Assembly: GCA_013286285.1 (NCBI GenBank)
Contig: JABDGA010000008.1
Location: 1-48,769, forward strand
Reading direction: 5' to 3'
Length of the DNA: 48,769 nt
Source: Alphaproteobacteria bacterium
GTDB taxonomy: Bacteria; Pseudomonadota; Alphaproteobacteria; Rickettsiales; JABCZZ01
The translations under genes and the position numbers were made by a program. Below the pieces are notes generated by a model. That model was not told the origin of the DNA. It made no database searches and was given only the letters and a program-made list of their open reading frames with translations. Numbering within the stretch: position 1 is the stretch's first letter; every line of letters starts with the position of its first letter. Shown here in pieces: positions 1 to 48,769 of this stretch.

Positions 1-567
1 GATCTGATCTGGTCCTTTGTCGTCAATAATTACCTGCTGGGCAAGGATCCTTTTCCTTTCGACCTGCTATACTGGAACGCAGATTCCACCCGCATGCCCG
101 CGAACATGCACAGCTTCTACCTGCGTAATATGTACCAGAAAAACCTGCTCGCAAAACCAGGGGGCATCCATATTGCCGACGTTCCGGTGCATCTGGAGCG
201 GATCACCACGCCAACCTATATGCTTTCCACTCGCGAGGATCATATCGCTCCGTGGAAATCCACCTATGCAGCCACCCAGATTTATAAAAGCCCGATACGG
301 TTCGTGCTGGCGGCAAGCGGCCATATTGCCGGTGTCATAAATCCGCCGGTGAAACAGAAATACAGCTACTGGGTCGGGAAGGATCTACCGAAATCACCGG
401 ACCAATGGTTTGCCAAAGCCCATGAAACAAAAGGCTCCTGGTGGAACGACTGGGAAAAATGGATACAGGAATATAGCGGGGGAAAAATCGCCGTACGTCC
501 TGTGGGAAGCGGTACGCTTAAACCCATTGAAAACGCTCCCGGCAGTTACGTGAAAATCAGGGCCTAG
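1..567 (+). CDS. phaC: Class I poly(3-hydroxyalkanoate) synthase, C-terminal part (partial)
   Basis: The reading frame is open from the first base of the window, so the N-terminus and the nucleophilic cysteine lie outside. The 188 residues seen match the C-terminal third of class I PHA synthases, which polymerise hydroxyacyl-CoA into storage polyester on the granule surface. The catalytic aspartate sits in the motif TREDHIAPW and the catalytic histidine in SGHIAGVINPP, both in the expected order and spacing. The C-terminal tryptophan-rich stretch (WFAKAHETKGSWWNDW) is typical of the family. No other pha gene is visible downstream; the next gene is a pilin-like protein. The family call is firm. 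Whether the complete gene is intact cannot be judged here. Confidence 0.95.
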   Translation, partial: DLIWSFVVNNYLLGKDPFPFDLLYWNADSTRMPANMHSFYLRNMYQKNLLAKPGGIHIADVPVHLERITTPTYMLSTREDHIAPWKSTYAATQIYKSPIRFVLAASGHIAGVINPPVKQKYSYWVGKDLPKSPDQWFAKAHETKGSWWNDWEKWIQEYSGGKIAVRPVGSGTLKPIENAPGSYVKIRA

Positions 568-640
568 TCTTTTTCCATGTTGAATATGGCAGGTGATGGT
601 GTATACCGTCACTTGTCAATATAGCTATCGGGTACACAAT

Positions 641-2614
641 ATGAATAGCTTGCGTTATTACCCCAGACATAATCCTATATACTCTCCAAATTCCGGCTTC
701 ACGTTGATCGAGCTGTCAGTGGTGCTGGCGATTATCGGCGTGATTCTCTATGGCAGCATGAGTTTATTGGTAGTAAGCATTCAGTCTTCACAGGTCAATA
801 CGACGGTGGCTACTATGGATGCAATAGAAAACGCGCTGCTTAACTTCCGGGTGGCGTTTGGACGCATTCCCTGCCCTGCCGATCTTACCCTGTCCGCATC
901 CAACGCCAACTATGGAGTGGAGGCGGCCAATACCGGTAGTTGTACCGGCGGCACGCCTGCTGCAAATTTTATAGCGGCTTCCGGCACAGCGGAAGGCGGT
1001 GTACCCACGCGTGCCCTGCGTCTGCCGGACAGCTACATGTATGACGGCTGGGGCCATAAGTTACGTTATGCGATGAACCCTAATTACAGCGTTAGCACGA
1101 GTACTACTTGCTCTTTAGGCGCAGTTTCAGCCCCCGCCATTACTATAAATGACGCAAGCGGTGCAGCACGAAGTACACAGGCTATTTATGCTATTATCAG
1201 CCATGGCGCGAACGGGCATGGCGCATATACTTCTAATGGCCTCGTCATTAATGCGAAAAACACGAACACAGATGAACAAACCAACTGCCATTGTGATAAC
1301 ACCGGCGCACATACTGGTGGTGCGGGCGTGCTCTCACCGGCAACGTATGTCCAGAAGGCACCGACAATGAGCACTGCGGGCACCCTGCTTACCACGTTTG
1401 ACGACATTGTCGCCTACAAGGAAGCCTGGCAGTTGATGACTACCAGCCTGCCAACAAATTCGTTAGGCTGTACGTTCACTCAATATACGCGTGCGATTAC
1501 GATTGATCATACAAAAGTCGGCACTGTCAATAATACCGATCAAAGCAGTTTTCCCGTGTTGTTTTCTGGCACGTATACCTACCTAAAAACTGTGGCCAAT
1601 GGGGGAAATGTAAACAATGCCAACGGTTATGACATATATTTCTCTTCTGATGCTGCTGGCAATAGCCTTCTTCCCTTCGAGCGTGAAAGCTGGAATGCCT
1701 CTACCGGCGCGTCCGTGTTCTGGGTACAGGTAGCGACCGTTTCCCATAGCAGTGATACCGTCATCTATCTGCAATATGGCAACCCCACTATCTCCACGGA
1801 TAAATCCAATAAAACCGGAACGTGGAACACCAATTATGTGGGAGTCTGGCATTTGGCGGAAACCAGTGGAACCACTAATGCAGATTCCACAACTAATGTC
1901 CTTAACACAACCAAAGTCTCTGCAACGCATCCTAATCCTGCCACCAGTATTATAGGAGGAGGAGGACAGTATAATAATGCTGGCTACAACCATCTTGGAA
2001 CTGATTACAATACGCTTGCCGATAATTCCAAACTGGATTTCGGAGCAAACCAAAATTTTACGGTTTCCGCTTGGGTAAAAAATTCACAAACCGCCATAAG
2101 CAATTATTGGCCCTTTCCCGTATCGAAAGATGACCTTGGCAGTTCCGGTACACGTCAAGGATATAATCTCGTGATGTTTGATACGAGCTGGGGTAATAAT
2201 TACTGGTTTTTTGAAATCTGGCAAGCAAGTAGTAACTATAGAGCATATGGTAGCAGTAGTGTTTCAGATGGTAATTGGCACTATATTGTGGGTTCACGCT
2301 CAGGAAGTACGCTCTATGCGTTTCAAGACGGAGTGCAAACTGCTGCACAAAGCGGTGCCGGATATAATGGCACGCTCAGTAACCCTATTCCCCTGGAGTT
2401 TGGAGACTGTTCAAACTGTAATGCGAATGGCACTAAGGATAGGAATTATATCGGTGGTCTGGACGAAGTGCGTATTTCCAAAACTGCTCTTTCCGCCGAC
2501 TGGGTTAAAACCGAATATAATAACCAGGGTTGGCCGGATAAAGCAACCACCCCTTCCCCTATTCCAAGTGGACTGACAAGCGGATTCTATACGGTGGGAA
2601 GTGCCACACGGTAG
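641..2614 (+). CDS. Pseudopilin-like protein fused to DUF2341 and LamG-like domains
   Basis: About 657 residues. Near the N-terminus is a prepilin peptidase site and hydrophobic helix (G|FTLIELSVVLAIIGVIL), the mark of type IV pilins and type II secretion pseudopilins. A region with RIPCPAD follows, as seen in alphaproteobacterial pseudopilin-like proteins. Residues about 280-390 resemble DUF2341 (QYTRAITIDH, then YDIYFSSDAAG and VIYLQYGN). Residues about 390-650 look like a LamG/concanavalin-type fold (VGVWHLAE at its start, LDEVRIS near the end). The expected role is a surface or secretion-linked filament subunit displaying a carbohydrate- or protein-binding module; that is inference. The start is uncertain. 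ATG at 641 gives a basic 19-residue leader but no clear Shine-Dalgarno; GTG 593 and ATG 596 are in frame upstream. No other pilus gene is nearby. Confidence 0.8.
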   Translation: MNSLRYYPRHNPIYSPNSGFTLIELSVVLAIIGVILYGSMSLLVVSIQSSQVNTTVATMDAIENALLNFRVAFGRIPCPADLTLSASNANYGVEAANTGSCTGGTPAANFIAASGTAEGGVPTRALRLPDSYMYDGWGHKLRYAMNPNYSVSTSTTCSLGAVSAPAITINDASGAARSTQAIYAIISHGANGHGAYTSNGLVINAKNTNTDEQTNCHCDNTGAHTGGAGVLSPATYVQKAPTMSTAGTLLTTFDDIVAYKEAWQLMTTSLPTNSLGCTFTQYTRAITIDHTKVGTVNNTDQSSFPVLFSGTYTYLKTVANGGNVNNANGYDIYFSSDAAGNSLLPFERESWNASTGASVFWVQVATVSHSSDTVIYLQYGNPTISTDKSNKTGTWNTNYVGVWHLAETSGTTNADSTTNVLNTTKVSATHPNPATSIIGGGGQYNNAGYNHLGTDYNTLADNSKLDFGANQNFTVSAWVKNSQTAISNYWPFPVSKDDLGSSGTRQGYNLVMFDTSWGNNYWFFEIWQASSNYRAYGSSSVSDGNWHYIVGSRSGSTLYAFQDGVQTAAQSGAGYNGTLSNPIPLEFGDCSNCNANGTKDRNYIGGLDEVRISKTALSADWVKTEYNNQGWPDKATTPSPIPSGLTSGFYTVGSATR

Positions 2615-2791
2615 CGCGTCATTGCCATTGCTTAAACTAATTCTTGCATACTTCCAATTGCAGTAGATGCATACCGCATCATATACCTTAAAAGAAATTA
2701 CGTTTTACCTTACGGCTGTGAAACAATGTGTATTTTGATACGGTCGCCATTTCGCCGCTCAACAAGTGTTGTTGCATGGCTCTTGAAACAT

Positions 2792-2882
2792 GTCATTCCT
2801 GCGAAAGTAGGAATCCAGGTAGAGCACTGATTAGGCGCAATATGATCTTGTGTGAGATGGATTCTGCCTGCGCGGGAATGAC
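2792..2882. repeat. GTCAT...ATGAC composite palindromic repeat, copy 1
   Basis: The 91-bp element opens with GTCATTCCTGCG and closes with CGCGGGAATGAC. Each end forms its own short hairpin (TCCTGCGAAAGTAGGA on the left, TGCCTGCGCGGGA on the right), and the two ends also pair with each other. Elements of this kind are scattered between genes in many alphaproteobacteria, including Rickettsiales. Related copies in this window are at 35775-35862 and 44881-44960 and in the cores of 2909-3039, 6228-6358 and 20128-20261. Confidence 0.75.
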
Positions 2883-2908
2883 ATCATAAAAATGCTAAAA
2901 ACAGCCCT

Positions 2909-3039
2909 TATACTCACTTGCCTAAATTCCAATACATATCCGTCATTCCGGCGAAAGCCGGAATCTCAGGCTTCCTCCATGAGATACCGCTGTCAAGCGT
3001 CAGTATGACGATGTCTTTTTATTTAGAAGAATGAGTATA
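2909..3039 (+). mobile_element. 131-bp MITE-like element, copy A
   Basis: The element is bounded by the inverted repeat TATACTCA...TGAGTATA. Its core is two back-to-back hairpins of the GTCAT/ATGAC type (GTCATTCCGGCGAAAGCCGGAATCTC, then GAGATACCGCTG and a degenerate partner). The copy at 6228-6358 has the same length in reverse orientation, with about nine mismatches over 131 bp by eye. No ORF is present, so it would be non-autonomous. The outer TA dinucleotides could be a TA target duplication as used by IS630/Tc1-type transposases; that is inference. Confidence 0.75.
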
Positions 3040-3145
3040 AAAAACAAAAGACCCGAGTCATGCAACAGTGCCGGTCAATCCTTACAATAATAGACATGAC
3101 AAAGGTAAGATAAAGAGCCCCCCACTATACTTATTCGCCTAATAA

Positions 3146-3181
3146 AAAGGCATCCACCCATAGTTACGGGTGGATGCCTTT
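3146..3181 (-). terminator. Rho-independent terminator of the TAXI gene
   Basis: A perfect 14-bp stem (AAAGGCATCCACCC / GGGTGGATGCCTTT) with an 8-base loop lies about 40 bp beyond the stop codon of the minus-strand TAXI gene. Read on the minus strand, the stem is followed by TTTTTATT, the expected U tract. The U-tract side overlaps a remnant of the 131-bp element (3126-3149), so the repeat may have supplied or modified the terminator. Confidence 0.85.
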
Positions 3182-3221
3182 ACGAAGCAACAGATAAAAA
3201 TTTATTCTCTGCTTTATCTTA

Positions 3222-4277
3222 TTACTTGCCCCTTATGATACCGAGCAAGTCTTTCTCAAGTGCATTATGCTCAGTTTCTGAAGTTTCTCCGCTCATCACT
3301 TTTGCAGAGCAGGTATCACGCTTCCAGTCGCCAACATCGGCGTTCAGGTTCACTTCCTTCCACTTCGGATGGCCGTTGGTCTTTAAGTCATCAATGTTGT
3401 CATAGACCGACTTTACCAGCTTGCCCATATTGGCGCAGTGTTCTTCATAATACTTGCCTTTTTTCAACGTATAATCATAGGTGATAAGCAGCGCGGTCAC
3501 TGAAACCGTCGGCACATTGTCATTCACGAAGCCGTAATCGTCATGCGTGATAGTTGCGGGCTTATACTCCTTGAGGAGACGCTGATCGTTGATGGCAAGA
3601 AAATGTACGTGGTCGAGCTTACCGGCGTTAGATCCGTTGGTAATTTTTCCCAGCTCTTCCATATTCTTGAACATCCGGACCGGCTTGCCACCGACAAATA
3701 CCATGGCATCCGCTTCGCCGTTTAGTACTGCGATAACACCGTGCGGCGGATCGATATGGTACATTTTAGCAGGTTCAACTCCCAGAATAGAGAAAATATT
3801 CACTGCAGTTATGAGGCTGCCGCTGTCTTCGCTGCCAAGCACCACACGCTTGCCAGCCAGATCATTGATAGTCTTGATGTCTTTATTAGCCAGTATGTGC
3901 ACTTCCTCATCATAGAGAGGCACAACCAGCTTCAACTTCTTTGCGATTTCCATGGAGTCCTTGCTCTTGGAACGGCTCAGGAATCCCATCACATCCGACT
4001 GCACAATCGCCAGCCCGACTTTCTCCTTGCTGGTAATGCGGGCGATGTTGTCCACCGATCCCTTGGAATCAAATACATTCACCCGGACTCCTTCTTTCGC
4101 AGCTTCCCGGGCAATATCCCTGCCGACCGCAATGTAAGTGCCAGTCTTGGGACCAGTTACCATGCCGATGGCCGAGGAATCGTCTTCAGCAGGAGTAATA
4201 TTTTCTTCTTTCGCTATCACATTGGCAGAAAAAAACGTACAAAAAGTCAGTAGCAATAGAACGCGTTGCAATTTCAT
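3222..4277 (-). CDS. TAXI family TRAP transporter solute-binding protein
   Basis: This is a 351-residue protein with an N-terminal signal peptide (LLLLTFCTFFSANVIA). The mature part follows the TAXI pattern: GPKTGTYIAVGRDIA near the start, GSVDNIARI, then LAIVQSDVM, and GKRVVLGSEDSGS in the middle. Family members bind an organic acid or amino acid in the periplasm and hand it to a fused DctQM membrane subunit. No TRAP permease gene is adjacent, so the substrate and partner are unknown. A good ribosome site (AGAGG) lies about 6 bases before ATG 4277. A strong terminator follows at 3146-3181. The next gene upstream, 4320-4934, is on the same strand 42 bp away and may be co-transcribed. Confidence 0.9.
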   Translation of the reverse strand: MKLQRVLLLLTFCTFFSANVIAKEENITPAEDDSSAIGMVTGPKTGTYIAVGRDIAREAAKEGVRVNVFDSKGSVDNIARITSKEKVGLAIVQSDVMGFLSRSKSKDSMEIAKKLKLVVPLYDEEVHILANKDIKTINDLAGKRVVLGSEDSGSLITAVNIFSILGVEPAKMYHIDPPHGVIAVLNGEADAMVFVGGKPVRMFKNMEELGKITNGSNAGKLDHVHFLAINDQRLLKEYKPATITHDDYGFVNDNVPTVSVTALLITYDYTLKKGKYYEEHCANMGKLVKSVYDNIDDLKTNGHPKWKEVNLNADVGDWKRDTCSAKVMSGETSETEHNALEKDLLGIIRGK

Positions 4278-4319
4278 AATAACCTCTTTTTATTTACACT
4301 TGAATAATGCTGGCAGGGT

Positions 4320-4934
4320 TTAATCTTTGCTGATGATGGATAGCAAATCCTGCGTAGCAGCCGGATGCGCCGATTGCGGCTTGACGGGAGCCGGTTTTGC
4401 AGCAATCGGCTTTGCAGCAACCGGTTTTTCGGCAACCGTTTCCTCGGGAACTGGAGCAGCCAGAACCGGCTTTTCCGGCTCCATCACCTGAGTCTGAGGT
4501 TGCGTTTTTTCGTTCAGGACAGGCTTCGTCTCCACTGTCTTTATGGGCACGTTATTAGCATTCGACGTATTTTCTTTGACGGATTTGCCCTCATTCTTCA
4601 CGGCAACATTTTCATGCTTGGATACAGGAGTACTATCCTCCGGCCTGTCTTTGTCAAGCAGGGCAATGAGGCCAATATTAACGGCAACAAATACTGCCAC
4701 CAGCAGCAGAGTGAATTTAAAATTCATCGGTGCGTGCTCAGACTTTTCGGTAAAGCTCTCATGAAAAGATCCCGTATCTTCTTCGTCCGTCTCTTTACCT
4801 GCCTCCGATTCCGCTTCGACCAGTTTGAATTTTGAGGCATTTTTATTCTCGTTTACTTCATCCGCGGCTACGTCGCTCTTACCCGCTTTGGCTTTGGCAG
4901 CAGCCGGTTCAGTAATCACTTTTCCACGTGGCAT
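4320..4934 (-). CDS. Single-pass membrane protein with Ala/Lys/Pro-rich C-terminus, unknown function
   Basis: I do not recognise a family. The 204 residues comprise a charged acidic/lysine-rich N-terminal region (1-70), one membrane helix at about 73-93 (KFTLLLVAVFVAVNIGLIAL), and a long low-complexity tail. The tail has repeats such as EKPVAAKPIAAKPAPVKP (about 160-190) and ends in a short conserved-looking piece, TQDLLSIISKD. The layout recalls TonB-like or SPOR-type envelope proteins, with a cytoplasmic N-terminus and an extended periplasmic Pro/Lys arm, but there is no TonB or SPOR domain. An AAGGA ribosome site lies 7 bases before ATG 4934. It sits 42 bp upstream of the TAXI gene on the same strand, so the two could be one transcript. 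Confidence 0.6.
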   Translation of the reverse strand: MPRGKVITEPAAAKAKAGKSDVAADEVNENKNASKFKLVEAESEAGKETDEEDTGSFHESFTEKSEHAPMNFKFTLLLVAVFVAVNIGLIALLDKDRPEDSTPVSKHENVAVKNEGKSVKENTSNANNVPIKTVETKPVLNEKTQPQTQVMEPEKPVLAAPVPEETVAEKPVAAKPIAAKPAPVKPQSAHPAATQDLLSIISKD

Positions 4935-5089
4935 TTCACATCCTTAATTTTCATTTACACTTCTTTAAGCACAATACTGACTATTATGCAACAGTATCTT
5001 TTACCCTTGTGTTTTTTATGGATTCATCTATCATAAAGATGGCGGATTTCTTATGGAATCCGGCGTGTTTTTCCCTTCCGATTTTCTTT

Positions 5090-5380
5090 ATGAAAAATTT
5101 ATTTTTGCTTCTTTTATCCATTTTTATGGTGGCCTGCAACGCTAAGGCGGATGATCCTAATTGCGTCAGGAATAATTGCCTTGGCACCTGCATCGGAAAA
5201 GACGAAGCGCTACACAAAGCAACACCTATGCTATGCCGCGCGCAATATGTGTGCTACCAGGATGTGGAATGCACTATACTCGCAGACGGCAAATGCGGCT
5301 GGAATGCAACACCGCAAATGAAAACCTGCCTTGCTGAAAAGGGCGGAACTATCACCCCTACTCCTGCACAGACGCACTGA
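5090..5380 (+). CDS. Small exported eight-cysteine protein
   Basis: This is a 96-residue protein with a signal peptide of about 20 residues (MKNLFLLLLSIFMVACNAKA); the cysteine near its end could be a lipobox. The mature part has eight cysteines in the order CxxxxCxxxC, a gap, CxxxxxC, then CxxxxxxxC and C near the end, with ADGKCGWNATP before the last one. From memory this matches the eight-cysteine-cluster domain found in short secreted bacterial proteins (common in myxobacteria), whose function is unknown. The frame is open upstream to 4928, but the signal peptide marks ATG 5090 as the likely start. The Thr/Pro tail is short. It diverges from 4320-4934 and is not clearly part of an operon. 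Confidence 0.65.
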   Translation: MKNLFLLLLSIFMVACNAKADDPNCVRNNCLGTCIGKDEALHKATPMLCRAQYVCYQDVECTILADGKCGWNATPQMKTCLAEKGGTITPTPAQTH

Positions 5381-5394
5381 CACGCGCAAAAAGC

Positions 5395-6169
5395 TTGTCA
5401 TTGGAAGTCTTTTGCGCAGTTCTCTTGCGTTCTACCTGTAATCTGGCAGCGACGGCGTACTTGGACGCTGGCACATTAGAAAAAATCAAGAGCGCGTTTG
5501 TATTTTTGCGTAATGGTTGCCCAAGAATGGCTTATCCCGATAACGTGGCTGAGAATGTTAGGCAATACCTACAGGAAAGCAATGCAGCTTTACCCCCGGA
5601 AGTCGCCAATTCCCTTCTCGAGGCTCTCGCAAACACAACGGTGGAATCCCATATCCAAATAGCCCAACGCGAGGCTGAAAAAATATATAAGTCAAGAACT
5701 AATCGACAATATCATCGGCCATTTGCGTGCTGGACATGTGAATACCGAGACGCTTGATGGGATGCTTGATATGCTTGTTGCTGATAAAATATCTCCCTCA
5801 TTACTTGAACGACTCGTAAATCGTGCTGTCAGCGAACCACGAGTACAAGTGGAGGCCATAGAGAATCGCCGAATCGCTGAGCCAGAACAGCCCATGCAGC
5901 AGGCAGACGCTCAAGAACCCGCAGCGGCAGCTCCCCAAAATGGCCTAGGAGGGTTATTCAGAAGATTGTTCGGCGGCAACAGACAACATCATAACGAAGA
6001 AGCCCAACATGCGCCGGAAGCACCACAGGCCGTTCAAGAACAACCTGCCCAGGTCGCTGCCGCTCCCCAGCACGAAGAGAGCATGCCGCATATAGAAGTA
6101 CAGAGCTTTCTTACCCAGCTCGAAGCACGAAAAGTGATAAAGAGCGCGGCAAAGAGTAGGTATCGGTAA
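5395..6169 (+). pseudogene. Frameshifted gene of unknown function
   Basis: Two overlapping frames read as one protein split at a run of six A (5678-5683). The first frame (from about 5395) is alpha-helical and ends its sensible part in QIAQREAEK. The second continues YISQELIDNIIGHL and NTETLDGMLDMLV, which fits well if one A is removed. The rest is a helical segment (SPSLLERLVNRAV), a Glu/Pro/Ala/Gln-rich stretch with a Gly/Arg patch (GLGGLFRRLFGGN) and a final QSFLTQLEARKVI segment. No signal peptide or known domain is visible. The true start is unclear: TTG 5395, TTG 5401 and ATG 5527 are all possible, none with a good ribosome site. It may be a sequencing error, a real lesion or slippage-dependent expression. 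Confidence 0.5.
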
Positions 6170-6227
6170 AAAGTTATTTATCCTTCTACCGTATTTTAGT
6201 AATAGTCACTAACTGTAAAGAGTGAAC

Positions 6228-6358
6228 TATACTCATTCTCCTAAATAAAAAGACACCGTCATACCGCTGTTTGACAGCGGTATCTCATGGAGAAAGCCTG
6301 AGATTCCGACTTTCGCCGGAATGACGGATATGTATTGGAATTTGGGCAAGTGAGTATA
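6228..6358 (-). mobile_element. 131-bp MITE-like element, copy B (inverted)
   Basis: This is the reverse complement of 2909-3039, with the same length, the same TATACTCA terminal repeats and about nine mismatches. Its inner hairpin ACCGCTGTTTGACAGCGGT is perfect here but decayed in copy A, so this copy looks less degraded. It lies between the frameshifted gene and tRNA-Thr. The two copies face each other across about 3.2 kb. Confidence 0.75.
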
Positions 6359-6415
6359 TACGGTACATAAAGAAAATATTTTAGAATTTCTCTTTTCTAT
6401 ACATCGTTATAAAAA

Positions 6416-6491
6416 TGGTGCCGTTGACAGGAGTCGAACCTGCGACAACCGCATTACGAATGCGATGCTCTACCAACTGAGCTACAACGGC
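6416..6491 (-). tRNA. tRNA-Thr (anticodon CGT)
   Basis: A full cloverleaf can be drawn on the minus strand: acceptor GCCGTTG/CAACGGC, D-arm GCTC..GAGC, anticodon loop TTCGTAA with anticodon CGT (reads ACG, threonine), and T-arm GCAGG TTCGACT CCTGT. The discriminator base is A and the CCA end is encoded (6416-6418). TTTTT follows directly after CCA on the minus strand and may act in termination. There are no neighbouring tRNA genes. Confidence 0.97.
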
Positions 6492-6497
6492 ATATAG

Positions 6498-6524
6498 GTT
6501 ATATAGACGCTTAGTTATCCGCAA
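6498..6524 (-). promoter_or_regulatory. Possible promoter of tRNA-Thr
   Basis: On the minus strand TTGCGG (6519-6524) and TATAAC (6498-6503) are separated by 15 bp. The -10-like box lies about 6 bases before the mature tRNA 5' end. The spacing is short of the usual 17 bp, so this is only a candidate. Confidence 0.3.
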
Positions 6525-6597
6525 CCGTAAAAAAACACAATCATAAAAGCTAACACCGTGGCATAAAACTGTTGGAAAAATTGCTATATTCGCTACT

Positions 6598-7344
6598 TCA
6601 GCCCTTATTTCTATTACTCAACAATTCTTCCACGAATTTCGGCACCAGTTCCGTTGCCTTGCCGTGACGGGTTTCATGGAACAACGAATGGGTTTGGGAG
6701 GGTTCAAGATTGATTTCAACGGTATGCGCCCGCCCGGAAGCCCGTGCTTCCGCGACAAACCCCGCGGCAGGATACACATTGCCGGAAGTTCCTATCGAGA
6801 TAAATAGATCGCATTTGCGCAATGCTTCGTAAATCACCGGCATCTCCAGCGGCATCTCGCCAAACCAGACGATATGCGGGCGCAAGGTTCCTATTTCACG
6901 GCAGCAGGGGCACAGCGTCTGCGCGGTAATGTCTTCCGTCCAGTCATAAACCATTTCGGTTTCCGTACACCGGACTTTAGCCAGTTCGCCATGCATATGG
7001 ACAAAACGGAAATTCGCGTTCGCACGGCGCTGCCGGTAAGCGCGCTCATGCAAATTATCGACATTCTGCGTCACCAGCAGGAGCGATCCTTTAAATCCCT
7101 CCGCCAGTTGGGCAAGTGCGTGATGCGCTGCATTCGGTTCTACCGAGAGCAGTTGCGCCCGGCGTTGGTTGTAAAACTGCTGCACCAGCACCGGATTGCG
7201 GGCGAAACCCTCCGGCGTGGCGACATCTTCAATAGGATGGTTACACCACAATCCATTCTCCGCGCGAAAGGTGCTAAGACCAGACTCTGCGGAAATACCC
7301 GCTCCGGTAAGTATCACTATCGAATTCACCGTATGTAAATGCAT
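6598..7344 (-). CDS. cobB: NAD-dependent protein deacylase (CobB-type sirtuin)
   Basis: About 248 residues from ATG 7344. The protein removes acyl groups from lysine using NAD. All class III sirtuin marks are visible: GAGISAESGL near the start, TQNVDNLHERA, the catalytic histidine in HMHGE, a zinc site with cysteines around CPCC, and RPHIVWFGEMP, IGTSGNVYPAAGF and LEPSQ. The YNQRR motif supplies the Tyr-x-x-Arg pair that in E. coli CobB favours succinyl- and malonyl-lysine, so desuccinylase activity is plausible. The frame is open to 7419, but the extra 25 residues do not look like family sequence. It has no operon partner; the PLD gene is divergent. Confidence 0.93.
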   Translation of the reverse strand: MHLHTVNSIVILTGAGISAESGLSTFRAENGLWCNHPIEDVATPEGFARNPVLVQQFYNQRRAQLLSVEPNAAHHALAQLAEGFKGSLLLVTQNVDNLHERAYRQRRANANFRFVHMHGELAKVRCTETEMVYDWTEDITAQTLCPCCREIGTLRPHIVWFGEMPLEMPVIYEALRKCDLFISIGTSGNVYPAAGFVAEARASGRAHTVEINLEPSQTHSLFHETRHGKATELVPKFVEELLSNRNKG

Positions 7345-7464
7345 AGGGATGCTATAACGGATGCCATTCACAGAGCCAAGCTCAAATACTCTTAAAAGTA
7401 GTACACAAATCCCCGACACATCTTTTAGTTGAAAAACTACTCATGATTTGCCACTATAACAACT

Positions 7465-8028
7465 ATGAGAAAAATAATGTGTCTGATCACCCTGCTCTGT
7501 CTCTTAAGCAGTGCGCATACCGCACTTGCGGCTCCGCGGCTCCAGGCTGCCTTTTCTCCGAATCAAGGTGCAACCGAACTGGTGATGCACACTATTGGAG
7601 ACGCCAGAAACACCATTCTCGTCGCTGCCTATGGATTCACTTCTTTCCCTATTGCGCAGGCGCTCATAGACGCACACCAGCGCGGCGTAGACGTCCGAAT
7701 CGTACTGGATGAAAGCAACCGTCATAATACGTATAGTGTACTGAGATTATTGCAAAATGCAGGAGTACCGGCACGTACGAATAATCATTATGGCATCATG
7801 CATGATAAATTCATGATTATTGACGGTACAACGCTGGAACTCGGCAGCTTTAACTACACGAAAGCCGCTGAAACCAGCAATGCGGAGAATGTACTGGTTA
7901 TAAAAGAAGCGCCAGATATTGTAGGCGATTATAGTCGGCAATGGGAAAAATTATGGGCCGAAGGCGCACACCCATTGCCAGGAAATGAGGCAAGGCTTCC
8001 GCATACGCTTGTCCTGCGCGATCAATAA
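7465..8028 (+). CDS. Exported phospholipase D-like (Nuc-type) protein
   Basis: The 187 residues begin with a signal peptide (MRKIMCLITLLCLLSSAHTALA). The mature part has a single HKD motif (HDKFMIIDG, followed by the usual GSFNYT). One motif per chain is the pattern of the small bacterial endonuclease Nuc, which dimerises to make its active site; the substrate may be nucleic acid or phospholipid. The fold landmarks ILVAAYGFTS and RGVDVRIVLDE also fit. It is divergent from cobB with about 120 bp between the starts. The ribosome site before ATG 7465 is weak. Confidence 0.87.
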   Translation: MRKIMCLITLLCLLSSAHTALAAPRLQAAFSPNQGATELVMHTIGDARNTILVAAYGFTSFPIAQALIDAHQRGVDVRIVLDESNRHNTYSVLRLLQNAGVPARTNNHYGIMHDKFMIIDGTTLELGSFNYTKAAETSNAENVLVIKEAPDIVGDYSRQWEKLWAEGAHPLPGNEARLPHTLVLRDQ

Positions 8029-8212
8029 TGAACCTGCCAGATAATGTTGCCCTATAGTGCGGTAACAGAAAATATTCAATAAAGTGTCATAAAAAATTAA
8101 TACTAATCCGCTATTTCCAGGCTTCAAATAATGATATGATGAGCTAATTAACCATCTGTGCTATATATTGGCAAGCGCAGGGGGAAATTCAGAAATATCA
8201 AGGAGATATTGC

Positions 8213-8836
8213 ATGCTATATTCCTCTCAGAAACCAGCAGTCCAACGTCAGGAAGCCGGCCAAAAACGCGGCGCAGCAGGGAAAATGCTTATCCTATCCA
8301 CCTCTCTTGCTTTCGGATTACTGGTCTCTTCAGGATTGACCAACGCCACACAGGCGCAAACTGCAACCTCCGCTCCCCCTTTATTAGGACTATTGACACA
8401 GATACTACAAATCGACCAACAAATCCTGCAGCTTGAGTTACAGCTCCTGCAGGCTGCTGGTACGCCAACGCCGACACCAACCCCGACTGTAACCGCAACG
8501 CCAACACCCACTGCAACTCCGACTCCGATGCCGACTCCAACCCCCACTCCTACCGCAACTCCGACTCCAACACCTACCGCAACGCCGACACCAACCCCGA
8601 CTTCTTCAACCGGTTTGCAGGGAACTTTGACTGAACTGGCTCAAATAGAGGCACAGATTACGCAAATATTACAGCAGGTCGAGACAGAATTAGGCAATGG
8701 CGGTACTGCCACCACCACCTCTACGGCTACAACTACGACAACCACGACTAATACTGGAACAACATCACCTACCAGTTCGGCATTTGGCGCATTGCGGGTA
8801 CCACATTGCACCGGAGAATTTAATTGCGGACACTGA
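8213..8836 (+). CDS. Exported Thr/Pro-repeat protein with C-terminal CTGEFNC motif
   Basis: The start is set at ATG 8213 because a strong AAGGAGAT ribosome site lies 5-7 bases upstream; an in-frame start at 8168 lacks one. Of the 207 residues, about 25-50 form a signal peptide ([15 protein letters not shown], then an AQA-like cleavage region). Next come an Ile/Leu/Gln-rich amphipathic helix ([20 protein letters not shown]), a Pro-Thr linker of about 50 residues built of TPTP and TATP units, a second similar helix ([20 protein letters not shown]), a Thr-rich linker and the end CTGEFNCGH. No family is known to me. It is followed by a similar gene at 9028; the two look like diverged paralogues of one envelope or secreted protein type. 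Confidence 0.75.
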
Positions 8837-9027
8837 AGGGATTTTCAATACGTTCGGTTTCCTTTCCTTTCCATGCCGTGCAGACGGGAATGTCATATAA
8901 AATTCATATATATCAGCTACCAAACAGCATAGACCGATGATAATATAGGTATGATGATGCTATGATTACATAGTTAAGTCATATTAATAAGAACAGTAAA
9001 ATTATTACGTCTGCTGGTGAGCCATTT

Positions 9028-9759
9028 ATGTCTAATCGCACCTATCTCAGAACATTATTGTGGACCGTGCCATGCATCATTTCGCTTTTTGCAAGTGATA
9101 TAGCAGTCTCAGATACAGTGGTACCGCCTCCCAATGCTACTTCCATCTCAAGAGATAAAAATGATTTCAGTTTTAAATCGGATAAGCATCATAAAACAGT
9201 CCCCCATTGCCATCCCAAGCCCACCCCGACTACGGCACCAACCTCAACTACAGGCGGTGGCGGAGGAGGAGGTAGTGGTGGACCGACCACTGGCGATGGT
9301 AACTTGCAGCAAATATTGCAGGAGTTACTACAAGTCCAGACACAGATTGAACAAATATTACAGATATTACAGCAGATCCAAGGAGGTACTGGCATCACAA
9401 CGACTCCGACAGCGACTCCTACACCAAGCACAAGCACTACTCCTACCCCGACACCAAGTACAAGTATTACTCCTACCCCAACGCCGAGCACCAGTGCTAC
9501 TCCAACTCCAAGCCCAACTCCATCGCCCTCAATAACCCCAACATCAACTACCGGAACCGGCACTGCAGTTGCAGCACCCACTACCACTCCGACTCCTACC
9601 CCAACGACTCCCTCTGCCTCCTCTGGCAGCTCATCTTCCGGAGGTACGACTGCCGTCCCCACTCCGACTCCTCCCCCGACGCTTTGCGTATTGCTGGGTT
9701 GTAAAGCCAAGCCACAGTATGAATGCGTAGGAGAGTTTAACTGTCCTCCCCCCCAATAG
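9028..9759 (+). CDS. Exported Thr/Pro-repeat protein with C-terminal CVGEFNC motif
   Basis: This 243-residue protein has a signal peptide (LLWTVPCIISLFASDIAVS), a His/Lys-rich patch, a Gly-rich linker and an Ile/Leu/Gln helix (LQQILQELLQVQTQIEQILQ). A long Thr/Pro/Ser linker follows, then a short Cys-containing end with CVLLGCKAK and finally CVGEFNC. The helix type, linker and last motif are shared with the gene at 8213; elsewhere the two differ strongly. The helix may be a coiled coil that oligomerises, and the paired cysteines of the tail may form a disulfide; both are inference. The repeat-coding DNA makes long antisense frames here that are not genes. It converges with 9766-11352 with only 6 bp between. 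Confidence 0.75.
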   Translation: MSNRTYLRTLLWTVPCIISLFASDIAVSDTVVPPPNATSISRDKNDFSFKSDKHHKTVPHCHPKPTPTTAPTSTTGGGGGGGSGGPTTGDGNLQQILQELLQVQTQIEQILQILQQIQGGTGITTTPTATPTPSTSTTPTPTPSTSITPTPTPSTSATPTPSPTPSPSITPTSTTGTGTAVAAPTTTPTPTPTTPSASSGSSSSGGTTAVPTPTPPPTLCVLLGCKAKPQYECVGEFNCPPPQ

Positions 9760-9765
9760 GGATAC

Positions 9766-11352
9766 TTAGAGGCCTTTTATATCGACCAGTTGCCAGCTCC
9801 CCGATGTGGCGATGCGTTTTATCTGCGCCGAATCCTGAAACCCAAACCTGCTGTCGACAATAATATAGCGGACGTTGAAATGCTGCTTCCAGGCAATGAA
9901 GTTTTCATCCGGCGTGAACGTATTGTAAGGCACATAGATGGTTTTCCAGCCGCTATAATACGCAATATTATCAGCATGGATATTACATCCTACAAGCGCG
10001 CCTTTTTCAATAAAGGGTTTAAAGTCGGCGTATAATTTTACATACCGTGCACCAAAATCATCGCGCTGGAGTTGCGGATATACCATATAAAGCACTGCAA
10101 TAAAAACGGCCGCGCTGAGAGTTGCGGGGAAAAGCATTGCCCTTGATGACGGCAGTTTTTCCACTCCTCCCTTTTTTTCAAGCAGCATAGCAATACCTGC
10201 CGTACCTTGCAGGATAAGCAGCAGGATGGAAGCGCTGAAATAGCGCATTTCGACCAACTGGGTCAGGGACACCGTAACAATATTGACGATGACCCATACC
10301 AGCGACATGCGGATAAAAATATAGGCGGGCCGATTGCCTGCGCTTCGGATAAATCCTGCCGCAGCAAGAGCAAGGATTGCTGCGCCGCCCAGTACCGAAA
10401 CAAAGCCGAAATATACCGGCATCATCACCAGTCCGAGACTGACAGAGGCTTCTCCGAAGGACGGCAACCAGTCCAAAGGAAAAAGCAGGTTATAAATGAA
10501 CCAGATATTTCTTCCGGTACAGAGCAACCGCTGTTTCAGCCACAGCGCCGGGTCGGAAAACCCCATGGGGATCCCGTTCTTAAAGAACGCCAGTATGGGG
10601 TTGCCGGTATAGATCGAAAACACCATCATCGACTGGTTGGCGGCGAAGGGTTTCCCAAATGCCAACAGATTACTTATCCACCATGGGGATAGGGTCACTC
10701 CCAATCCAAGATATATGAAGAACGCATTCCTGAATTTCTCGTTTCTGATCCAGCATAACGCCAAGGGGAAAACCATGCAGAAAGGAGAAGCATCAAAGCG
10801 CGTGAGATATAGCAGCCCGTCCAGTATTCCAAGCACCATGCAACTTACCGGAGCAAGAGGTGCTTTTGCAGCGGACAGATAAAGGATGATAAGCAAAATC
10901 AGGGTGGCAAGGGGTATCGAGCAACCGGTGGTTATTTCATAGATAAACGGCACGTCCGCCATGATGAAGAAATAGCAGGCAAGCGGCACAAGGCAGAACA
11001 GACGACCGCCTGCTTTTTTCCCTATGCAATACACCGCATGGAATATCCCGTAGATGACGACCAGATTGACTATCACCCCGGATGCGATTGCTTTCCTGAA
11101 CAGGGCATCCGTAATACCGCATAGAATCGGGAATAATGGCGGGAAAACCCTGGAATTAAAAGATGCGCCCAGAACGTTTTCCCGGATGGTTGGCGACCAG
11201 TAGCCATTGCCGGAGACGATATTTTTTCCGATAAGATAATACGCGTACGAATCTGAGGAGTAGGTAACACCGAATAAATGTGCTATAGAGAAAACAGTAG
11301 CCGCCCATAAAAGCGGCACTATCAGATAATCATTTTTTTTGAGCAGACCCAT
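9766..11352 (-). CDS. Multi-pass membrane protein, probable GT-C type glycosyltransferase
   Basis: The 528 residues contain about ten or more hydrophobic helices and a soluble C-terminal part (about 430-528). The first loop, with SSDSYAYYLIGKNIVSGNGYW, recalls the acidic first external loop of GT-C enzymes (ArnT/PMT/STT3 relatives), which move sugars from lipid carriers in the outer leaflet. The call rests on this motif and topology only. The C-terminal region with GALVGCNIHADNIAYYSGW and VRYIIVDS also occurs in such uncharacterised membrane transferases. The start codon at 11352 overlaps the divergent start codon of the next gene by two bases. It stands alone on its strand. Confidence 0.6.
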   Translation of the reverse strand: MGLLKKNDYLIVPLLWAATVFSIAHLFGVTYSSDSYAYYLIGKNIVSGNGYWSPTIRENVLGASFNSRVFPPLFPILCGITDALFRKAIASGVIVNLVVIYGIFHAVYCIGKKAGGRLFCLVPLACYFFIMADVPFIYEITTGCSIPLATLILLIILYLSAAKAPLAPVSCMVLGILDGLLYLTRFDASPFCMVFPLALCWIRNEKFRNAFFIYLGLGVTLSPWWISNLLAFGKPFAANQSMMVFSIYTGNPILAFFKNGIPMGFSDPALWLKQRLLCTGRNIWFIYNLLFPLDWLPSFGEASVSLGLVMMPVYFGFVSVLGGAAILALAAAGFIRSAGNRPAYIFIRMSLVWVIVNIVTVSLTQLVEMRYFSASILLLILQGTAGIAMLLEKKGGVEKLPSSRAMLFPATLSAAVFIAVLYMVYPQLQRDDFGARYVKLYADFKPFIEKGALVGCNIHADNIAYYSGWKTIYVPYNTFTPDENFIAWKQHFNVRYIIVDSRFGFQDSAQIKRIATSGSWQLVDIKGL

Positions 11353-11830
11353 GCGCTGGCTTCTAGTAATGTTATTCCTTCTCCCGCTTTCCGCTCACGC
11401 CGAATCCACCACAGGCAAGCGCGGGCTGACGGCCGTCAAGCAATGCATCATGTCAAATGATTCCCGACTTTGCCATCAATTTATGACGCCAGATTCCTAT
11501 GAGATTTTTGACCGTTTTGCATCCTATAAGCTCATGCCATGCCTGCCCACCGATTTCACCTATGAAAGCGAGCACGTCGCAGGCGAAAAAACTATCGTGA
11601 AAGCCACGATGCCTGCCGATAACCGGACGAGTTATATTTTTCGCCTGGTTTTCATGGGTGGAAAAGACGTAAAACTGGATCTTCCGGAAACGTTGCATAC
11701 CGGCCTGGGCGAAAAATGGCGTGACAAGCTGAACCTTACGGAACAGATATTCCTGATGATGCGCGACCATATGCAAGACAAAGTCACCTGTGATGCAATA
11801 TGGGGATTAGTCAAACCGAACGGGAATTAA
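11351..11830 (+). CDS. Small exported protein of unknown function
   Basis: From ATG 11351 the protein has 159 residues, starting with a signal peptide (MRWLLVMLFLLPLSAHAES). The mature part holds four cysteines (QCIM, LCHQF, PCLP, TCDAI) that could pair in the periplasm, and no domain I recognise. An in-frame TTG at 11339 would add only MSRP. The start codon shares the bases AT with the divergent membrane-protein start (CATG, 11350-11353), so neither gene has a private upstream region. No Shine-Dalgarno is obvious. Confidence 0.6.
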   Translation: MRWLLVMLFLLPLSAHAESTTGKRGLTAVKQCIMSNDSRLCHQFMTPDSYEIFDRFASYKLMPCLPTDFTYESEHVAGEKTIVKATMPADNRTSYIFRLVFMGGKDVKLDLPETLHTGLGEKWRDKLNLTEQIFLMMRDHMQDKVTCDAIWGLVKPNGN

Positions 11831-11908
11831 CAGAAGAAGGCGTTGCGCGTTTTTCGCTGCACCTGACATAACAGAAAGCATCGCGTAACGGACAACGAAT
11901 AACGTAAG

Positions 11909-12466
11909 TTAATAAGCAACCCTGTCTTTTACGTCAGACGCAACGCGCATAGTGACGATAACATCCGGATCGGTCACCTCGCCACTTCCCGGAGCGCCTT
12001 TTTTGATTTTATCGACAAACTCCATACCGCTGGCTACCTTACCCCAGGCAGTATACTGGCCATCCAGAAAGGTGGAGTCCTTGGTAACGATGAAGAACTG
12101 GCTATCCGCGCTGTCGGGATCACCCGCACGCGCCATGGATACCACACCCCGCACATGGGGTTCCTTGTTGAACTCGGCCTTGAGTTTCTTACCGGAACCA
12201 CCCATGCCCGTACCGGTCGGATCGCCAGTCTGTGCCATGAATCCTTCGATCACGCGATGGAACTTAATGCCGTCGTAGAATTTCTGCCGCACTAACTCCT
12301 TAATACGCGCCACATGCTGCGGTGCAAGATCCGGACGCATCTCTATGATCACACGCCCATATTTCAAGTCAAGATACAGGGTGTTCTCGAGATCCGTTGC
12401 CGCTTCAGCACCTTTGGCCGCAAACAACCCTACGGTCAGCGCGACAATAATTTTCCATATACGCAT
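11909..12466 (-). CDS. Exported cyclophilin-type peptidyl-prolyl isomerase
   Basis: From ATG 12466 (ribosome site AAGGGG just upstream) the protein has 185 residues. It starts with a signal peptide (KIIVALTVGLFAAKGAEA), so it acts in the periplasm. Cyclophilin marks are clear: FHRVIEGFMAQTGDPTGTG, SMARAGDPDSADSQFFI and FLDGQYTAWGKV. It catalyses cis-trans turning of prolyl bonds in exported proteins. An upstream ATG (12496) would add ten residues before the signal peptide and is less likely. It lies about 100 bp downstream of ctrA on the same strand. Confidence 0.93.
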   Translation of the reverse strand: MRIWKIIVALTVGLFAAKGAEAATDLENTLYLDLKYGRVIIEMRPDLAPQHVARIKELVRQKFYDGIKFHRVIEGFMAQTGDPTGTGMGGSGKKLKAEFNKEPHVRGVVSMARAGDPDSADSQFFIVTKDSTFLDGQYTAWGKVASGMEFVDKIKKGAPGSGEVTDPDVIVTMRVASDVKDRVAY

Positions 12467-12569
12467 AAAACCCCTTATTGGATGATGATAATTCATAGAA
12501 CGCGGCTAGGCGGCAACGTGACGCGTGGCGTTTTACCACGACTATCACGACTCACGTGCCAACGGATTA

Positions 12570-13292
12570 TTACACTTCTTCGATTTCGATGTCTTCGTCT
12601 ATCGGCGGAGCGCTGCCATCGAATTCCTTCAGCACATAGCCACGGCCCCAGACGGTATCAATGTAATTCTCACCACCTGCGGCAATGGTCAGCTTCTTAC
12701 GCAGCTTGCAAACGAATACGTCGATAATCTTAAGCTCCGGTTCATCCACCCCGCCGTACAAATGGTTAAGGAACATCTCCTTGGTCAGCGTAGAGCCCTT
12801 GCGTAGGGACAGAAGCTCGATAATCGCATATTCCTTGCTGGTAAGGTGCAGGGGTTTACCATCCACTTCCACCGAACGCGTATCCAGGTTCACAGACAGC
12901 TTACCCGTGCGGATAACGGAATCGGAATGCCCTTTGGAACGGCGCACAATCGCCTGGATGCGTGCAATAAGCTCGCCTTTGTTGAATGGCTTGGTCAGGT
13001 AATCGTCCGCTCCGTAACCCAGCCCCTTGATTTTCTGGTCGGGACCGGAAAGGCCGGAAAGAATGAGAATCGGCGTGGTGATACGCGCTGCACGGAAGCG
13101 GCGCAGCACCTCATAACCGTCAATATCGGGAAGCATCAGGTCAAGAATGATGATATCGTAATCGTAAATTTTACCTATTTCCAGCCCTTCCTCACCCAGT
13201 TCAGTCGTATCGCAGATGATACCCTCCGATGCAAGCGAGAGCTCTATTGCCTTAGCGGTTGACGAATCGTCCTCTACCAGCAAAACGCGCAT
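12570..13292 (-). CDS. ctrA: Cell-cycle response regulator CtrA
   Basis: This 240-residue OmpR-type regulator has a receiver with the acidic pair E7/D8-D9, phospho-acceptor D51 (IILDLMLPD) and lysine in LTKPF. Its winged-helix DNA-binding domain is nearly identical to CtrA in the stretches [32 protein letters not shown] and FVCKLRKKL. In alphaproteobacteria CtrA controls division, flagella and the start of replication and binds TTAA-N7-TTAA. The sequence ends in an acidic tail (DEDIEIEEV) rather than a typical degradation signal. AGGAG lies 7 bases before ATG 13292. A perfect CtrA box 82-96 bp upstream implies autoregulation, as in Caulobacter. Confidence 0.96.
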
Positions 13293-13373
13293 TATATTCT
13301 CCTAATATTTAGATTAGTTACCCTATCATTAACAAGTAACTTATAATAGTTAATTTAAGCATATTTTTAATCC

Positions 13374-13388
13374 TTAAACAACTTTTAA
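13374..13388. promoter_or_regulatory. CtrA box upstream of ctrA
   Basis: TTAA-ACAACTT-TTAA is an exact match to the full CtrA consensus TTAA-N7-TTAA. It lies 82-96 bp before the ctrA start and just after the metF stop. Several further TTAA half sites lie around it (13329, 13350, 13355, 13367, 13395, 13400). The stretch is AT-rich, so chance cannot be excluded, but the location fits autoregulation. Confidence 0.65.
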
Positions 13389-13394
13389 TCGTAT

Positions 13395-14306
13395 TTAAGT
13401 TAATTCTTTTGTATAAGAATTCTGAGGGGGATTTTTCCCCACACCCAGATTGGCAAAAATTCCGCTTATCAGATCTGCACGGTTCATAGTGTAGAAATGA
13501 AATTTGCTGACACCTTCAGCCATGAGTTTTTCGCACTGGCCTGTCGCAAACTCTATGGCGGCTTTATCACGCGCATGCGGATTATCGTCCAGCCCTTCGA
13601 ATTTTTCCGCGACCCATGCAGGTATGGAAGTCCCGCACATGGCGGAAAATCGCTTGATGCTGGCAAAATTGCTGATGGGGATGATTCCGGCGACCACCGG
13701 CATCAGAATATTCGCCTTAAGCGCCCGGTCGCGCAGGCGCAGGTAAAATGCATTATCGAAGAAATACTGGGTAATGCCGCGGGTCGCCCCCATCTCGGCC
13801 TTTGTCTTCAGAATTTCAATGTCCTGCTCAAAGGACAGCGATTCCGGGTGTTTTTCCGGAAATGCAGCCACACTGATTTCAAAATCACCGATGTTGCGCA
13901 ACCCCCGCATCAGATCCGTAGCGTAAGCATAGCCACCTTCAAAAGGAATATACTTGAGCGTTCCCTTTGGCGGATCGCCGCGTAAGGCAACGATATGGCG
14001 TATCCCTGCCTGCCAGTGCGTAAGCGCAATCTGATCCACTTCCTGCCGTGTCGCGCCGACGCAAGTCAGATGCGCCGCCACCTTGAGCGCCGGCGCCCGC
14101 TTCAATATGTCCCTGGCGATGTTATGGGTATAGTTGCGCGTCGTACCGCCAGCCCCGTACGTTACCGAGACAAATACGGGTTTAAACGCCGCCACCTGCT
14201 CTATGGCCAGCCACATCTTTTCTTCCGCTTCCGGCGCTTTGGGCGGGAAAAATTCGAATGATAATTCTAAAGGTTTTGACAAGGGAATTCCTTTGATATA
14301 GGGCAA
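13395..14306 (-). CDS. metF: Methylenetetrahydrofolate reductase
   Basis: This 303-residue enzyme reduces 5,10-methylene-THF to 5-methyl-THF for methionine synthesis. Family marks are SFEFFPPK at the N-terminus, [40 protein letters not shown] and PVVAGIIPI, and the length fits E. coli MetF (about 296). The start appears to be TTG 14306, with TAGG upstream; no ATG is available before the conserved region. No methionine synthase is adjacent. The metF and ispG starts are divergent and 37 bp apart, too close for a leader riboswitch. Confidence 0.95.
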
Positions 14307-14343
14307 ATTACCTATTAGATTAAGAAAACTACAGAATTATGCA

Positions 14344-15573
14344 ATGACCATTTTTATGAATGCGCGCAGAAATACCCATAAAGTTCAGGTTGGCAATGTT
14401 TTTATCGGCGGCAATGCCCCGGTTGTCGTCCAGTCCATGACCAATACCGATACGGCGGACCGTGCATCAACCATAAAGCAGGTGCTGGAACTGGCACGCG
14501 CCGGATCGGAAATCGTGCGGGTAACGGTGAATAATGAGGATGCGGCCCGTGAAGTGCCATATATCGTCGAGGCGTTGCAAAAGCAGAACTGCCATGTGCC
14601 TCTCGTGGGTGATTTTCATTATAACGGCCATCGCCTGCTGGCAGACTTTCCCGATTGCGCGAAAGCGCTGGGAAAATACCGCATCAATCCCGGCAACGTA
14701 GGGTTCGCCGATAAGCGCGATACCCAGTTCGCCCAGATGATCGAATGCGCGATTACGCATGATAAGCCGGTACGCATCGGGGTCAACTGGGGTAGCCTTG
14801 ACGGGCAGGTTATCGCCAGAATGATGGATGAAAACGCCAGGCTGAAAGAACCCAAAAGCGCGGAAGAAGTATCACGCGCCGCGTTGGTGTTCTCGGCGCT
14901 TTCCAGCGCAAAACAGGCGGAAGAAATCGGACTTGCCGCCGATCGTATAGTTATTTCCTGCAAGGTCAGCCGCGTACAGGATTTAATCCTGCTTTACCGC
15001 GATCTGGCAAAAAGCTGCAGCTATGCTCTCCATCTGGGACTTACCGAGGCCGGGATGGGCAGCAAGGGAATCGTAGCTTCCACCGCAGCACTGGCTCCCC
15101 TGCTCATGGAGGGCATCGGCGACACAATTCGTATCTCGCTTACCCCGGAACCAGGCGGCGACCGCACGAAAGAAGTCTTAGTCGCGCAGGAAATTCTCCA
15201 GACCATCGGCATGCGCTCGTTCGCACCAATGGTGACGGCCTGCCCAGGCTGCGGGCGCACTACCAGCACCTACTTCCAGGAACTGGCAGGCAAGATACAA
15301 TCCTTCCTGCGCACGCAGATGCCGGTCTGGAAAACACAATATACAGGCGTTGAAGACATGAACGTTGCCGTAATGGGCTGCATCGTCAACGGTCCCGGCG
15401 AAAGCAAGCACGCCAATATAGGCATCAGCCTGCCCGGCACCGGCGAATCCCCCGTGGCCCCCGTATTCGTAGACGGCAGAAAGACCGCTACCCTGCGCGG
15501 CGAGCATATTGCCGAGGAATTCCAGCAGATGATCGTAGACTATATCGAAAAGAAATATGAGATAAGAACCTGA
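14344..15573 (+). CDS. ispG: 4-hydroxy-3-methylbut-2-en-1-yl diphosphate synthase (flavodoxin)
   Basis: This 409-residue iron-sulfur enzyme (GcpE) carries out the penultimate step of the MEP pathway to isopentenyl diphosphate. The N-terminal barrel has [21 protein letters not shown] and [11 protein letters not shown]. The C-terminal cluster domain has CPGCGRT and [10 protein letters not shown], supplying the three cysteine ligands and the glutamate. ATG 14344 and ATG 14356 are both usable. The next pathway enzyme, ispH, is in the same window at 33998-34957 but not linked. Divergent from metF. Confidence 0.97.
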
Positions 15574-15593
15574 CGTCAATAGACGTCGCATTC

Positions 15594-16745
15594 CTATTCC
15601 ACGCTATGCGGCCTGTGGTGCAGAGTGCTGGTAGAAGTGGAGGTGGTAGTAGGATCCGCTACTTCTATCCAAGTCTGACCCGTCCACTTATACCAGTTGT
15701 ACCAAGCGTTCTGCTGATAGATAAAATCATCCAGATATACCAGATATATTACCCTTTTGGTTACCGCATCCACAATGCCATCACGATAAATCTTCTGATC
15801 CGGACCGATGCACCAGGTACTGCCCTGACTGTCCGTTATGGGTGAAGTCGCGCATACCGATGAAGGGGATGCAGGCGTAGGCGCAGGTGTGGAGACAGGA
15901 GCCGAAACAGGGGCAGAAGATGTCGTAATAGAAGTTCCATTACACCGCTCAGGAAGTGTGGCGCCTGCACCGGAACCATGTTGATAGACACGCACATATT
16001 TTACATTGAAGCTTTGCGGGCCGTTGGCAAACGTGCTGCTGTCCACAGTCTTGCCCCAGACATTGCCGTTGAGCGCGTTATTGAGAATAAGATACATGGC
16101 TCCGCTTGGAACGCCGCTGGTAGTACTGTGCCGTACCTGCCCGTCTATATACCAGGTCAGTGAATTCGGTTCCCAGTCTACCGCATAGCTGTGATAGCCT
16201 GCGGAAAAATCCGGATCGCTATCCGTTGTGGCTCCCTGAGTTGCCTGCCCGCTATCATTATGCAGCGTCATGTATACCACATGCGTATCCTGGCCGAGGT
16301 TTTCCATAATATCTATTTCGTTGGGACCGTTTTGCTGCAATTCCCATATTGCCGGCCATTCTCCATTCCCTTTGGGAAGCTGGGCACATACTTCCGTATA
16401 ACCATAGGTATGCGTAAAGATAGTGCCAGGACCATTGCCGACCATGGAGTCGGTATTGATGGCTCCCGACGTATAATTCATTCCGCCCATTTGCTGGGGT
16501 TTGGCAATCATGCTCAAAACGCCGTTGGAAATCACCAGGTTCTGCGGCGTATAATATTCGAGCTCTCCATGATTTTTTTTCCCCCATTGTATCTCCGGAT
16601 CCCATTTGCTGGTATCCAGCGTGTTACTACTGAATTCTTCATCAAATATGATATCCCAGTTATTACCGGAAGGAGGGGCGGCCTGCACCTGAAGCGCATA
16701 CATACAAAATAAGGGAACTACCAGAAGCGCAGATTTATGAAACAT
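15594..16745 (-). CDS. Secreted glycoside hydrolase family 16 (beta-glucanase)
   Basis: This 383-residue protein has a signal peptide (SALLVVPLFCMYALQVQA). The GH16 domain covers about residues 25-260. The catalytic motif is NEIDIMENLG, giving the ExDxxE nucleophile and acid/base pair. Supporting stretches are FDEEFSSNTLDTSKWD near the start, YGYTEVCAQLPKG, WPAIWEL, YHSYAVDWEPNSLTWYIDG and VRVYQHG. A Ser/Pro/Thr linker follows, then a module of about 65 residues with two cysteines, several tryptophans (YNWYKWTGQTWIEV) and a Thr-rich end, perhaps a carbohydrate-binding module. Likely substrates are beta-1,3 or mixed-linkage glucans, which I cannot tell apart. It stands alone. Confidence 0.92.
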   Translation of the reverse strand: MFHKSALLVVPLFCMYALQVQAAPPSGNNWDIIFDEEFSSNTLDTSKWDPEIQWGKKNHGELEYYTPQNLVISNGVLSMIAKPQQMGGMNYTSGAINTDSMVGNGPGTIFTHTYGYTEVCAQLPKGNGEWPAIWELQQNGPNEIDIMENLGQDTHVVYMTLHNDSGQATQGATTDSDPDFSAGYHSYAVDWEPNSLTWYIDGQVRHSTTSGVPSGAMYLILNNALNGNVWGKTVDSSTFANGPQSFNVKYVRVYQHGSGAGATLPERCNGTSITTSSAPVSAPVSTPAPTPASPSSVCATSPITDSQGSTWCIGPDQKIYRDGIVDAVTKRVIYLVYLDDFIYQQNAWYNWYKWTGQTWIEVADPTTTSTSTSTLHHRPHSVE

Positions 16746-16903
16746 ACTATTATTTCCAGAATATATAGCCGGTTAATAATAGTATAATCCAACCCTGCAT
16801 CCCACCATAGTATATTTTTGTTAAGATTTTGTGATGCCTTTTGCCTTTAGTCACAAAAAACACATTCTATATCATCTGGTTACAGACAAAAGGTGAACCT
16901 GTT

Positions 16904-17313
16904 TCATCCTCCCCAGCTAAACTCCACCGGCGCCTGAATATCCGGATGCAGGCTCTTATGTACGGGACAGGTCATAGCGGCATGTTCCAGTTTCCGCTTC
17001 TGTTCTTCGCTCAACGTAACGGGAACATGGATATTCACGGTAAGCTTACCTATCATTCTTACCGGCGCAGCCACCATTTCCTTATATACCACTGCTTTGG
17101 CACCACGCAAATCCACCTTCATGTTTCCCGCTGCGATTCCCATCACCGTTAACATGCAGGTGCCGAGCGCCGTCGCCATCAGATCGGTGGGAGAGAATTT
17201 CTCCCCCTGCCCTGATTATCCTTGGGCGCATCCGTCTCTATAACCGAAGCAGAAGGTTCATGCACCGCCTCGCAATGCAAATCGCCCTGATAGGATACGG
17301 TAACAGCCACCAT
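16904..17313 (-). pseudogene. OsmC/Ohr family protein, frameshifted
   Basis: The N-terminal half (from ATG 17313, MVAVTVSYQGDLHCEAVHEP) and the C-terminal half (GEKFSPTDLMATALGTC, TCPVHKSLHPDI) lie in different frames. They rejoin cleanly if the C run at about 17204-17208 (five C on the plus strand) had one more base, giving a normal 136-residue OsmC-like protein. OsmC proteins reduce organic hydroperoxides with two cysteines, here in GTCML and TCPVH. The ribosome site GGAG lies within the end of the lysE-type gene 5 bp upstream, so the two are co-transcribed. Either a recent lesion or a homopolymer read error. Confidence 0.8.
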
Positions 17314-17317
17314 AGGC

Positions 17318-17950
17318 TTACTCCATCCTTGCACATAAAAGCGACATACCGAAGACCATGAATATCCCACCGCTAATCCGGTTGAAAGACCGCTTTACGT
17401 TTTCACGTCTTAAGTACAGCGAAAGACTCTTGCCGCAGGAAGCATAGACAACATACCATCCCAGCTCCGTCACACTGAAGGTTATGAGCAGAATTGCAAG
17501 CTGCGGAAGCTGCGGGGCATTCGCAGTGATGAACTGGGGAAAGAAAGCAGTGGCAAACAGGATCGCCTTCGGATTGCTGATACCCACCAGAAACCCTTTA
17601 TAGAAATTCTCTTTTGGCGTGACGGAGGATAATTCAGCCAGCCTGCCGGAATCCGCAGCCTGAGCAACCGGCGCCCGCCACGCCTGGATTCCCAGAGCGA
17701 TCAGGTAGGCAGCGCCCATATAACGCAGGAGATTAAATATTACCGGCTCTACCCTGAGCAGCGCCCCAAGCCCGGCGACCGAAAGTGCTACAATGATAAA
17801 CACCGCAAGATAGCACCCGACCATGGTATAGAGCGTACGCCGCAGGCCAAATCTTACACTGCTTGCCACCATCAACAGCATGTTCGGTCCCGGGGTGCCG
17901 CAGATCAGAAACGTGGTAATGAAAAACATCCACCAGGCATGCGTGCTCAT
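17318..17950 (-). CDS. LysE/RhtB family amino acid exporter
   Basis: About 210 residues with six hydrophobic helices. Family marks are FFITTFLICGTPGPNMLLM at the first helix, GxxY-type loops, and GFLVGISNPKAILF in the middle. Members export amino acids such as lysine, threonine or homoserine; the substrate is not evident. ATG 17950 is preferred over an in-frame TTG at 17959. It starts 15 bp after the rho stop and runs into the OsmC gene, so rho, this gene and osmC may share a transcript. Confidence 0.9.
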   Translation of the reverse strand: MSTHAWWMFFITTFLICGTPGPNMLLMVASSVRFGLRRTLYTMVGCYLAVFIIVALSVAGLGALLRVEPVIFNLLRYMGAAYLIALGIQAWRAPVAQAADSGRLAELSSVTPKENFYKGFLVGISNPKAILFATAFFPQFITANAPQLPQLAILLITFSVTELGWYVVYASCGKSLSLYLRRENVKRSFNRISGGIFMVFGMSLLCARME

Positions 17951-17965
17951 ATGCCCCAACCGGCC

Positions 17966-19222
17966 TTATTTGTTCATACGATCGAAGAAATCGTCATTCG
18001 TCTTGGCATCCTTGAGCTTGTCGAGCAGGAATTCCATGCCATCCATGACACCCATCGGGTTGAGGATACGGCGCAACACCCATACTTTGGTAAGCATGCC
18101 CTTGTCGTAGAGCAGGTCTTCCTTGCGCGTACCGGACTTGGTGATGTCAATCGCCGGGAAAGTGCGCTTGTCGGCAAGTTTGCGATCCAGGATAAGCTCG
18201 GAATTGCCGGTGCCTTTGAACTCTTCAAAGATGACTTCATCCATACGCGATCCGGTTTCGATAAGCGCAGTGGCGATAATGGTAAGCGATCCCCCCTGTT
18301 CAATATTACGGGCAGCGCCGAAAAAACGCTTGGGGCGCTGGAGCGCATTGGCGTCCACGCCACCGGTGAGCACCTTGCCGGAAGAAGGAATGACCGTGTT
18401 ATAGGCGCGCGCAAGACGGGTGATGGAGTCAAGCAGAATCACCACGTCCTTCTTATGCTCTACCAGCCGCTTGGCTTTTTCAATCACCATTTCCGCCAAC
18501 TGCACATGACGCGAGGCCGGTTCGTCGAAAGTGGAGCTGACGACTTCCCCCTTCACCGTACGCTGCATGTCGGTCACTTCCTCCGGGCGCTCGTCAATCA
18601 GGAGTACAATCAGGAAACATTCCGGGTGGTTGGCGGTGATGGAATGGGCGATATTCTGCAGGATAACCGTTTTGCCGGTACGCGGCGGCGCGACGATCAG
18701 CCCGCGCTGGCCCTTGCCCAGTGGCGCCACAATATCGATTACACGAGTGCTCAAATCGTTCTTATTCGGATTTTTTTCATTCTCCATCTGGAGTTTTTTA
18801 TCCGGATAAAGCGGCGTCAGGTTATCAAAATTTATCTTATGACGGATGGCTTCCGGATCATCAAAATTAATGGTGTTCACCTTGAGCAGCGCGAAATAAC
18901 GTTCGCCGTCTTTCGGGGCACGGATCTCACCTTCCACCGTATCGCCGGTGCGCAGACCGAAACGGCGCACCTGGCTCGGGGAGACATAAATATCATCCGG
19001 ACCGGCAAAGTAATTGGCCTCAGGTGAACGCAGGAAGCCGAAACCATCCTGTAATAATTCGATAACACCTTCACCGATAATCGGCGTGCCTTCCGCCACC
19101 TTCTTCAAAATCGCAAATATAATATCCTGCTTGAGCATGGTGCCGGCATTTTCAATCTGGTAATTGTCAGCAAGCGTTAATAATTCGTCCGGCGACTTGC
19201 GCTTTAATTCTTGTAACCGCAT
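17966..19222 (-). CDS. rho: Transcription termination factor Rho
   Basis: This 418-residue hexameric RNA helicase releases transcripts. The N-terminal helical domain begins [15 protein letters not shown]. The RNA-binding cold-shock-like domain has [13 protein letters not shown] and [19 protein letters not shown]. The ATPase core shows Walker A in PPRTGKTV, Walker [17 protein letters not shown], and the Q and R loops near [26 protein letters not shown]. The length matches Rho without an inserted N-terminal extension. Confidence 0.98.
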
Positions 19223-19441
19223 AGGGGAAATCTCTTAAAAACTAAGGTTGAAATGGGAAGTTAAGGGGATTTGGATGGATTAGGGATTGTGTGGATAATA
19301 CCAAAAGGGCTTCTTATTGCCAGAACGGCAATCACATAGCATATAATCTATGCGATCATTTCACCATAGTCAACAAAAACTAGAACTTTCAAAACCAGAT
19401 ATATCATTATAGTATGCTTCTATCAATCATGGAATATTTCA

Positions 19442-20020
19442 ATGCTCACCATCATCGCCGGCAAGCATCGCGGCAGGAAAATCGAAACCAAGCGTAACGC
19501 CACCATCCGTCCGACCAGCAGCCGGGCACGGGGGGCGGTTTTCAATATACTGATGCATGGGCAATTCGGCGCGGACGGAAATTCCCCGCTGATTGACAAA
19601 TCCGTTATCGATCTTTTCTGCGGCACCGGCGCGCTTGGGCTGGAAGCACTTTCACGCGGCGCGGCACATGTCACTTTTGTTGACGGTTCTTCCGAATCCA
19701 TAGCACTTGCCAGCGCCAATGTCAAAAACCTGAAAGAAGAGCAAAACGCCCATTTCCTGCGTAATGATTCCACTACACTCCCCCCTGCCCGCAGAACCTG
19801 CAGCCTTGCCTTCCTCGATCCCCCCTACAACAGTGGACTTGCAGTCAAGTCGCTTGCCAGTCTCAGCAGCCAAGGCTGGCTGGAAGACAATGCCGTTGCC
19901 GTGATTGAGCTTTCGGCCAAGGAAATTTTTATCCCGCCCGAGCATTACTTACTCTTTGACGAGCGCAAATATGGCAATAGCAAGATAGTGTTTTTAAGGT
20001 ATGAGAAAGAGAGCGAATAA
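19442..20020 (+). CDS. rsmD: 16S rRNA (guanine-966-N2) methyltransferase
   Basis: This 192-residue SAM-dependent enzyme has IIAGKHRGRKI at the start, RPTSSRARGAVFNIL, the SAM motif VIDLFCGTGALGLEALSRGA, and the catalytic DPPY (FLDPPYNSG). It methylates G966 of 16S rRNA in the small subunit. The ribosome site before ATG 19442 is weak. It is divergent from rho and followed by a repeat-filled gap. No coaD neighbour is present, unlike in many bacteria. Confidence 0.93.
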   Translation: MLTIIAGKHRGRKIETKRNATIRPTSSRARGAVFNILMHGQFGADGNSPLIDKSVIDLFCGTGALGLEALSRGAAHVTFVDGSSESIALASANVKNLKEEQNAHFLRNDSTTLPPARRTCSLAFLDPPYNSGLAVKSLASLSSQGWLEDNAVAVIELSAKEIFIPPEHYLLFDERKYGNSKIVFLRYEKESE

Positions 20021-20077
20021 ATTATACTCATGCCGTGTGCAAGTTAATATTTCTTTCAACTTATTGATAACACTAGC

Positions 20078-20104
20078 TGCCATGCCTGCGAAACCAGGCA
20101 TGAC
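20078..20104. repeat. Short GCCATGCCTG/CAGGCATG hairpin repeat
   Basis: A simple palindrome (TGCCATGCCTG - CGAAAC - CAGGCATGACA) sits just left of the 134-bp element. It looks like half of a GTCAT/ATGAC composite palindrome. It lies at the 3' side of both rsmD and cysQ and could slow transcription, but there is no T run. Confidence 0.5.
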
Positions 20105-20127
20105 AAGCATGATAGGCCAACACTTTA

Positions 20128-20261
20128 AGTCGTTTTAAATAACCTTCATACATCGTCATACCGCGATTTAATCGAGGTATCTCTTGCTACTGCCTGAGAT
20201 GCCGTGGTCAAGCCACGGCATGACAATGATAGGAAAGATACAAAGGTTATTTAAAACGGCT
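20128..20261. mobile_element. 134-bp inverted-repeat element
   Basis: The element ends in an 18-bp near-perfect inverted repeat, GTCGTTTTAAATAACCTT on the left and AAGGTTATTTAAAACGGC on the right. Inside is the same back-to-back hairpin core as in the 131-bp elements: GTCATACCGCG...CGAGGTATCTC, a spacer, GAGATGCCGTGG...CCACGGCATGAC. The core is therefore shared while the ends differ. It fills most of the gap between rsmD and cysQ. No coding capacity. Confidence 0.7.
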
Positions 20262-20280
20262 ATAAAACCTGCATACGGCG

Positions 20281-21033
20281 TTATTCGCCACCCTGAGCGA
20301 TAAAATCACCGTTCAGAAAATCAGGCTTACCATATAGAAATGGCTGGCCTTCCGGCAAGGTCAGCTTTCCACCTGCGGCGGCAAGTATTGCATGTCCGGC
20401 AGCCACATCCCACTCCATCGTCGGACCAAAACGCGGATAAATATCGGCCTTGCCTTCGGCAAGCATACAGAATTTTATGGAACTGGCGGAAGGTATGCGC
20501 TTTTCGATATGGTGCGCCACGAGATAACCTTCCGTCGCCGCATTGATATGGGAGTGGCTGACCAGCGCAGTCAGCGGCGCTTCTTTCCTGCGGACATGTA
20601 TTGGCACCTCTGTTCCGTTGCGTTCGCAGAACGCTCCTTGCGCGCTTCCGTAATACATTTCCTTACTCACCGGATCATAGATAACGCCCAATACCGCTTC
20701 CCGCCGGTTATGAATCAGCCCAATATTGACCGTAAAATGCCCTTTTCCACGAATAAAACTCTTGGTGCCATCGAGCGGATCCACCAGCCAGAAATACTCC
20801 GCTTCTGCAATATCGGGCTTTTCCCCTTCTTCCGATACGATGGGTATGCCCGGTGTAATCTGCCTGAGTTTTGCGACAATAATCCGGTCGGCTTCCCGAT
20901 CCGCCTCGGTCACCGGCGAGGCATCGTCTTTCTGAAAAACGGCATGACCGGTCTGGTAACAGGTCATGATATATACGCCTGCAGAACGGGCAGCAGCGAT
21001 GGCCTGTGGCAAGAGAGGGGGAATATCAATCAT
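20281..21033 (-). CDS. cysQ: 3'(2'),5'-bisphosphate nucleotidase CysQ
   Basis: This 250-residue enzyme of the inositol monophosphatase fold shows metal-binding motifs VSEEGE, WLVDPLDGTKSFI and EWDVAAGHAIL. CysQ recycles PAP, a by-product of sulfate assimilation, to AMP. The motif spacing fits CysQ better than SuhB. No sulfate assimilation gene is nearby. It is divergent from the MBOAT gene. Confidence 0.92.
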   Translation of the reverse strand: MIDIPPLLPQAIAAARSAGVYIMTCYQTGHAVFQKDDASPVTEADREADRIIVAKLRQITPGIPIVSEEGEKPDIAEAEYFWLVDPLDGTKSFIRGKGHFTVNIGLIHNRREAVLGVIYDPVSKEMYYGSAQGAFCERNGTEVPIHVRRKEAPLTALVSHSHINAATEGYLVAHHIEKRIPSASSIKFCMLAEGKADIYPRFGPTMEWDVAAGHAILAAAGGKLTLPEGQPFLYGKPDFLNGDFIAQGGE

Positions 21034-21136
21034 CCCATGAGCAATAGGATTCCCCTGCCCGTTTGTAAAGTAATCTTGCGTATAAATATTTTCTTAATAT
21101 CCTGCGCGGACTTATTAACCAGCCCTAAAAATGTAA

Positions 21137-22552
21137 ATGCTCTTTAATTCCTACGAATTCCTACTGCTCTTCCTGCCACTGACGTTATCTGGGATCTACC
21201 TGCTTACCTGGGGCAAGCAAACGAAATGCACTATTTGGTTTGCGGCGTTTGCATCACTCATCTTCTACGCAAGCGGGGAAAAATACATCGTATTCATATT
21301 ACTGGAATCGGTCATCTTCAACTATCTGGTAGGCAGTGCCATATTGCAGTGGCAGGAGAAGAAAAACCAGCGCTATGCAAACATATTACTCCTCATCGGC
21401 ATTACGGCGAATCTTGGGCTTCTCGGATATTTTAAATATACCAATTTCTTTGCCGCGAATCTGGAAAATGCATTCGGCTGGCATCTGGGAATCCCTCCCA
21501 TAGCCCTGCCCATCGGCATCTCATTTTATACCTTCACCCAGATAGGCTTTCTGGTGGATAGCTGGCGCGGGGAAAGCCACCGCTACCGCATCAGCGATTA
21601 TCTTTTATTCGTCACCTACTTCCCTCACCTCGTCGCCGGCCCCATACTCAACCACAAGAAAATCATCCCGCAGTTTGAGCAAAACCGTTTCGGCAGACCA
21701 TCCGCAGAAGCCTTATATAAGGCAGCGATTTTTTTCAGTGTCGGCATGTTCAAGAAAATCATCATCGCCGATAATCTTGCAGGCTATGTCCATATATTTT
21801 TCGATCATCCGGATCAGCTCAATATCATAGAAAGCTGGATGGCCGCACTCCTATATGCCTTACAGCTTTACTACGATTTTTCCGGTTATTCGGAGATGGC
21901 GGTCGGACTTTCGCTGCTCATGAACATTGAAATTCCCATCAACTTTAACTCACCCTATAAGTCCGCATCGATCGTGGAATTCTGGCGGCGCTGGCATATT
22001 TCGCTATCCTTGTTCCTGCGCGATTACATTTATATTCCGCTCGGCGGCAACCGCAAAGGCGAGGCACGGCGTTATTTCAACCTGGTGCTCACCATGTTCC
22101 TGGGCGGCCTGTGGCATGGCGCGGGCTGGACATTCATCCTGTGGGGCACATTGCACGGCTGCGGGCTCGCGATCAACCATATGTGGCAGCGCTTCGCCCG
22201 TCCTCTGCCACGCGTGGTTGCCCTGCCGTTCACCTTTATCTTTGTCATATTCGGCTGGGTTTTATTCCGTTCCCCCAATCTGCATGCCGCCGGACAGCTA
22301 TTTTCCGCCATGCTGGGCGGCCATGCCATACCCAATATATTCCATGGCGCCGATCCGTCATCCTTAGTACATCATGTATCTTCCTCCCTCTGCTGGATTG
22401 CCCTGCTGCTCTTATGGTGCTTTGCCGCACCCAATACCCAGCAATTTGCGGAAAAGCCGCGCTGGTATGTCGCCGTGATAGCCGCCTGCATGCTGGCGGC
22501 ATCGTTTATGAGCATAGACAGTGCCAGTGACTTTCTCTATTTCAAATTCTAA
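21137..22552 (+). CDS. MBOAT family O-acyltransferase (AlgI-like)
   Basis: The 471 residues carry about ten membrane helices. Marks are MLFNSYEFLLLFLP at the start, GISFYTFTQIGFLVDSWRG, YFPHLVAGPI, YDFSGYSEMAVGLSLL, FWRRWHISLSLFLRDYIYIPLGGN and the catalytic histidine in GGLWHGAGWTFILWG. This is the AlgI/PatA/DltB branch, which passes acetyl groups across the membrane to extracellular polysaccharides. The polymer acetylated here is unknown and no alginate or other polysaccharide synthesis genes are adjacent. The next gene starts 2 bp after the stop codon and probably encodes its periplasmic partner. Confidence 0.93.
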   Translation: MLFNSYEFLLLFLPLTLSGIYLLTWGKQTKCTIWFAAFASLIFYASGEKYIVFILLESVIFNYLVGSAILQWQEKKNQRYANILLLIGITANLGLLGYFKYTNFFAANLENAFGWHLGIPPIALPIGISFYTFTQIGFLVDSWRGESHRYRISDYLLFVTYFPHLVAGPILNHKKIIPQFEQNRFGRPSAEALYKAAIFFSVGMFKKIIIADNLAGYVHIFFDHPDQLNIIESWMAALLYALQLYYDFSGYSEMAVGLSLLMNIEIPINFNSPYKSASIVEFWRRWHISLSLFLRDYIYIPLGGNRKGEARRYFNLVLTMFLGGLWHGAGWTFILWGTLHGCGLAINHMWQRFARPLPRVVALPFTFIFVIFGWVLFRSPNLHAAGQLFSAMLGGHAIPNIFHGADPSSLVHHVSSSLCWIALLLLWCFAAPNTQQFAEKPRWYVAVIAACMLAASFMSIDSASDFLYFKF

Positions 22553-22553
22553 A

Positions 22554-24047
22554 ATGCTTATGAATCCCTGGAAACGGACATTACGTATCTATCTCGCAGC
22601 CGTCTTTCTGGTCATGGGGATTCCCATGCTGTTCATGCTGATAGTAGACCCCTATAATATTTCCATGTGGGTTACGCGCCCGTGGCTGAATGCCAAAGCA
22701 TCAGAAATCTCCAACCAGAGCCGTCTGGCGAAAGCGGCAGCAATTATACGCCATAAGCCGGACACAATCATCATCGGGAGCTCAGTAGCAGACGGCGGCT
22801 TTGTCGTTCCCGGCTCCACCTACAGCTACGACATCAACCGCGCGGAGCATTTACATGACTATGAAAAGGCTCCTTTTATTTTCAACGCAGGCATACGTGG
22901 CGGTGTGATTGAAGACGGACTGGAAATGCTCAAGCATGCTTACGCCAATAACCCGCAGTTAAAGCATGTGATCGCGGGATACGAATGGGCGCAGTTCACC
23001 GGCATCCGCCCCATCACAGCCATGCATGACACCGAAGTATACGGCAGCACCATGCTTTTTCCCTTCGCCTATAAGAAATACTGCACCTGGACTGCCTTTG
23101 ACGATGCACTCAGGACCATCGAAGCCAATACCGGCATTTCGCGCGATGAATTGCAGGAAAAACTCAAACATCCTTCCAAATGGATTTTCGGGCTTTCCCC
23201 CATCAGCAAAGCAGATGCAGCGGAAAGCCCTATGCTCAAACCGCTACGCATGAGTATCCTGTCCGACTACCCCGTTGTCGCTTTTAATGATCCGGTCTTT
23301 ACGCATGAGTATTATTTTGCCTTCTGGTACACTATCGGACTCAAGGGACGCCTGCTGCAATCCGGCGAAAATGGCGTCATAGACAAGGATGCGCTGGAAG
23401 TATTACGCAAGATAGTGGCATTCACCCGGGAAAAACACATTACCCTGACTCTGTATCTGTCTCCCCAGCCACCAGTATTCTGGGAGATGGTAAGAAAAGA
23501 CGGGTTATGGCCTTACTATGAAAAATGGCTAAAGACGGTAGCTGAAATCTATCCCTATTATGATTTTTCACGTTACCCGGAAGTCGTCAATGATGACGCG
23601 CATAAAAGCTTCGGCGGCGATATCGTGCATTTCCTGCCCACGCTGGGAGAAAAGCTTTTACCCGCATTACTGCGTGACAGCGAACAGGAACATGGGGCTT
23701 ACTATGTGACTTCCCAGACCGTGAATGCGGATATTGCCAGCCGTACTGCTGAGCTGGATACCTGGCTGAACGCCAATCCTGCAAAATCTGGCCTGATTAA
23801 TAAACTGGATTTCGCGTCCGATAAAGGAAACGACGATCTGGCTTCCATCATTCCCACTCCTTTTGAACCGGATTTTCACGGGTTCAGGATTATCCGCCAT
23901 CTGCATGATCAGTATTTTGCCCTGCCGTATAGCAGACAACCCTATGACTTAGAACACGTTATAAATCATGACTACAATACCATGCTCACAGGAGCCTCGG
24001 TGGATGACCTGATGACGAAAATTGCCCATATTAAGGCAGATAAATAA
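22554..24047 (+). CDS. MBOAT-associated membrane-anchored protein, SGNH-like
   Basis: About 497 residues. One N-terminal membrane helix (about 11-33, YLAAVFLVMGIPMLFMLIVDPYN) is followed by a large periplasmic part. The stretch DTIIIGSSVADGGF resembles the block I GxSx of SGNH-type proteins such as AlgJ/AlgX. A later VNDDAHKSFGGDIVHF could be the Asp-His block III (DxxH), with the order fitting. Such proteins complete the acetyl transfer started by the MBOAT. The family call rests on context and these two motifs. It begins 2 bp after the MBOAT stop; ATG 22554 and ATG 22560 are both possible, with no strong ribosome site, suggesting translational coupling. Confidence 0.75.
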   Translation: MLMNPWKRTLRIYLAAVFLVMGIPMLFMLIVDPYNISMWVTRPWLNAKASEISNQSRLAKAAAIIRHKPDTIIIGSSVADGGFVVPGSTYSYDINRAEHLHDYEKAPFIFNAGIRGGVIEDGLEMLKHAYANNPQLKHVIAGYEWAQFTGIRPITAMHDTEVYGSTMLFPFAYKKYCTWTAFDDALRTIEANTGISRDELQEKLKHPSKWIFGLSPISKADAAESPMLKPLRMSILSDYPVVAFNDPVFTHEYYFAFWYTIGLKGRLLQSGENGVIDKDALEVLRKIVAFTREKHITLTLYLSPQPPVFWEMVRKDGLWPYYEKWLKTVAEIYPYYDFSRYPEVVNDDAHKSFGGDIVHFLPTLGEKLLPALLRDSEQEHGAYYVTSQTVNADIASRTAELDTWLNANPAKSGLINKLDFASDKGNDDLASIIPTPFEPDFHGFRIIRHLHDQYFALPYSRQPYDLEHVINHDYNTMLTGASVDDLMTKIAHIKADK

Positions 24048-24104
24048 TCAAAAGAGACGTTTCCACGCTTGCTTTCCCGCGGGCAATCGCTTATAAGGCC
24101 GCCC

Positions 24105-25937
24105 ATGACAAACATGAGAAATATCGCGATTATCGCGCACGTAGACCACGGCAAAACCACGCTCGTGGATGCAATGCTGAAGCAAACCGGCACTTTCCGC
24201 GAGAACCAGGAAGTGGCTACCTGCGTCATGGATTCCGGCGATCTGGAAAAAGAACGTGGCATCACCATCTTAGCCAAATGCACCTCAGTGGTGCGTGGCG
24301 ATACGCGGATTAATATCGTGGATACACCGGGTCACGCCGATTTCGGCGGCGAAGTCGAGCGTATATTGTCTATGGTAGATGGAGTCGTCCTGCTGGTGGA
24401 CGCGGCTGAAGGCCCCATGCCGCAGACCAAATTCGTCCTCAGCAAAGCATTGCGCATCGGGCTTAAGCCTATCGTACTTATCAATAAAATCGATCGTGGC
24501 GACGCACGTCCCGACGAAGTTATCAATGAAATATTCGATTTGTTCATAGCGCTGGAGGCTTCCGATGCGCAACTGGACTTTCCGGTGCTCTACGCCTCGG
24601 GCCGCGCTGGCTGGAGCGTCAAGGATCTGAAGGACGAAAAAACCAACCTGGATCCGCTGTTTGAGACGATACTCTCTTATGTCGATGCCCCCGATGTCGA
24701 TAAAGACGCACCATTTTCCATGTTGGCAACCATACTGAATTCCGACCCGTATCTTGGCCGTATCCTTACCGGGCGTATTTACAGTGGCCGCGCGCGCGTC
24801 GGCATCCCTATCAAGGCGATTAACCTCAAGGGGGAAATTGTTGAACAGGGACGGATGACCAAACTGCTCTCCTTCCAAGGCATCAAGCGCGTCCCCATTA
24901 CCGAAGCAGAGGCAGGCGATATCATCTGCATTGCCGGACTGGAACACGCCTCTGTGGCGGATACTATAGGCGAATTGAGCGTTAACACGCCGATAGCGTC
25001 AACACCGGTGGATCCTCCGACCATGGCCATTACCATCGCAGTAAATGACTCTCCGCTCGCCGGGAAAGAAGGTAGCAAAGTCACTTCGCGCCTCATTGCC
25101 GAGCGCCTGTTTGCAGAAGCGGAAAGCAATGTAGCCATTTCCGTCAAGGAAACAGATGGCAAGGATGCGTTTGAAGTAGGCGGACGCGGCGAATTACAAC
25201 TGGGTGTGCTTATTGAAACCATGCGCCGCGAAGGGTTTGAGGTGTCTGTATCGCGCCCGCGTGTCTTGTTTAAGCAAGACCCGGATACCGGAGCCAGACT
25301 GGAGCCGGTCGAGGAAGTGGTTGTGGATGTGGACGAACAATATACCGGCGTCGTGGTGGAGAAAGTATCGTTGCGCAAAGGTGAAATGGTAGACATGCGA
25401 CCTTCGGGCGGCGGCAAGACCCGTATTATCTTCCATGTACCAGCCCGTGGGCTCATCGGCTACCAGAGCGAATTCTTGACGGATACACGCGGCACCGGCA
25501 TCATGAACCGACTGTTTCACGGCTATGCACCTTACAAGGGAGACATTCCCGGACGTAGAAATGGCGCGCTTATCTCCACCGATGCCGGGGAAGCGGTTGC
25601 CTATGCCATCTGGCAGTTGCAGGAACGCGGCATGATGTTCATCAATCCGCAGGATAAGGTATATGAGGGCATGATCGTCGGCGAACACAGCCGTGATAAC
25701 GATCTGGAAATCAATGTACTTAAGAACAAGCAGCTCACCAATATCCGCACCACCAGCAAGGATGAGGCAATCCGTTTAGTCCCCCCTCTTTTGATGACGC
25801 TGGAGCAGATGATTTCCTATATCCAGGACGACGAACTGGTAGAGGTAACGCCAAAATCCCTGCGTTTGCGCAAAAGGTTCCTTGATGCCAATGAACGCAA
25901 GCGTATGAGCCGTGAAAGCAAACGCGAGGCCTCTTAA
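24105..25937 (+). CDS. typA: Ribosome-associated GTPase TypA/BipA
   Basis: From ATG 24105 (AAGG 6-7 bases upstream) the protein has 610 residues, the usual length. GTPase motifs are AHVDHGKTTLVD, the switch II DTPGHADFGGEVERIL and NKIDRGDARP. The C-terminal domain has SVSRPRVLFK, SEFLTDTRGTGIMNRLFHGYAPYKGDI and the highly conserved GEHSRDNDLEINVLKNKQLTNIR. TypA acts in 50S subunit assembly and stress or low-temperature growth. An upstream in-frame ATG (24069) gives 12 extra residues that are not family-like. Confidence 0.97.
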   Translation: MTNMRNIAIIAHVDHGKTTLVDAMLKQTGTFRENQEVATCVMDSGDLEKERGITILAKCTSVVRGDTRINIVDTPGHADFGGEVERILSMVDGVVLLVDAAEGPMPQTKFVLSKALRIGLKPIVLINKIDRGDARPDEVINEIFDLFIALEASDAQLDFPVLYASGRAGWSVKDLKDEKTNLDPLFETILSYVDAPDVDKDAPFSMLATILNSDPYLGRILTGRIYSGRARVGIPIKAINLKGEIVEQGRMTKLLSFQGIKRVPITEAEAGDIICIAGLEHASVADTIGELSVNTPIASTPVDPPTMAITIAVNDSPLAGKEGSKVTSRLIAERLFAEAESNVAISVKETDGKDAFEVGGRGELQLGVLIETMRREGFEVSVSRPRVLFKQDPDTGARLEPVEEVVVDVDEQYTGVVVEKVSLRKGEMVDMRPSGGGKTRIIFHVPARGLIGYQSEFLTDTRGTGIMNRLFHGYAPYKGDIPGRRNGALISTDAGEAVAYAIWQLQERGMMFINPQDKVYEGMIVGEHSRDNDLEINVLKNKQLTNIRTTSKDEAIRLVPPLLMTLEQMISYIQDDELVEVTPKSLRLRKRFLDANERKRMSRESKREAS

Positions 25938-26087
25938 AGGACGAGGCAGGCTGAACTGCATGGTTTGGCGGCTACGAAGAGTTATCTGTGCCTGATAACT
26001 TTAATAATTATATAATATATTTTTCATGGATTAGTCATAATCATATGTTATTTTATATGTGTAAACTATTATAAAAAAGGGCTGTAT

Positions 26088-26735
26088 ATGATAAAATATA
26101 CGTTAAATTTGACAAACAGCCTATGCGTCTTATGTTCTCGTTTATCCTTTATCATATCCCTTTGTATTGCCCTCTGCATATTTTCTGCTCAGACTAGTGA
26201 TGCTGGTTCCCCTTCGAGCAAATGCTCTGATGCCGCAGCGGTGGGAGCGACGACGCCACGAGTATATAATGAATGCACCAATGCAGCCAGTTGGTGCAGC
26301 AGAATATGCGGTACAGGCTGGGATGTAACGGTGCATGAGGCCGCCGACTGCTCTTATCAGTGTAAATGCAACCACCAGGGATGCGGTAGCAACAATGGAA
26401 ATAGTAGCAGTAGCGGCGGCGGCAATGGTAGCAGTAGCAGTGGTGGTAACGGTAGTAGTAGTAGTAGTAGTAGTGGTGGCACCACCACTGGCCCCGGAGG
26501 AACTCAGGAATGTAACGCAATCAGTGGTGGCACATCCTCCGGTTCATCCTGCATCTGCAATATTAGCGCTACCGGTTTTAATAATGATGGCACCAGCGTG
26601 TGCCCTCACGCAACGGATAATGGAGTTCCCCTTAACACGTATGACTGCTCGGCAGTAGCGCCAAAAGGTTGCGGCCCAAATTGCTGCGGCAACTCTGGCA
26701 ACGCTAATTGCCAGAGCGGTTGTAACAGCAGGTAA
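26088..26735 (+). CDS. Exported Cys-rich, Ser/Gly-repeat protein
   Basis: The 215 residues have an N-terminal hydrophobic segment (about 15-35, LSFIISLCIALCIFSAQT), then a cysteine-rich part (CSD, ECTN, WCSRICGTGWDV, CSYQCKCNHQGC), a Ser/Gly linker of about 40 residues, and a second cysteine-rich part ending CGPNCCGNSGNANCQSGCNSR. I count about 20 cysteines in the mature region. No family is recognised; it is probably an extracellular disulfide-rich protein. The linker DNA contains seven AGT repeats (26454-26474) that could vary in number without changing the frame. A GGG-containing site lies before ATG 26088. It converges with the receiver operon. Confidence 0.7.
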   Translation: MIKYTLNLTNSLCVLCSRLSFIISLCIALCIFSAQTSDAGSPSSKCSDAAAVGATTPRVYNECTNAASWCSRICGTGWDVTVHEAADCSYQCKCNHQGCGSNNGNSSSSGGGNGSSSSGGNGSSSSSSSGGTTTGPGGTQECNAISGGTSSGSSCICNISATGFNNDGTSVCPHATDNGVPLNTYDCSAVAPKGCGPNCCGNSGNANCQSGCNSR

Positions 26736-26758
26736 TTTTCTGTTTATCGTTTAAGTGC

Positions 26759-27211
26759 TCAATCTCGGCACCGTATGAGCCGTAAAACCCTGCGGAGCTT
26801 TGTGGCATCGCAGGGTTTTGTTAGGTAATCGAATATGCATAGGTCGTGCGTATTTTTCAGATAGCTAAAATGCTTATACTCCGTCAGGATAATGATAGGT
26901 ACGCTGCGTATTTCACCGCTCATGTCCGTCATATCGTTGAGCACCTCAAAGCCGTCCAAGCATGGCAGTCCTAGATCCAGCAGAATCATGTCCGGTGTCG
27001 GCCTACCTGCGAACACACCGCTACGCATAAGGTAGGGCAACACCTCGTTTCCTCTCTTCAGGCGCTCCAGCGTATAAGGAACCTGTATCTCGTCGAGCAT
27101 CATCTTGATGTAGGCGGCATCACTGGAATTATCCTCTACCAGCAGGATATTGTATGGCACAGCAGTATTATAGAAAAATGCATTGGACAATGTCTGTGCA
27201 GTCTGGATCAT
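26759..27211 (-). CDS. Stand-alone receiver (Rcp1-type response regulator)
   Basis: From ATG 27211 the protein has about 150 residues, a single receiver domain with no output module. It shows ILLVEDNSSDAAYI, phospho-acceptor D79 (ILLDLGLPCLDG), Thr in IIILTEYK and K132 in YLTKPCD. Relatives such as cyanobacterial Rcp1 take phosphate from phytochrome-type kinases. The start could also be TTG 27223, which touches the stop of the preceding receiver gene; the two are one operon. A hairpin (26784-26819) lies within the last codons. Confidence 0.88.
   Translation of the reverse strand: MIQTAQTLSNAFFYNTAVPYNILLVEDNSSDAAYIKMMLDEIQVPYTLERLKRGNEVLPYLMRSGVFAGRPTPDMILLDLGLPCLDGFEVLNDMTDMSGEIRSVPIIILTEYKHFSYLKNTHDLCIFDYLTKPCDATKLRRVLRLIRCRD
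26784..26819 (+). terminator. Hairpin shared by the Cys-rich gene terminator and the receiver C-terminus
   Basis: An 11-bp perfect stem (AAAACCCTGCG / CGCAGGGTTTT) with a 14-base loop lies about 50 bp after the stop of the plus-strand gene at 26088-26735. The plus strand ends the stem in TTTTGTT, so it could end that transcript. It lies inside the last codons of the convergent receiver gene, so one sequence serves as both. Confidence 0.5.
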
Positions 27212-27223
27212 AAAAATGCTCAA

Positions 27224-27610
27224 TTAAATCGTTGTTGCCTGCTCAATCATGAACTTAATTACAAAGCCGCTTTCCTTTCCCTTTTCCACACAATGCCTTG
27301 CCCCGCACAGGATAGCCTGCTGCCGTAGCTGGGGATCATTCACCCCGCTATAGACAATAATCGGAATATCCGGGCGGCTGCCATGCAGGGCCGATACGGT
27401 TGCAACCCCGGTGCTATCCAGCAGGTTCAAATCCAGAAGCATCAGAGAGAACGATTCGCTGTCCAGTGCAGCGAGCGCATCGGCAAGGCGTGATACGGTC
27501 GTAAAGTCATAGCGGATAAAAGAAAGGGATGTTCCCAGCATCTGCTGAATAAGACAGGCATCGCTTGCACAGTCTTCCACCAGAAGAATCTTCTGTATAT
27601 CAAGTGCCAT
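27224..27610 (-). CDS. Stand-alone receiver, first gene of a two-gene operon
   Basis: From ATG 27610 the protein has 128 residues, one receiver domain. E12 and D13 (ILLVEDCASDACL), phospho-acceptor D60 (MLLDLNLLDSTG), Ser in VYSGVND and K110 (CVEKGKE) are all present. There is no DNA-binding or enzymatic output. The frame is open to 27667, but the added residues are not receiver sequence. A perfect CtrA box lies 51-65 bp upstream of the ATG. It is followed directly by the second receiver and is divergent from the kinase cluster at 28056. Confidence 0.87.
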   Translation of the reverse strand: MALDIQKILLVEDCASDACLIQQMLGTSLSFIRYDFTTVSRLADALAALDSESFSLMLLDLNLLDSTGVATVSALHGSRPDIPIIVYSGVNDPQLRQQAILCGARHCVEKGKESGFVIKFMIEQATTI

Positions 27611-27660
27611 AACAGAATTTACATGCTTAGGTTTATTATATTCATAATAATACAATTTTA

Positions 27661-27675
27661 TTAACATATAGTTAA
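27661..27675. promoter_or_regulatory. CtrA box upstream of the receiver operon
   Basis: TTAA-CATATAG-TTAA is an exact TTAA-N7-TTAA match, located 51-65 bp upstream of the first receiver start. CtrA often regulates chemosensory and two-component genes in alphaproteobacteria. The surrounding DNA is AT-rich. Confidence 0.55.
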
Positions 27676-28055
27676 AATTGTAATTCTATTATAAATAAAA
27701 ACTTATAGTTGTTTTTATGCTGATATTATAAAGTTTACGATTTCGATCCTGAGTGTAGTGTCTCACGCGGTGATTTACCTCTTTTTTTACTCCAGAGCCT
27801 TCCTGTCCTGCACGAGAAAACACTACACCCCAATATAATGGCTAGTATGCTTTTCGTTTCACGCCTGCAGTGTTTTAGCCGTATTACCCATAGTAAACTT
27901 TGCGTGAAACGGCACACTAGCTTAAGTATATTACCCGCTTACACATATGTTAAAAATACAACTATAGATTTATTTATATATGCCAAATTGAGATTCCAAC
28001 TTTACTTACTATCTCAATACGTGTATTTATAAATATATATTATAGGATAAGTTGA
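27676..28055. other. Divergent intergenic region with two dyads
   Basis: This 380-bp stretch between the receiver operon and the kinase cluster has no plausible gene. It holds two separated inverted repeats: GTGTAGTGT (27753) with ACACTACAC (27820), and GCTAGT/CGTTTCACGC (27841, 27855) with GCGTGAAACG/ACTAGC (27902, 27916). The remainder is AT-rich and likely carries the promoters of both operons. Confidence 0.6.
27841..27921. repeat. Interrupted dyad, possible regulatory site or cruciform
   Basis: Left arm GCTAGT then CGTTTCACGC; right arm GCGTGAAACG then ACTAGC. The paired blocks are symmetrical about a 37-base centre. It lies 135 bp before the receiver gene at 28056. The arms are too far apart for a simple repressor site, so a cruciform, an RNA structure or two bound dimers are options. 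Confidence 0.45.
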
Positions 28056-28514
28056 ATGAATATTTATGCTAGCCTTATTGAAATTCTGCTTGTGGAGGAT
28101 AATCCTGGGGATGTGGAACTCATGCATGAAGCATTCAGTGATTCAAAAATCAGCAATAGCATACATGTTACAGGGGACGGAGAGGCAGCGCTGGATTTTC
28201 TCTACCAACGCAATGGTTATGAAAACGCTGTGAGACCGGATGTCATATTTCTTGACATCAACCTGCCTAAAAGAGATGGTAAGGAAGTGTTGAATATCAT
28301 TAAAAATGATCCTCTCATTAAAGCTATACCAGTCGTCGTCATGACCGGCTCGGCAGCGGAGCGTGACATCCTGAAAAGCCATCGGATCCACGCCGATTGT
28401 TACATCACGAAGCCGGTGACGCTGGCTTCCTTCCTGGAAGTCATACGATCCGTGGGGGAGTTCTGGCTGGGAGCAGTAAAACTTCCGCCGCGTTCCGTCG
28501 AGCAAGCAGCATAA
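28056..28514 (+). CDS. Stand-alone receiver (Rcp1-type) before a histidine kinase
   Basis: This 152-residue single receiver shows ILLVEDNPGDVELM, phospho-acceptor D67 (VIFLDINLPKRDG), Thr in VVMTGSA and K119 (YITKP). The DNPGD and LDINLPKRDG patterns are typical of Rcp1-like partners of phytochrome-class kinases. It is followed after 9 bp by the kinase gene, so it is very likely the kinase's first phosphate target. The sequence ends in a short basic/Ala tail. Confidence 0.92.
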   Translation: MNIYASLIEILLVEDNPGDVELMHEAFSDSKISNSIHVTGDGEAALDFLYQRNGYENAVRPDVIFLDINLPKRDGKEVLNIIKNDPLIKAIPVVVMTGSAAERDILKSHRIHADCYITKPVTLASFLEVIRSVGEFWLGAVKLPPRSVEQAA

Positions 28515-28523
28515 AGGTGGTGT

Positions 28524-29276
28524 ATGGCAACGCAGGACCCGATATTGCCAGACCCACTTGAAGCCGTAAGAAACGAACTTAATGACTTTACCTATACCGT
28601 ATCGCATGACTTAGGCGCGCCGTTGCGTTCAGTGGTCAGCTTCTCCAAACTGATACAGCAAAAATATGAGCACTCCCTCGATGATAAGGGCAAACACTAC
28701 CTCGAATTCGTGACAAGCGGCGGCGAAAAGGCGCAGGCGATGCTGCAAGGACTATTGCAGTATTCACGCCTGCGCACCCAGGCAAAGCCGCCGGAACCCG
28801 TCAATATTTCCGCGCTTGTCGAAAAATGCCGAATTGCATTGAAGGACAGAATTTCCGCGTGCGCTGCGTTCCTGATTGCCGATAGCCCCCTTCCTATCAT
28901 AGAGGCAGATCCCGATCAGTTGTTCATGCTTTTCATGGCGGTGCTCAATAACTCCCTTACCTACCGCAGGCCAGATGTTGCGCTGCGCATCGTGATTACC
29001 GCCTCCGAAACACAGGATAACTGGAAGTTCACCATTGAGGATAACGGCATCGGTATCCCTGCAGCGCAAAGTACGCGTATTTTCGGCCTGTTCAAGCGCC
29101 TGCATACGGATGAGGAGTATGCCGGCATCGGAATGGGCCTGACACTTTCCCGGCGTATTGTCGAGCGTCATGGCGGCACCATTGGCACCCTACTCGCGGA
29201 AAGCGGCGGCGTGCTGTTATGGTTTACATTGGCAAAATCACAGACGCATCACCCAAAGGAGGCTTCCCGTGACTGA
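28524..29276 (+). CDS. Soluble histidine kinase, phytochrome-class catalytic core without sensor
   Basis: The 250 residues consist only of the dimerisation/phospho-acceptor domain (H28 in YTVSHDLGAPLRS) and the ATPase domain (N143 in LNNSLTY, DNGIGIP at 173-179, GIGMGL at 201-206). The segment FKRLHTDEEYAGIGMGLTLSRRIVERHGG is characteristic of bacteriophytochrome-type kinases. Neither a membrane helix nor a PAS, GAF or PHY domain is present, so the input must come from another protein or from the receivers. The downstream GTG overlaps its stop codon by 8 bases, which implies translational coupling. Confidence 0.92.
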   Translation: MATQDPILPDPLEAVRNELNDFTYTVSHDLGAPLRSVVSFSKLIQQKYEHSLDDKGKHYLEFVTSGGEKAQAMLQGLLQYSRLRTQAKPPEPVNISALVEKCRIALKDRISACAAFLIADSPLPIIEADPDQLFMLFMAVLNNSLTYRRPDVALRIVITASETQDNWKFTIEDNGIGIPAAQSTRIFGLFKRLHTDEEYAGIGMGLTLSRRIVERHGGTIGTLLAESGGVLLWFTLAKSQTHHPKEASRD

Positions 29277-31026
29277 CTCCCTCCCCTCACTTGTCCGGAT
29301 ATTACTGGTTGAGAACTCACCGGATGACGCAGCGCTTTTTCGTGCCTGGCTCGAAGAATCTGACAACAAGACATATGAAATACACCATGTCGGCACCGTG
29401 GCTGGCGCACAAATTGCGCTGGGGAAAGGTACATTTCAGGCAATTATGCTGGATCTGTCGCTACCGGATGCCGATGAACTTCATGGGCTACAGATCATTC
29501 ATAATATGGCGCCGACAGTTCCTATTATCATCCTGACCGGAAACGATAACGAGTATCTGGCGCTTGAAGCGGTGGAAAGCGGTGCGCAGGATTACCTGGT
29601 CAAGGATAAAATGGACAGTGAAAGCATACGGCGAGCCATACATTACGCCATCCACCGAAAAACCTTTGAAAGCAGCATCCTCCATCAGGCGAATTTCGAC
29701 AGGCTTACCGGCCTGGCAAACCGGATGCAATTCGATAGCCGCCTGAATATAGCGCTGGGTCGCACTGCACGATCCGGGGCAGGCATCGCCCTCCTGTTCC
29801 TCGACCTGAACGGCTTCAAGCAGATCAACGATACGTTCGGACATCCGGCAGGGGATCAGGTACTCAGGGAAATCGGCCGCAGGATTAGCAGTTGTGTCCG
29901 CCCTTACGATACGGCGGCACGGCTGGGCGGCGATGAATTCGCGGTGCTGGTGGAAGGCATCTCGGAAGAGCGTGACTGCATGACGGTCGCGCTCAAGCTG
30001 ATCCAGGAAATTAGCGCGCCGATAACCGTAGACACGCAGGAAGTGACGGTAGGCGTCAGCATCGGAATTGAAGCCTGCACCGATGCGGATATCCTGACCG
30101 CGGAGGAGATCATCAACCATGCCGATAACGCGATGTACTCGTCCAAACTCAAAGATGGCAGCAGCTATTGTTTCTATACCCATGATATGGAAGAAACCAA
30201 CAAGCGGCGCATACGGATGGAAACGGAGCTGCGCAAAGCCATCGCCCATGAAGAGTTGACGCTCTGCTACCAGCCCAGGCAGTCGCTTGTCACCGGAAAA
30301 AGCTGCGGCGTGCAGGCGCTGATACGCTGGAACCATCCCGAACGCGGCCTCATGCTGCCGGGGGAATTCATCGGCATCGCCCAAGACATACACATGCTCG
30401 AACAGATCGAAGCATGGGTGCTGCGTAAGGTATGCCAAGATATACAGCGGTGGCACGATATGGACCTGCCCTTTATCCAGGTGTCCGTCCATCTTTCCTC
30501 CAAGCTCTTTGAGTCGCCAACCTTCATTAAAATGATGCAGTCCCTCATTGAGGAAAATGCAATCGATACCGATCAGATATCGCTCGAATTGCCTGAAAAA
30601 GTATTTCTGCTTCCCGACGCGGCGCATGCTTGCATCCTGGCTGAACTTTACCGGCTGGGCATCAGCGTCACCATGAACCAGTTTAATATCCAGACGTCTT
30701 CCCTGCAGTCGCTCAAAGCCATGGCGCTCAGCGAAATAAAGCTCGGGCAGGATTCCGTGGAATATATCGGAAGCAATAGCAAGGATAGGCTGGTGGTAAA
30801 AGCCATTATAGGCTGTGCGCATTCTCTGGGACTGAGGGTGATAGCCTGCGGTGTGGAGTCTGAATCCCTGCGCGATATTCTCAAGGAAGAGCGCTGTGAC
30901 ACTATTCAGGGCTTCATCTTCAGTCGCCCCATGCCCGCAGCCTATCTCGAACATTGGTTACAGAATGCAGGCGATCTGCCGCTATCACCCCATGCGGTTC
31001 CTGATCAGTCATTACAGTATAACTAA
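29269..31026 (+). CDS. Receiver-GGDEF-degenerate EAL protein (diguanylate cyclase response regulator)
   Basis: The start is GTG 29269, chosen because AAAGGAGG lies directly upstream; it overlaps the kinase stop. Of 585 residues, 8-125 are a receiver with D62 (IMLDLSLPD) and K112 (YLVKDK), and about 140-300 a GGDEF domain. The latter has an intact active site (RLGGDEF, 218-224) and the inhibitory I-site RPYD at 211-214, so it should make cyclic di-GMP. About 320-570 is an EAL-like domain lacking key residues: the EAL glutamate position reads VQALIRW, and the DDFGTG loop reads NQFNIQ. That domain is probably a binding or regulatory module, not a phosphodiesterase. It overlaps addB by 4 bp at the convergent 3' end. 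Confidence 0.93.
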   Translation: MTDSLPSLVRILLVENSPDDAALFRAWLEESDNKTYEIHHVGTVAGAQIALGKGTFQAIMLDLSLPDADELHGLQIIHNMAPTVPIIILTGNDNEYLALEAVESGAQDYLVKDKMDSESIRRAIHYAIHRKTFESSILHQANFDRLTGLANRMQFDSRLNIALGRTARSGAGIALLFLDLNGFKQINDTFGHPAGDQVLREIGRRISSCVRPYDTAARLGGDEFAVLVEGISEERDCMTVALKLIQEISAPITVDTQEVTVGVSIGIEACTDADILTAEEIINHADNAMYSSKLKDGSSYCFYTHDMEETNKRRIRMETELRKAIAHEELTLCYQPRQSLVTGKSCGVQALIRWNHPERGLMLPGEFIGIAQDIHMLEQIEAWVLRKVCQDIQRWHDMDLPFIQVSVHLSSKLFESPTFIKMMQSLIEENAIDTDQISLELPEKVFLLPDAAHACILAELYRLGISVTMNQFNIQTSSLQSLKAMALSEIKLGQDSVEYIGSNSKDRLVVKAIIGCAHSLGLRVIACGVESESLRDILKEERCDTIQGFIFSRPMPAAYLEHWLQNAGDLPLSPHAVPDQSLQYN

Positions 31027-32376
31027 CCCCACTCTTTCACCCGCGCCAGATGCGCATAGTCATTATACCGCCCGCTATAGGCCGGAACCGGCATCGCGCG
31101 ATAAGGAAAATCCGGGTTATTGTATTTTTGAATCAAGGTTTCCAGTCCCTGTCTCGCCGTCTTTATCAGATCAACAATTTTTTCAGGAGGAATCTTTTTA
31201 ATCCTCCCTCCCTCTCCCCCCCCCCTGCAATTGCCAGTATTCAAGAGAGGCTATTTTTATGGGAGGAACGCTGCCCCCGCTTTCACTCCGCGAAACCTCC
31301 CCTGCAGGATCGTCGGCTATACCTTCTCCGCATCTTCTCGCACCTTGCTGTAATTCTTGCATAATCACCGCCAGCAGCAGCAACTGGCTTGCAAGCCCGT
31401 TCTCTATATCCATAGTAGTTGGCAGCGCCCCGGTTTTATAATCAATAATCGCCAGGATTCCGTCTTTATACTCCTCTATACGATCGGCGCGGCCTTTAAG
31501 GGTGAAGTTTCCAAACGCGCATTTTCCGTCCACTTCCGTGGCAATCTGCTGGATCGCCGGACGCCGTCCACGTTCGCACTGGAGAATGAATTCAGCTATC
31601 TGCACGAAACGCGGCCACCACAACGCCCGCACGCGATCATTCTGCAACAACGCCTGCAACGCCTCCTGTCCGTATTGCAGCAATGTTTCGTAAGGCTTAT
31701 CCGGCAGGACGGAGGGGTAGGCACGGACAAACGCCTCAAGCGCCTTATGCGCCGAAGTGCCGAAATCCGCTCCATTCAATTCGCGCATCATGGGATCCAG
31801 CGGATATAAATCCAGAATCAGCGCTGCATACAGCGCATACGGATTCCTAAGCCACGTCTCCACCTGCGTCACGGATATCGTCATGGGTCTTGCGGCAAGC
31901 GGCGGTTTGGGCACGGGCGCAGCCACCGGAACGACTTTAGCAGGAAAATCGAGAAGCCTGACCCTCTCACACCACGCATTATCTTCTATCAGGGACTGGG
32001 CGAAGAATTTGGCAAGCAGCACATCCAGCTTCAGCAACCAGCGTGATGGCGTGGTTTTCGTTCCGCCCGTTTTCTCCGCACGCGTAAGATAGACTTCCGG
32101 AGCGCTCGCCAACATGAAGAAGTCATGTGCAGCAAGGCCGATGCTTCGCTCCGGCGCGGGCAGGCCAATCCCGGCGCGCATGGGACGATTGAGCCAAGGA
32201 TCGGCAGTGATGTCTGGCGGCCAGCTTCCTTCATTGAGCCCACCCAGTATAATCCGGTCACAGGATTGCATCCTCGCTTCCATCGCCCCCAAAATCTTCA
32301 GACGTGGATGGTTCCCATACTCAGGACGGAACACCTGGCCTGCCAGCAAGGTGTCGAAGATCTCCGGATAGCTTGG

Positions 32377-32410
32377 AGTTGCAGGTTGCAGGTTGCAAGT
32401 TGCAAGTTGA
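32377..32410. repeat. 7-bp periodic repeat inside addB, site 1
   Basis: GTTGCAG/GTTGCAA units repeat with a 7-bp period. On the addB strand they encode LATCNLQPAT. Because 21 bp make seven codons, such arrays can stay open in several frames. Sister sites in addB are at 32511-32541, 32609-32638 and 33098-33125. Confidence 0.8.
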
Positions 32411-32510
32411 ATCTCGGCCAGCAATTTAGAAATAGTCTCTGCCTCAGGGCCATCCCATAGCCCATCTCCTGCAAGGGCTTCCGCACATTGCAGGTGAGCG
32501 GCGACGAGAG

Positions 32511-32541
32511 GTTGAAGGTTGCAAGTTGCAGATTGCAGATT
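32511..32541. repeat. 7-bp periodic repeat inside addB, site 2
   Basis: Four or five units of the GTTGCAA type in the same direction as site 1, encoding NLQSATCNLQP on the addB strand. The third and fifth units have drifted (GTTGCAG, ATTGCAG). Confidence 0.8.
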
Positions 32542-32608
32542 AGCAATGAATGGGGAAAATGCTTTCTCAATATTTTGCATTAATTGCTTCACCCCATCCG
32601 AAACACCA

Positions 32609-32638
32609 CTTGCAACTTGCAACTTGCAACCTGCAACC
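32609..32638. repeat. 7-bp periodic repeat inside addB, site 3
   Basis: CTTGCAA units, the reverse complement of sites 1 and 2, encoding VAGCKLQVAS on the addB strand. Together with site 2 it could form a long imperfect stem in RNA or single-stranded DNA. Confidence 0.8.
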
Positions 32639-33097
32639 GACTTGCGCAATACCAGCAGCTCATATTCCCGCGCCGCTTCCAGACACGCAATACGTTCCAT
32701 CCCCGACCTTGCAAGCGGATGCTTGAGCAGCGAGACCAGCTTTACCGCATCCATACCGCTTGCCGCGACTTCCGCCACCAGCCGCAGGAAGACGGCGATA
32801 GGGGTCTGCAGCAATGGCTGACCTGCCGAGTCATCAAGGGTGACGCCGAAGCGTTTCATGATGGCGCATACACGGCGGGCAAGCGCACGGTCATGGGTCA
32901 CAAGCGCCGCCGTTTTCCCCGGATGCTCGAGCGTCTCACGCAGCATCAGCGCTATGACGCCCGCCTCTTCCTGAATATCCGTGCAGATAATCCGTTTCAT
33001 TCCCTGCAAGGCCTTGGGCATATCCATATCCAACGCCTGCCAGCCCTCCAGCATTTCCGCCGGACGCATGATTTCAGAGAGCAACTTGACTCGCTCT

Positions 33098-33125
33098 TTG
33101 CAACCTGCAACCGGTAACCGGCAAC
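33098..33125. repeat. 7-bp periodic repeat inside addB, site 4
   Basis: TTTGCAACCTGCAACCGGTAACCGGCAAC region, encoding RLPVAGCKE on the addB strand. Units are more degraded than at the other sites, so this may be an older insertion. Confidence 0.6.
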
Positions 33126-33997
33126 GTATCTCCTGCGCCTCATCCACCTTCAGCCTGCGAAGCAACGTATGCATTCCCCATTGCGGGTGGCTTTCAGTAA
33201 TATTTTCTAAATATGCTTCTCCTGCCTGCGTATCAAAACCCGGCAAGACAATCATGCCCTGCGGCATGGCGGCAACGCTGGCGATGACGTCGGCGCTCGC
33301 CGGAATACTGCCGGTAGTCCCCGCCACTATCACCGGGTGTTCCGGCGGGGCATCACGCCAGCTTTTCGCCAGAGCGACGAGTATCTGATTACGGTAACTG
33401 GCACCGCTCACCATATTTTCTTCCTTCGCGATCTGCGGCCAGTATTCCGAGATGATTTTCAGAAATTCTACCGTTATCTGCCAGTGACTGGCAAAATCCT
33501 CCGGCACCAGGCGAATAAGATCCTTTAACGCAACCTGCTCGCGCTCCAGCTCATCAAACAGCCGCGCCAGCTCCTGCGCCAGACGCAGCGCATGATCCAT
33601 ACGGGAATGGTTATGGCGTTGAATAAGCTGTGCGATGATGAACAGACGTTTAAAATCGAATTGCTCCGCAGAAGGAGGGGCAAGATCCAGGTTACGGGTT
33701 GCCAGAAGCATCCCTTCATCGACATCGCCAATAGGTTGCAGGCGCGGCAATAATAAAGCCTTGCCGCCACTTGCACGTAGAAACGCATCGCGCAGGGCAA
33801 TGCAGGCACGGCGGGTGGGAAGCAGCATCAAGACGCGTGATAATCCGGTAGGCGTAGCATCACACTTCTCCAGCACCCATTGTGCCAACGTATCGGTAAA
33901 AGGAGAATCGGCAGGAATGGTATAGATGTTGTTGGGCATGATGGAACCCTATATCATCTTCACTTCTTCGTCATTCCCCGAATTTGCCAGACGAAAA

Positions 33998-34957
33998 TTA
34001 AGCACTGGCCTGCGGAAAAGGCTTATCCGTTACTTCCGGCGGCAGCTTGAAACGGGTGTTTTCGGTGATACCTTCCAGCCGTCGCACTTCGGACGGACGT
34101 AAATCCCGCAGGTGCGCTATCACGTTCTCCACGAGGACTTCCGGCGCGGAGGCCCCCGCGGTGATGCCGACCGTGCTGGCACCGTCAAGCCATTCCGGAT
34201 GAATCGCAGCGGCATCGTCAATCAGATAGGAAGTCACACCCATTTCCTCCCCCATATCGCGCAGGCGGCTCGAGTTGGAGCTGTTCGCCGATCCGATAAC
34301 CAGTATCAAATCCACATGCTGTGCTAACTCGCGCACCGCATTCTGCCGGTTCTGGGTCGCATAGCAGATATCGCGCAGATCGGGGCCTTTAATCGTGGGA
34401 AATTTTACTTTAAGTGCAGCAATGATTTCCCTTGTATCGTCCACGCTGAGCGTCGTCTGGGTGACATAAGCGAGGTTATCGGGATTCTTCACCTGGAGGG
34501 AAGGTATATCCTTCACCGATGCGATCACCTGCATAGGCTGCTTCACCCGCCCTACCGTTCCTTCTACTTCCGGATGCCCGACATGGCCGATGAGAATAAG
34601 CTCACGGCCTTCGGCCTCATAACGCTGCGCTTCCTTATGCACTTTCGTCACCAGCGGGCAGGTCGCGTCAATGATCGGCAGATCACGCAGCTTTGCGGAA
34701 TTCTCGACTTTTTCGGAAATGCCGTGCGCGCTGAACACGGTAATCGCGCCATCGGGAATCTGGCTTACCTCATCCACAAAAATTACGCCCTTGCCACGCA
34801 AATCTTCCACCACCCATTTATTATGAACTATCTCATGGCGCACATAGACCGGCGGCCCATAAATCGTGAGCGCCTTCTCTACAATCTCGATGGCGCGCTC
34901 CACCCCCGCGCAGAATCCGCGCGGCTGGGCGAGTATAATGGTCAGTTTATCCTTCAT
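33998..34957 (-). CDS. ispH: 4-hydroxy-3-methylbut-2-enyl diphosphate reductase
   Basis: This 319-residue iron-sulfur enzyme (LytB) carries out the last MEP pathway step to IPP and DMAPP. The three cluster cysteines are in [15 protein letters not shown] and [10 protein letters not shown]. Substrate-binding histidines are in RHEIVHN and LIGHVGHPE, and the [10 protein letters not shown] motif is present. It overlaps the thiG end by 11 bp and is translated from the same transcript as thiG and probably thiS. The C-terminal extension ([16 protein letters not shown]) is typical of alphaproteobacteria. Confidence 0.97.
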
Positions 34958-35726
34958 GTATCATTCCTTTTTCTGGGCTGGAAGCACTGGCAACATTGCG
35001 CCTGCCCATCCTGCCTGCCTTGTACGCCAGCCTTCCGGCAATTACGGCATGCTTCATGGCAGCAGCCATCATGATCGGGTCCTGCGCCTCTGCAATAGCA
35101 GTATTAAGCAACACCCCGTCACAGCCCAGTTCCATGGCGATGCTGGCGTCCGACGCGGTGCCGACTCCTGCATCCACCAATATAGGCACGTTTGCATTTT
35201 CCACAATGGTACGGATGGCAAGCGGGTTCTGAATACCAAGACCCGAGCCAATCGGCGCGGCCAGCGGCATCACCGCGACGCAACCGGCAGTTTCCAGCCG
35301 TTTCGCCACCACCGGATCATCGCTGGTGTAGGCCATGACCTGAAACCCGTCTTTTACCAGAATCTCCGCTGCTTTCAGTGTCTCCTGTATATCGGGGTAG
35401 AGCGTTTTCTTATCGCCGATCACTTCCAGCTTCACCAGAGTCCAGCCCCCCGCTTCCCGGGCAAGACGCAGGGTACGCACCGCTTCCTCCGCCGTGAAGC
35501 ACCCGGCGCTATTGGGAAGATAGGTATAATGCTCCGGGTCCAGAACATCCTGTATCGAGCCCTTGTCGCCTGCAAGACTCACACGGCGCAGCGCCACCGT
35601 AATGATCTCAGCACCCGATGCGACAATCGCCGCCTGTGCCTGAGAAAAATCCTTATATTTTCCGGTTCCCACCAGCAGGCGCGACGTAAATCTTCGCCCG
35701 GCGATTATCAAGTCATCATTACTCAT
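34947..35726 (-). CDS. thiG: Thiazole synthase ThiG
   Basis: This 259-residue barrel enzyme makes the thiazole phosphate of thiamine from deoxyxylulose phosphate, dehydroglycine or an equivalent, and ThiS thiocarboxylate. Marks are [13 protein letters not shown], the catalytic lysine in [24 protein letters not shown] and [31 protein letters not shown]. Its start is separated from thiS by 142 bp that hold a composite palindrome. The 3' end overlaps ispH. Confidence 0.97.
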
Positions 35727-35774
35727 CTTGTCTCTTCTTTACTTAATCATTCTCCAAAGACCCACCCTCTCACC

Positions 35775-35862
35775 GTCATTGCGAGCGTAGCGAAGCAATC
35801 CAGATCTTACCACTGGGATAGGTTTCTGGATTGCCGCGCCGCCTGCGGCGGCTCGTAATGAC
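35775..35862. repeat. GTCAT...ATGAC composite palindromic repeat, thiS-thiG gap
   Basis: This 88-bp element starts GTCATTGCGAGCGTAGCGAAGCAATCCAG and ends CTGGATTGCCGCG...GGCTCGTAATGAC, so the halves pair over a long imperfect stem. The GCGAGCGTAGCGAAGCAATCC variant is widespread in alphaproteobacteria. It lies between thiS and thiG in the same operon and may affect their relative expression through RNA structure. Confidence 0.75.
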
Positions 35863-35868
35863 AAAATT

Positions 35869-36069
35869 CTATCCGCCGCCTATAAACTGCACGATTTCAA
35901 TTTTGTCACCTTCGCATAAAATGGTCTGATCGTAGAGCGAACGCGGCACAATGGCGTGATTGATCTCTATCGCCACCTTGCGGATATTGAGCGCAAGCCT
36001 CTCCACCAGACCGGCCACAGTCCTTACCTCATCCAGCTTTTGTGCTTCCCCGTTGATATAGACCTGCAT
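35869..36069 (-). CDS. thiS: Sulfur carrier protein ThiS
   Basis: This 66-residue ubiquitin-fold protein ends in FIGGG. The Gly-Gly tail receives sulfur as a thiocarboxylate for ThiG; the third glycine is an extra residue beyond the usual GG end. Other marks are MQVYINGEA and GDKIEIVQF. It starts 21 bp from the divergent metG start, leaving no room for a thiamine riboswitch. Confidence 0.9.
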   Translation of the reverse strand: MQVYINGEAQKLDEVRTVAGLVERLALNIRKVAIEINHAIVPRSLYDQTILCEGDKIEIVQFIGGG

Positions 36070-36090
36070 CCATGCTACCTAGAAAACCTT

Positions 36091-37632
36091 ATGAAAAACA
36101 CCTTCTATATCACCACACCCATCTATTATGTCAACGATCTCCCGCATATCGGCCATGCCTATACTTCCGTGGCCTGCGACGTTCTAGCACGGTTCATGCG
36201 GCTTGCCGGACGCGATGTCAGGCTCCTGACCGGCACCGACGAACATGGCCAGAAAGTAGAAAAATCCTCGCAGGCCAAAGGCATAGCCCCCAAGCAGTTT
36301 GTAGACGAAGTATCACGGCATTTCCGCGATCTGGCTAAATTAATGAACATCAGTAATAACGATTTTATCCGCACCACCGAGCCGCGCCATATCAAGGGAA
36401 CACAACTGCTTTGGCAAAAAATGCAGGAGAGCGGGCATATTTACCTCGGCAGCTATGCGGGCTGGTACGCGGTGCGCGATGAGGCATTTTACGCGGAATC
36501 CGAGTTGGTAAACGGCAAGGCCCCCAGCGGCGCGGAGGTGGAATGGGTGGAGGAGCCGAGTTATTTCTTCAGGCTTTCGGCATTTCAGGACAAGCTGCTT
36601 AAGTTTTATGAAGAGCATCCCGATTTCATCATGCCGCAAAGTCGTCGCAATGAAGTCATTAGCTTCGTTAAAGGCGGGTTGAAGGATTTATCCATTTCGC
36701 GCACTACCTTCAACTGGGGCATCCCGGTGCCGGGTGATGAAAAACATATCATGTATGTCTGGCTGGATGCGCTCGCCAATTATATCACCGCGCCCGGTTA
36801 CCCGGATGGAGAGGATTATAAAAAATTCTGGCCCGGCATGCATATGGTGGGCAAGGATATATTGCGCTTTCATGCGGTTTACTGGCCGGCATTTCTGATG
36901 TCCGCCGATCTGCCGCCGCCCAGACGCGTATTCGCGCATGGCTGGTGGACAATTGAGGGCGAGAAAATGTCCAAATCGCTCGGCAATGTCGTTGCGCCTT
37001 CCGAGCTGGTGGAAACATACGGCCTTGACCAGACACGTTATTTCCTGATGCGCGAGGTGCCGTTCGGCAATGACGGTAATTTCGCCCGCGAACGCATGGC
37101 GAGCGTGATTAATTCGGAACTGGCCAATAACGTCGGCAACCTCATCCAGCGCACGCTGAGCATGATCCACAAGAATTGTGGCGGAGTGGTGCCGGACGCG
37201 CAAGGCGTAGCAAAAGACGAACGGGATATGGCTTTCCTGCAAAAAGCGCAGGTAACGGATAGCGTAACGCATCAGGACGTGGAAAAACGGTATTATGACT
37301 GCAAATTCAATGAAATCCTTGCCGACATCATGCACATCGCCAGCGAAGCGAACCTCTATATTGATACCAAAGCGCCGTGGAAGCAGAAGAAAATTGACGA
37401 GAAACTTATGCAGGCGACACTCTATCACCTCGCCGAGGCCATACGCTGCATTGCCATCATGCTGCAGCCTTTCATACCGGACAGCGCCGCAAAGATACTG
37501 GTAATGCTCGGCTATGCGGAAGAAAAGGCAGCAAAAGGCATATCATTTTCCGAGCTTGCGCCGGAATATGCGCTAAAGTCCGGTACGGTTATCGCACCAC
37601 CGCAGCCGCTGTTTCCAAGGATTGAGATTTGA
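36091..37632 (+). CDS. metG: Methionyl-tRNA synthetase
   Basis: From ATG 36091 the protein has 513 residues. Class I marks are the HIGH motif in NDLPHIGHAYTS and the KMSKS loop (GEKMSKSLGNV). The anticodon domain includes NVGNLIQRTLSM. The zinc-knuckle cysteines of the long E. coli form are absent, and there is no C-terminal tRNA-binding extension, so it is the short alphaproteobacterial type. The frame is open upstream to 35956, but that part lies over thiS and is not family sequence. Divergent from thiS. Confidence 0.97.
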   Translation: MKNTFYITTPIYYVNDLPHIGHAYTSVACDVLARFMRLAGRDVRLLTGTDEHGQKVEKSSQAKGIAPKQFVDEVSRHFRDLAKLMNISNNDFIRTTEPRHIKGTQLLWQKMQESGHIYLGSYAGWYAVRDEAFYAESELVNGKAPSGAEVEWVEEPSYFFRLSAFQDKLLKFYEEHPDFIMPQSRRNEVISFVKGGLKDLSISRTTFNWGIPVPGDEKHIMYVWLDALANYITAPGYPDGEDYKKFWPGMHMVGKDILRFHAVYWPAFLMSADLPPPRRVFAHGWWTIEGEKMSKSLGNVVAPSELVETYGLDQTRYFLMREVPFGNDGNFARERMASVINSELANNVGNLIQRTLSMIHKNCGGVVPDAQGVAKDERDMAFLQKAQVTDSVTHQDVEKRYYDCKFNEILADIMHIASEANLYIDTKAPWKQKKIDEKLMQATLYHLAEAIRCIAIMLQPFIPDSAAKILVMLGYAEEKAAKGISFSELAPEYALKSGTVIAPPQPLFPRIEI

Positions 37633-37635
37633 ACG

Positions 37636-38013
37636 CTATTGTTTTGCTATTCCTTGATTTCGAGATGTAATAGCCTGCATTACGCTTTCTAGGTTTTCTT
37701 TGACTTGTTCATCACCTGATATAAAAAGCCGAAAAGCGGGAACGCGTATATGCTCTAATCTACCAACGTCCGGAGGAGGCGATGCAGGAACAAAACCTTG
37801 ACTATTAAGAAATTCACCTAGATCATGTCGTGGATCTCCTTTAGGATATTGGGCCATTTCTGCTTGGCTTCGGAGGACTATTCTACTTGGATCTTCAAGA
37901 ACAGTTAAGGCAAGGATGCCTTTTTGTATTTCTTCAATTTGAAAACTATCAATTGGTAGTTTTTGTATAGTATCAGGAATTCGTGGCTATATAGGTTCTC
38001 TGGGACTAACCAT
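37636..38013 (-). pseudogene. Short gene of unknown function with an in-frame amber codon
   Basis: On the minus strand GAGGA lies 8 bases before ATG 38013. The frame begins MVSPREPI, meets TAG at codon 9, and then continues without interruption as PRIPDTIQKLPIDSFQIEEI to a natural stop at 37636, 125 codons in all. The part after the TAG is coherent, with an in-frame ATG at 37857 (MAQYPKGDPRHDLGEFLNS) that could still yield a 73-residue product. I recognise no family. It may be a nonsense mutation, a sequencing error or a recoded stop. A perfect CtrA box lies 72-86 bp upstream. Confidence 0.55.
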
Positions 38014-38084
38014 ATTTTTTTCCTCGTACATAAATTATGTATTTTAGCAGTTATTCACTATATAGTATTTTTGCTAACAAAATA

Positions 38085-38099
38085 TTAATTTTTTGTTAA
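38085..38099. promoter_or_regulatory. CtrA box between the amber-interrupted gene and tatD
   Basis: TTAA-TTTTTTG-TTAA is an exact TTAA-N7-TTAA match in a very AT-rich gap, 72 bp from the minus-strand ATG at 38013 and 56 bp from the tatD start. The T-rich spacer and local composition raise the chance of a random match. Confidence 0.4.
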
Positions 38100-38154
38100 A
38101 TAAATATAGGTTTCTAGTATTAAGAATTAGATAGATATAGAATTATTTTTTGCT

Positions 38155-38937
38155 ATGCATCTTATCGACTCGCACTGCCATCTCAATTTCCCAGACTTTA
38201 AGAATGATCTGGAGACAGTGATCACACGCGCGCGGGAAAATGGCATATCCGTTATGCAGACCATCTGTACTGAAGTCGAAGAATTCGAGGAAGTACATGC
38301 CATTGCTGAAAGACATGACGGTATTTACTGCTCGGTCGGGGTACATCCCAATGAGTCCGGGATTAAGCAACCAGCCGATTTACAATATTTGCTGGATAAA
38401 ACCAGGCATCCTAAAGTTACCGGCATCGGCGAAACCGGGCTGGATTACCATTACGAAAACAGCGACCGCAGAATCCAGCAGACAAGCTTCCGCATCCATA
38501 TTGATGCCGCCCGTAAATCCGGCCTGCCGCTGATAGTGCATACGCGTGATGCGGACGAAGACACCATCGCCATACTGGAAGAAGAAATGCAGAAAGGCCG
38601 CTTCACAGGAGTAATACATTGTTTTACTTCTTCACGGAAGCTGGCGGAGAAAGCTATTGAACTGGGATTTTATATCTCGCTTTCCGGCATCATTTCGTTT
38701 AAAAATGCACAGGACATCCGGGATACGGTCAAAATCCTGCCTCAGGATCGCCTGCTCATCGAAACCGATGCGCCATTCCTTGCGCCCCTGCCCCATCGCG
38801 GCAAACGCAATGAACCGGCGTTTGTACACCACACCAACGCGAAGCTGGCCGAAATATTGGAAAGGAAAGAAGAAGATTGCGCGGCGCTTACCGCTGCGAA
38901 TTTCTTCCGGCTGTTTGATAAGGCCCAACCTCTATGA
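38155..38937 (+). CDS. tatD: TatD family metal-dependent hydrolase
   Basis: This 260-residue barrel protein has metal ligands in DSHCHLNFP near the start, the GETGLDYHY glutamate, histidines in VHTRDAD and VIHCFTSS, and the terminal ETDAPFLAP. TatD proteins act as DNases in repair and turnover. The next gene begins 10 bp after the stop codon; metG lies upstream on the same strand with the disrupted gene between them. In many bacteria metG, tatD and an MBL hydrolase form one operon, and this arrangement is a broken-up version of it. Confidence 0.95.
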   Translation: MHLIDSHCHLNFPDFKNDLETVITRARENGISVMQTICTEVEEFEEVHAIAERHDGIYCSVGVHPNESGIKQPADLQYLLDKTRHPKVTGIGETGLDYHYENSDRRIQQTSFRIHIDAARKSGLPLIVHTRDADEDTIAILEEEMQKGRFTGVIHCFTSSRKLAEKAIELGFYISLSGIISFKNAQDIRDTVKILPQDRLLIETDAPFLAPLPHRGKRNEPAFVHHTNAKLAEILERKEEDCAALTAANFFRLFDKAQPL

Positions 38938-38947
38938 AATACCCGTT

Positions 38948-39727
38948 ATGAAAGTCACCATCCTCGGCTGCGGCGCGTCCTCAGGCGTACCACTTATCGG
39001 TTGTGAATGCGCGGTATGCAGATCTTCCAATCCTAAAAACAAGCGCACTCGTGTTTCCATCCTTATTGAGCATAAAAACACTACCATATTGGTAGACACC
39101 TCGCCCGATATGCGCGAACAATGCCTCCGTCACAGCATTAAAAAAGTGAACGCCATCATTTATACCCACGCGCATGCAGATCATATCCATGGCATAGACG
39201 ATACCCGTGGCTTTAACTACCAGAATAACGCGCCGCTGGATGTGTATGGCGACGTAACTACTTTGAAACAGATACAGGAGCGATTCAGTTATTGTTTTCT
39301 TCCCCCCAAACCTGCGCAGACCGGCTGGTATCGCCCATGCCTTACCCCTATCCCTATCGAGCCGCCTGCGGCTTTTACCATCGGGGATATTGAAATTCTA
39401 CCGTTTTGGCAGACACATGGGCAGAGCAAGACTATCGGCCTGCGGTTTGGCAATTTCGCTTATTCCACCGATGCTAACGGCTTTCCCGAAGCATCCTGGG
39501 AAATCCTGAAAGGGATAGACATCTGGATTGTAGACTGCCTGCGTTATGACCCCGCCCCTACCCATTCCCATCTTTCCATGACGCTGGAGTGGATCACGCG
39601 GGCAAAGCCGAAATCAGCCTATCTTACCCATATGAACCATGAATTGGATTATGATGTACTAGTACGGACACTGCCCGAAAATGTATTTCCCGCTTATGAC
39701 GGGCTGGAAATTATCGGCAATTACTGA
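38948..39727 (+). CDS. Metallo-beta-lactamase fold hydrolase, PhnP-like
   Basis: From ATG 38948 the protein has 259 residues. It shows ILGCGASSGVP at the start, two cysteines (GCECAVC) that may bind a structural metal, and the catalytic HAHADHIHGIDD motif. The C-terminal THMNHELDYD supplies the last histidine. PhnP-like enzymes cleave phosphodiesters such as cyclic ribose phosphates; the true substrate is unknown. The gene follows tatD closely, as in many alphaproteobacteria. Its last 7 bases overlap the convergent gene at 39721. Confidence 0.93.
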   Translation: MKVTILGCGASSGVPLIGCECAVCRSSNPKNKRTRVSILIEHKNTTILVDTSPDMREQCLRHSIKKVNAIIYTHAHADHIHGIDDTRGFNYQNNAPLDVYGDVTTLKQIQERFSYCFLPPKPAQTGWYRPCLTPIPIEPPAAFTIGDIEILPFWQTHGQSKTIGLRFGNFAYSTDANGFPEASWEILKGIDIWIVDCLRYDPAPTHSHLSMTLEWITRAKPKSAYLTHMNHELDYDVLVRTLPENVFPAYDGLEIIGNY

Positions 39728-40596
39728 AACGTCGCGCCGACCATAGCCGGATCACGACGGTCAGCCTCCTGTATGGGAGTCCGAGCATCGCGACTGCTGG
39801 TAACAGGCGTTACAGACCCTACCCGCCTGGTATAGATAGATTCCTGAGGAGGTGTGAGCTCGCCATTTTGCCTCAGGCATTCCAGCCGTTCTTTTTTGTC
39901 CTGTATATGCTGCTCATCCATTTCACCCGCTCTTATAGACGATGTTTTTTGTTCCATATCCTGAGTATAGATTTTTGGCTGTTGCGGGTTAGCCGTCGTA
40001 TTGGGAGCAGGCTGGTTTCTGCACTCCCGCAAATACTGTTCCACAGAATCAGCGGTAGTCACCGGCGGTATCTGTGCCCGGATATCTTCTACCGAAACTC
40101 CTTGGCACTGCGCCAACTGGCTTTCCAATTTTGCCTCTCTTGCCACCGTTGCGTCATGCAGGTTAATAGCCTTCGTGGCGGCTATATAACCTTCTCTAGC
40201 CCCTTTTACCTGAAAAAAATGGCTCAATAGACTCGCTAGCACAAATGACAAAAAAGCAGTTGTGCCTATAGCACTTCCGCCCTGAGGTGCCGGCCTGCCA
40301 TTGTTGAATTTAGGATAGAGCCATTCAATAATCGGCTTGCTGCCATATTTTTGATCGTGAACCCATTTTATCCCTTCTCTTGCCTTTCCAATAAGGCCTT
40401 TTGCTCCGGGAATTGGAAGCTTGTCGCCAAACTGCAAGGTCACAAACGTAGCGGCCCATATGATAGCGGTCCACAGGAACCCCACTGCCACCGTCATACC
40501 GGCGCTGTATACTCCCTTGCTTATGCCAAGGCTATTTTTGGCCTCCTTCTTTTTGTGAGCTTCAGCTTCTTGAGGCATTTCTACGTTATGATGCAT
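39721..40596 (-). CDS. Membrane protein of unknown function
   Basis: The 291 residues (ATG 40596; an in-frame GTG at 40611 would add five) hold two membrane helices (VYSAGMTVAVGFLWTAIIWAAT, then TTAFLSFVLASLLSHFF). A soluble tail follows with a helical segment (REGYIAATKAINLHDATVAREAKLESQL) and a polar low-complexity end. No family is recognised. Conserved-looking pieces are CQGVSVEDIRAQIPP and CRNQPAP. It converges on and slightly overlaps the PhnP-like gene. Confidence 0.6.
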   Translation of the reverse strand: MHHNVEMPQEAEAHKKKEAKNSLGISKGVYSAGMTVAVGFLWTAIIWAATFVTLQFGDKLPIPGAKGLIGKAREGIKWVHDQKYGSKPIIEWLYPKFNNGRPAPQGGSAIGTTAFLSFVLASLLSHFFQVKGAREGYIAATKAINLHDATVAREAKLESQLAQCQGVSVEDIRAQIPPVTTADSVEQYLRECRNQPAPNTTANPQQPKIYTQDMEQKTSSIRAGEMDEQHIQDKKERLECLRQNGELTPPQESIYTRRVGSVTPVTSSRDARTPIQEADRRDPAMVGATFQ

Positions 40597-40673
40597 GGGA
40601 ATAATCCGCACGGTTTTATTTTATTGTAGCCTAAACAGCTTGACATTAGAATACCGTAAAATATGAAGATTTA

Positions 40674-41123
40674 ATGACAATATCCCCTTTCCAACTGGCG
40701 ATAGAACAAGCAAAAGCGGCAAGAATCCATGATGAAGTGCCCATAGGTGCTGTGATTATGGATGCAGCTAGCCGAAAAATCGTTTCCAGCGCCCATAATC
40801 TCACCGAATCCCGGTTAGATCCCACCGCCCATGCGGAAATGCTGGCGATACGTGAAGCGTGCCATACGCTTGGCAGCCCACGCCTGCATAACTGCGATAT
40901 GTACGTGACGCTGGAGCCCTGCCCGATGTGTGCCCAGGCCATATCCTTCGCCCGCATACGCCGGCTTTATTTCGGTGCCTATGACGTAAAAGGCGGCGGG
41001 GTGGAAAACGGGCCACGGATTTTTCATCAAGCGACTTGCCATCACCGCCCCGAGGTTATAGGTGGTATGGAAGAGACCGTATGCGCTGATTTGCTGAAAC
41101 AGTTCTTCGCGGAGAAAAGGTGA
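40674..41123 (+). CDS. tadA: tRNA-specific adenosine deaminase
   Basis: This 149-residue zinc deaminase has catalytic HAE in PTAHAEMLAIREA and PCPMC in TLEPCPMCAQAISFARI. It forms inosine at the wobble position of tRNA-Arg. VPIGAVI near the start also fits. A general nucleoside deaminase is the alternative, but the motif set is that of TadA. Its stop lies 1 bp before the ABC permease start; the three genes that follow run in the same direction. Confidence 0.92.
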   Translation: MTISPFQLAIEQAKAARIHDEVPIGAVIMDAASRKIVSSAHNLTESRLDPTAHAEMLAIREACHTLGSPRLHNCDMYVTLEPCPMCAQAISFARIRRLYFGAYDVKGGGVENGPRIFHQATCHHRPEVIGGMEETVCADLLKQFFAEKR

Positions 41124-41124
41124 T

Positions 41125-41898
41125 ATGGAAGGAATAAACTGGTTGGGGCTCAAGACCTTATATAAGCGTGAGGTCTGGCGATTCCTGAAAGTCATCAACC
41201 AGACCCTGCTTGCTCCGGTAATTACTACATTGCTTTTCCTGGCAATTTTGACGTTATCCATGGGCGGCCACAGTGCACGGCTGGTGGAAGGCATCCCCTA
41301 CCCTCAGTTCATCGCCCCCGGGCTTATCATGATGGCGGTCGTACAGAACGCCTTTGCCAATACGTCATCCTCACTGATGCTCTCTAAGATCCAAGGAGTT
41401 ATCATAGACCTATTGATGCCGCCGCTTACCGGGAGTGAAATCACCTTCAGCCTGACGATGGGCGGCGTGACAAGGGGCGTGCTCGTAGGCATGGTGGTCG
41501 CAACCGCGGTATATATCTTCGTGCCGTATACGATCCATCACTGGGGACTTGCTCTTTTTTATCTGCTGGCTTCCAGCCTTATGCTTGCCATTATCGGGCT
41601 GCTTACCGGCATCCGCTCGCAATCGTTCGACCAGCTCTCCTCCATCACCAATTACATTATCACGCCGCTCTCCTTCCTTTCCGGCACGTTTTATTCCATA
41701 CGGCAGCTTCCACAATTCTGGTATGATCTGTGCCACTTTAATCCCTTTTTCTACATGATAGACGGCTTCCGCTATGCCTTCACCGATTATGCCGACGGCT
41801 CCATTCCCACCGGTATCGCGGTCATATGCATTACCAATATTGTCCTGTGGACCTTGGCACAACACCTGATTTCCAGAGGATATAGACTTAAAACATGA
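41125..41898 (+). CDS. ABC-2 type transporter permease
   Basis: The 257 residues carry six hydrophobic helices. Marks are [54 protein letters not shown] and [20 protein letters not shown], typical of the YadH/NodJ branch that exports polysaccharides, drugs or lipids. No ATPase gene is adjacent, so the partner is elsewhere. It overlaps the trmD start by 4 bp, which is unusual for a trmD neighbour. Confidence 0.9.
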
Positions 41899-42614
41899 GC
41901 GTATTCTCCACCACTATATTGACTTTGTTCCCAGAAATGTTTCCAGGGCCATTGGGATATTCCCTTGCGGGAAAAGCCCTGAAAAACAACCTATGGAATC
42001 TGGAAACCCTACAGATCCGAGATTTTTCCACCGACAAGCATCAAACCGTGGACGATACGCCTTATGGCGGTGGCGCGGGCATGGTCATGCGCCCGGATGT
42101 GTTGGATCGCGCAATTGCAGCAGCAAAAACCCGTGCGCCGGAAGCGACGCTGGTTTACTTTACTCCCCGCGGCGTGCCGCTGACTCAGAAAATCGTCCAT
42201 GATCTGGCGCAAAAACAGTTAATTCTATTGTGCGGTCGCTTTGAAGGTGTAGATGAACGGGTACTGGAAACGCATAAGCCACTGGAAATCAATATCAGCG
42301 ACGTGGTGCTCTCCGGCGGGGAAATCGCCGCGTTTGTCCTTCTGGATGCATGTGTGCGCCTACTGCCGGGAGTGATGGGCGCTGAAGACTCCTTAGCGGA
42401 GGAAAGTTTCGCCTTAAGCGGTGATTTTTCTGGACTATTGGAGTATCCGCATTATACTAAACCTCCCATTTGGAATGGCCGTTCTGTTCCGGAAGTGTTA
42501 TTATCCGGCAACCATGCTGCCATCCGTAAATGGCGAATCCAAGAAGCCGAACGCTTGACAAAAGACCTGAGGTCTGATTTATGGGCGCGTCGCCCAATGG
42601 GTATAAAAGAATAA
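41895..42614 (+). CDS. trmD: tRNA (guanine-37-N1) methyltransferase
   Basis: This 239-residue SPOUT enzyme methylates G37 in tRNAs to keep the reading frame. Marks are [47 protein letters not shown] and the knot region [13 protein letters not shown]. It overlaps the permease gene by 4 bp and is followed by rplS 35 bp on. The usual rpsP-rimM partners upstream are missing here. Confidence 0.97.
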
Positions 42615-42649
42615 ACGGATGGGCAAAAAGAATAAACAGGAATTGTTGT

Positions 42650-43042
42650 ATGAACAGCTTACAGAAACTCGAACAGGAATACACCGCAAAGCTTGCTGAA
42701 GGAAAAACGTTTGATTTTGCCCCCGGCGATACCGTATGCGTCAATGTAAAGATTATCGAAGGTGAAAATGAGCGTATCCAGGCGTTTGAAGGCGTCTGCA
42801 TTGCCCGCAGGAATGCCGGGCTCAACTCATCTTTCACCGTCCGTAAAATCAGCCATGGCGAAGGTGTGGAGCGTATTTTTCCCCTCTATTCCCCGCGTGT
42901 GGACAGCGTAACGCTGGTGCGCCGCGGCAAAGTCCGCCGTGCCAAGCTGTATTACCTGCGCGGCCTGACCGGCAAGGCAGCGCGTATTAAGGAAAAAAAG
43001 CGTGAGTTGGTTGAAACCACTGATGCTGCTTCCAGACAATAA
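42650..43042 (+). CDS. rplS: 50S ribosomal protein L19
   Basis: From ATG 42650 the protein has 130 residues. The L19 core is clear: [53 protein letters not shown] and [19 protein letters not shown]19 sits at the subunit interface. CAGGAA lies before the start. An upstream in-frame ATG (42581) falls inside trmD and is not family sequence. It is followed by a 7-bp periodic palindrome (43048-43117). Confidence 0.97.
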
Positions 43043-43047
43043 ATTCA

Positions 43048-43117
43048 GGTTCTAGTTTCTTGGTGCTAGGTTCTAGAGTCTGTAAAATCCAGCACCTAGA
43101 ACCAAGTAGCTAGAACT
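43048..43117. repeat. Palindrome of 7-bp units between rplS and leuC
   Basis: The left arm is made of GGTTCTAG-like units (7-bp period) and the right arm of CTAGAACC-like units in reverse, around a short centre (GAGTCTGTAAAATCC). The arms pair over most of their length. It could act as a terminator-like structure after rplS, but there is no T run. Confidence 0.7.
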
Positions 43118-43121
43118 CCCT

Positions 43122-44522
43122 ATGAAGACCCTTTACGATAAAATTTTTGATGCGCATGCGGTGCATACGTCACCTGACGGTACTGCTATTCTTTACATAG
43201 ATCGCCATCTGATTCATGAAGTTACCAGCCCGCAGGCATTTGAAGGTTTGCGCTCCGCAGGCCGCAAGGTACGCCGCCCGGATGCAACCTTTGCCGTTGC
43301 AGATCATAATGTACCTACCACCCCGGATCGCAAGGAAGGCATTAAGGATAAAACCGCGCGGATCCAGGTACAGACGCTGGAAGATAACTGCAGGGAAGCG
43401 GGCATTACCTATTTCCGCATGGACGACAAACGTCAGGGAATCGTCCATATCGTTGGCCCCGAACAAGGCCTGACCCATCCAGGCATGACCATCGTCTGCG
43501 GTGATTCACATACCGCGACCCACGGCGCGTTCGGCGCGCTGGCGTTCGGCATTGGCACTAGTGAAGTTGAGCATGTGCTGGCGACCCAGACTCTGATCCA
43601 GAAGCGCGCCAAGAACATGCTGGTACGGGTAGACGGCACGCTCGGCCTGGGCGTCACGGCGAAAGATGTGGTGCTTGCCATTATCGGCAAAATCGGCACC
43701 GCTGGCGGAACTGGCTACGTGATTGAATATGCAGGAGACGTTATCAGGGGGCTTTCCATGGAAGGCCGCATGACTGTCTGCAATATGTCCATCGAAGCAG
43801 GCGCACGCGCCGGGCTTATCGCACCCGATGAGACGACTTTTGCCTATATCAAGGGACGCCCGCATGCGCCGCAGGGAGCGGATTGGGATAAGGCCGTCGC
43901 GTATTGGAAAACGCTGGTTTCCGATGCAGGTGCAAAATACGATGCGGTAATCACGCTTAACGCGAATGAAATTGAGCCGCAAGTCACATGGGGAACCAGC
44001 CCGCAAGACGTACTGCCGATTTCCGGCTCCGTACCCGACCCGCAAGCGGAAAAGGACGAAAGCCGCCGCAGGAGCATGGAACGGGCGCTGGAATATATGG
44101 GCCTCTCTGCGGGCACCAAGCTTACCGACGTGCCGATTGACAAAGTGTTCATCGGCTCCTGCACCAATGGCCGTATAGAGGATTTCCGTGAAGCGGCAAA
44201 AATCGCCAAAGGCAGGAAGATTGCGAAGAACGTCATGCTCGCCATGATCGTTCCCGGATCGGGGCTGGTCAAAGAACAGGCGGAAAAAGAAGGGCTGGAC
44301 AAGATCTTCATCGAGGCCGGGTTTGAATGGTGCGAACCGGGCTGCTCCATGTGCCTCGCCATGAACGCTGATAAGCTCTCCCCTGGCGAGCGCTGCGCCT
44401 CCACTTCCAATCGTAACTTTGAAGGCCGGCAAGGCCGCGGCGGCAGGACACACCTGATGAGCCCCGCTATGGCAGTAGCTGCGGCGGTTACAGGAAAACT
44501 TTCGGATGTAAGGAAAATATAG
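43122..44522 (+). CDS. leuC: 3-isopropylmalate dehydratase large subunit
   Basis: This 466-residue aconitase-type subunit converts 2- to 3-isopropylmalate with LeuD. The 4Fe-4S ligands are in IGSCTNGR and [12 protein letters not shown]. The active-site segments [32 protein letters not shown] and [16 protein letters not shown] are intact. leuD begins about 530 bp downstream, with a GIY-YIG gene between them, so the leu operon is interrupted. The start ATG 43122 follows the palindromic repeat directly. Confidence 0.97.
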
Positions 44523-44574
44523 GAGAAGGTTAATCCCGCACAGGCGGAAATCTCTTTTGCCAGGTGAGTAAATT

Positions 44575-44871
44575 ATGAAAGAGAGTTTTTATATTTATAT
44601 CCTTGCGAGCAGACCAAATGGCGCAATTTACATTGGTGTGACATCAGATTTGATTAAGAGAGTTTACCAACACAAAAATGAAGTTACCAAAGGCCATTCA
44701 AGTAAATATAATATAAAGCAACTGGTATATTATGAAATATACGATAGCGCAGAAGAAGCGATATTAAGAGAAAAACGACTAAAGAAATGGACAAGGGCTA
44801 TGAAGAACGATTTGATAAGCAGAATTAACCCGATATGGGAAGATTTATATTTACAACTGGCAACTGCTTGA
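44575..44871 (+). CDS. GIY-YIG nuclease family protein (UPF0213/endonuclease-like), inserted in leu operon
   Basis: This 98-residue protein has FYIYILASRPNGAIYIGVTSDLIKRVYQHK (GIY-YIG core with the catalytic Tyr and Arg) and EAILREKRLKKWTRAMK with a glutamate. These small stand-alone domains occur in many copies in alphaproteobacteria and often move with repeats. Its DNA is visibly more AT-rich than leuC and leuD. The last codons (LYLQLATA) come from a 7-bp-periodic repeat, so the natural end may have been replaced. Its role is unknown. Confidence 0.9.
   Translation: MKESFYIYILASRPNGAIYIGVTSDLIKRVYQHKNEVTKGHSSKYNIKQLVYYEIYDSAEEAILREKRLKKWTRAMKNDLISRINPIWEDLYLQLATA
44851..44869. repeat. Short 7-bp periodic repeat at the GIY-YIG gene end
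   Basis: TTACAACTGGCAACTGCTT holds two 7-bp units of the CAACTGG type. They encode the last residues LQLATA of the GIY-YIG protein. It belongs to the same family as the arrays in addB and leuD. Confidence 0.55.
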
Positions 44872-44880
44872 GAGGCTTTC

Positions 44881-44960
44881 GTCATTCCTGCGAAGGCAGG
44901 AATCCCTGTAGCAAGTTTTCAGGCTTTAGATAAAGAGATTCCCGCCTACGCGGGAATGAC
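44881..44960. repeat. GTCAT...ATGAC composite palindromic repeat, leuC-leuD gap
   Basis: This 80-bp element runs from GTCATTCCTGCGAAGGCAGGA to TCCCGCCTACGCGGGAATGAC, again with one hairpin at each end and complementary outer ends. It lies between the GIY-YIG gene and leuD. Confidence 0.75.
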
Positions 44961-45056
44961 GGTGGAGAGGATGATGGATTGAGAAGCAACTATTAAGCCA
45001 AGCAATAAGAACTCTAAAAATAAAGATTAAGGAATAGACAATAGAAAGATAAGCTG

Positions 45057-45692
45057 ATGCAAAAATTCACCACCCTCACCGCCATCGCCGCGCCTTTGCC
45101 GATTGAAAATGTGGACACGGATATGATCATTCCCAAGCAGTTTTTGACCACCATCAAGCGCACGGGACTTAAGGAAGGGTTGTTTTACGAGATGCGCTAT
45201 GATGTGAACGGCAAACGCAATGACGGTTTCGTGCTACACCGCGAGCCCTATACCCATGCGGAAATACTGGTGGCGCGGGATAATTTCGGCTGCGGCTCCT
45301 CACGCGAGCATGCTCCCTGGGCGCTGCTGGATTTCGGCATACGCTGCATTATCGCGCCGTCCTTCGCCGACATATTCTACAATAACTGCTTCAAGAACGG
45401 CGTGCTGCCGGTCGTGCTTCCCAAGGATGCGGTGGAGAAGCTGCTGCAGACTGCCGAATCCGGCCAGAAAATCAGCGTGGATCTCATGGAACAGAACGTC
45501 ACCGCAGGTAATCACGCATTTTCATTCGATATCGATCCATTCCGCAAGCACTGCCTGCTTAACGGACTGGACGATATCGGCCTTACGATGGAGAAACTTA
45601 AGGATATTGACAGTTTCGAGCAAAAACAGAAATCCGTTACCCCCTGGCTATATACGAGTGGCGAGTGGCAAGTAGCAAGTGGTCAGTTATAA
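45057..45692 (+). CDS. leuD: 3-isopropylmalate dehydratase small subunit
   Basis: This 211-residue swivel-domain subunit works with LeuC. It shows [12 protein letters not shown] at the start and the substrate-binding [16 protein letters not shown] and [13 protein letters not shown]. The natural end seems to be near [10 protein letters not shown]. The final residues ([12 protein letters not shown]) are encoded by a 7-bp-periodic repeat, giving an extra C-terminal tail. leuB begins 61 bp downstream. Confidence 0.97.
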
Positions 45693-45734
45693 TGTATTTC
45701 TACTTGTCACTAGCCACTTAATCACTTGTCACTA
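45656..45734. repeat. Palindrome of 7-bp units overlapping the leuD end
   Basis: The left arm (45656-45687) is built of GAGTGGC/AAGTAGC/AAGTGGT units and lies in the last codons of leuD. The right arm (45701-45734) is built of CTTGTCA/CTAGCCA units in reverse orientation. The arms pair as a long imperfect stem in the leuD-leuB gap. Confidence 0.8.
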
Positions 45735-45753
45735 AATTATAAGGTTTAAAATT

Positions 45754-46878
45754 ATGAGCGCAAAACATATCCTGCTTCTTCCCGGTGACGGCATCGGTCA
45801 GGAAGTGGTTAAAGAAGCAGAAAAAGTCATTGCCTGGTTTAACCAGAACCGAGGCACGCAGTTTACCACAAGCAAGGCGTATATCGGCGGCACGGCCTAT
45901 GATAAGACCGGCACGCCACTGCCGCAGGAAACCCTCGATGCAGCACACAAGGCCGACGCCGTGCTCCTTGGCGCGGTCGGCGGCACGCAATGGGAATCAC
46001 TCGATTACTCCCTGCGCCCGGAGCGCGGCCTGCTCGGCATCCGCAAAGCGCTTGGGCTGTTCGCCAATATCCGTCCGGCCATGTGCTTTGACGCGTTGGC
46101 TGATGCCTCGTCACTGAAACGGGACATCATCGCAGGACTGGATATTGTCATCGTGCGCGAGCTTACGGGGGATGTGTATTTCGGCACGCCGCGCGGCGTG
46201 GAGACCCTGCCGGACGGCACACGCAAAGGTATCAACACGATGGTATATACCAGCCCGGAAGTGCATCGCATTGCCCGCATAGCGTTTGAGCTGGCGGAGA
46301 AGCGCAACAAGAAGGTATGCTCGGTGGACAAAGCCAATGTGCTGGAATGCACGGAAATGTGGCGTGAAGAAGTGAAGAAAATACGCGATGCCGAATACCC
46401 GGACATTGCACTTTCCAATATGTACGTGGACAACGCCGCCATGCAGCTTGTGCGCAACCCGAAACAGTTTGATGTGATGGTTACCGGCAACATCTTCGGC
46501 GACATTCTCTCCGACTGCGCGGCGATGCTCACCGGCTCACTCGGCATGCTACCTTCTGCATCGCTTGGAGCAAAGGACAAGAACGGCAAGATCCCCGCCC
46601 TTTACGAGCCGGTACATGGCTCAGCGCCCGATATTGCAGGAAAAAATATCGCCAACCCGATTGCAACCATTTTAAGCTTCGCCATGATGTTGCGCTACTC
46701 CTTTGACCTGAACAAGGATGCGGAATCGCTGGAAAAAGCCGTTACCGGGGTGTTGGCGCAAGGTTTGCGCACCGCCGATATCATGCAGGAGGGAGCGCAG
46801 AAAGTCTCTACAACCGCCATGGGAGATGCTATACTCAAGACGCTGAGTGACTTGAATAAGCAGCAAAAAGTGGCCTAA
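45754..46878 (+). CDS. leuB: 3-isopropylmalate dehydrogenase
   Basis: This 374-residue NAD-dependent enzyme carries out oxidative decarboxylation in leucine synthesis. Marks are [48 protein letters not shown], the metal ligands in [14 protein letters not shown], and [17 protein letters not shown]. The start ATG 45754 follows the repeat. The asd gene starts 38 bp downstream. Confidence 0.98.
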
Positions 46879-46916
46879 AAGATAAACATAAACTCAATCA
46901 ATGGAAATAATTCGGT

Positions 46917-47933
46917 ATGTCATATAAAGTTGCAGTAGTAGGGGCCACGGGAAATGTCGGACGGGAAATGCTGGAAACGCTTTCGGCGCGCAAATTCCCA
47001 GTCAGTGAAGTGGTGGCGCTTGCGTCCAAAAAATCAAAAGGTAAGGAAGTCAGCTACGGCGATACCAAGATCCTGACCAGTCAGGTGCTGGAGGATTATG
47101 ACTTCACCGGCACGGACATCGCCCTGTTTTCACCCGGTGCCTCCGTATCGAAAATCCATGCACCGCGCGCTGCTTCGCAAGGCTGTGTGGTGATAGATAA
47201 TACCTCCTATTTCCGCATGGATAAGGATATTCCGCTGGTCGTGCCCGAAGTGAATGCGGAGGCGCTGAAGAATTTTCGCCATCGCAATATCATCGCCAAT
47301 CCAAACTGCTCTACCATGCAAATGGTGGTAGCGCTGAAGCCACTGCATGACGCCGCTACGATAAAACGTATCGTGGTCTCCACCTACCAGTCGGTTTCCG
47401 GCGCAGGCAAGGACGCCATGGATGAGCTGTTTGAGCAGACCAAGGCATTATTCATGAACGATACTCGCGAGGCGAAGAAATTCACCAAGCGCATTGCTTT
47501 TAACGTCATTCCACATATTGACGTGTTCATGGAAGACGGCAGCACCAAGGAAGAATGGAAAATGGTGGAGGAAACCAAAAAAATTCTAGATCCCCATATT
47601 CAGGTGACGGCAACCTGTGTGCGCGTGCCGGTATTTGTCGGCCACTCGGAATCTATCAATATCGAGTTTGAACGCCCGCTTTCCGCTGATGAAGCACGCG
47701 AAATCCTGCATGATGCGCCTGGAGTGGCCGTAGTAGATCGTCGCGAGAATGGTGGCTACCAAACCCCGGCGGAAGCCACGGGCGAGGACGCGGTGTTCGT
47801 ATCGCGCATTCGTGAGGATCATACGGTTACCAATGGGCTCAACCTCTGGTGTGTCTCCGACAACCTGCGCAAAGGCGCAGCGCTCAACGCCGTACAGATT
47901 GCCGAAGAGTTGGTCGCCAATTACGGGCTTTAA
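46917..47933 (+). CDS. asd: Aspartate-semialdehyde dehydrogenase
   Basis: This 338-residue enzyme makes aspartate semialdehyde for lysine, threonine and methionine. Marks are AVVGATGNVGREML, FSPGAS, the catalytic cysteine in NPNCSTMQMVVALKPLHD, SVSGAGKDAMDEL and CVRVPVFVGHSESINIEF. It is placed after leuB as in many alphaproteobacteria. A weak AT-rich hairpin follows at 47939. Confidence 0.97.
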   Translation: MSYKVAVVGATGNVGREMLETLSARKFPVSEVVALASKKSKGKEVSYGDTKILTSQVLEDYDFTGTDIALFSPGASVSKIHAPRAASQGCVVIDNTSYFRMDKDIPLVVPEVNAEALKNFRHRNIIANPNCSTMQMVVALKPLHDAATIKRIVVSTYQSVSGAGKDAMDELFEQTKALFMNDTREAKKFTKRIAFNVIPHIDVFMEDGSTKEEWKMVEETKKILDPHIQVTATCVRVPVFVGHSESINIEFERPLSADEAREILHDAPGVAVVDRRENGGYQTPAEATGEDAVFVSRIREDHTVTNGLNLWCVSDNLRKGAALNAVQIAEELVANYGL

Positions 47934-47938
47934 TTTTC

Positions 47939-47962
47939 AGAAAAATCCTTTTCGATTTTTCT
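47939..47962 (+). terminator. Weak AT-rich hairpin after asd
   Basis: AGAAAAATC and GATTTTTCT pair around a 6-base loop, starting 6 bp after the asd stop. The stem is AT-rich and has no separate T run, so termination is possible but not assured. Confidence 0.35.
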
Positions 47963-47989
47963 TGACTCCAAGCCCGTTATGCCTAGTGT
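47962..47989 (+). promoter_or_regulatory. Possible promoter of tRNA-Ala
   Basis: TTGACT (47962-47967) matches the -35 consensus well. TAGTGT (47984-47989), 16 bp on, is a weak -10. The mature tRNA starts 26 bp further. Only a candidate. Confidence 0.35.
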
Positions 47990-48014
47990 TTGACCGCATA
48001 TTTTCTGCACCTGT

Positions 48015-48090
48015 GGGGGTGTAGCTCAGTTGGTAGAGCATCTGCTTTGCAAGCAGAATGTCATCGGTTCGATTCCGTTCACCTCCACCA
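48015..48090 (+). tRNA. tRNA-Ala (anticodon TGC)
   Basis: The cloverleaf is complete: acceptor GGGGGTG/CACCTCC, D-arm GCTC..GAGC, anticodon loop TTTGCAA with anticodon TGC, T-loop TTCGATT, and an encoded CCA. The serine recombinase on the other strand reads into this gene and stops at 48026, which marks the tRNA as the likely attachment site of an integrated element. Confidence 0.97.
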
Positions 48091-48769
48091 AACCATCTTT
48101 TTCATTAGAAAAAGCCTCAAGAACCCTGAATGGCAGCGCTGTACAGGGTTTTCGAAAATCATTTTTGTGAACGTAACTAAGACGCTTGGGAAATACCATT
48201 TTCTGAAGCAAGCGCTTTCTATCTAAATCCCCTATCTGCCACATATGTAAGGGATTGGAAATCAGGTGCATTGCCTCTCCCAAGGCATGTTCAAAGCTGA
48301 TTGCGGAGATGGGCTTGCCATAGAGCTTGGCCTCAATCTCGGTTTTCCTGTCCTGTAGCTTGGTTATTTCCGTGTATAGAAGGTCTTTTACCTTATCGGG
48401 TGCCTTCTTTAAGTCTTTTACATAGTTATCTATATCATTCCCAATAGAGGCTAACTCTTTTTGCCATTTATTTTCTAGACTGCCACGCTCGCTTATATGC
48501 GTATTCCAAGCATCCTGCATAATAGCTTTAATCAGTTCAAGAACTTGTGGCGATGGAGTAAGCGATTCGAGCAGAGCCTCAAATTGAGTGTGCATCAATT
48601 CACGTTTGACAATCTTACTACGAAATACACAACTGGGATTGGCACAATAATAATACGGGTATTTGTTATGACGCCCACCAGACCAACAACTGGTCATCAG
48701 TTTATTACAGCCAGCGCACTCGACAATACCACGTAACGGAAAGTCGTCATTGCGCTTACCATATTTAGG
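48026..48769 (-). CDS. Serine recombinase (integrase), C-terminal part, partial at the window edge
   Basis: The frame is open from the right edge; the catalytic serine domain lies outside. Seen are the end of the recombinase domain (FPLRGIVECAGC), a zinc-ribbon with two CxxC-like pairs (ECAGC, YYYCANPSC), a long coiled-coil region (about RGSLENKWQKELASIGNDIDNY to KLQDRKTEIEAKL) and a C-terminal domain. The last residues (VEVNGIEPMTFCLQSRCSTN) are the antisense of tRNA-Ala, so the natural end was probably altered by integration. This marks one end of a prophage, island or ICE beginning at the tRNA and extending to the right. Confidence 0.88.
   Translation of the reverse strand, partial: PKYGKRNDDFPLRGIVECAGCNKLMTSCWSGGRHNKYPYYYCANPSCVFRSKIVKRELMHTQFEALLESLTPSPQVLELIKAIMQDAWNTHISERGSLENKWQKELASIGNDIDNYVKDLKKAPDKVKDLLYTEITKLQDRKTEIEAKLYGKPISAISFEHALGEAMHLISNPLHMWQIGDLDRKRLLQKMVFPKRLSYVHKNDFRKPCTALPFRVLEAFSNEKDGLVEVNGIEPMTFCLQSRCSTN

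Follow-up and report, generated by a model that had tools for sequence, protein, structure and literature searches.

Little is understood of the ways in which type IV pili acquire and alter their binding specificity. The published modular pilins number more than 1,200 (PMC8179133), and the combination of N_methyl with Laminin_G_3 (PF13385) ranks among the 15 most frequent architectures of such pilins in an InterPro survey (PMC8179133). Experiments have established PilB and PilC of S. sanguinis as modular pilins, the latter with a concanavalin A (ConA)-like lectin, and a role as pilus adhesin is known experimentally for this architecture class (PMC8179133, PMC9934059).

The window analysed here, 48,769 nucleotides, is the entire contig C8 of a metagenome-assembled genome of the order Rickettsiales (1.45 Mb, 53% complete; hereafter the source genome). 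It carries on the forward strand, at 641–2614, a complete modular prepilin gene of 657 aa, recognized from its frame, its Pfam domains and three full-length paralogs. We consider it likely that the product is a modular minor type IV pilin displaying a lectin-like DUF2341-LamG module, probably at the tip of the filament, with a glycan as the most likely ligand. Like PilC and PilB of S. sanguinis, it is a class III prepilin with a non-pilin module at its C-terminus, and PilC likewise bears a ConA-like lectin (PMC9934059, PMC8179133). In S. sanguinis there is a single PilB and a single PilC, their genes lie in the pil locus and the pilin moiety is unusually short, whereas here we find an undescribed pilin module of ∼258 residues, a DUF2341 domain at the junction and at least five scattered copies. 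The available sections of the PF13385 survey (PMC8179133) hold no case of one cassette on several head subfamilies within a genome, nor of a replacement of cargo type between congeners, both of which are described below. There is also a likeness to CofB and TcpB, the tip minor pilins of type IVb systems, which are large minor pilins with extra C-terminal domains for display at the tip (PMC8179133); those of CofB, however, are described there as a β-repeat and a β-sandwich, not as DUF2341-LamG. The PilC/PilY1 tip adhesins of type IVa pili similarly present modular effectors (N-terminal in PilY1) on a conserved carrier at the tip (PMC8179133), but PilY1 is a non-pilin and its carrier is a β-propeller domain held by minor pilins. 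The earlier note on this DNA took pilins to be usually shorter than 200 residues, which stands for classical pilins but not for the large modular ones, an already published class (PMC8179133). While the architecture class as such is published, the head family, the cassette on multiple heads and the conserved frame round a variable lectin might surprise a specialist.

Domain architecture of the predicted prepilin

The frame is open from ATG 641, or from an upstream in-frame GTG at 593 as an alternative start, and runs through 657 intact codons to a stop at 2612–2614. Residues 1–19 (641–697, forward strand) form a predicted class III leader peptide, Gly19 being followed by Phe20 in the putative cleavage site ..PNSG|FTLIELSVVLAIIG.. 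The glycine at −1 and the glutamate at +5 (G19|F20-T-L-I-E24) read as a canonical prepilin site, and the glutamate at mature position 5 occurs in all four full-length copies of the source genome. The small residue at −1, a hydrophobic stretch and the N_methyl signature (GFxxxE) of class III signal peptides were thus all found, with matches to PF07963 at residues 17–38 (E 2.8e-6, 27.1 bits vs a cut-off of 21.2) and, again at the N-terminus, to TIGR02532 (28.1 bits vs 16.3). N_methyl is followed by DUF2341 and then by Laminin_G_3, all exceeding their gathering cut-offs, so that the module sequence proposed in the earlier note behind the prepilin N-terminus lies in one intact frame; the latter two are C-terminal domains not specific to pili, as expected of a modular pilin.

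Residues 20–277 (698–1471, forward strand) were delimited by head alignment and fold matches and comprise a long N-terminal helix and an undescribed globular head. Free-standing relatives of the head in the order, about 260–370 aa long, terminate at the same boundary, one of them (L107 of genome G002) right after FDD(I/V)V.YK, the conserved motif that closes the head, and 17 positions are invariant in an alignment of 16 diverse members. For the globular part there is no Pfam or NCBIfam model, and none of the sequence matches in the PDB reaches past the N-terminal helix. By its sequence, the segment is a complete predicted pilin module of an undescribed family, about 258 residues long; the earlier note had rightly recognized a pilin N-terminus, but underestimated a module that is free-standing in relatives. 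The structure prediction it had asked for gave a head model of low confidence (mean pLDDT 58.4), with an N-terminal helix over residues 22–73 plus strands, for which all seven matches in a PDB fold search were type IV pilins or pseudopilins. The best of them, the type IVb CofA pilus (9iuf), had an E of 0.038, which is not significant, and the model supports, short of demonstrating, a pilin fold for residues 20–277.

Since 21 other genomes sampled in the class carry the head, the family is not confined to the order; its distribution is restricted, yet wider than the order. These type IVb-like heads form a pilin family not described so far and missing from current profile libraries. Free-standing pilins of the same family, 27–33% identical to the head in the window, also occur on three IMG/VR viral contigs (L244, 1241–2332; L245, 3989–4837; L247, 3989–5098). 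Genes just upstream of the pilin in L244 and L247 read from sequence as S24/LexA-like repressors, and L244 additionally carries what reads as a YqaJ-like exonuclease. A phage database search with a viral-contig pilin as query returned no matches, and these pilins may be phage-borne or may be bacterial DNA misclassified.

At 380 residues (278–657), the cargo exceeds the pilin module in size. It begins with the DUF2341 domain (residues 278–400; 1472–1840, forward strand), which Pfam matches at residues 329–392 (E 1.5e-8) and whose model reaches a pLDDT of 93–98 from residue 281. A hypervariable LamG or ConA-like jelly-roll module follows (residues 401–616; 1841–2488, forward strand), matched by Laminin_G_3 (PF13385) at residues 453–622 with E 1.4e-15 and 58.2 bits vs a cut-off of 27.6. 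The cargo model matches carbohydrate-binding jelly rolls, among them the carbohydrate-binding domain 4 of AbnA (5hon; TM-score 0.73 by target length), and sequence profile and jelly-roll fold agree in placing the module in the LamG superfamily. Non-lectin roles are also known for LamG domains. The top matches of the fold search (clostridial neurotoxin binding domains, PAPP-A, a trans-sialidase, an arabinanase module) share the generic jelly-roll lectin fold at 9–18% identity and give no hint of a toxin; the TafC family fimbrial protein model NF052521 scored under its cut-off (32.8 vs 410 bits) and on the LamG part only. The protein ends in a conserved tail recognized by paralog identity (residues 617–657; 2489–2611, forward strand; SADWxKTEYNNQ...FYTVGS), of which Y626, N627, N628 and Q629 are nearly invariant among 45 relatives, a conservation from which we would guess that the tail folds back onto DUF2341. 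The same cassette with its EYNNQ tail occurs in DUF2341-LamG proteins of Patescibacteria, Bacteroidota and archaea at about 25–36% identity over residues 282–632. A plasmid search for DUF2341-LamG gave two weak matches only, and a search of a literature library found no paper on DUF2341 with LamG, nor on NHL repeats on pilins.

A conserved frame around a variable lectin core

In the source genome, three further full-length genes share this domain order, paralogs found on contigs C12 (60% identity), C9 (59%) and C3 (46%), and the start of contig C19 falls inside a fifth copy, which is truncated by it. The full-length copies are here called P1–P4, and P5 is the headless one, which runs from DUF2341 onward with its preceding linker; all five DUF2341-LamG copies come after pilin-type sequence. 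Among P1–P4, identity is 76–83% in the head (42–47% in the globular part for pairs with P4), 63–72% in DUF2341 and 68–78% in the tail (residues 613–657), but only 23–33% in the LamG core. Such a conserved frame around a lectin that varies between paralogs is a new observation. Pairs with DUF2341 identities of at least 71% (71–86%) have LamG identities either of about 63% and above or of 23–31%, with none between. DUF2341 and LamG are also decoupled in other bacteria (L051, L061, L067), which may make this a general property of the cassette.

Two readings of this variability were weighed. The lectin core may have been exchanged inside a conserved DUF2341-tail frame, or all cores may go back to one ancestor and owe their differences to rapid divergence under diversifying selection, with the DUF2341 frame kept under constraint; as an account of the LamG variability only, this common descent is quite possible, if somewhat short of an even chance. 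It is compatible with an AU test that did not reject a single clade of the five LamG cores of the source genome (p 0.26), and with synonymous sites that are saturated in nearly all module comparisons, so that timing is unreadable; dating the modules by dN/dS was dropped on that account. On the other hand, the best LamG tree places the five cores in five places, beside LamG modules of other phyla, whereas the five DUF2341 domains group together in a single clade (SH-aLRT 99). For four of the five cores, scores against external LamGs also clearly exceed those against every sister paralog, for the fifth (P3) the two are about equal, and DUF2341 behaves in the opposite way, scoring higher against its sisters, in comparisons where the external LamG/DUF2341 set is larger than the paralog set and biases both domains toward external best matches. 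The two discontinuous ranges of LamG identity and the GC3 of LamG, in each copy lower than the head's, further speak against common descent. Taken together, the comparisons suggest, without proving it, that exchange of LamG inside the frame is the better reading. A diversity-generating retroelement was rejected as the origin of the lectin variability, as the source genome, 53% complete, holds no RVT_1 (reverse transcriptase) match.

Possible cargo replacement on shared pilin heads

Across the order, the same heads bear quite different cargo, a combination that is new. NHL propellers follow the head in G001, G002 and G003, RCC1 propellers and a WD40-like propeller in G015, a WD40-like part in G025 and 20 FG-GAP repeats in a protein of 2408 aa in G022; a head of G026 carries a LamG-like cargo (a weak match under the cut-off) and one of G008 a glycine-rich cargo. 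DUF2341, by comparison, was found in one of the 105 genomes of the order searched, the source genome itself, where all five matches are modular pilin genes.

In the head tree, P1–P3 cluster with NHL-bearing heads of G001 and G002 and with L048 (98/92), while P4 clusters with NHL-bearing heads of G002 and G003 (100/99). The linker before the DUF2341 domain of P5 is 44–51% identical over ∼140 residues to those of three other pilins of G002, all of which run into NHL repeats. Because P1–P3 and P4 fall in separate supported clades, the branches force the reading that at least two head clades of this genome bear the cassette, and the linker identity of P5 points to a probable third head type. One cassette on several head types of a single genome, with congeners bearing NHL on the same heads, is likewise new. 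No NHL was found in the source genome, which is 53% complete, in distinction to its presence in G001, G002 and G003, and it may still sit in the missing half.

The simplest reading is that the lineage acquired the DUF2341-LamG cassette, which then spread over several pilin heads. More broadly, and tentatively, the pilins of the order might be interchangeable carriers, on which an acquired cassette (NHL, RCC1 or DUF2341-LamG) spreads over paralogous heads and replaces earlier cargo, the terminal lectin then being exchanged inside the DUF2341-tail frame. If this holds, the pili would constitute a set with a changing repertoire of binding specificities. The genus, with homologous heads that carry NHL in two congeners and in a third genome of the family and DUF2341-LamG here, looks like a natural experiment, in which cargo replacement on pilins becomes directly testable given more genomes; its homologous pilins with differing terminal lectins also make a set usable in binding assays.

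Pilus machinery and proposed display of the lectin-like module

The source genome encodes the platform protein PilC on contig C17 and the prepilin peptidase PilD on C11, and the complete congener G002 has PilB (MshEN + T2SSE), PilC, PilD and a pilT-pilU pair, genes that together point to a type IV pilus machine. No PilB- or PilT-type ATPase was found in the source genome, 53% complete. At least one T2SSE-type ATPase occurs in each of 14 genomes tested, mostly one of ∼330 residues as expected for VirB11; none of that size was found in the source genome. VirB8-VirB9-VirB10-VirB11 form a run in G002, with VirB4 nearby, and the source genome has a VirB8-VirB9 pair, resembling the rvh secretion system of Rickettsiales. 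Deep-branching Rickettsiales are also known to have type IV pili, Tad pili, flagella and PHB storage (PMC9352585, PMC10847448).

Among 28 genomes of the order, with head presence called at E up to 1e-14, PilD is present in 19 of the 20 head-positive and in three of the eight head-negative ones (Fisher p 0.003; p 0.0025 among genomes at least 90% complete), p-values that overstate independence, as related genomes share ancestry. In seven genomes (G002, G003, G008, G010, G018, G019, G026) the matches to a head-type pilin gene and to pilD are about 0.1–1.5 kb apart. The search for homologues and pilus gene context suggested in the earlier note yielded both the same architecture in paralogs and related head genes that often adjoin pilD.

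In the mechanism that we favor, prepilin peptidase would cut the leader after Gly19, and residues 20–277 would be built into the pilus like any large pilin of type IVb-like form. The DUF2341-LamG cassette (278–657), bulky as it is, would stay exposed on the outside, probably at the pilus tip, and its LamG jelly roll could bind a surface ligand there, by inference a glycan. With at least five genes on at least two, and probably three, head subfamilies and lectin cores almost unrelated in sequence, one cell could therefore present several binding specificities on one pilus type.

Alternatively, the pilin part might serve only as secretion signal and membrane anchor, holding DUF2341-LamG on the cell envelope and never entering a filament. 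The modular pilin gene does stand alone, outside any pilus operon, its cargo exceeds the pilin module, and DUF2341-LamG is found elsewhere on non-pilin carriers, for instance on a protein annotated as MotA/TolQ/ExbB family that is encoded on Klebsiella plasmids. Yet a mere anchor has no need of a conserved head of 258 residues, and it leaves unexplained why such heads also exist alone. The co-occurrence of the head with PilD and its proximity to pilD favor filament assembly, and we regard an anchor as improbable. Of the two options left side by side in the earlier note, display on a filament is thus the better one, as the whole head module and the known pilus adhesins of the same architecture class also suggest.

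Less probable still than an anchor is that the protein tips the pseudopilus of a type II secretion system (T2SS) and aids protein export; the pseudopilin label of the earlier note finds no support. The N-terminal segment does match the GspG and GspH models weakly, but at 27.5 vs 88.85 and 18.2 vs 80 bits the scores are far under the cut-offs and the matches span the helix only; besides, the congener G002 has the pilT-pilU pair, which belongs to retractile pili, and none of the regions examined showed a T2SS gene cluster.

Beside the type IV pilus genes, contig C2 of the source genome holds a Tad-like set (L102, 5330–13032: CpaF-type ATPase, CpaE-like, secretin-like and CpaB-like genes, all but the first named from sequence) next to which no platform genes lie. 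A further pilin class, its members about 300 aa long (GFTLIELSIVLVIIGLIVGG...), is present as numerous copies at scattered sites, for example L014 (4946–5899 and 5856–6803) and L015 (8314–9228) in the source genome and L109–L122 in G002, which has about 20; it represents a large orphan pilin expansion.

Integrity of the frame and surroundings of the gene

That two genes were joined by an assembly error is practically negligible, even though only 641 bases separate the gene from the contig end of a fragmented assembly, because the paralogs on C12, C9 and C3 have the identical join on separate contigs, with no stop or frame shift; the artefact that the earlier note had named as its refutation is thereby set aside.

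Positions 1–567 of the window are the 3′ part of a gene that, judged by its sequence, probably encodes a polyhydroxyalkanoate synthase (Pfam gives a weak α/β hydrolase match); its likely homologue in G002 lies about 2.3 kb from pilT-pilU and has a different 3′ neighbour gene. Just downstream of the pilin gene are two copies of a short repeat, TCATTCCNGCGAAAGNNGGAATC (2793–2815 and 2943–2965), one of them inside an imperfect inverted repeat, which resembles a dispersed intergenic repeat. Farther on, two adjacent ORFs (8168–8836 and 9028–9759) contain long Pro-Thr repeat tracts and a common C-terminal GEFNC motif, and possibly encode secreted or cell-surface proteins.
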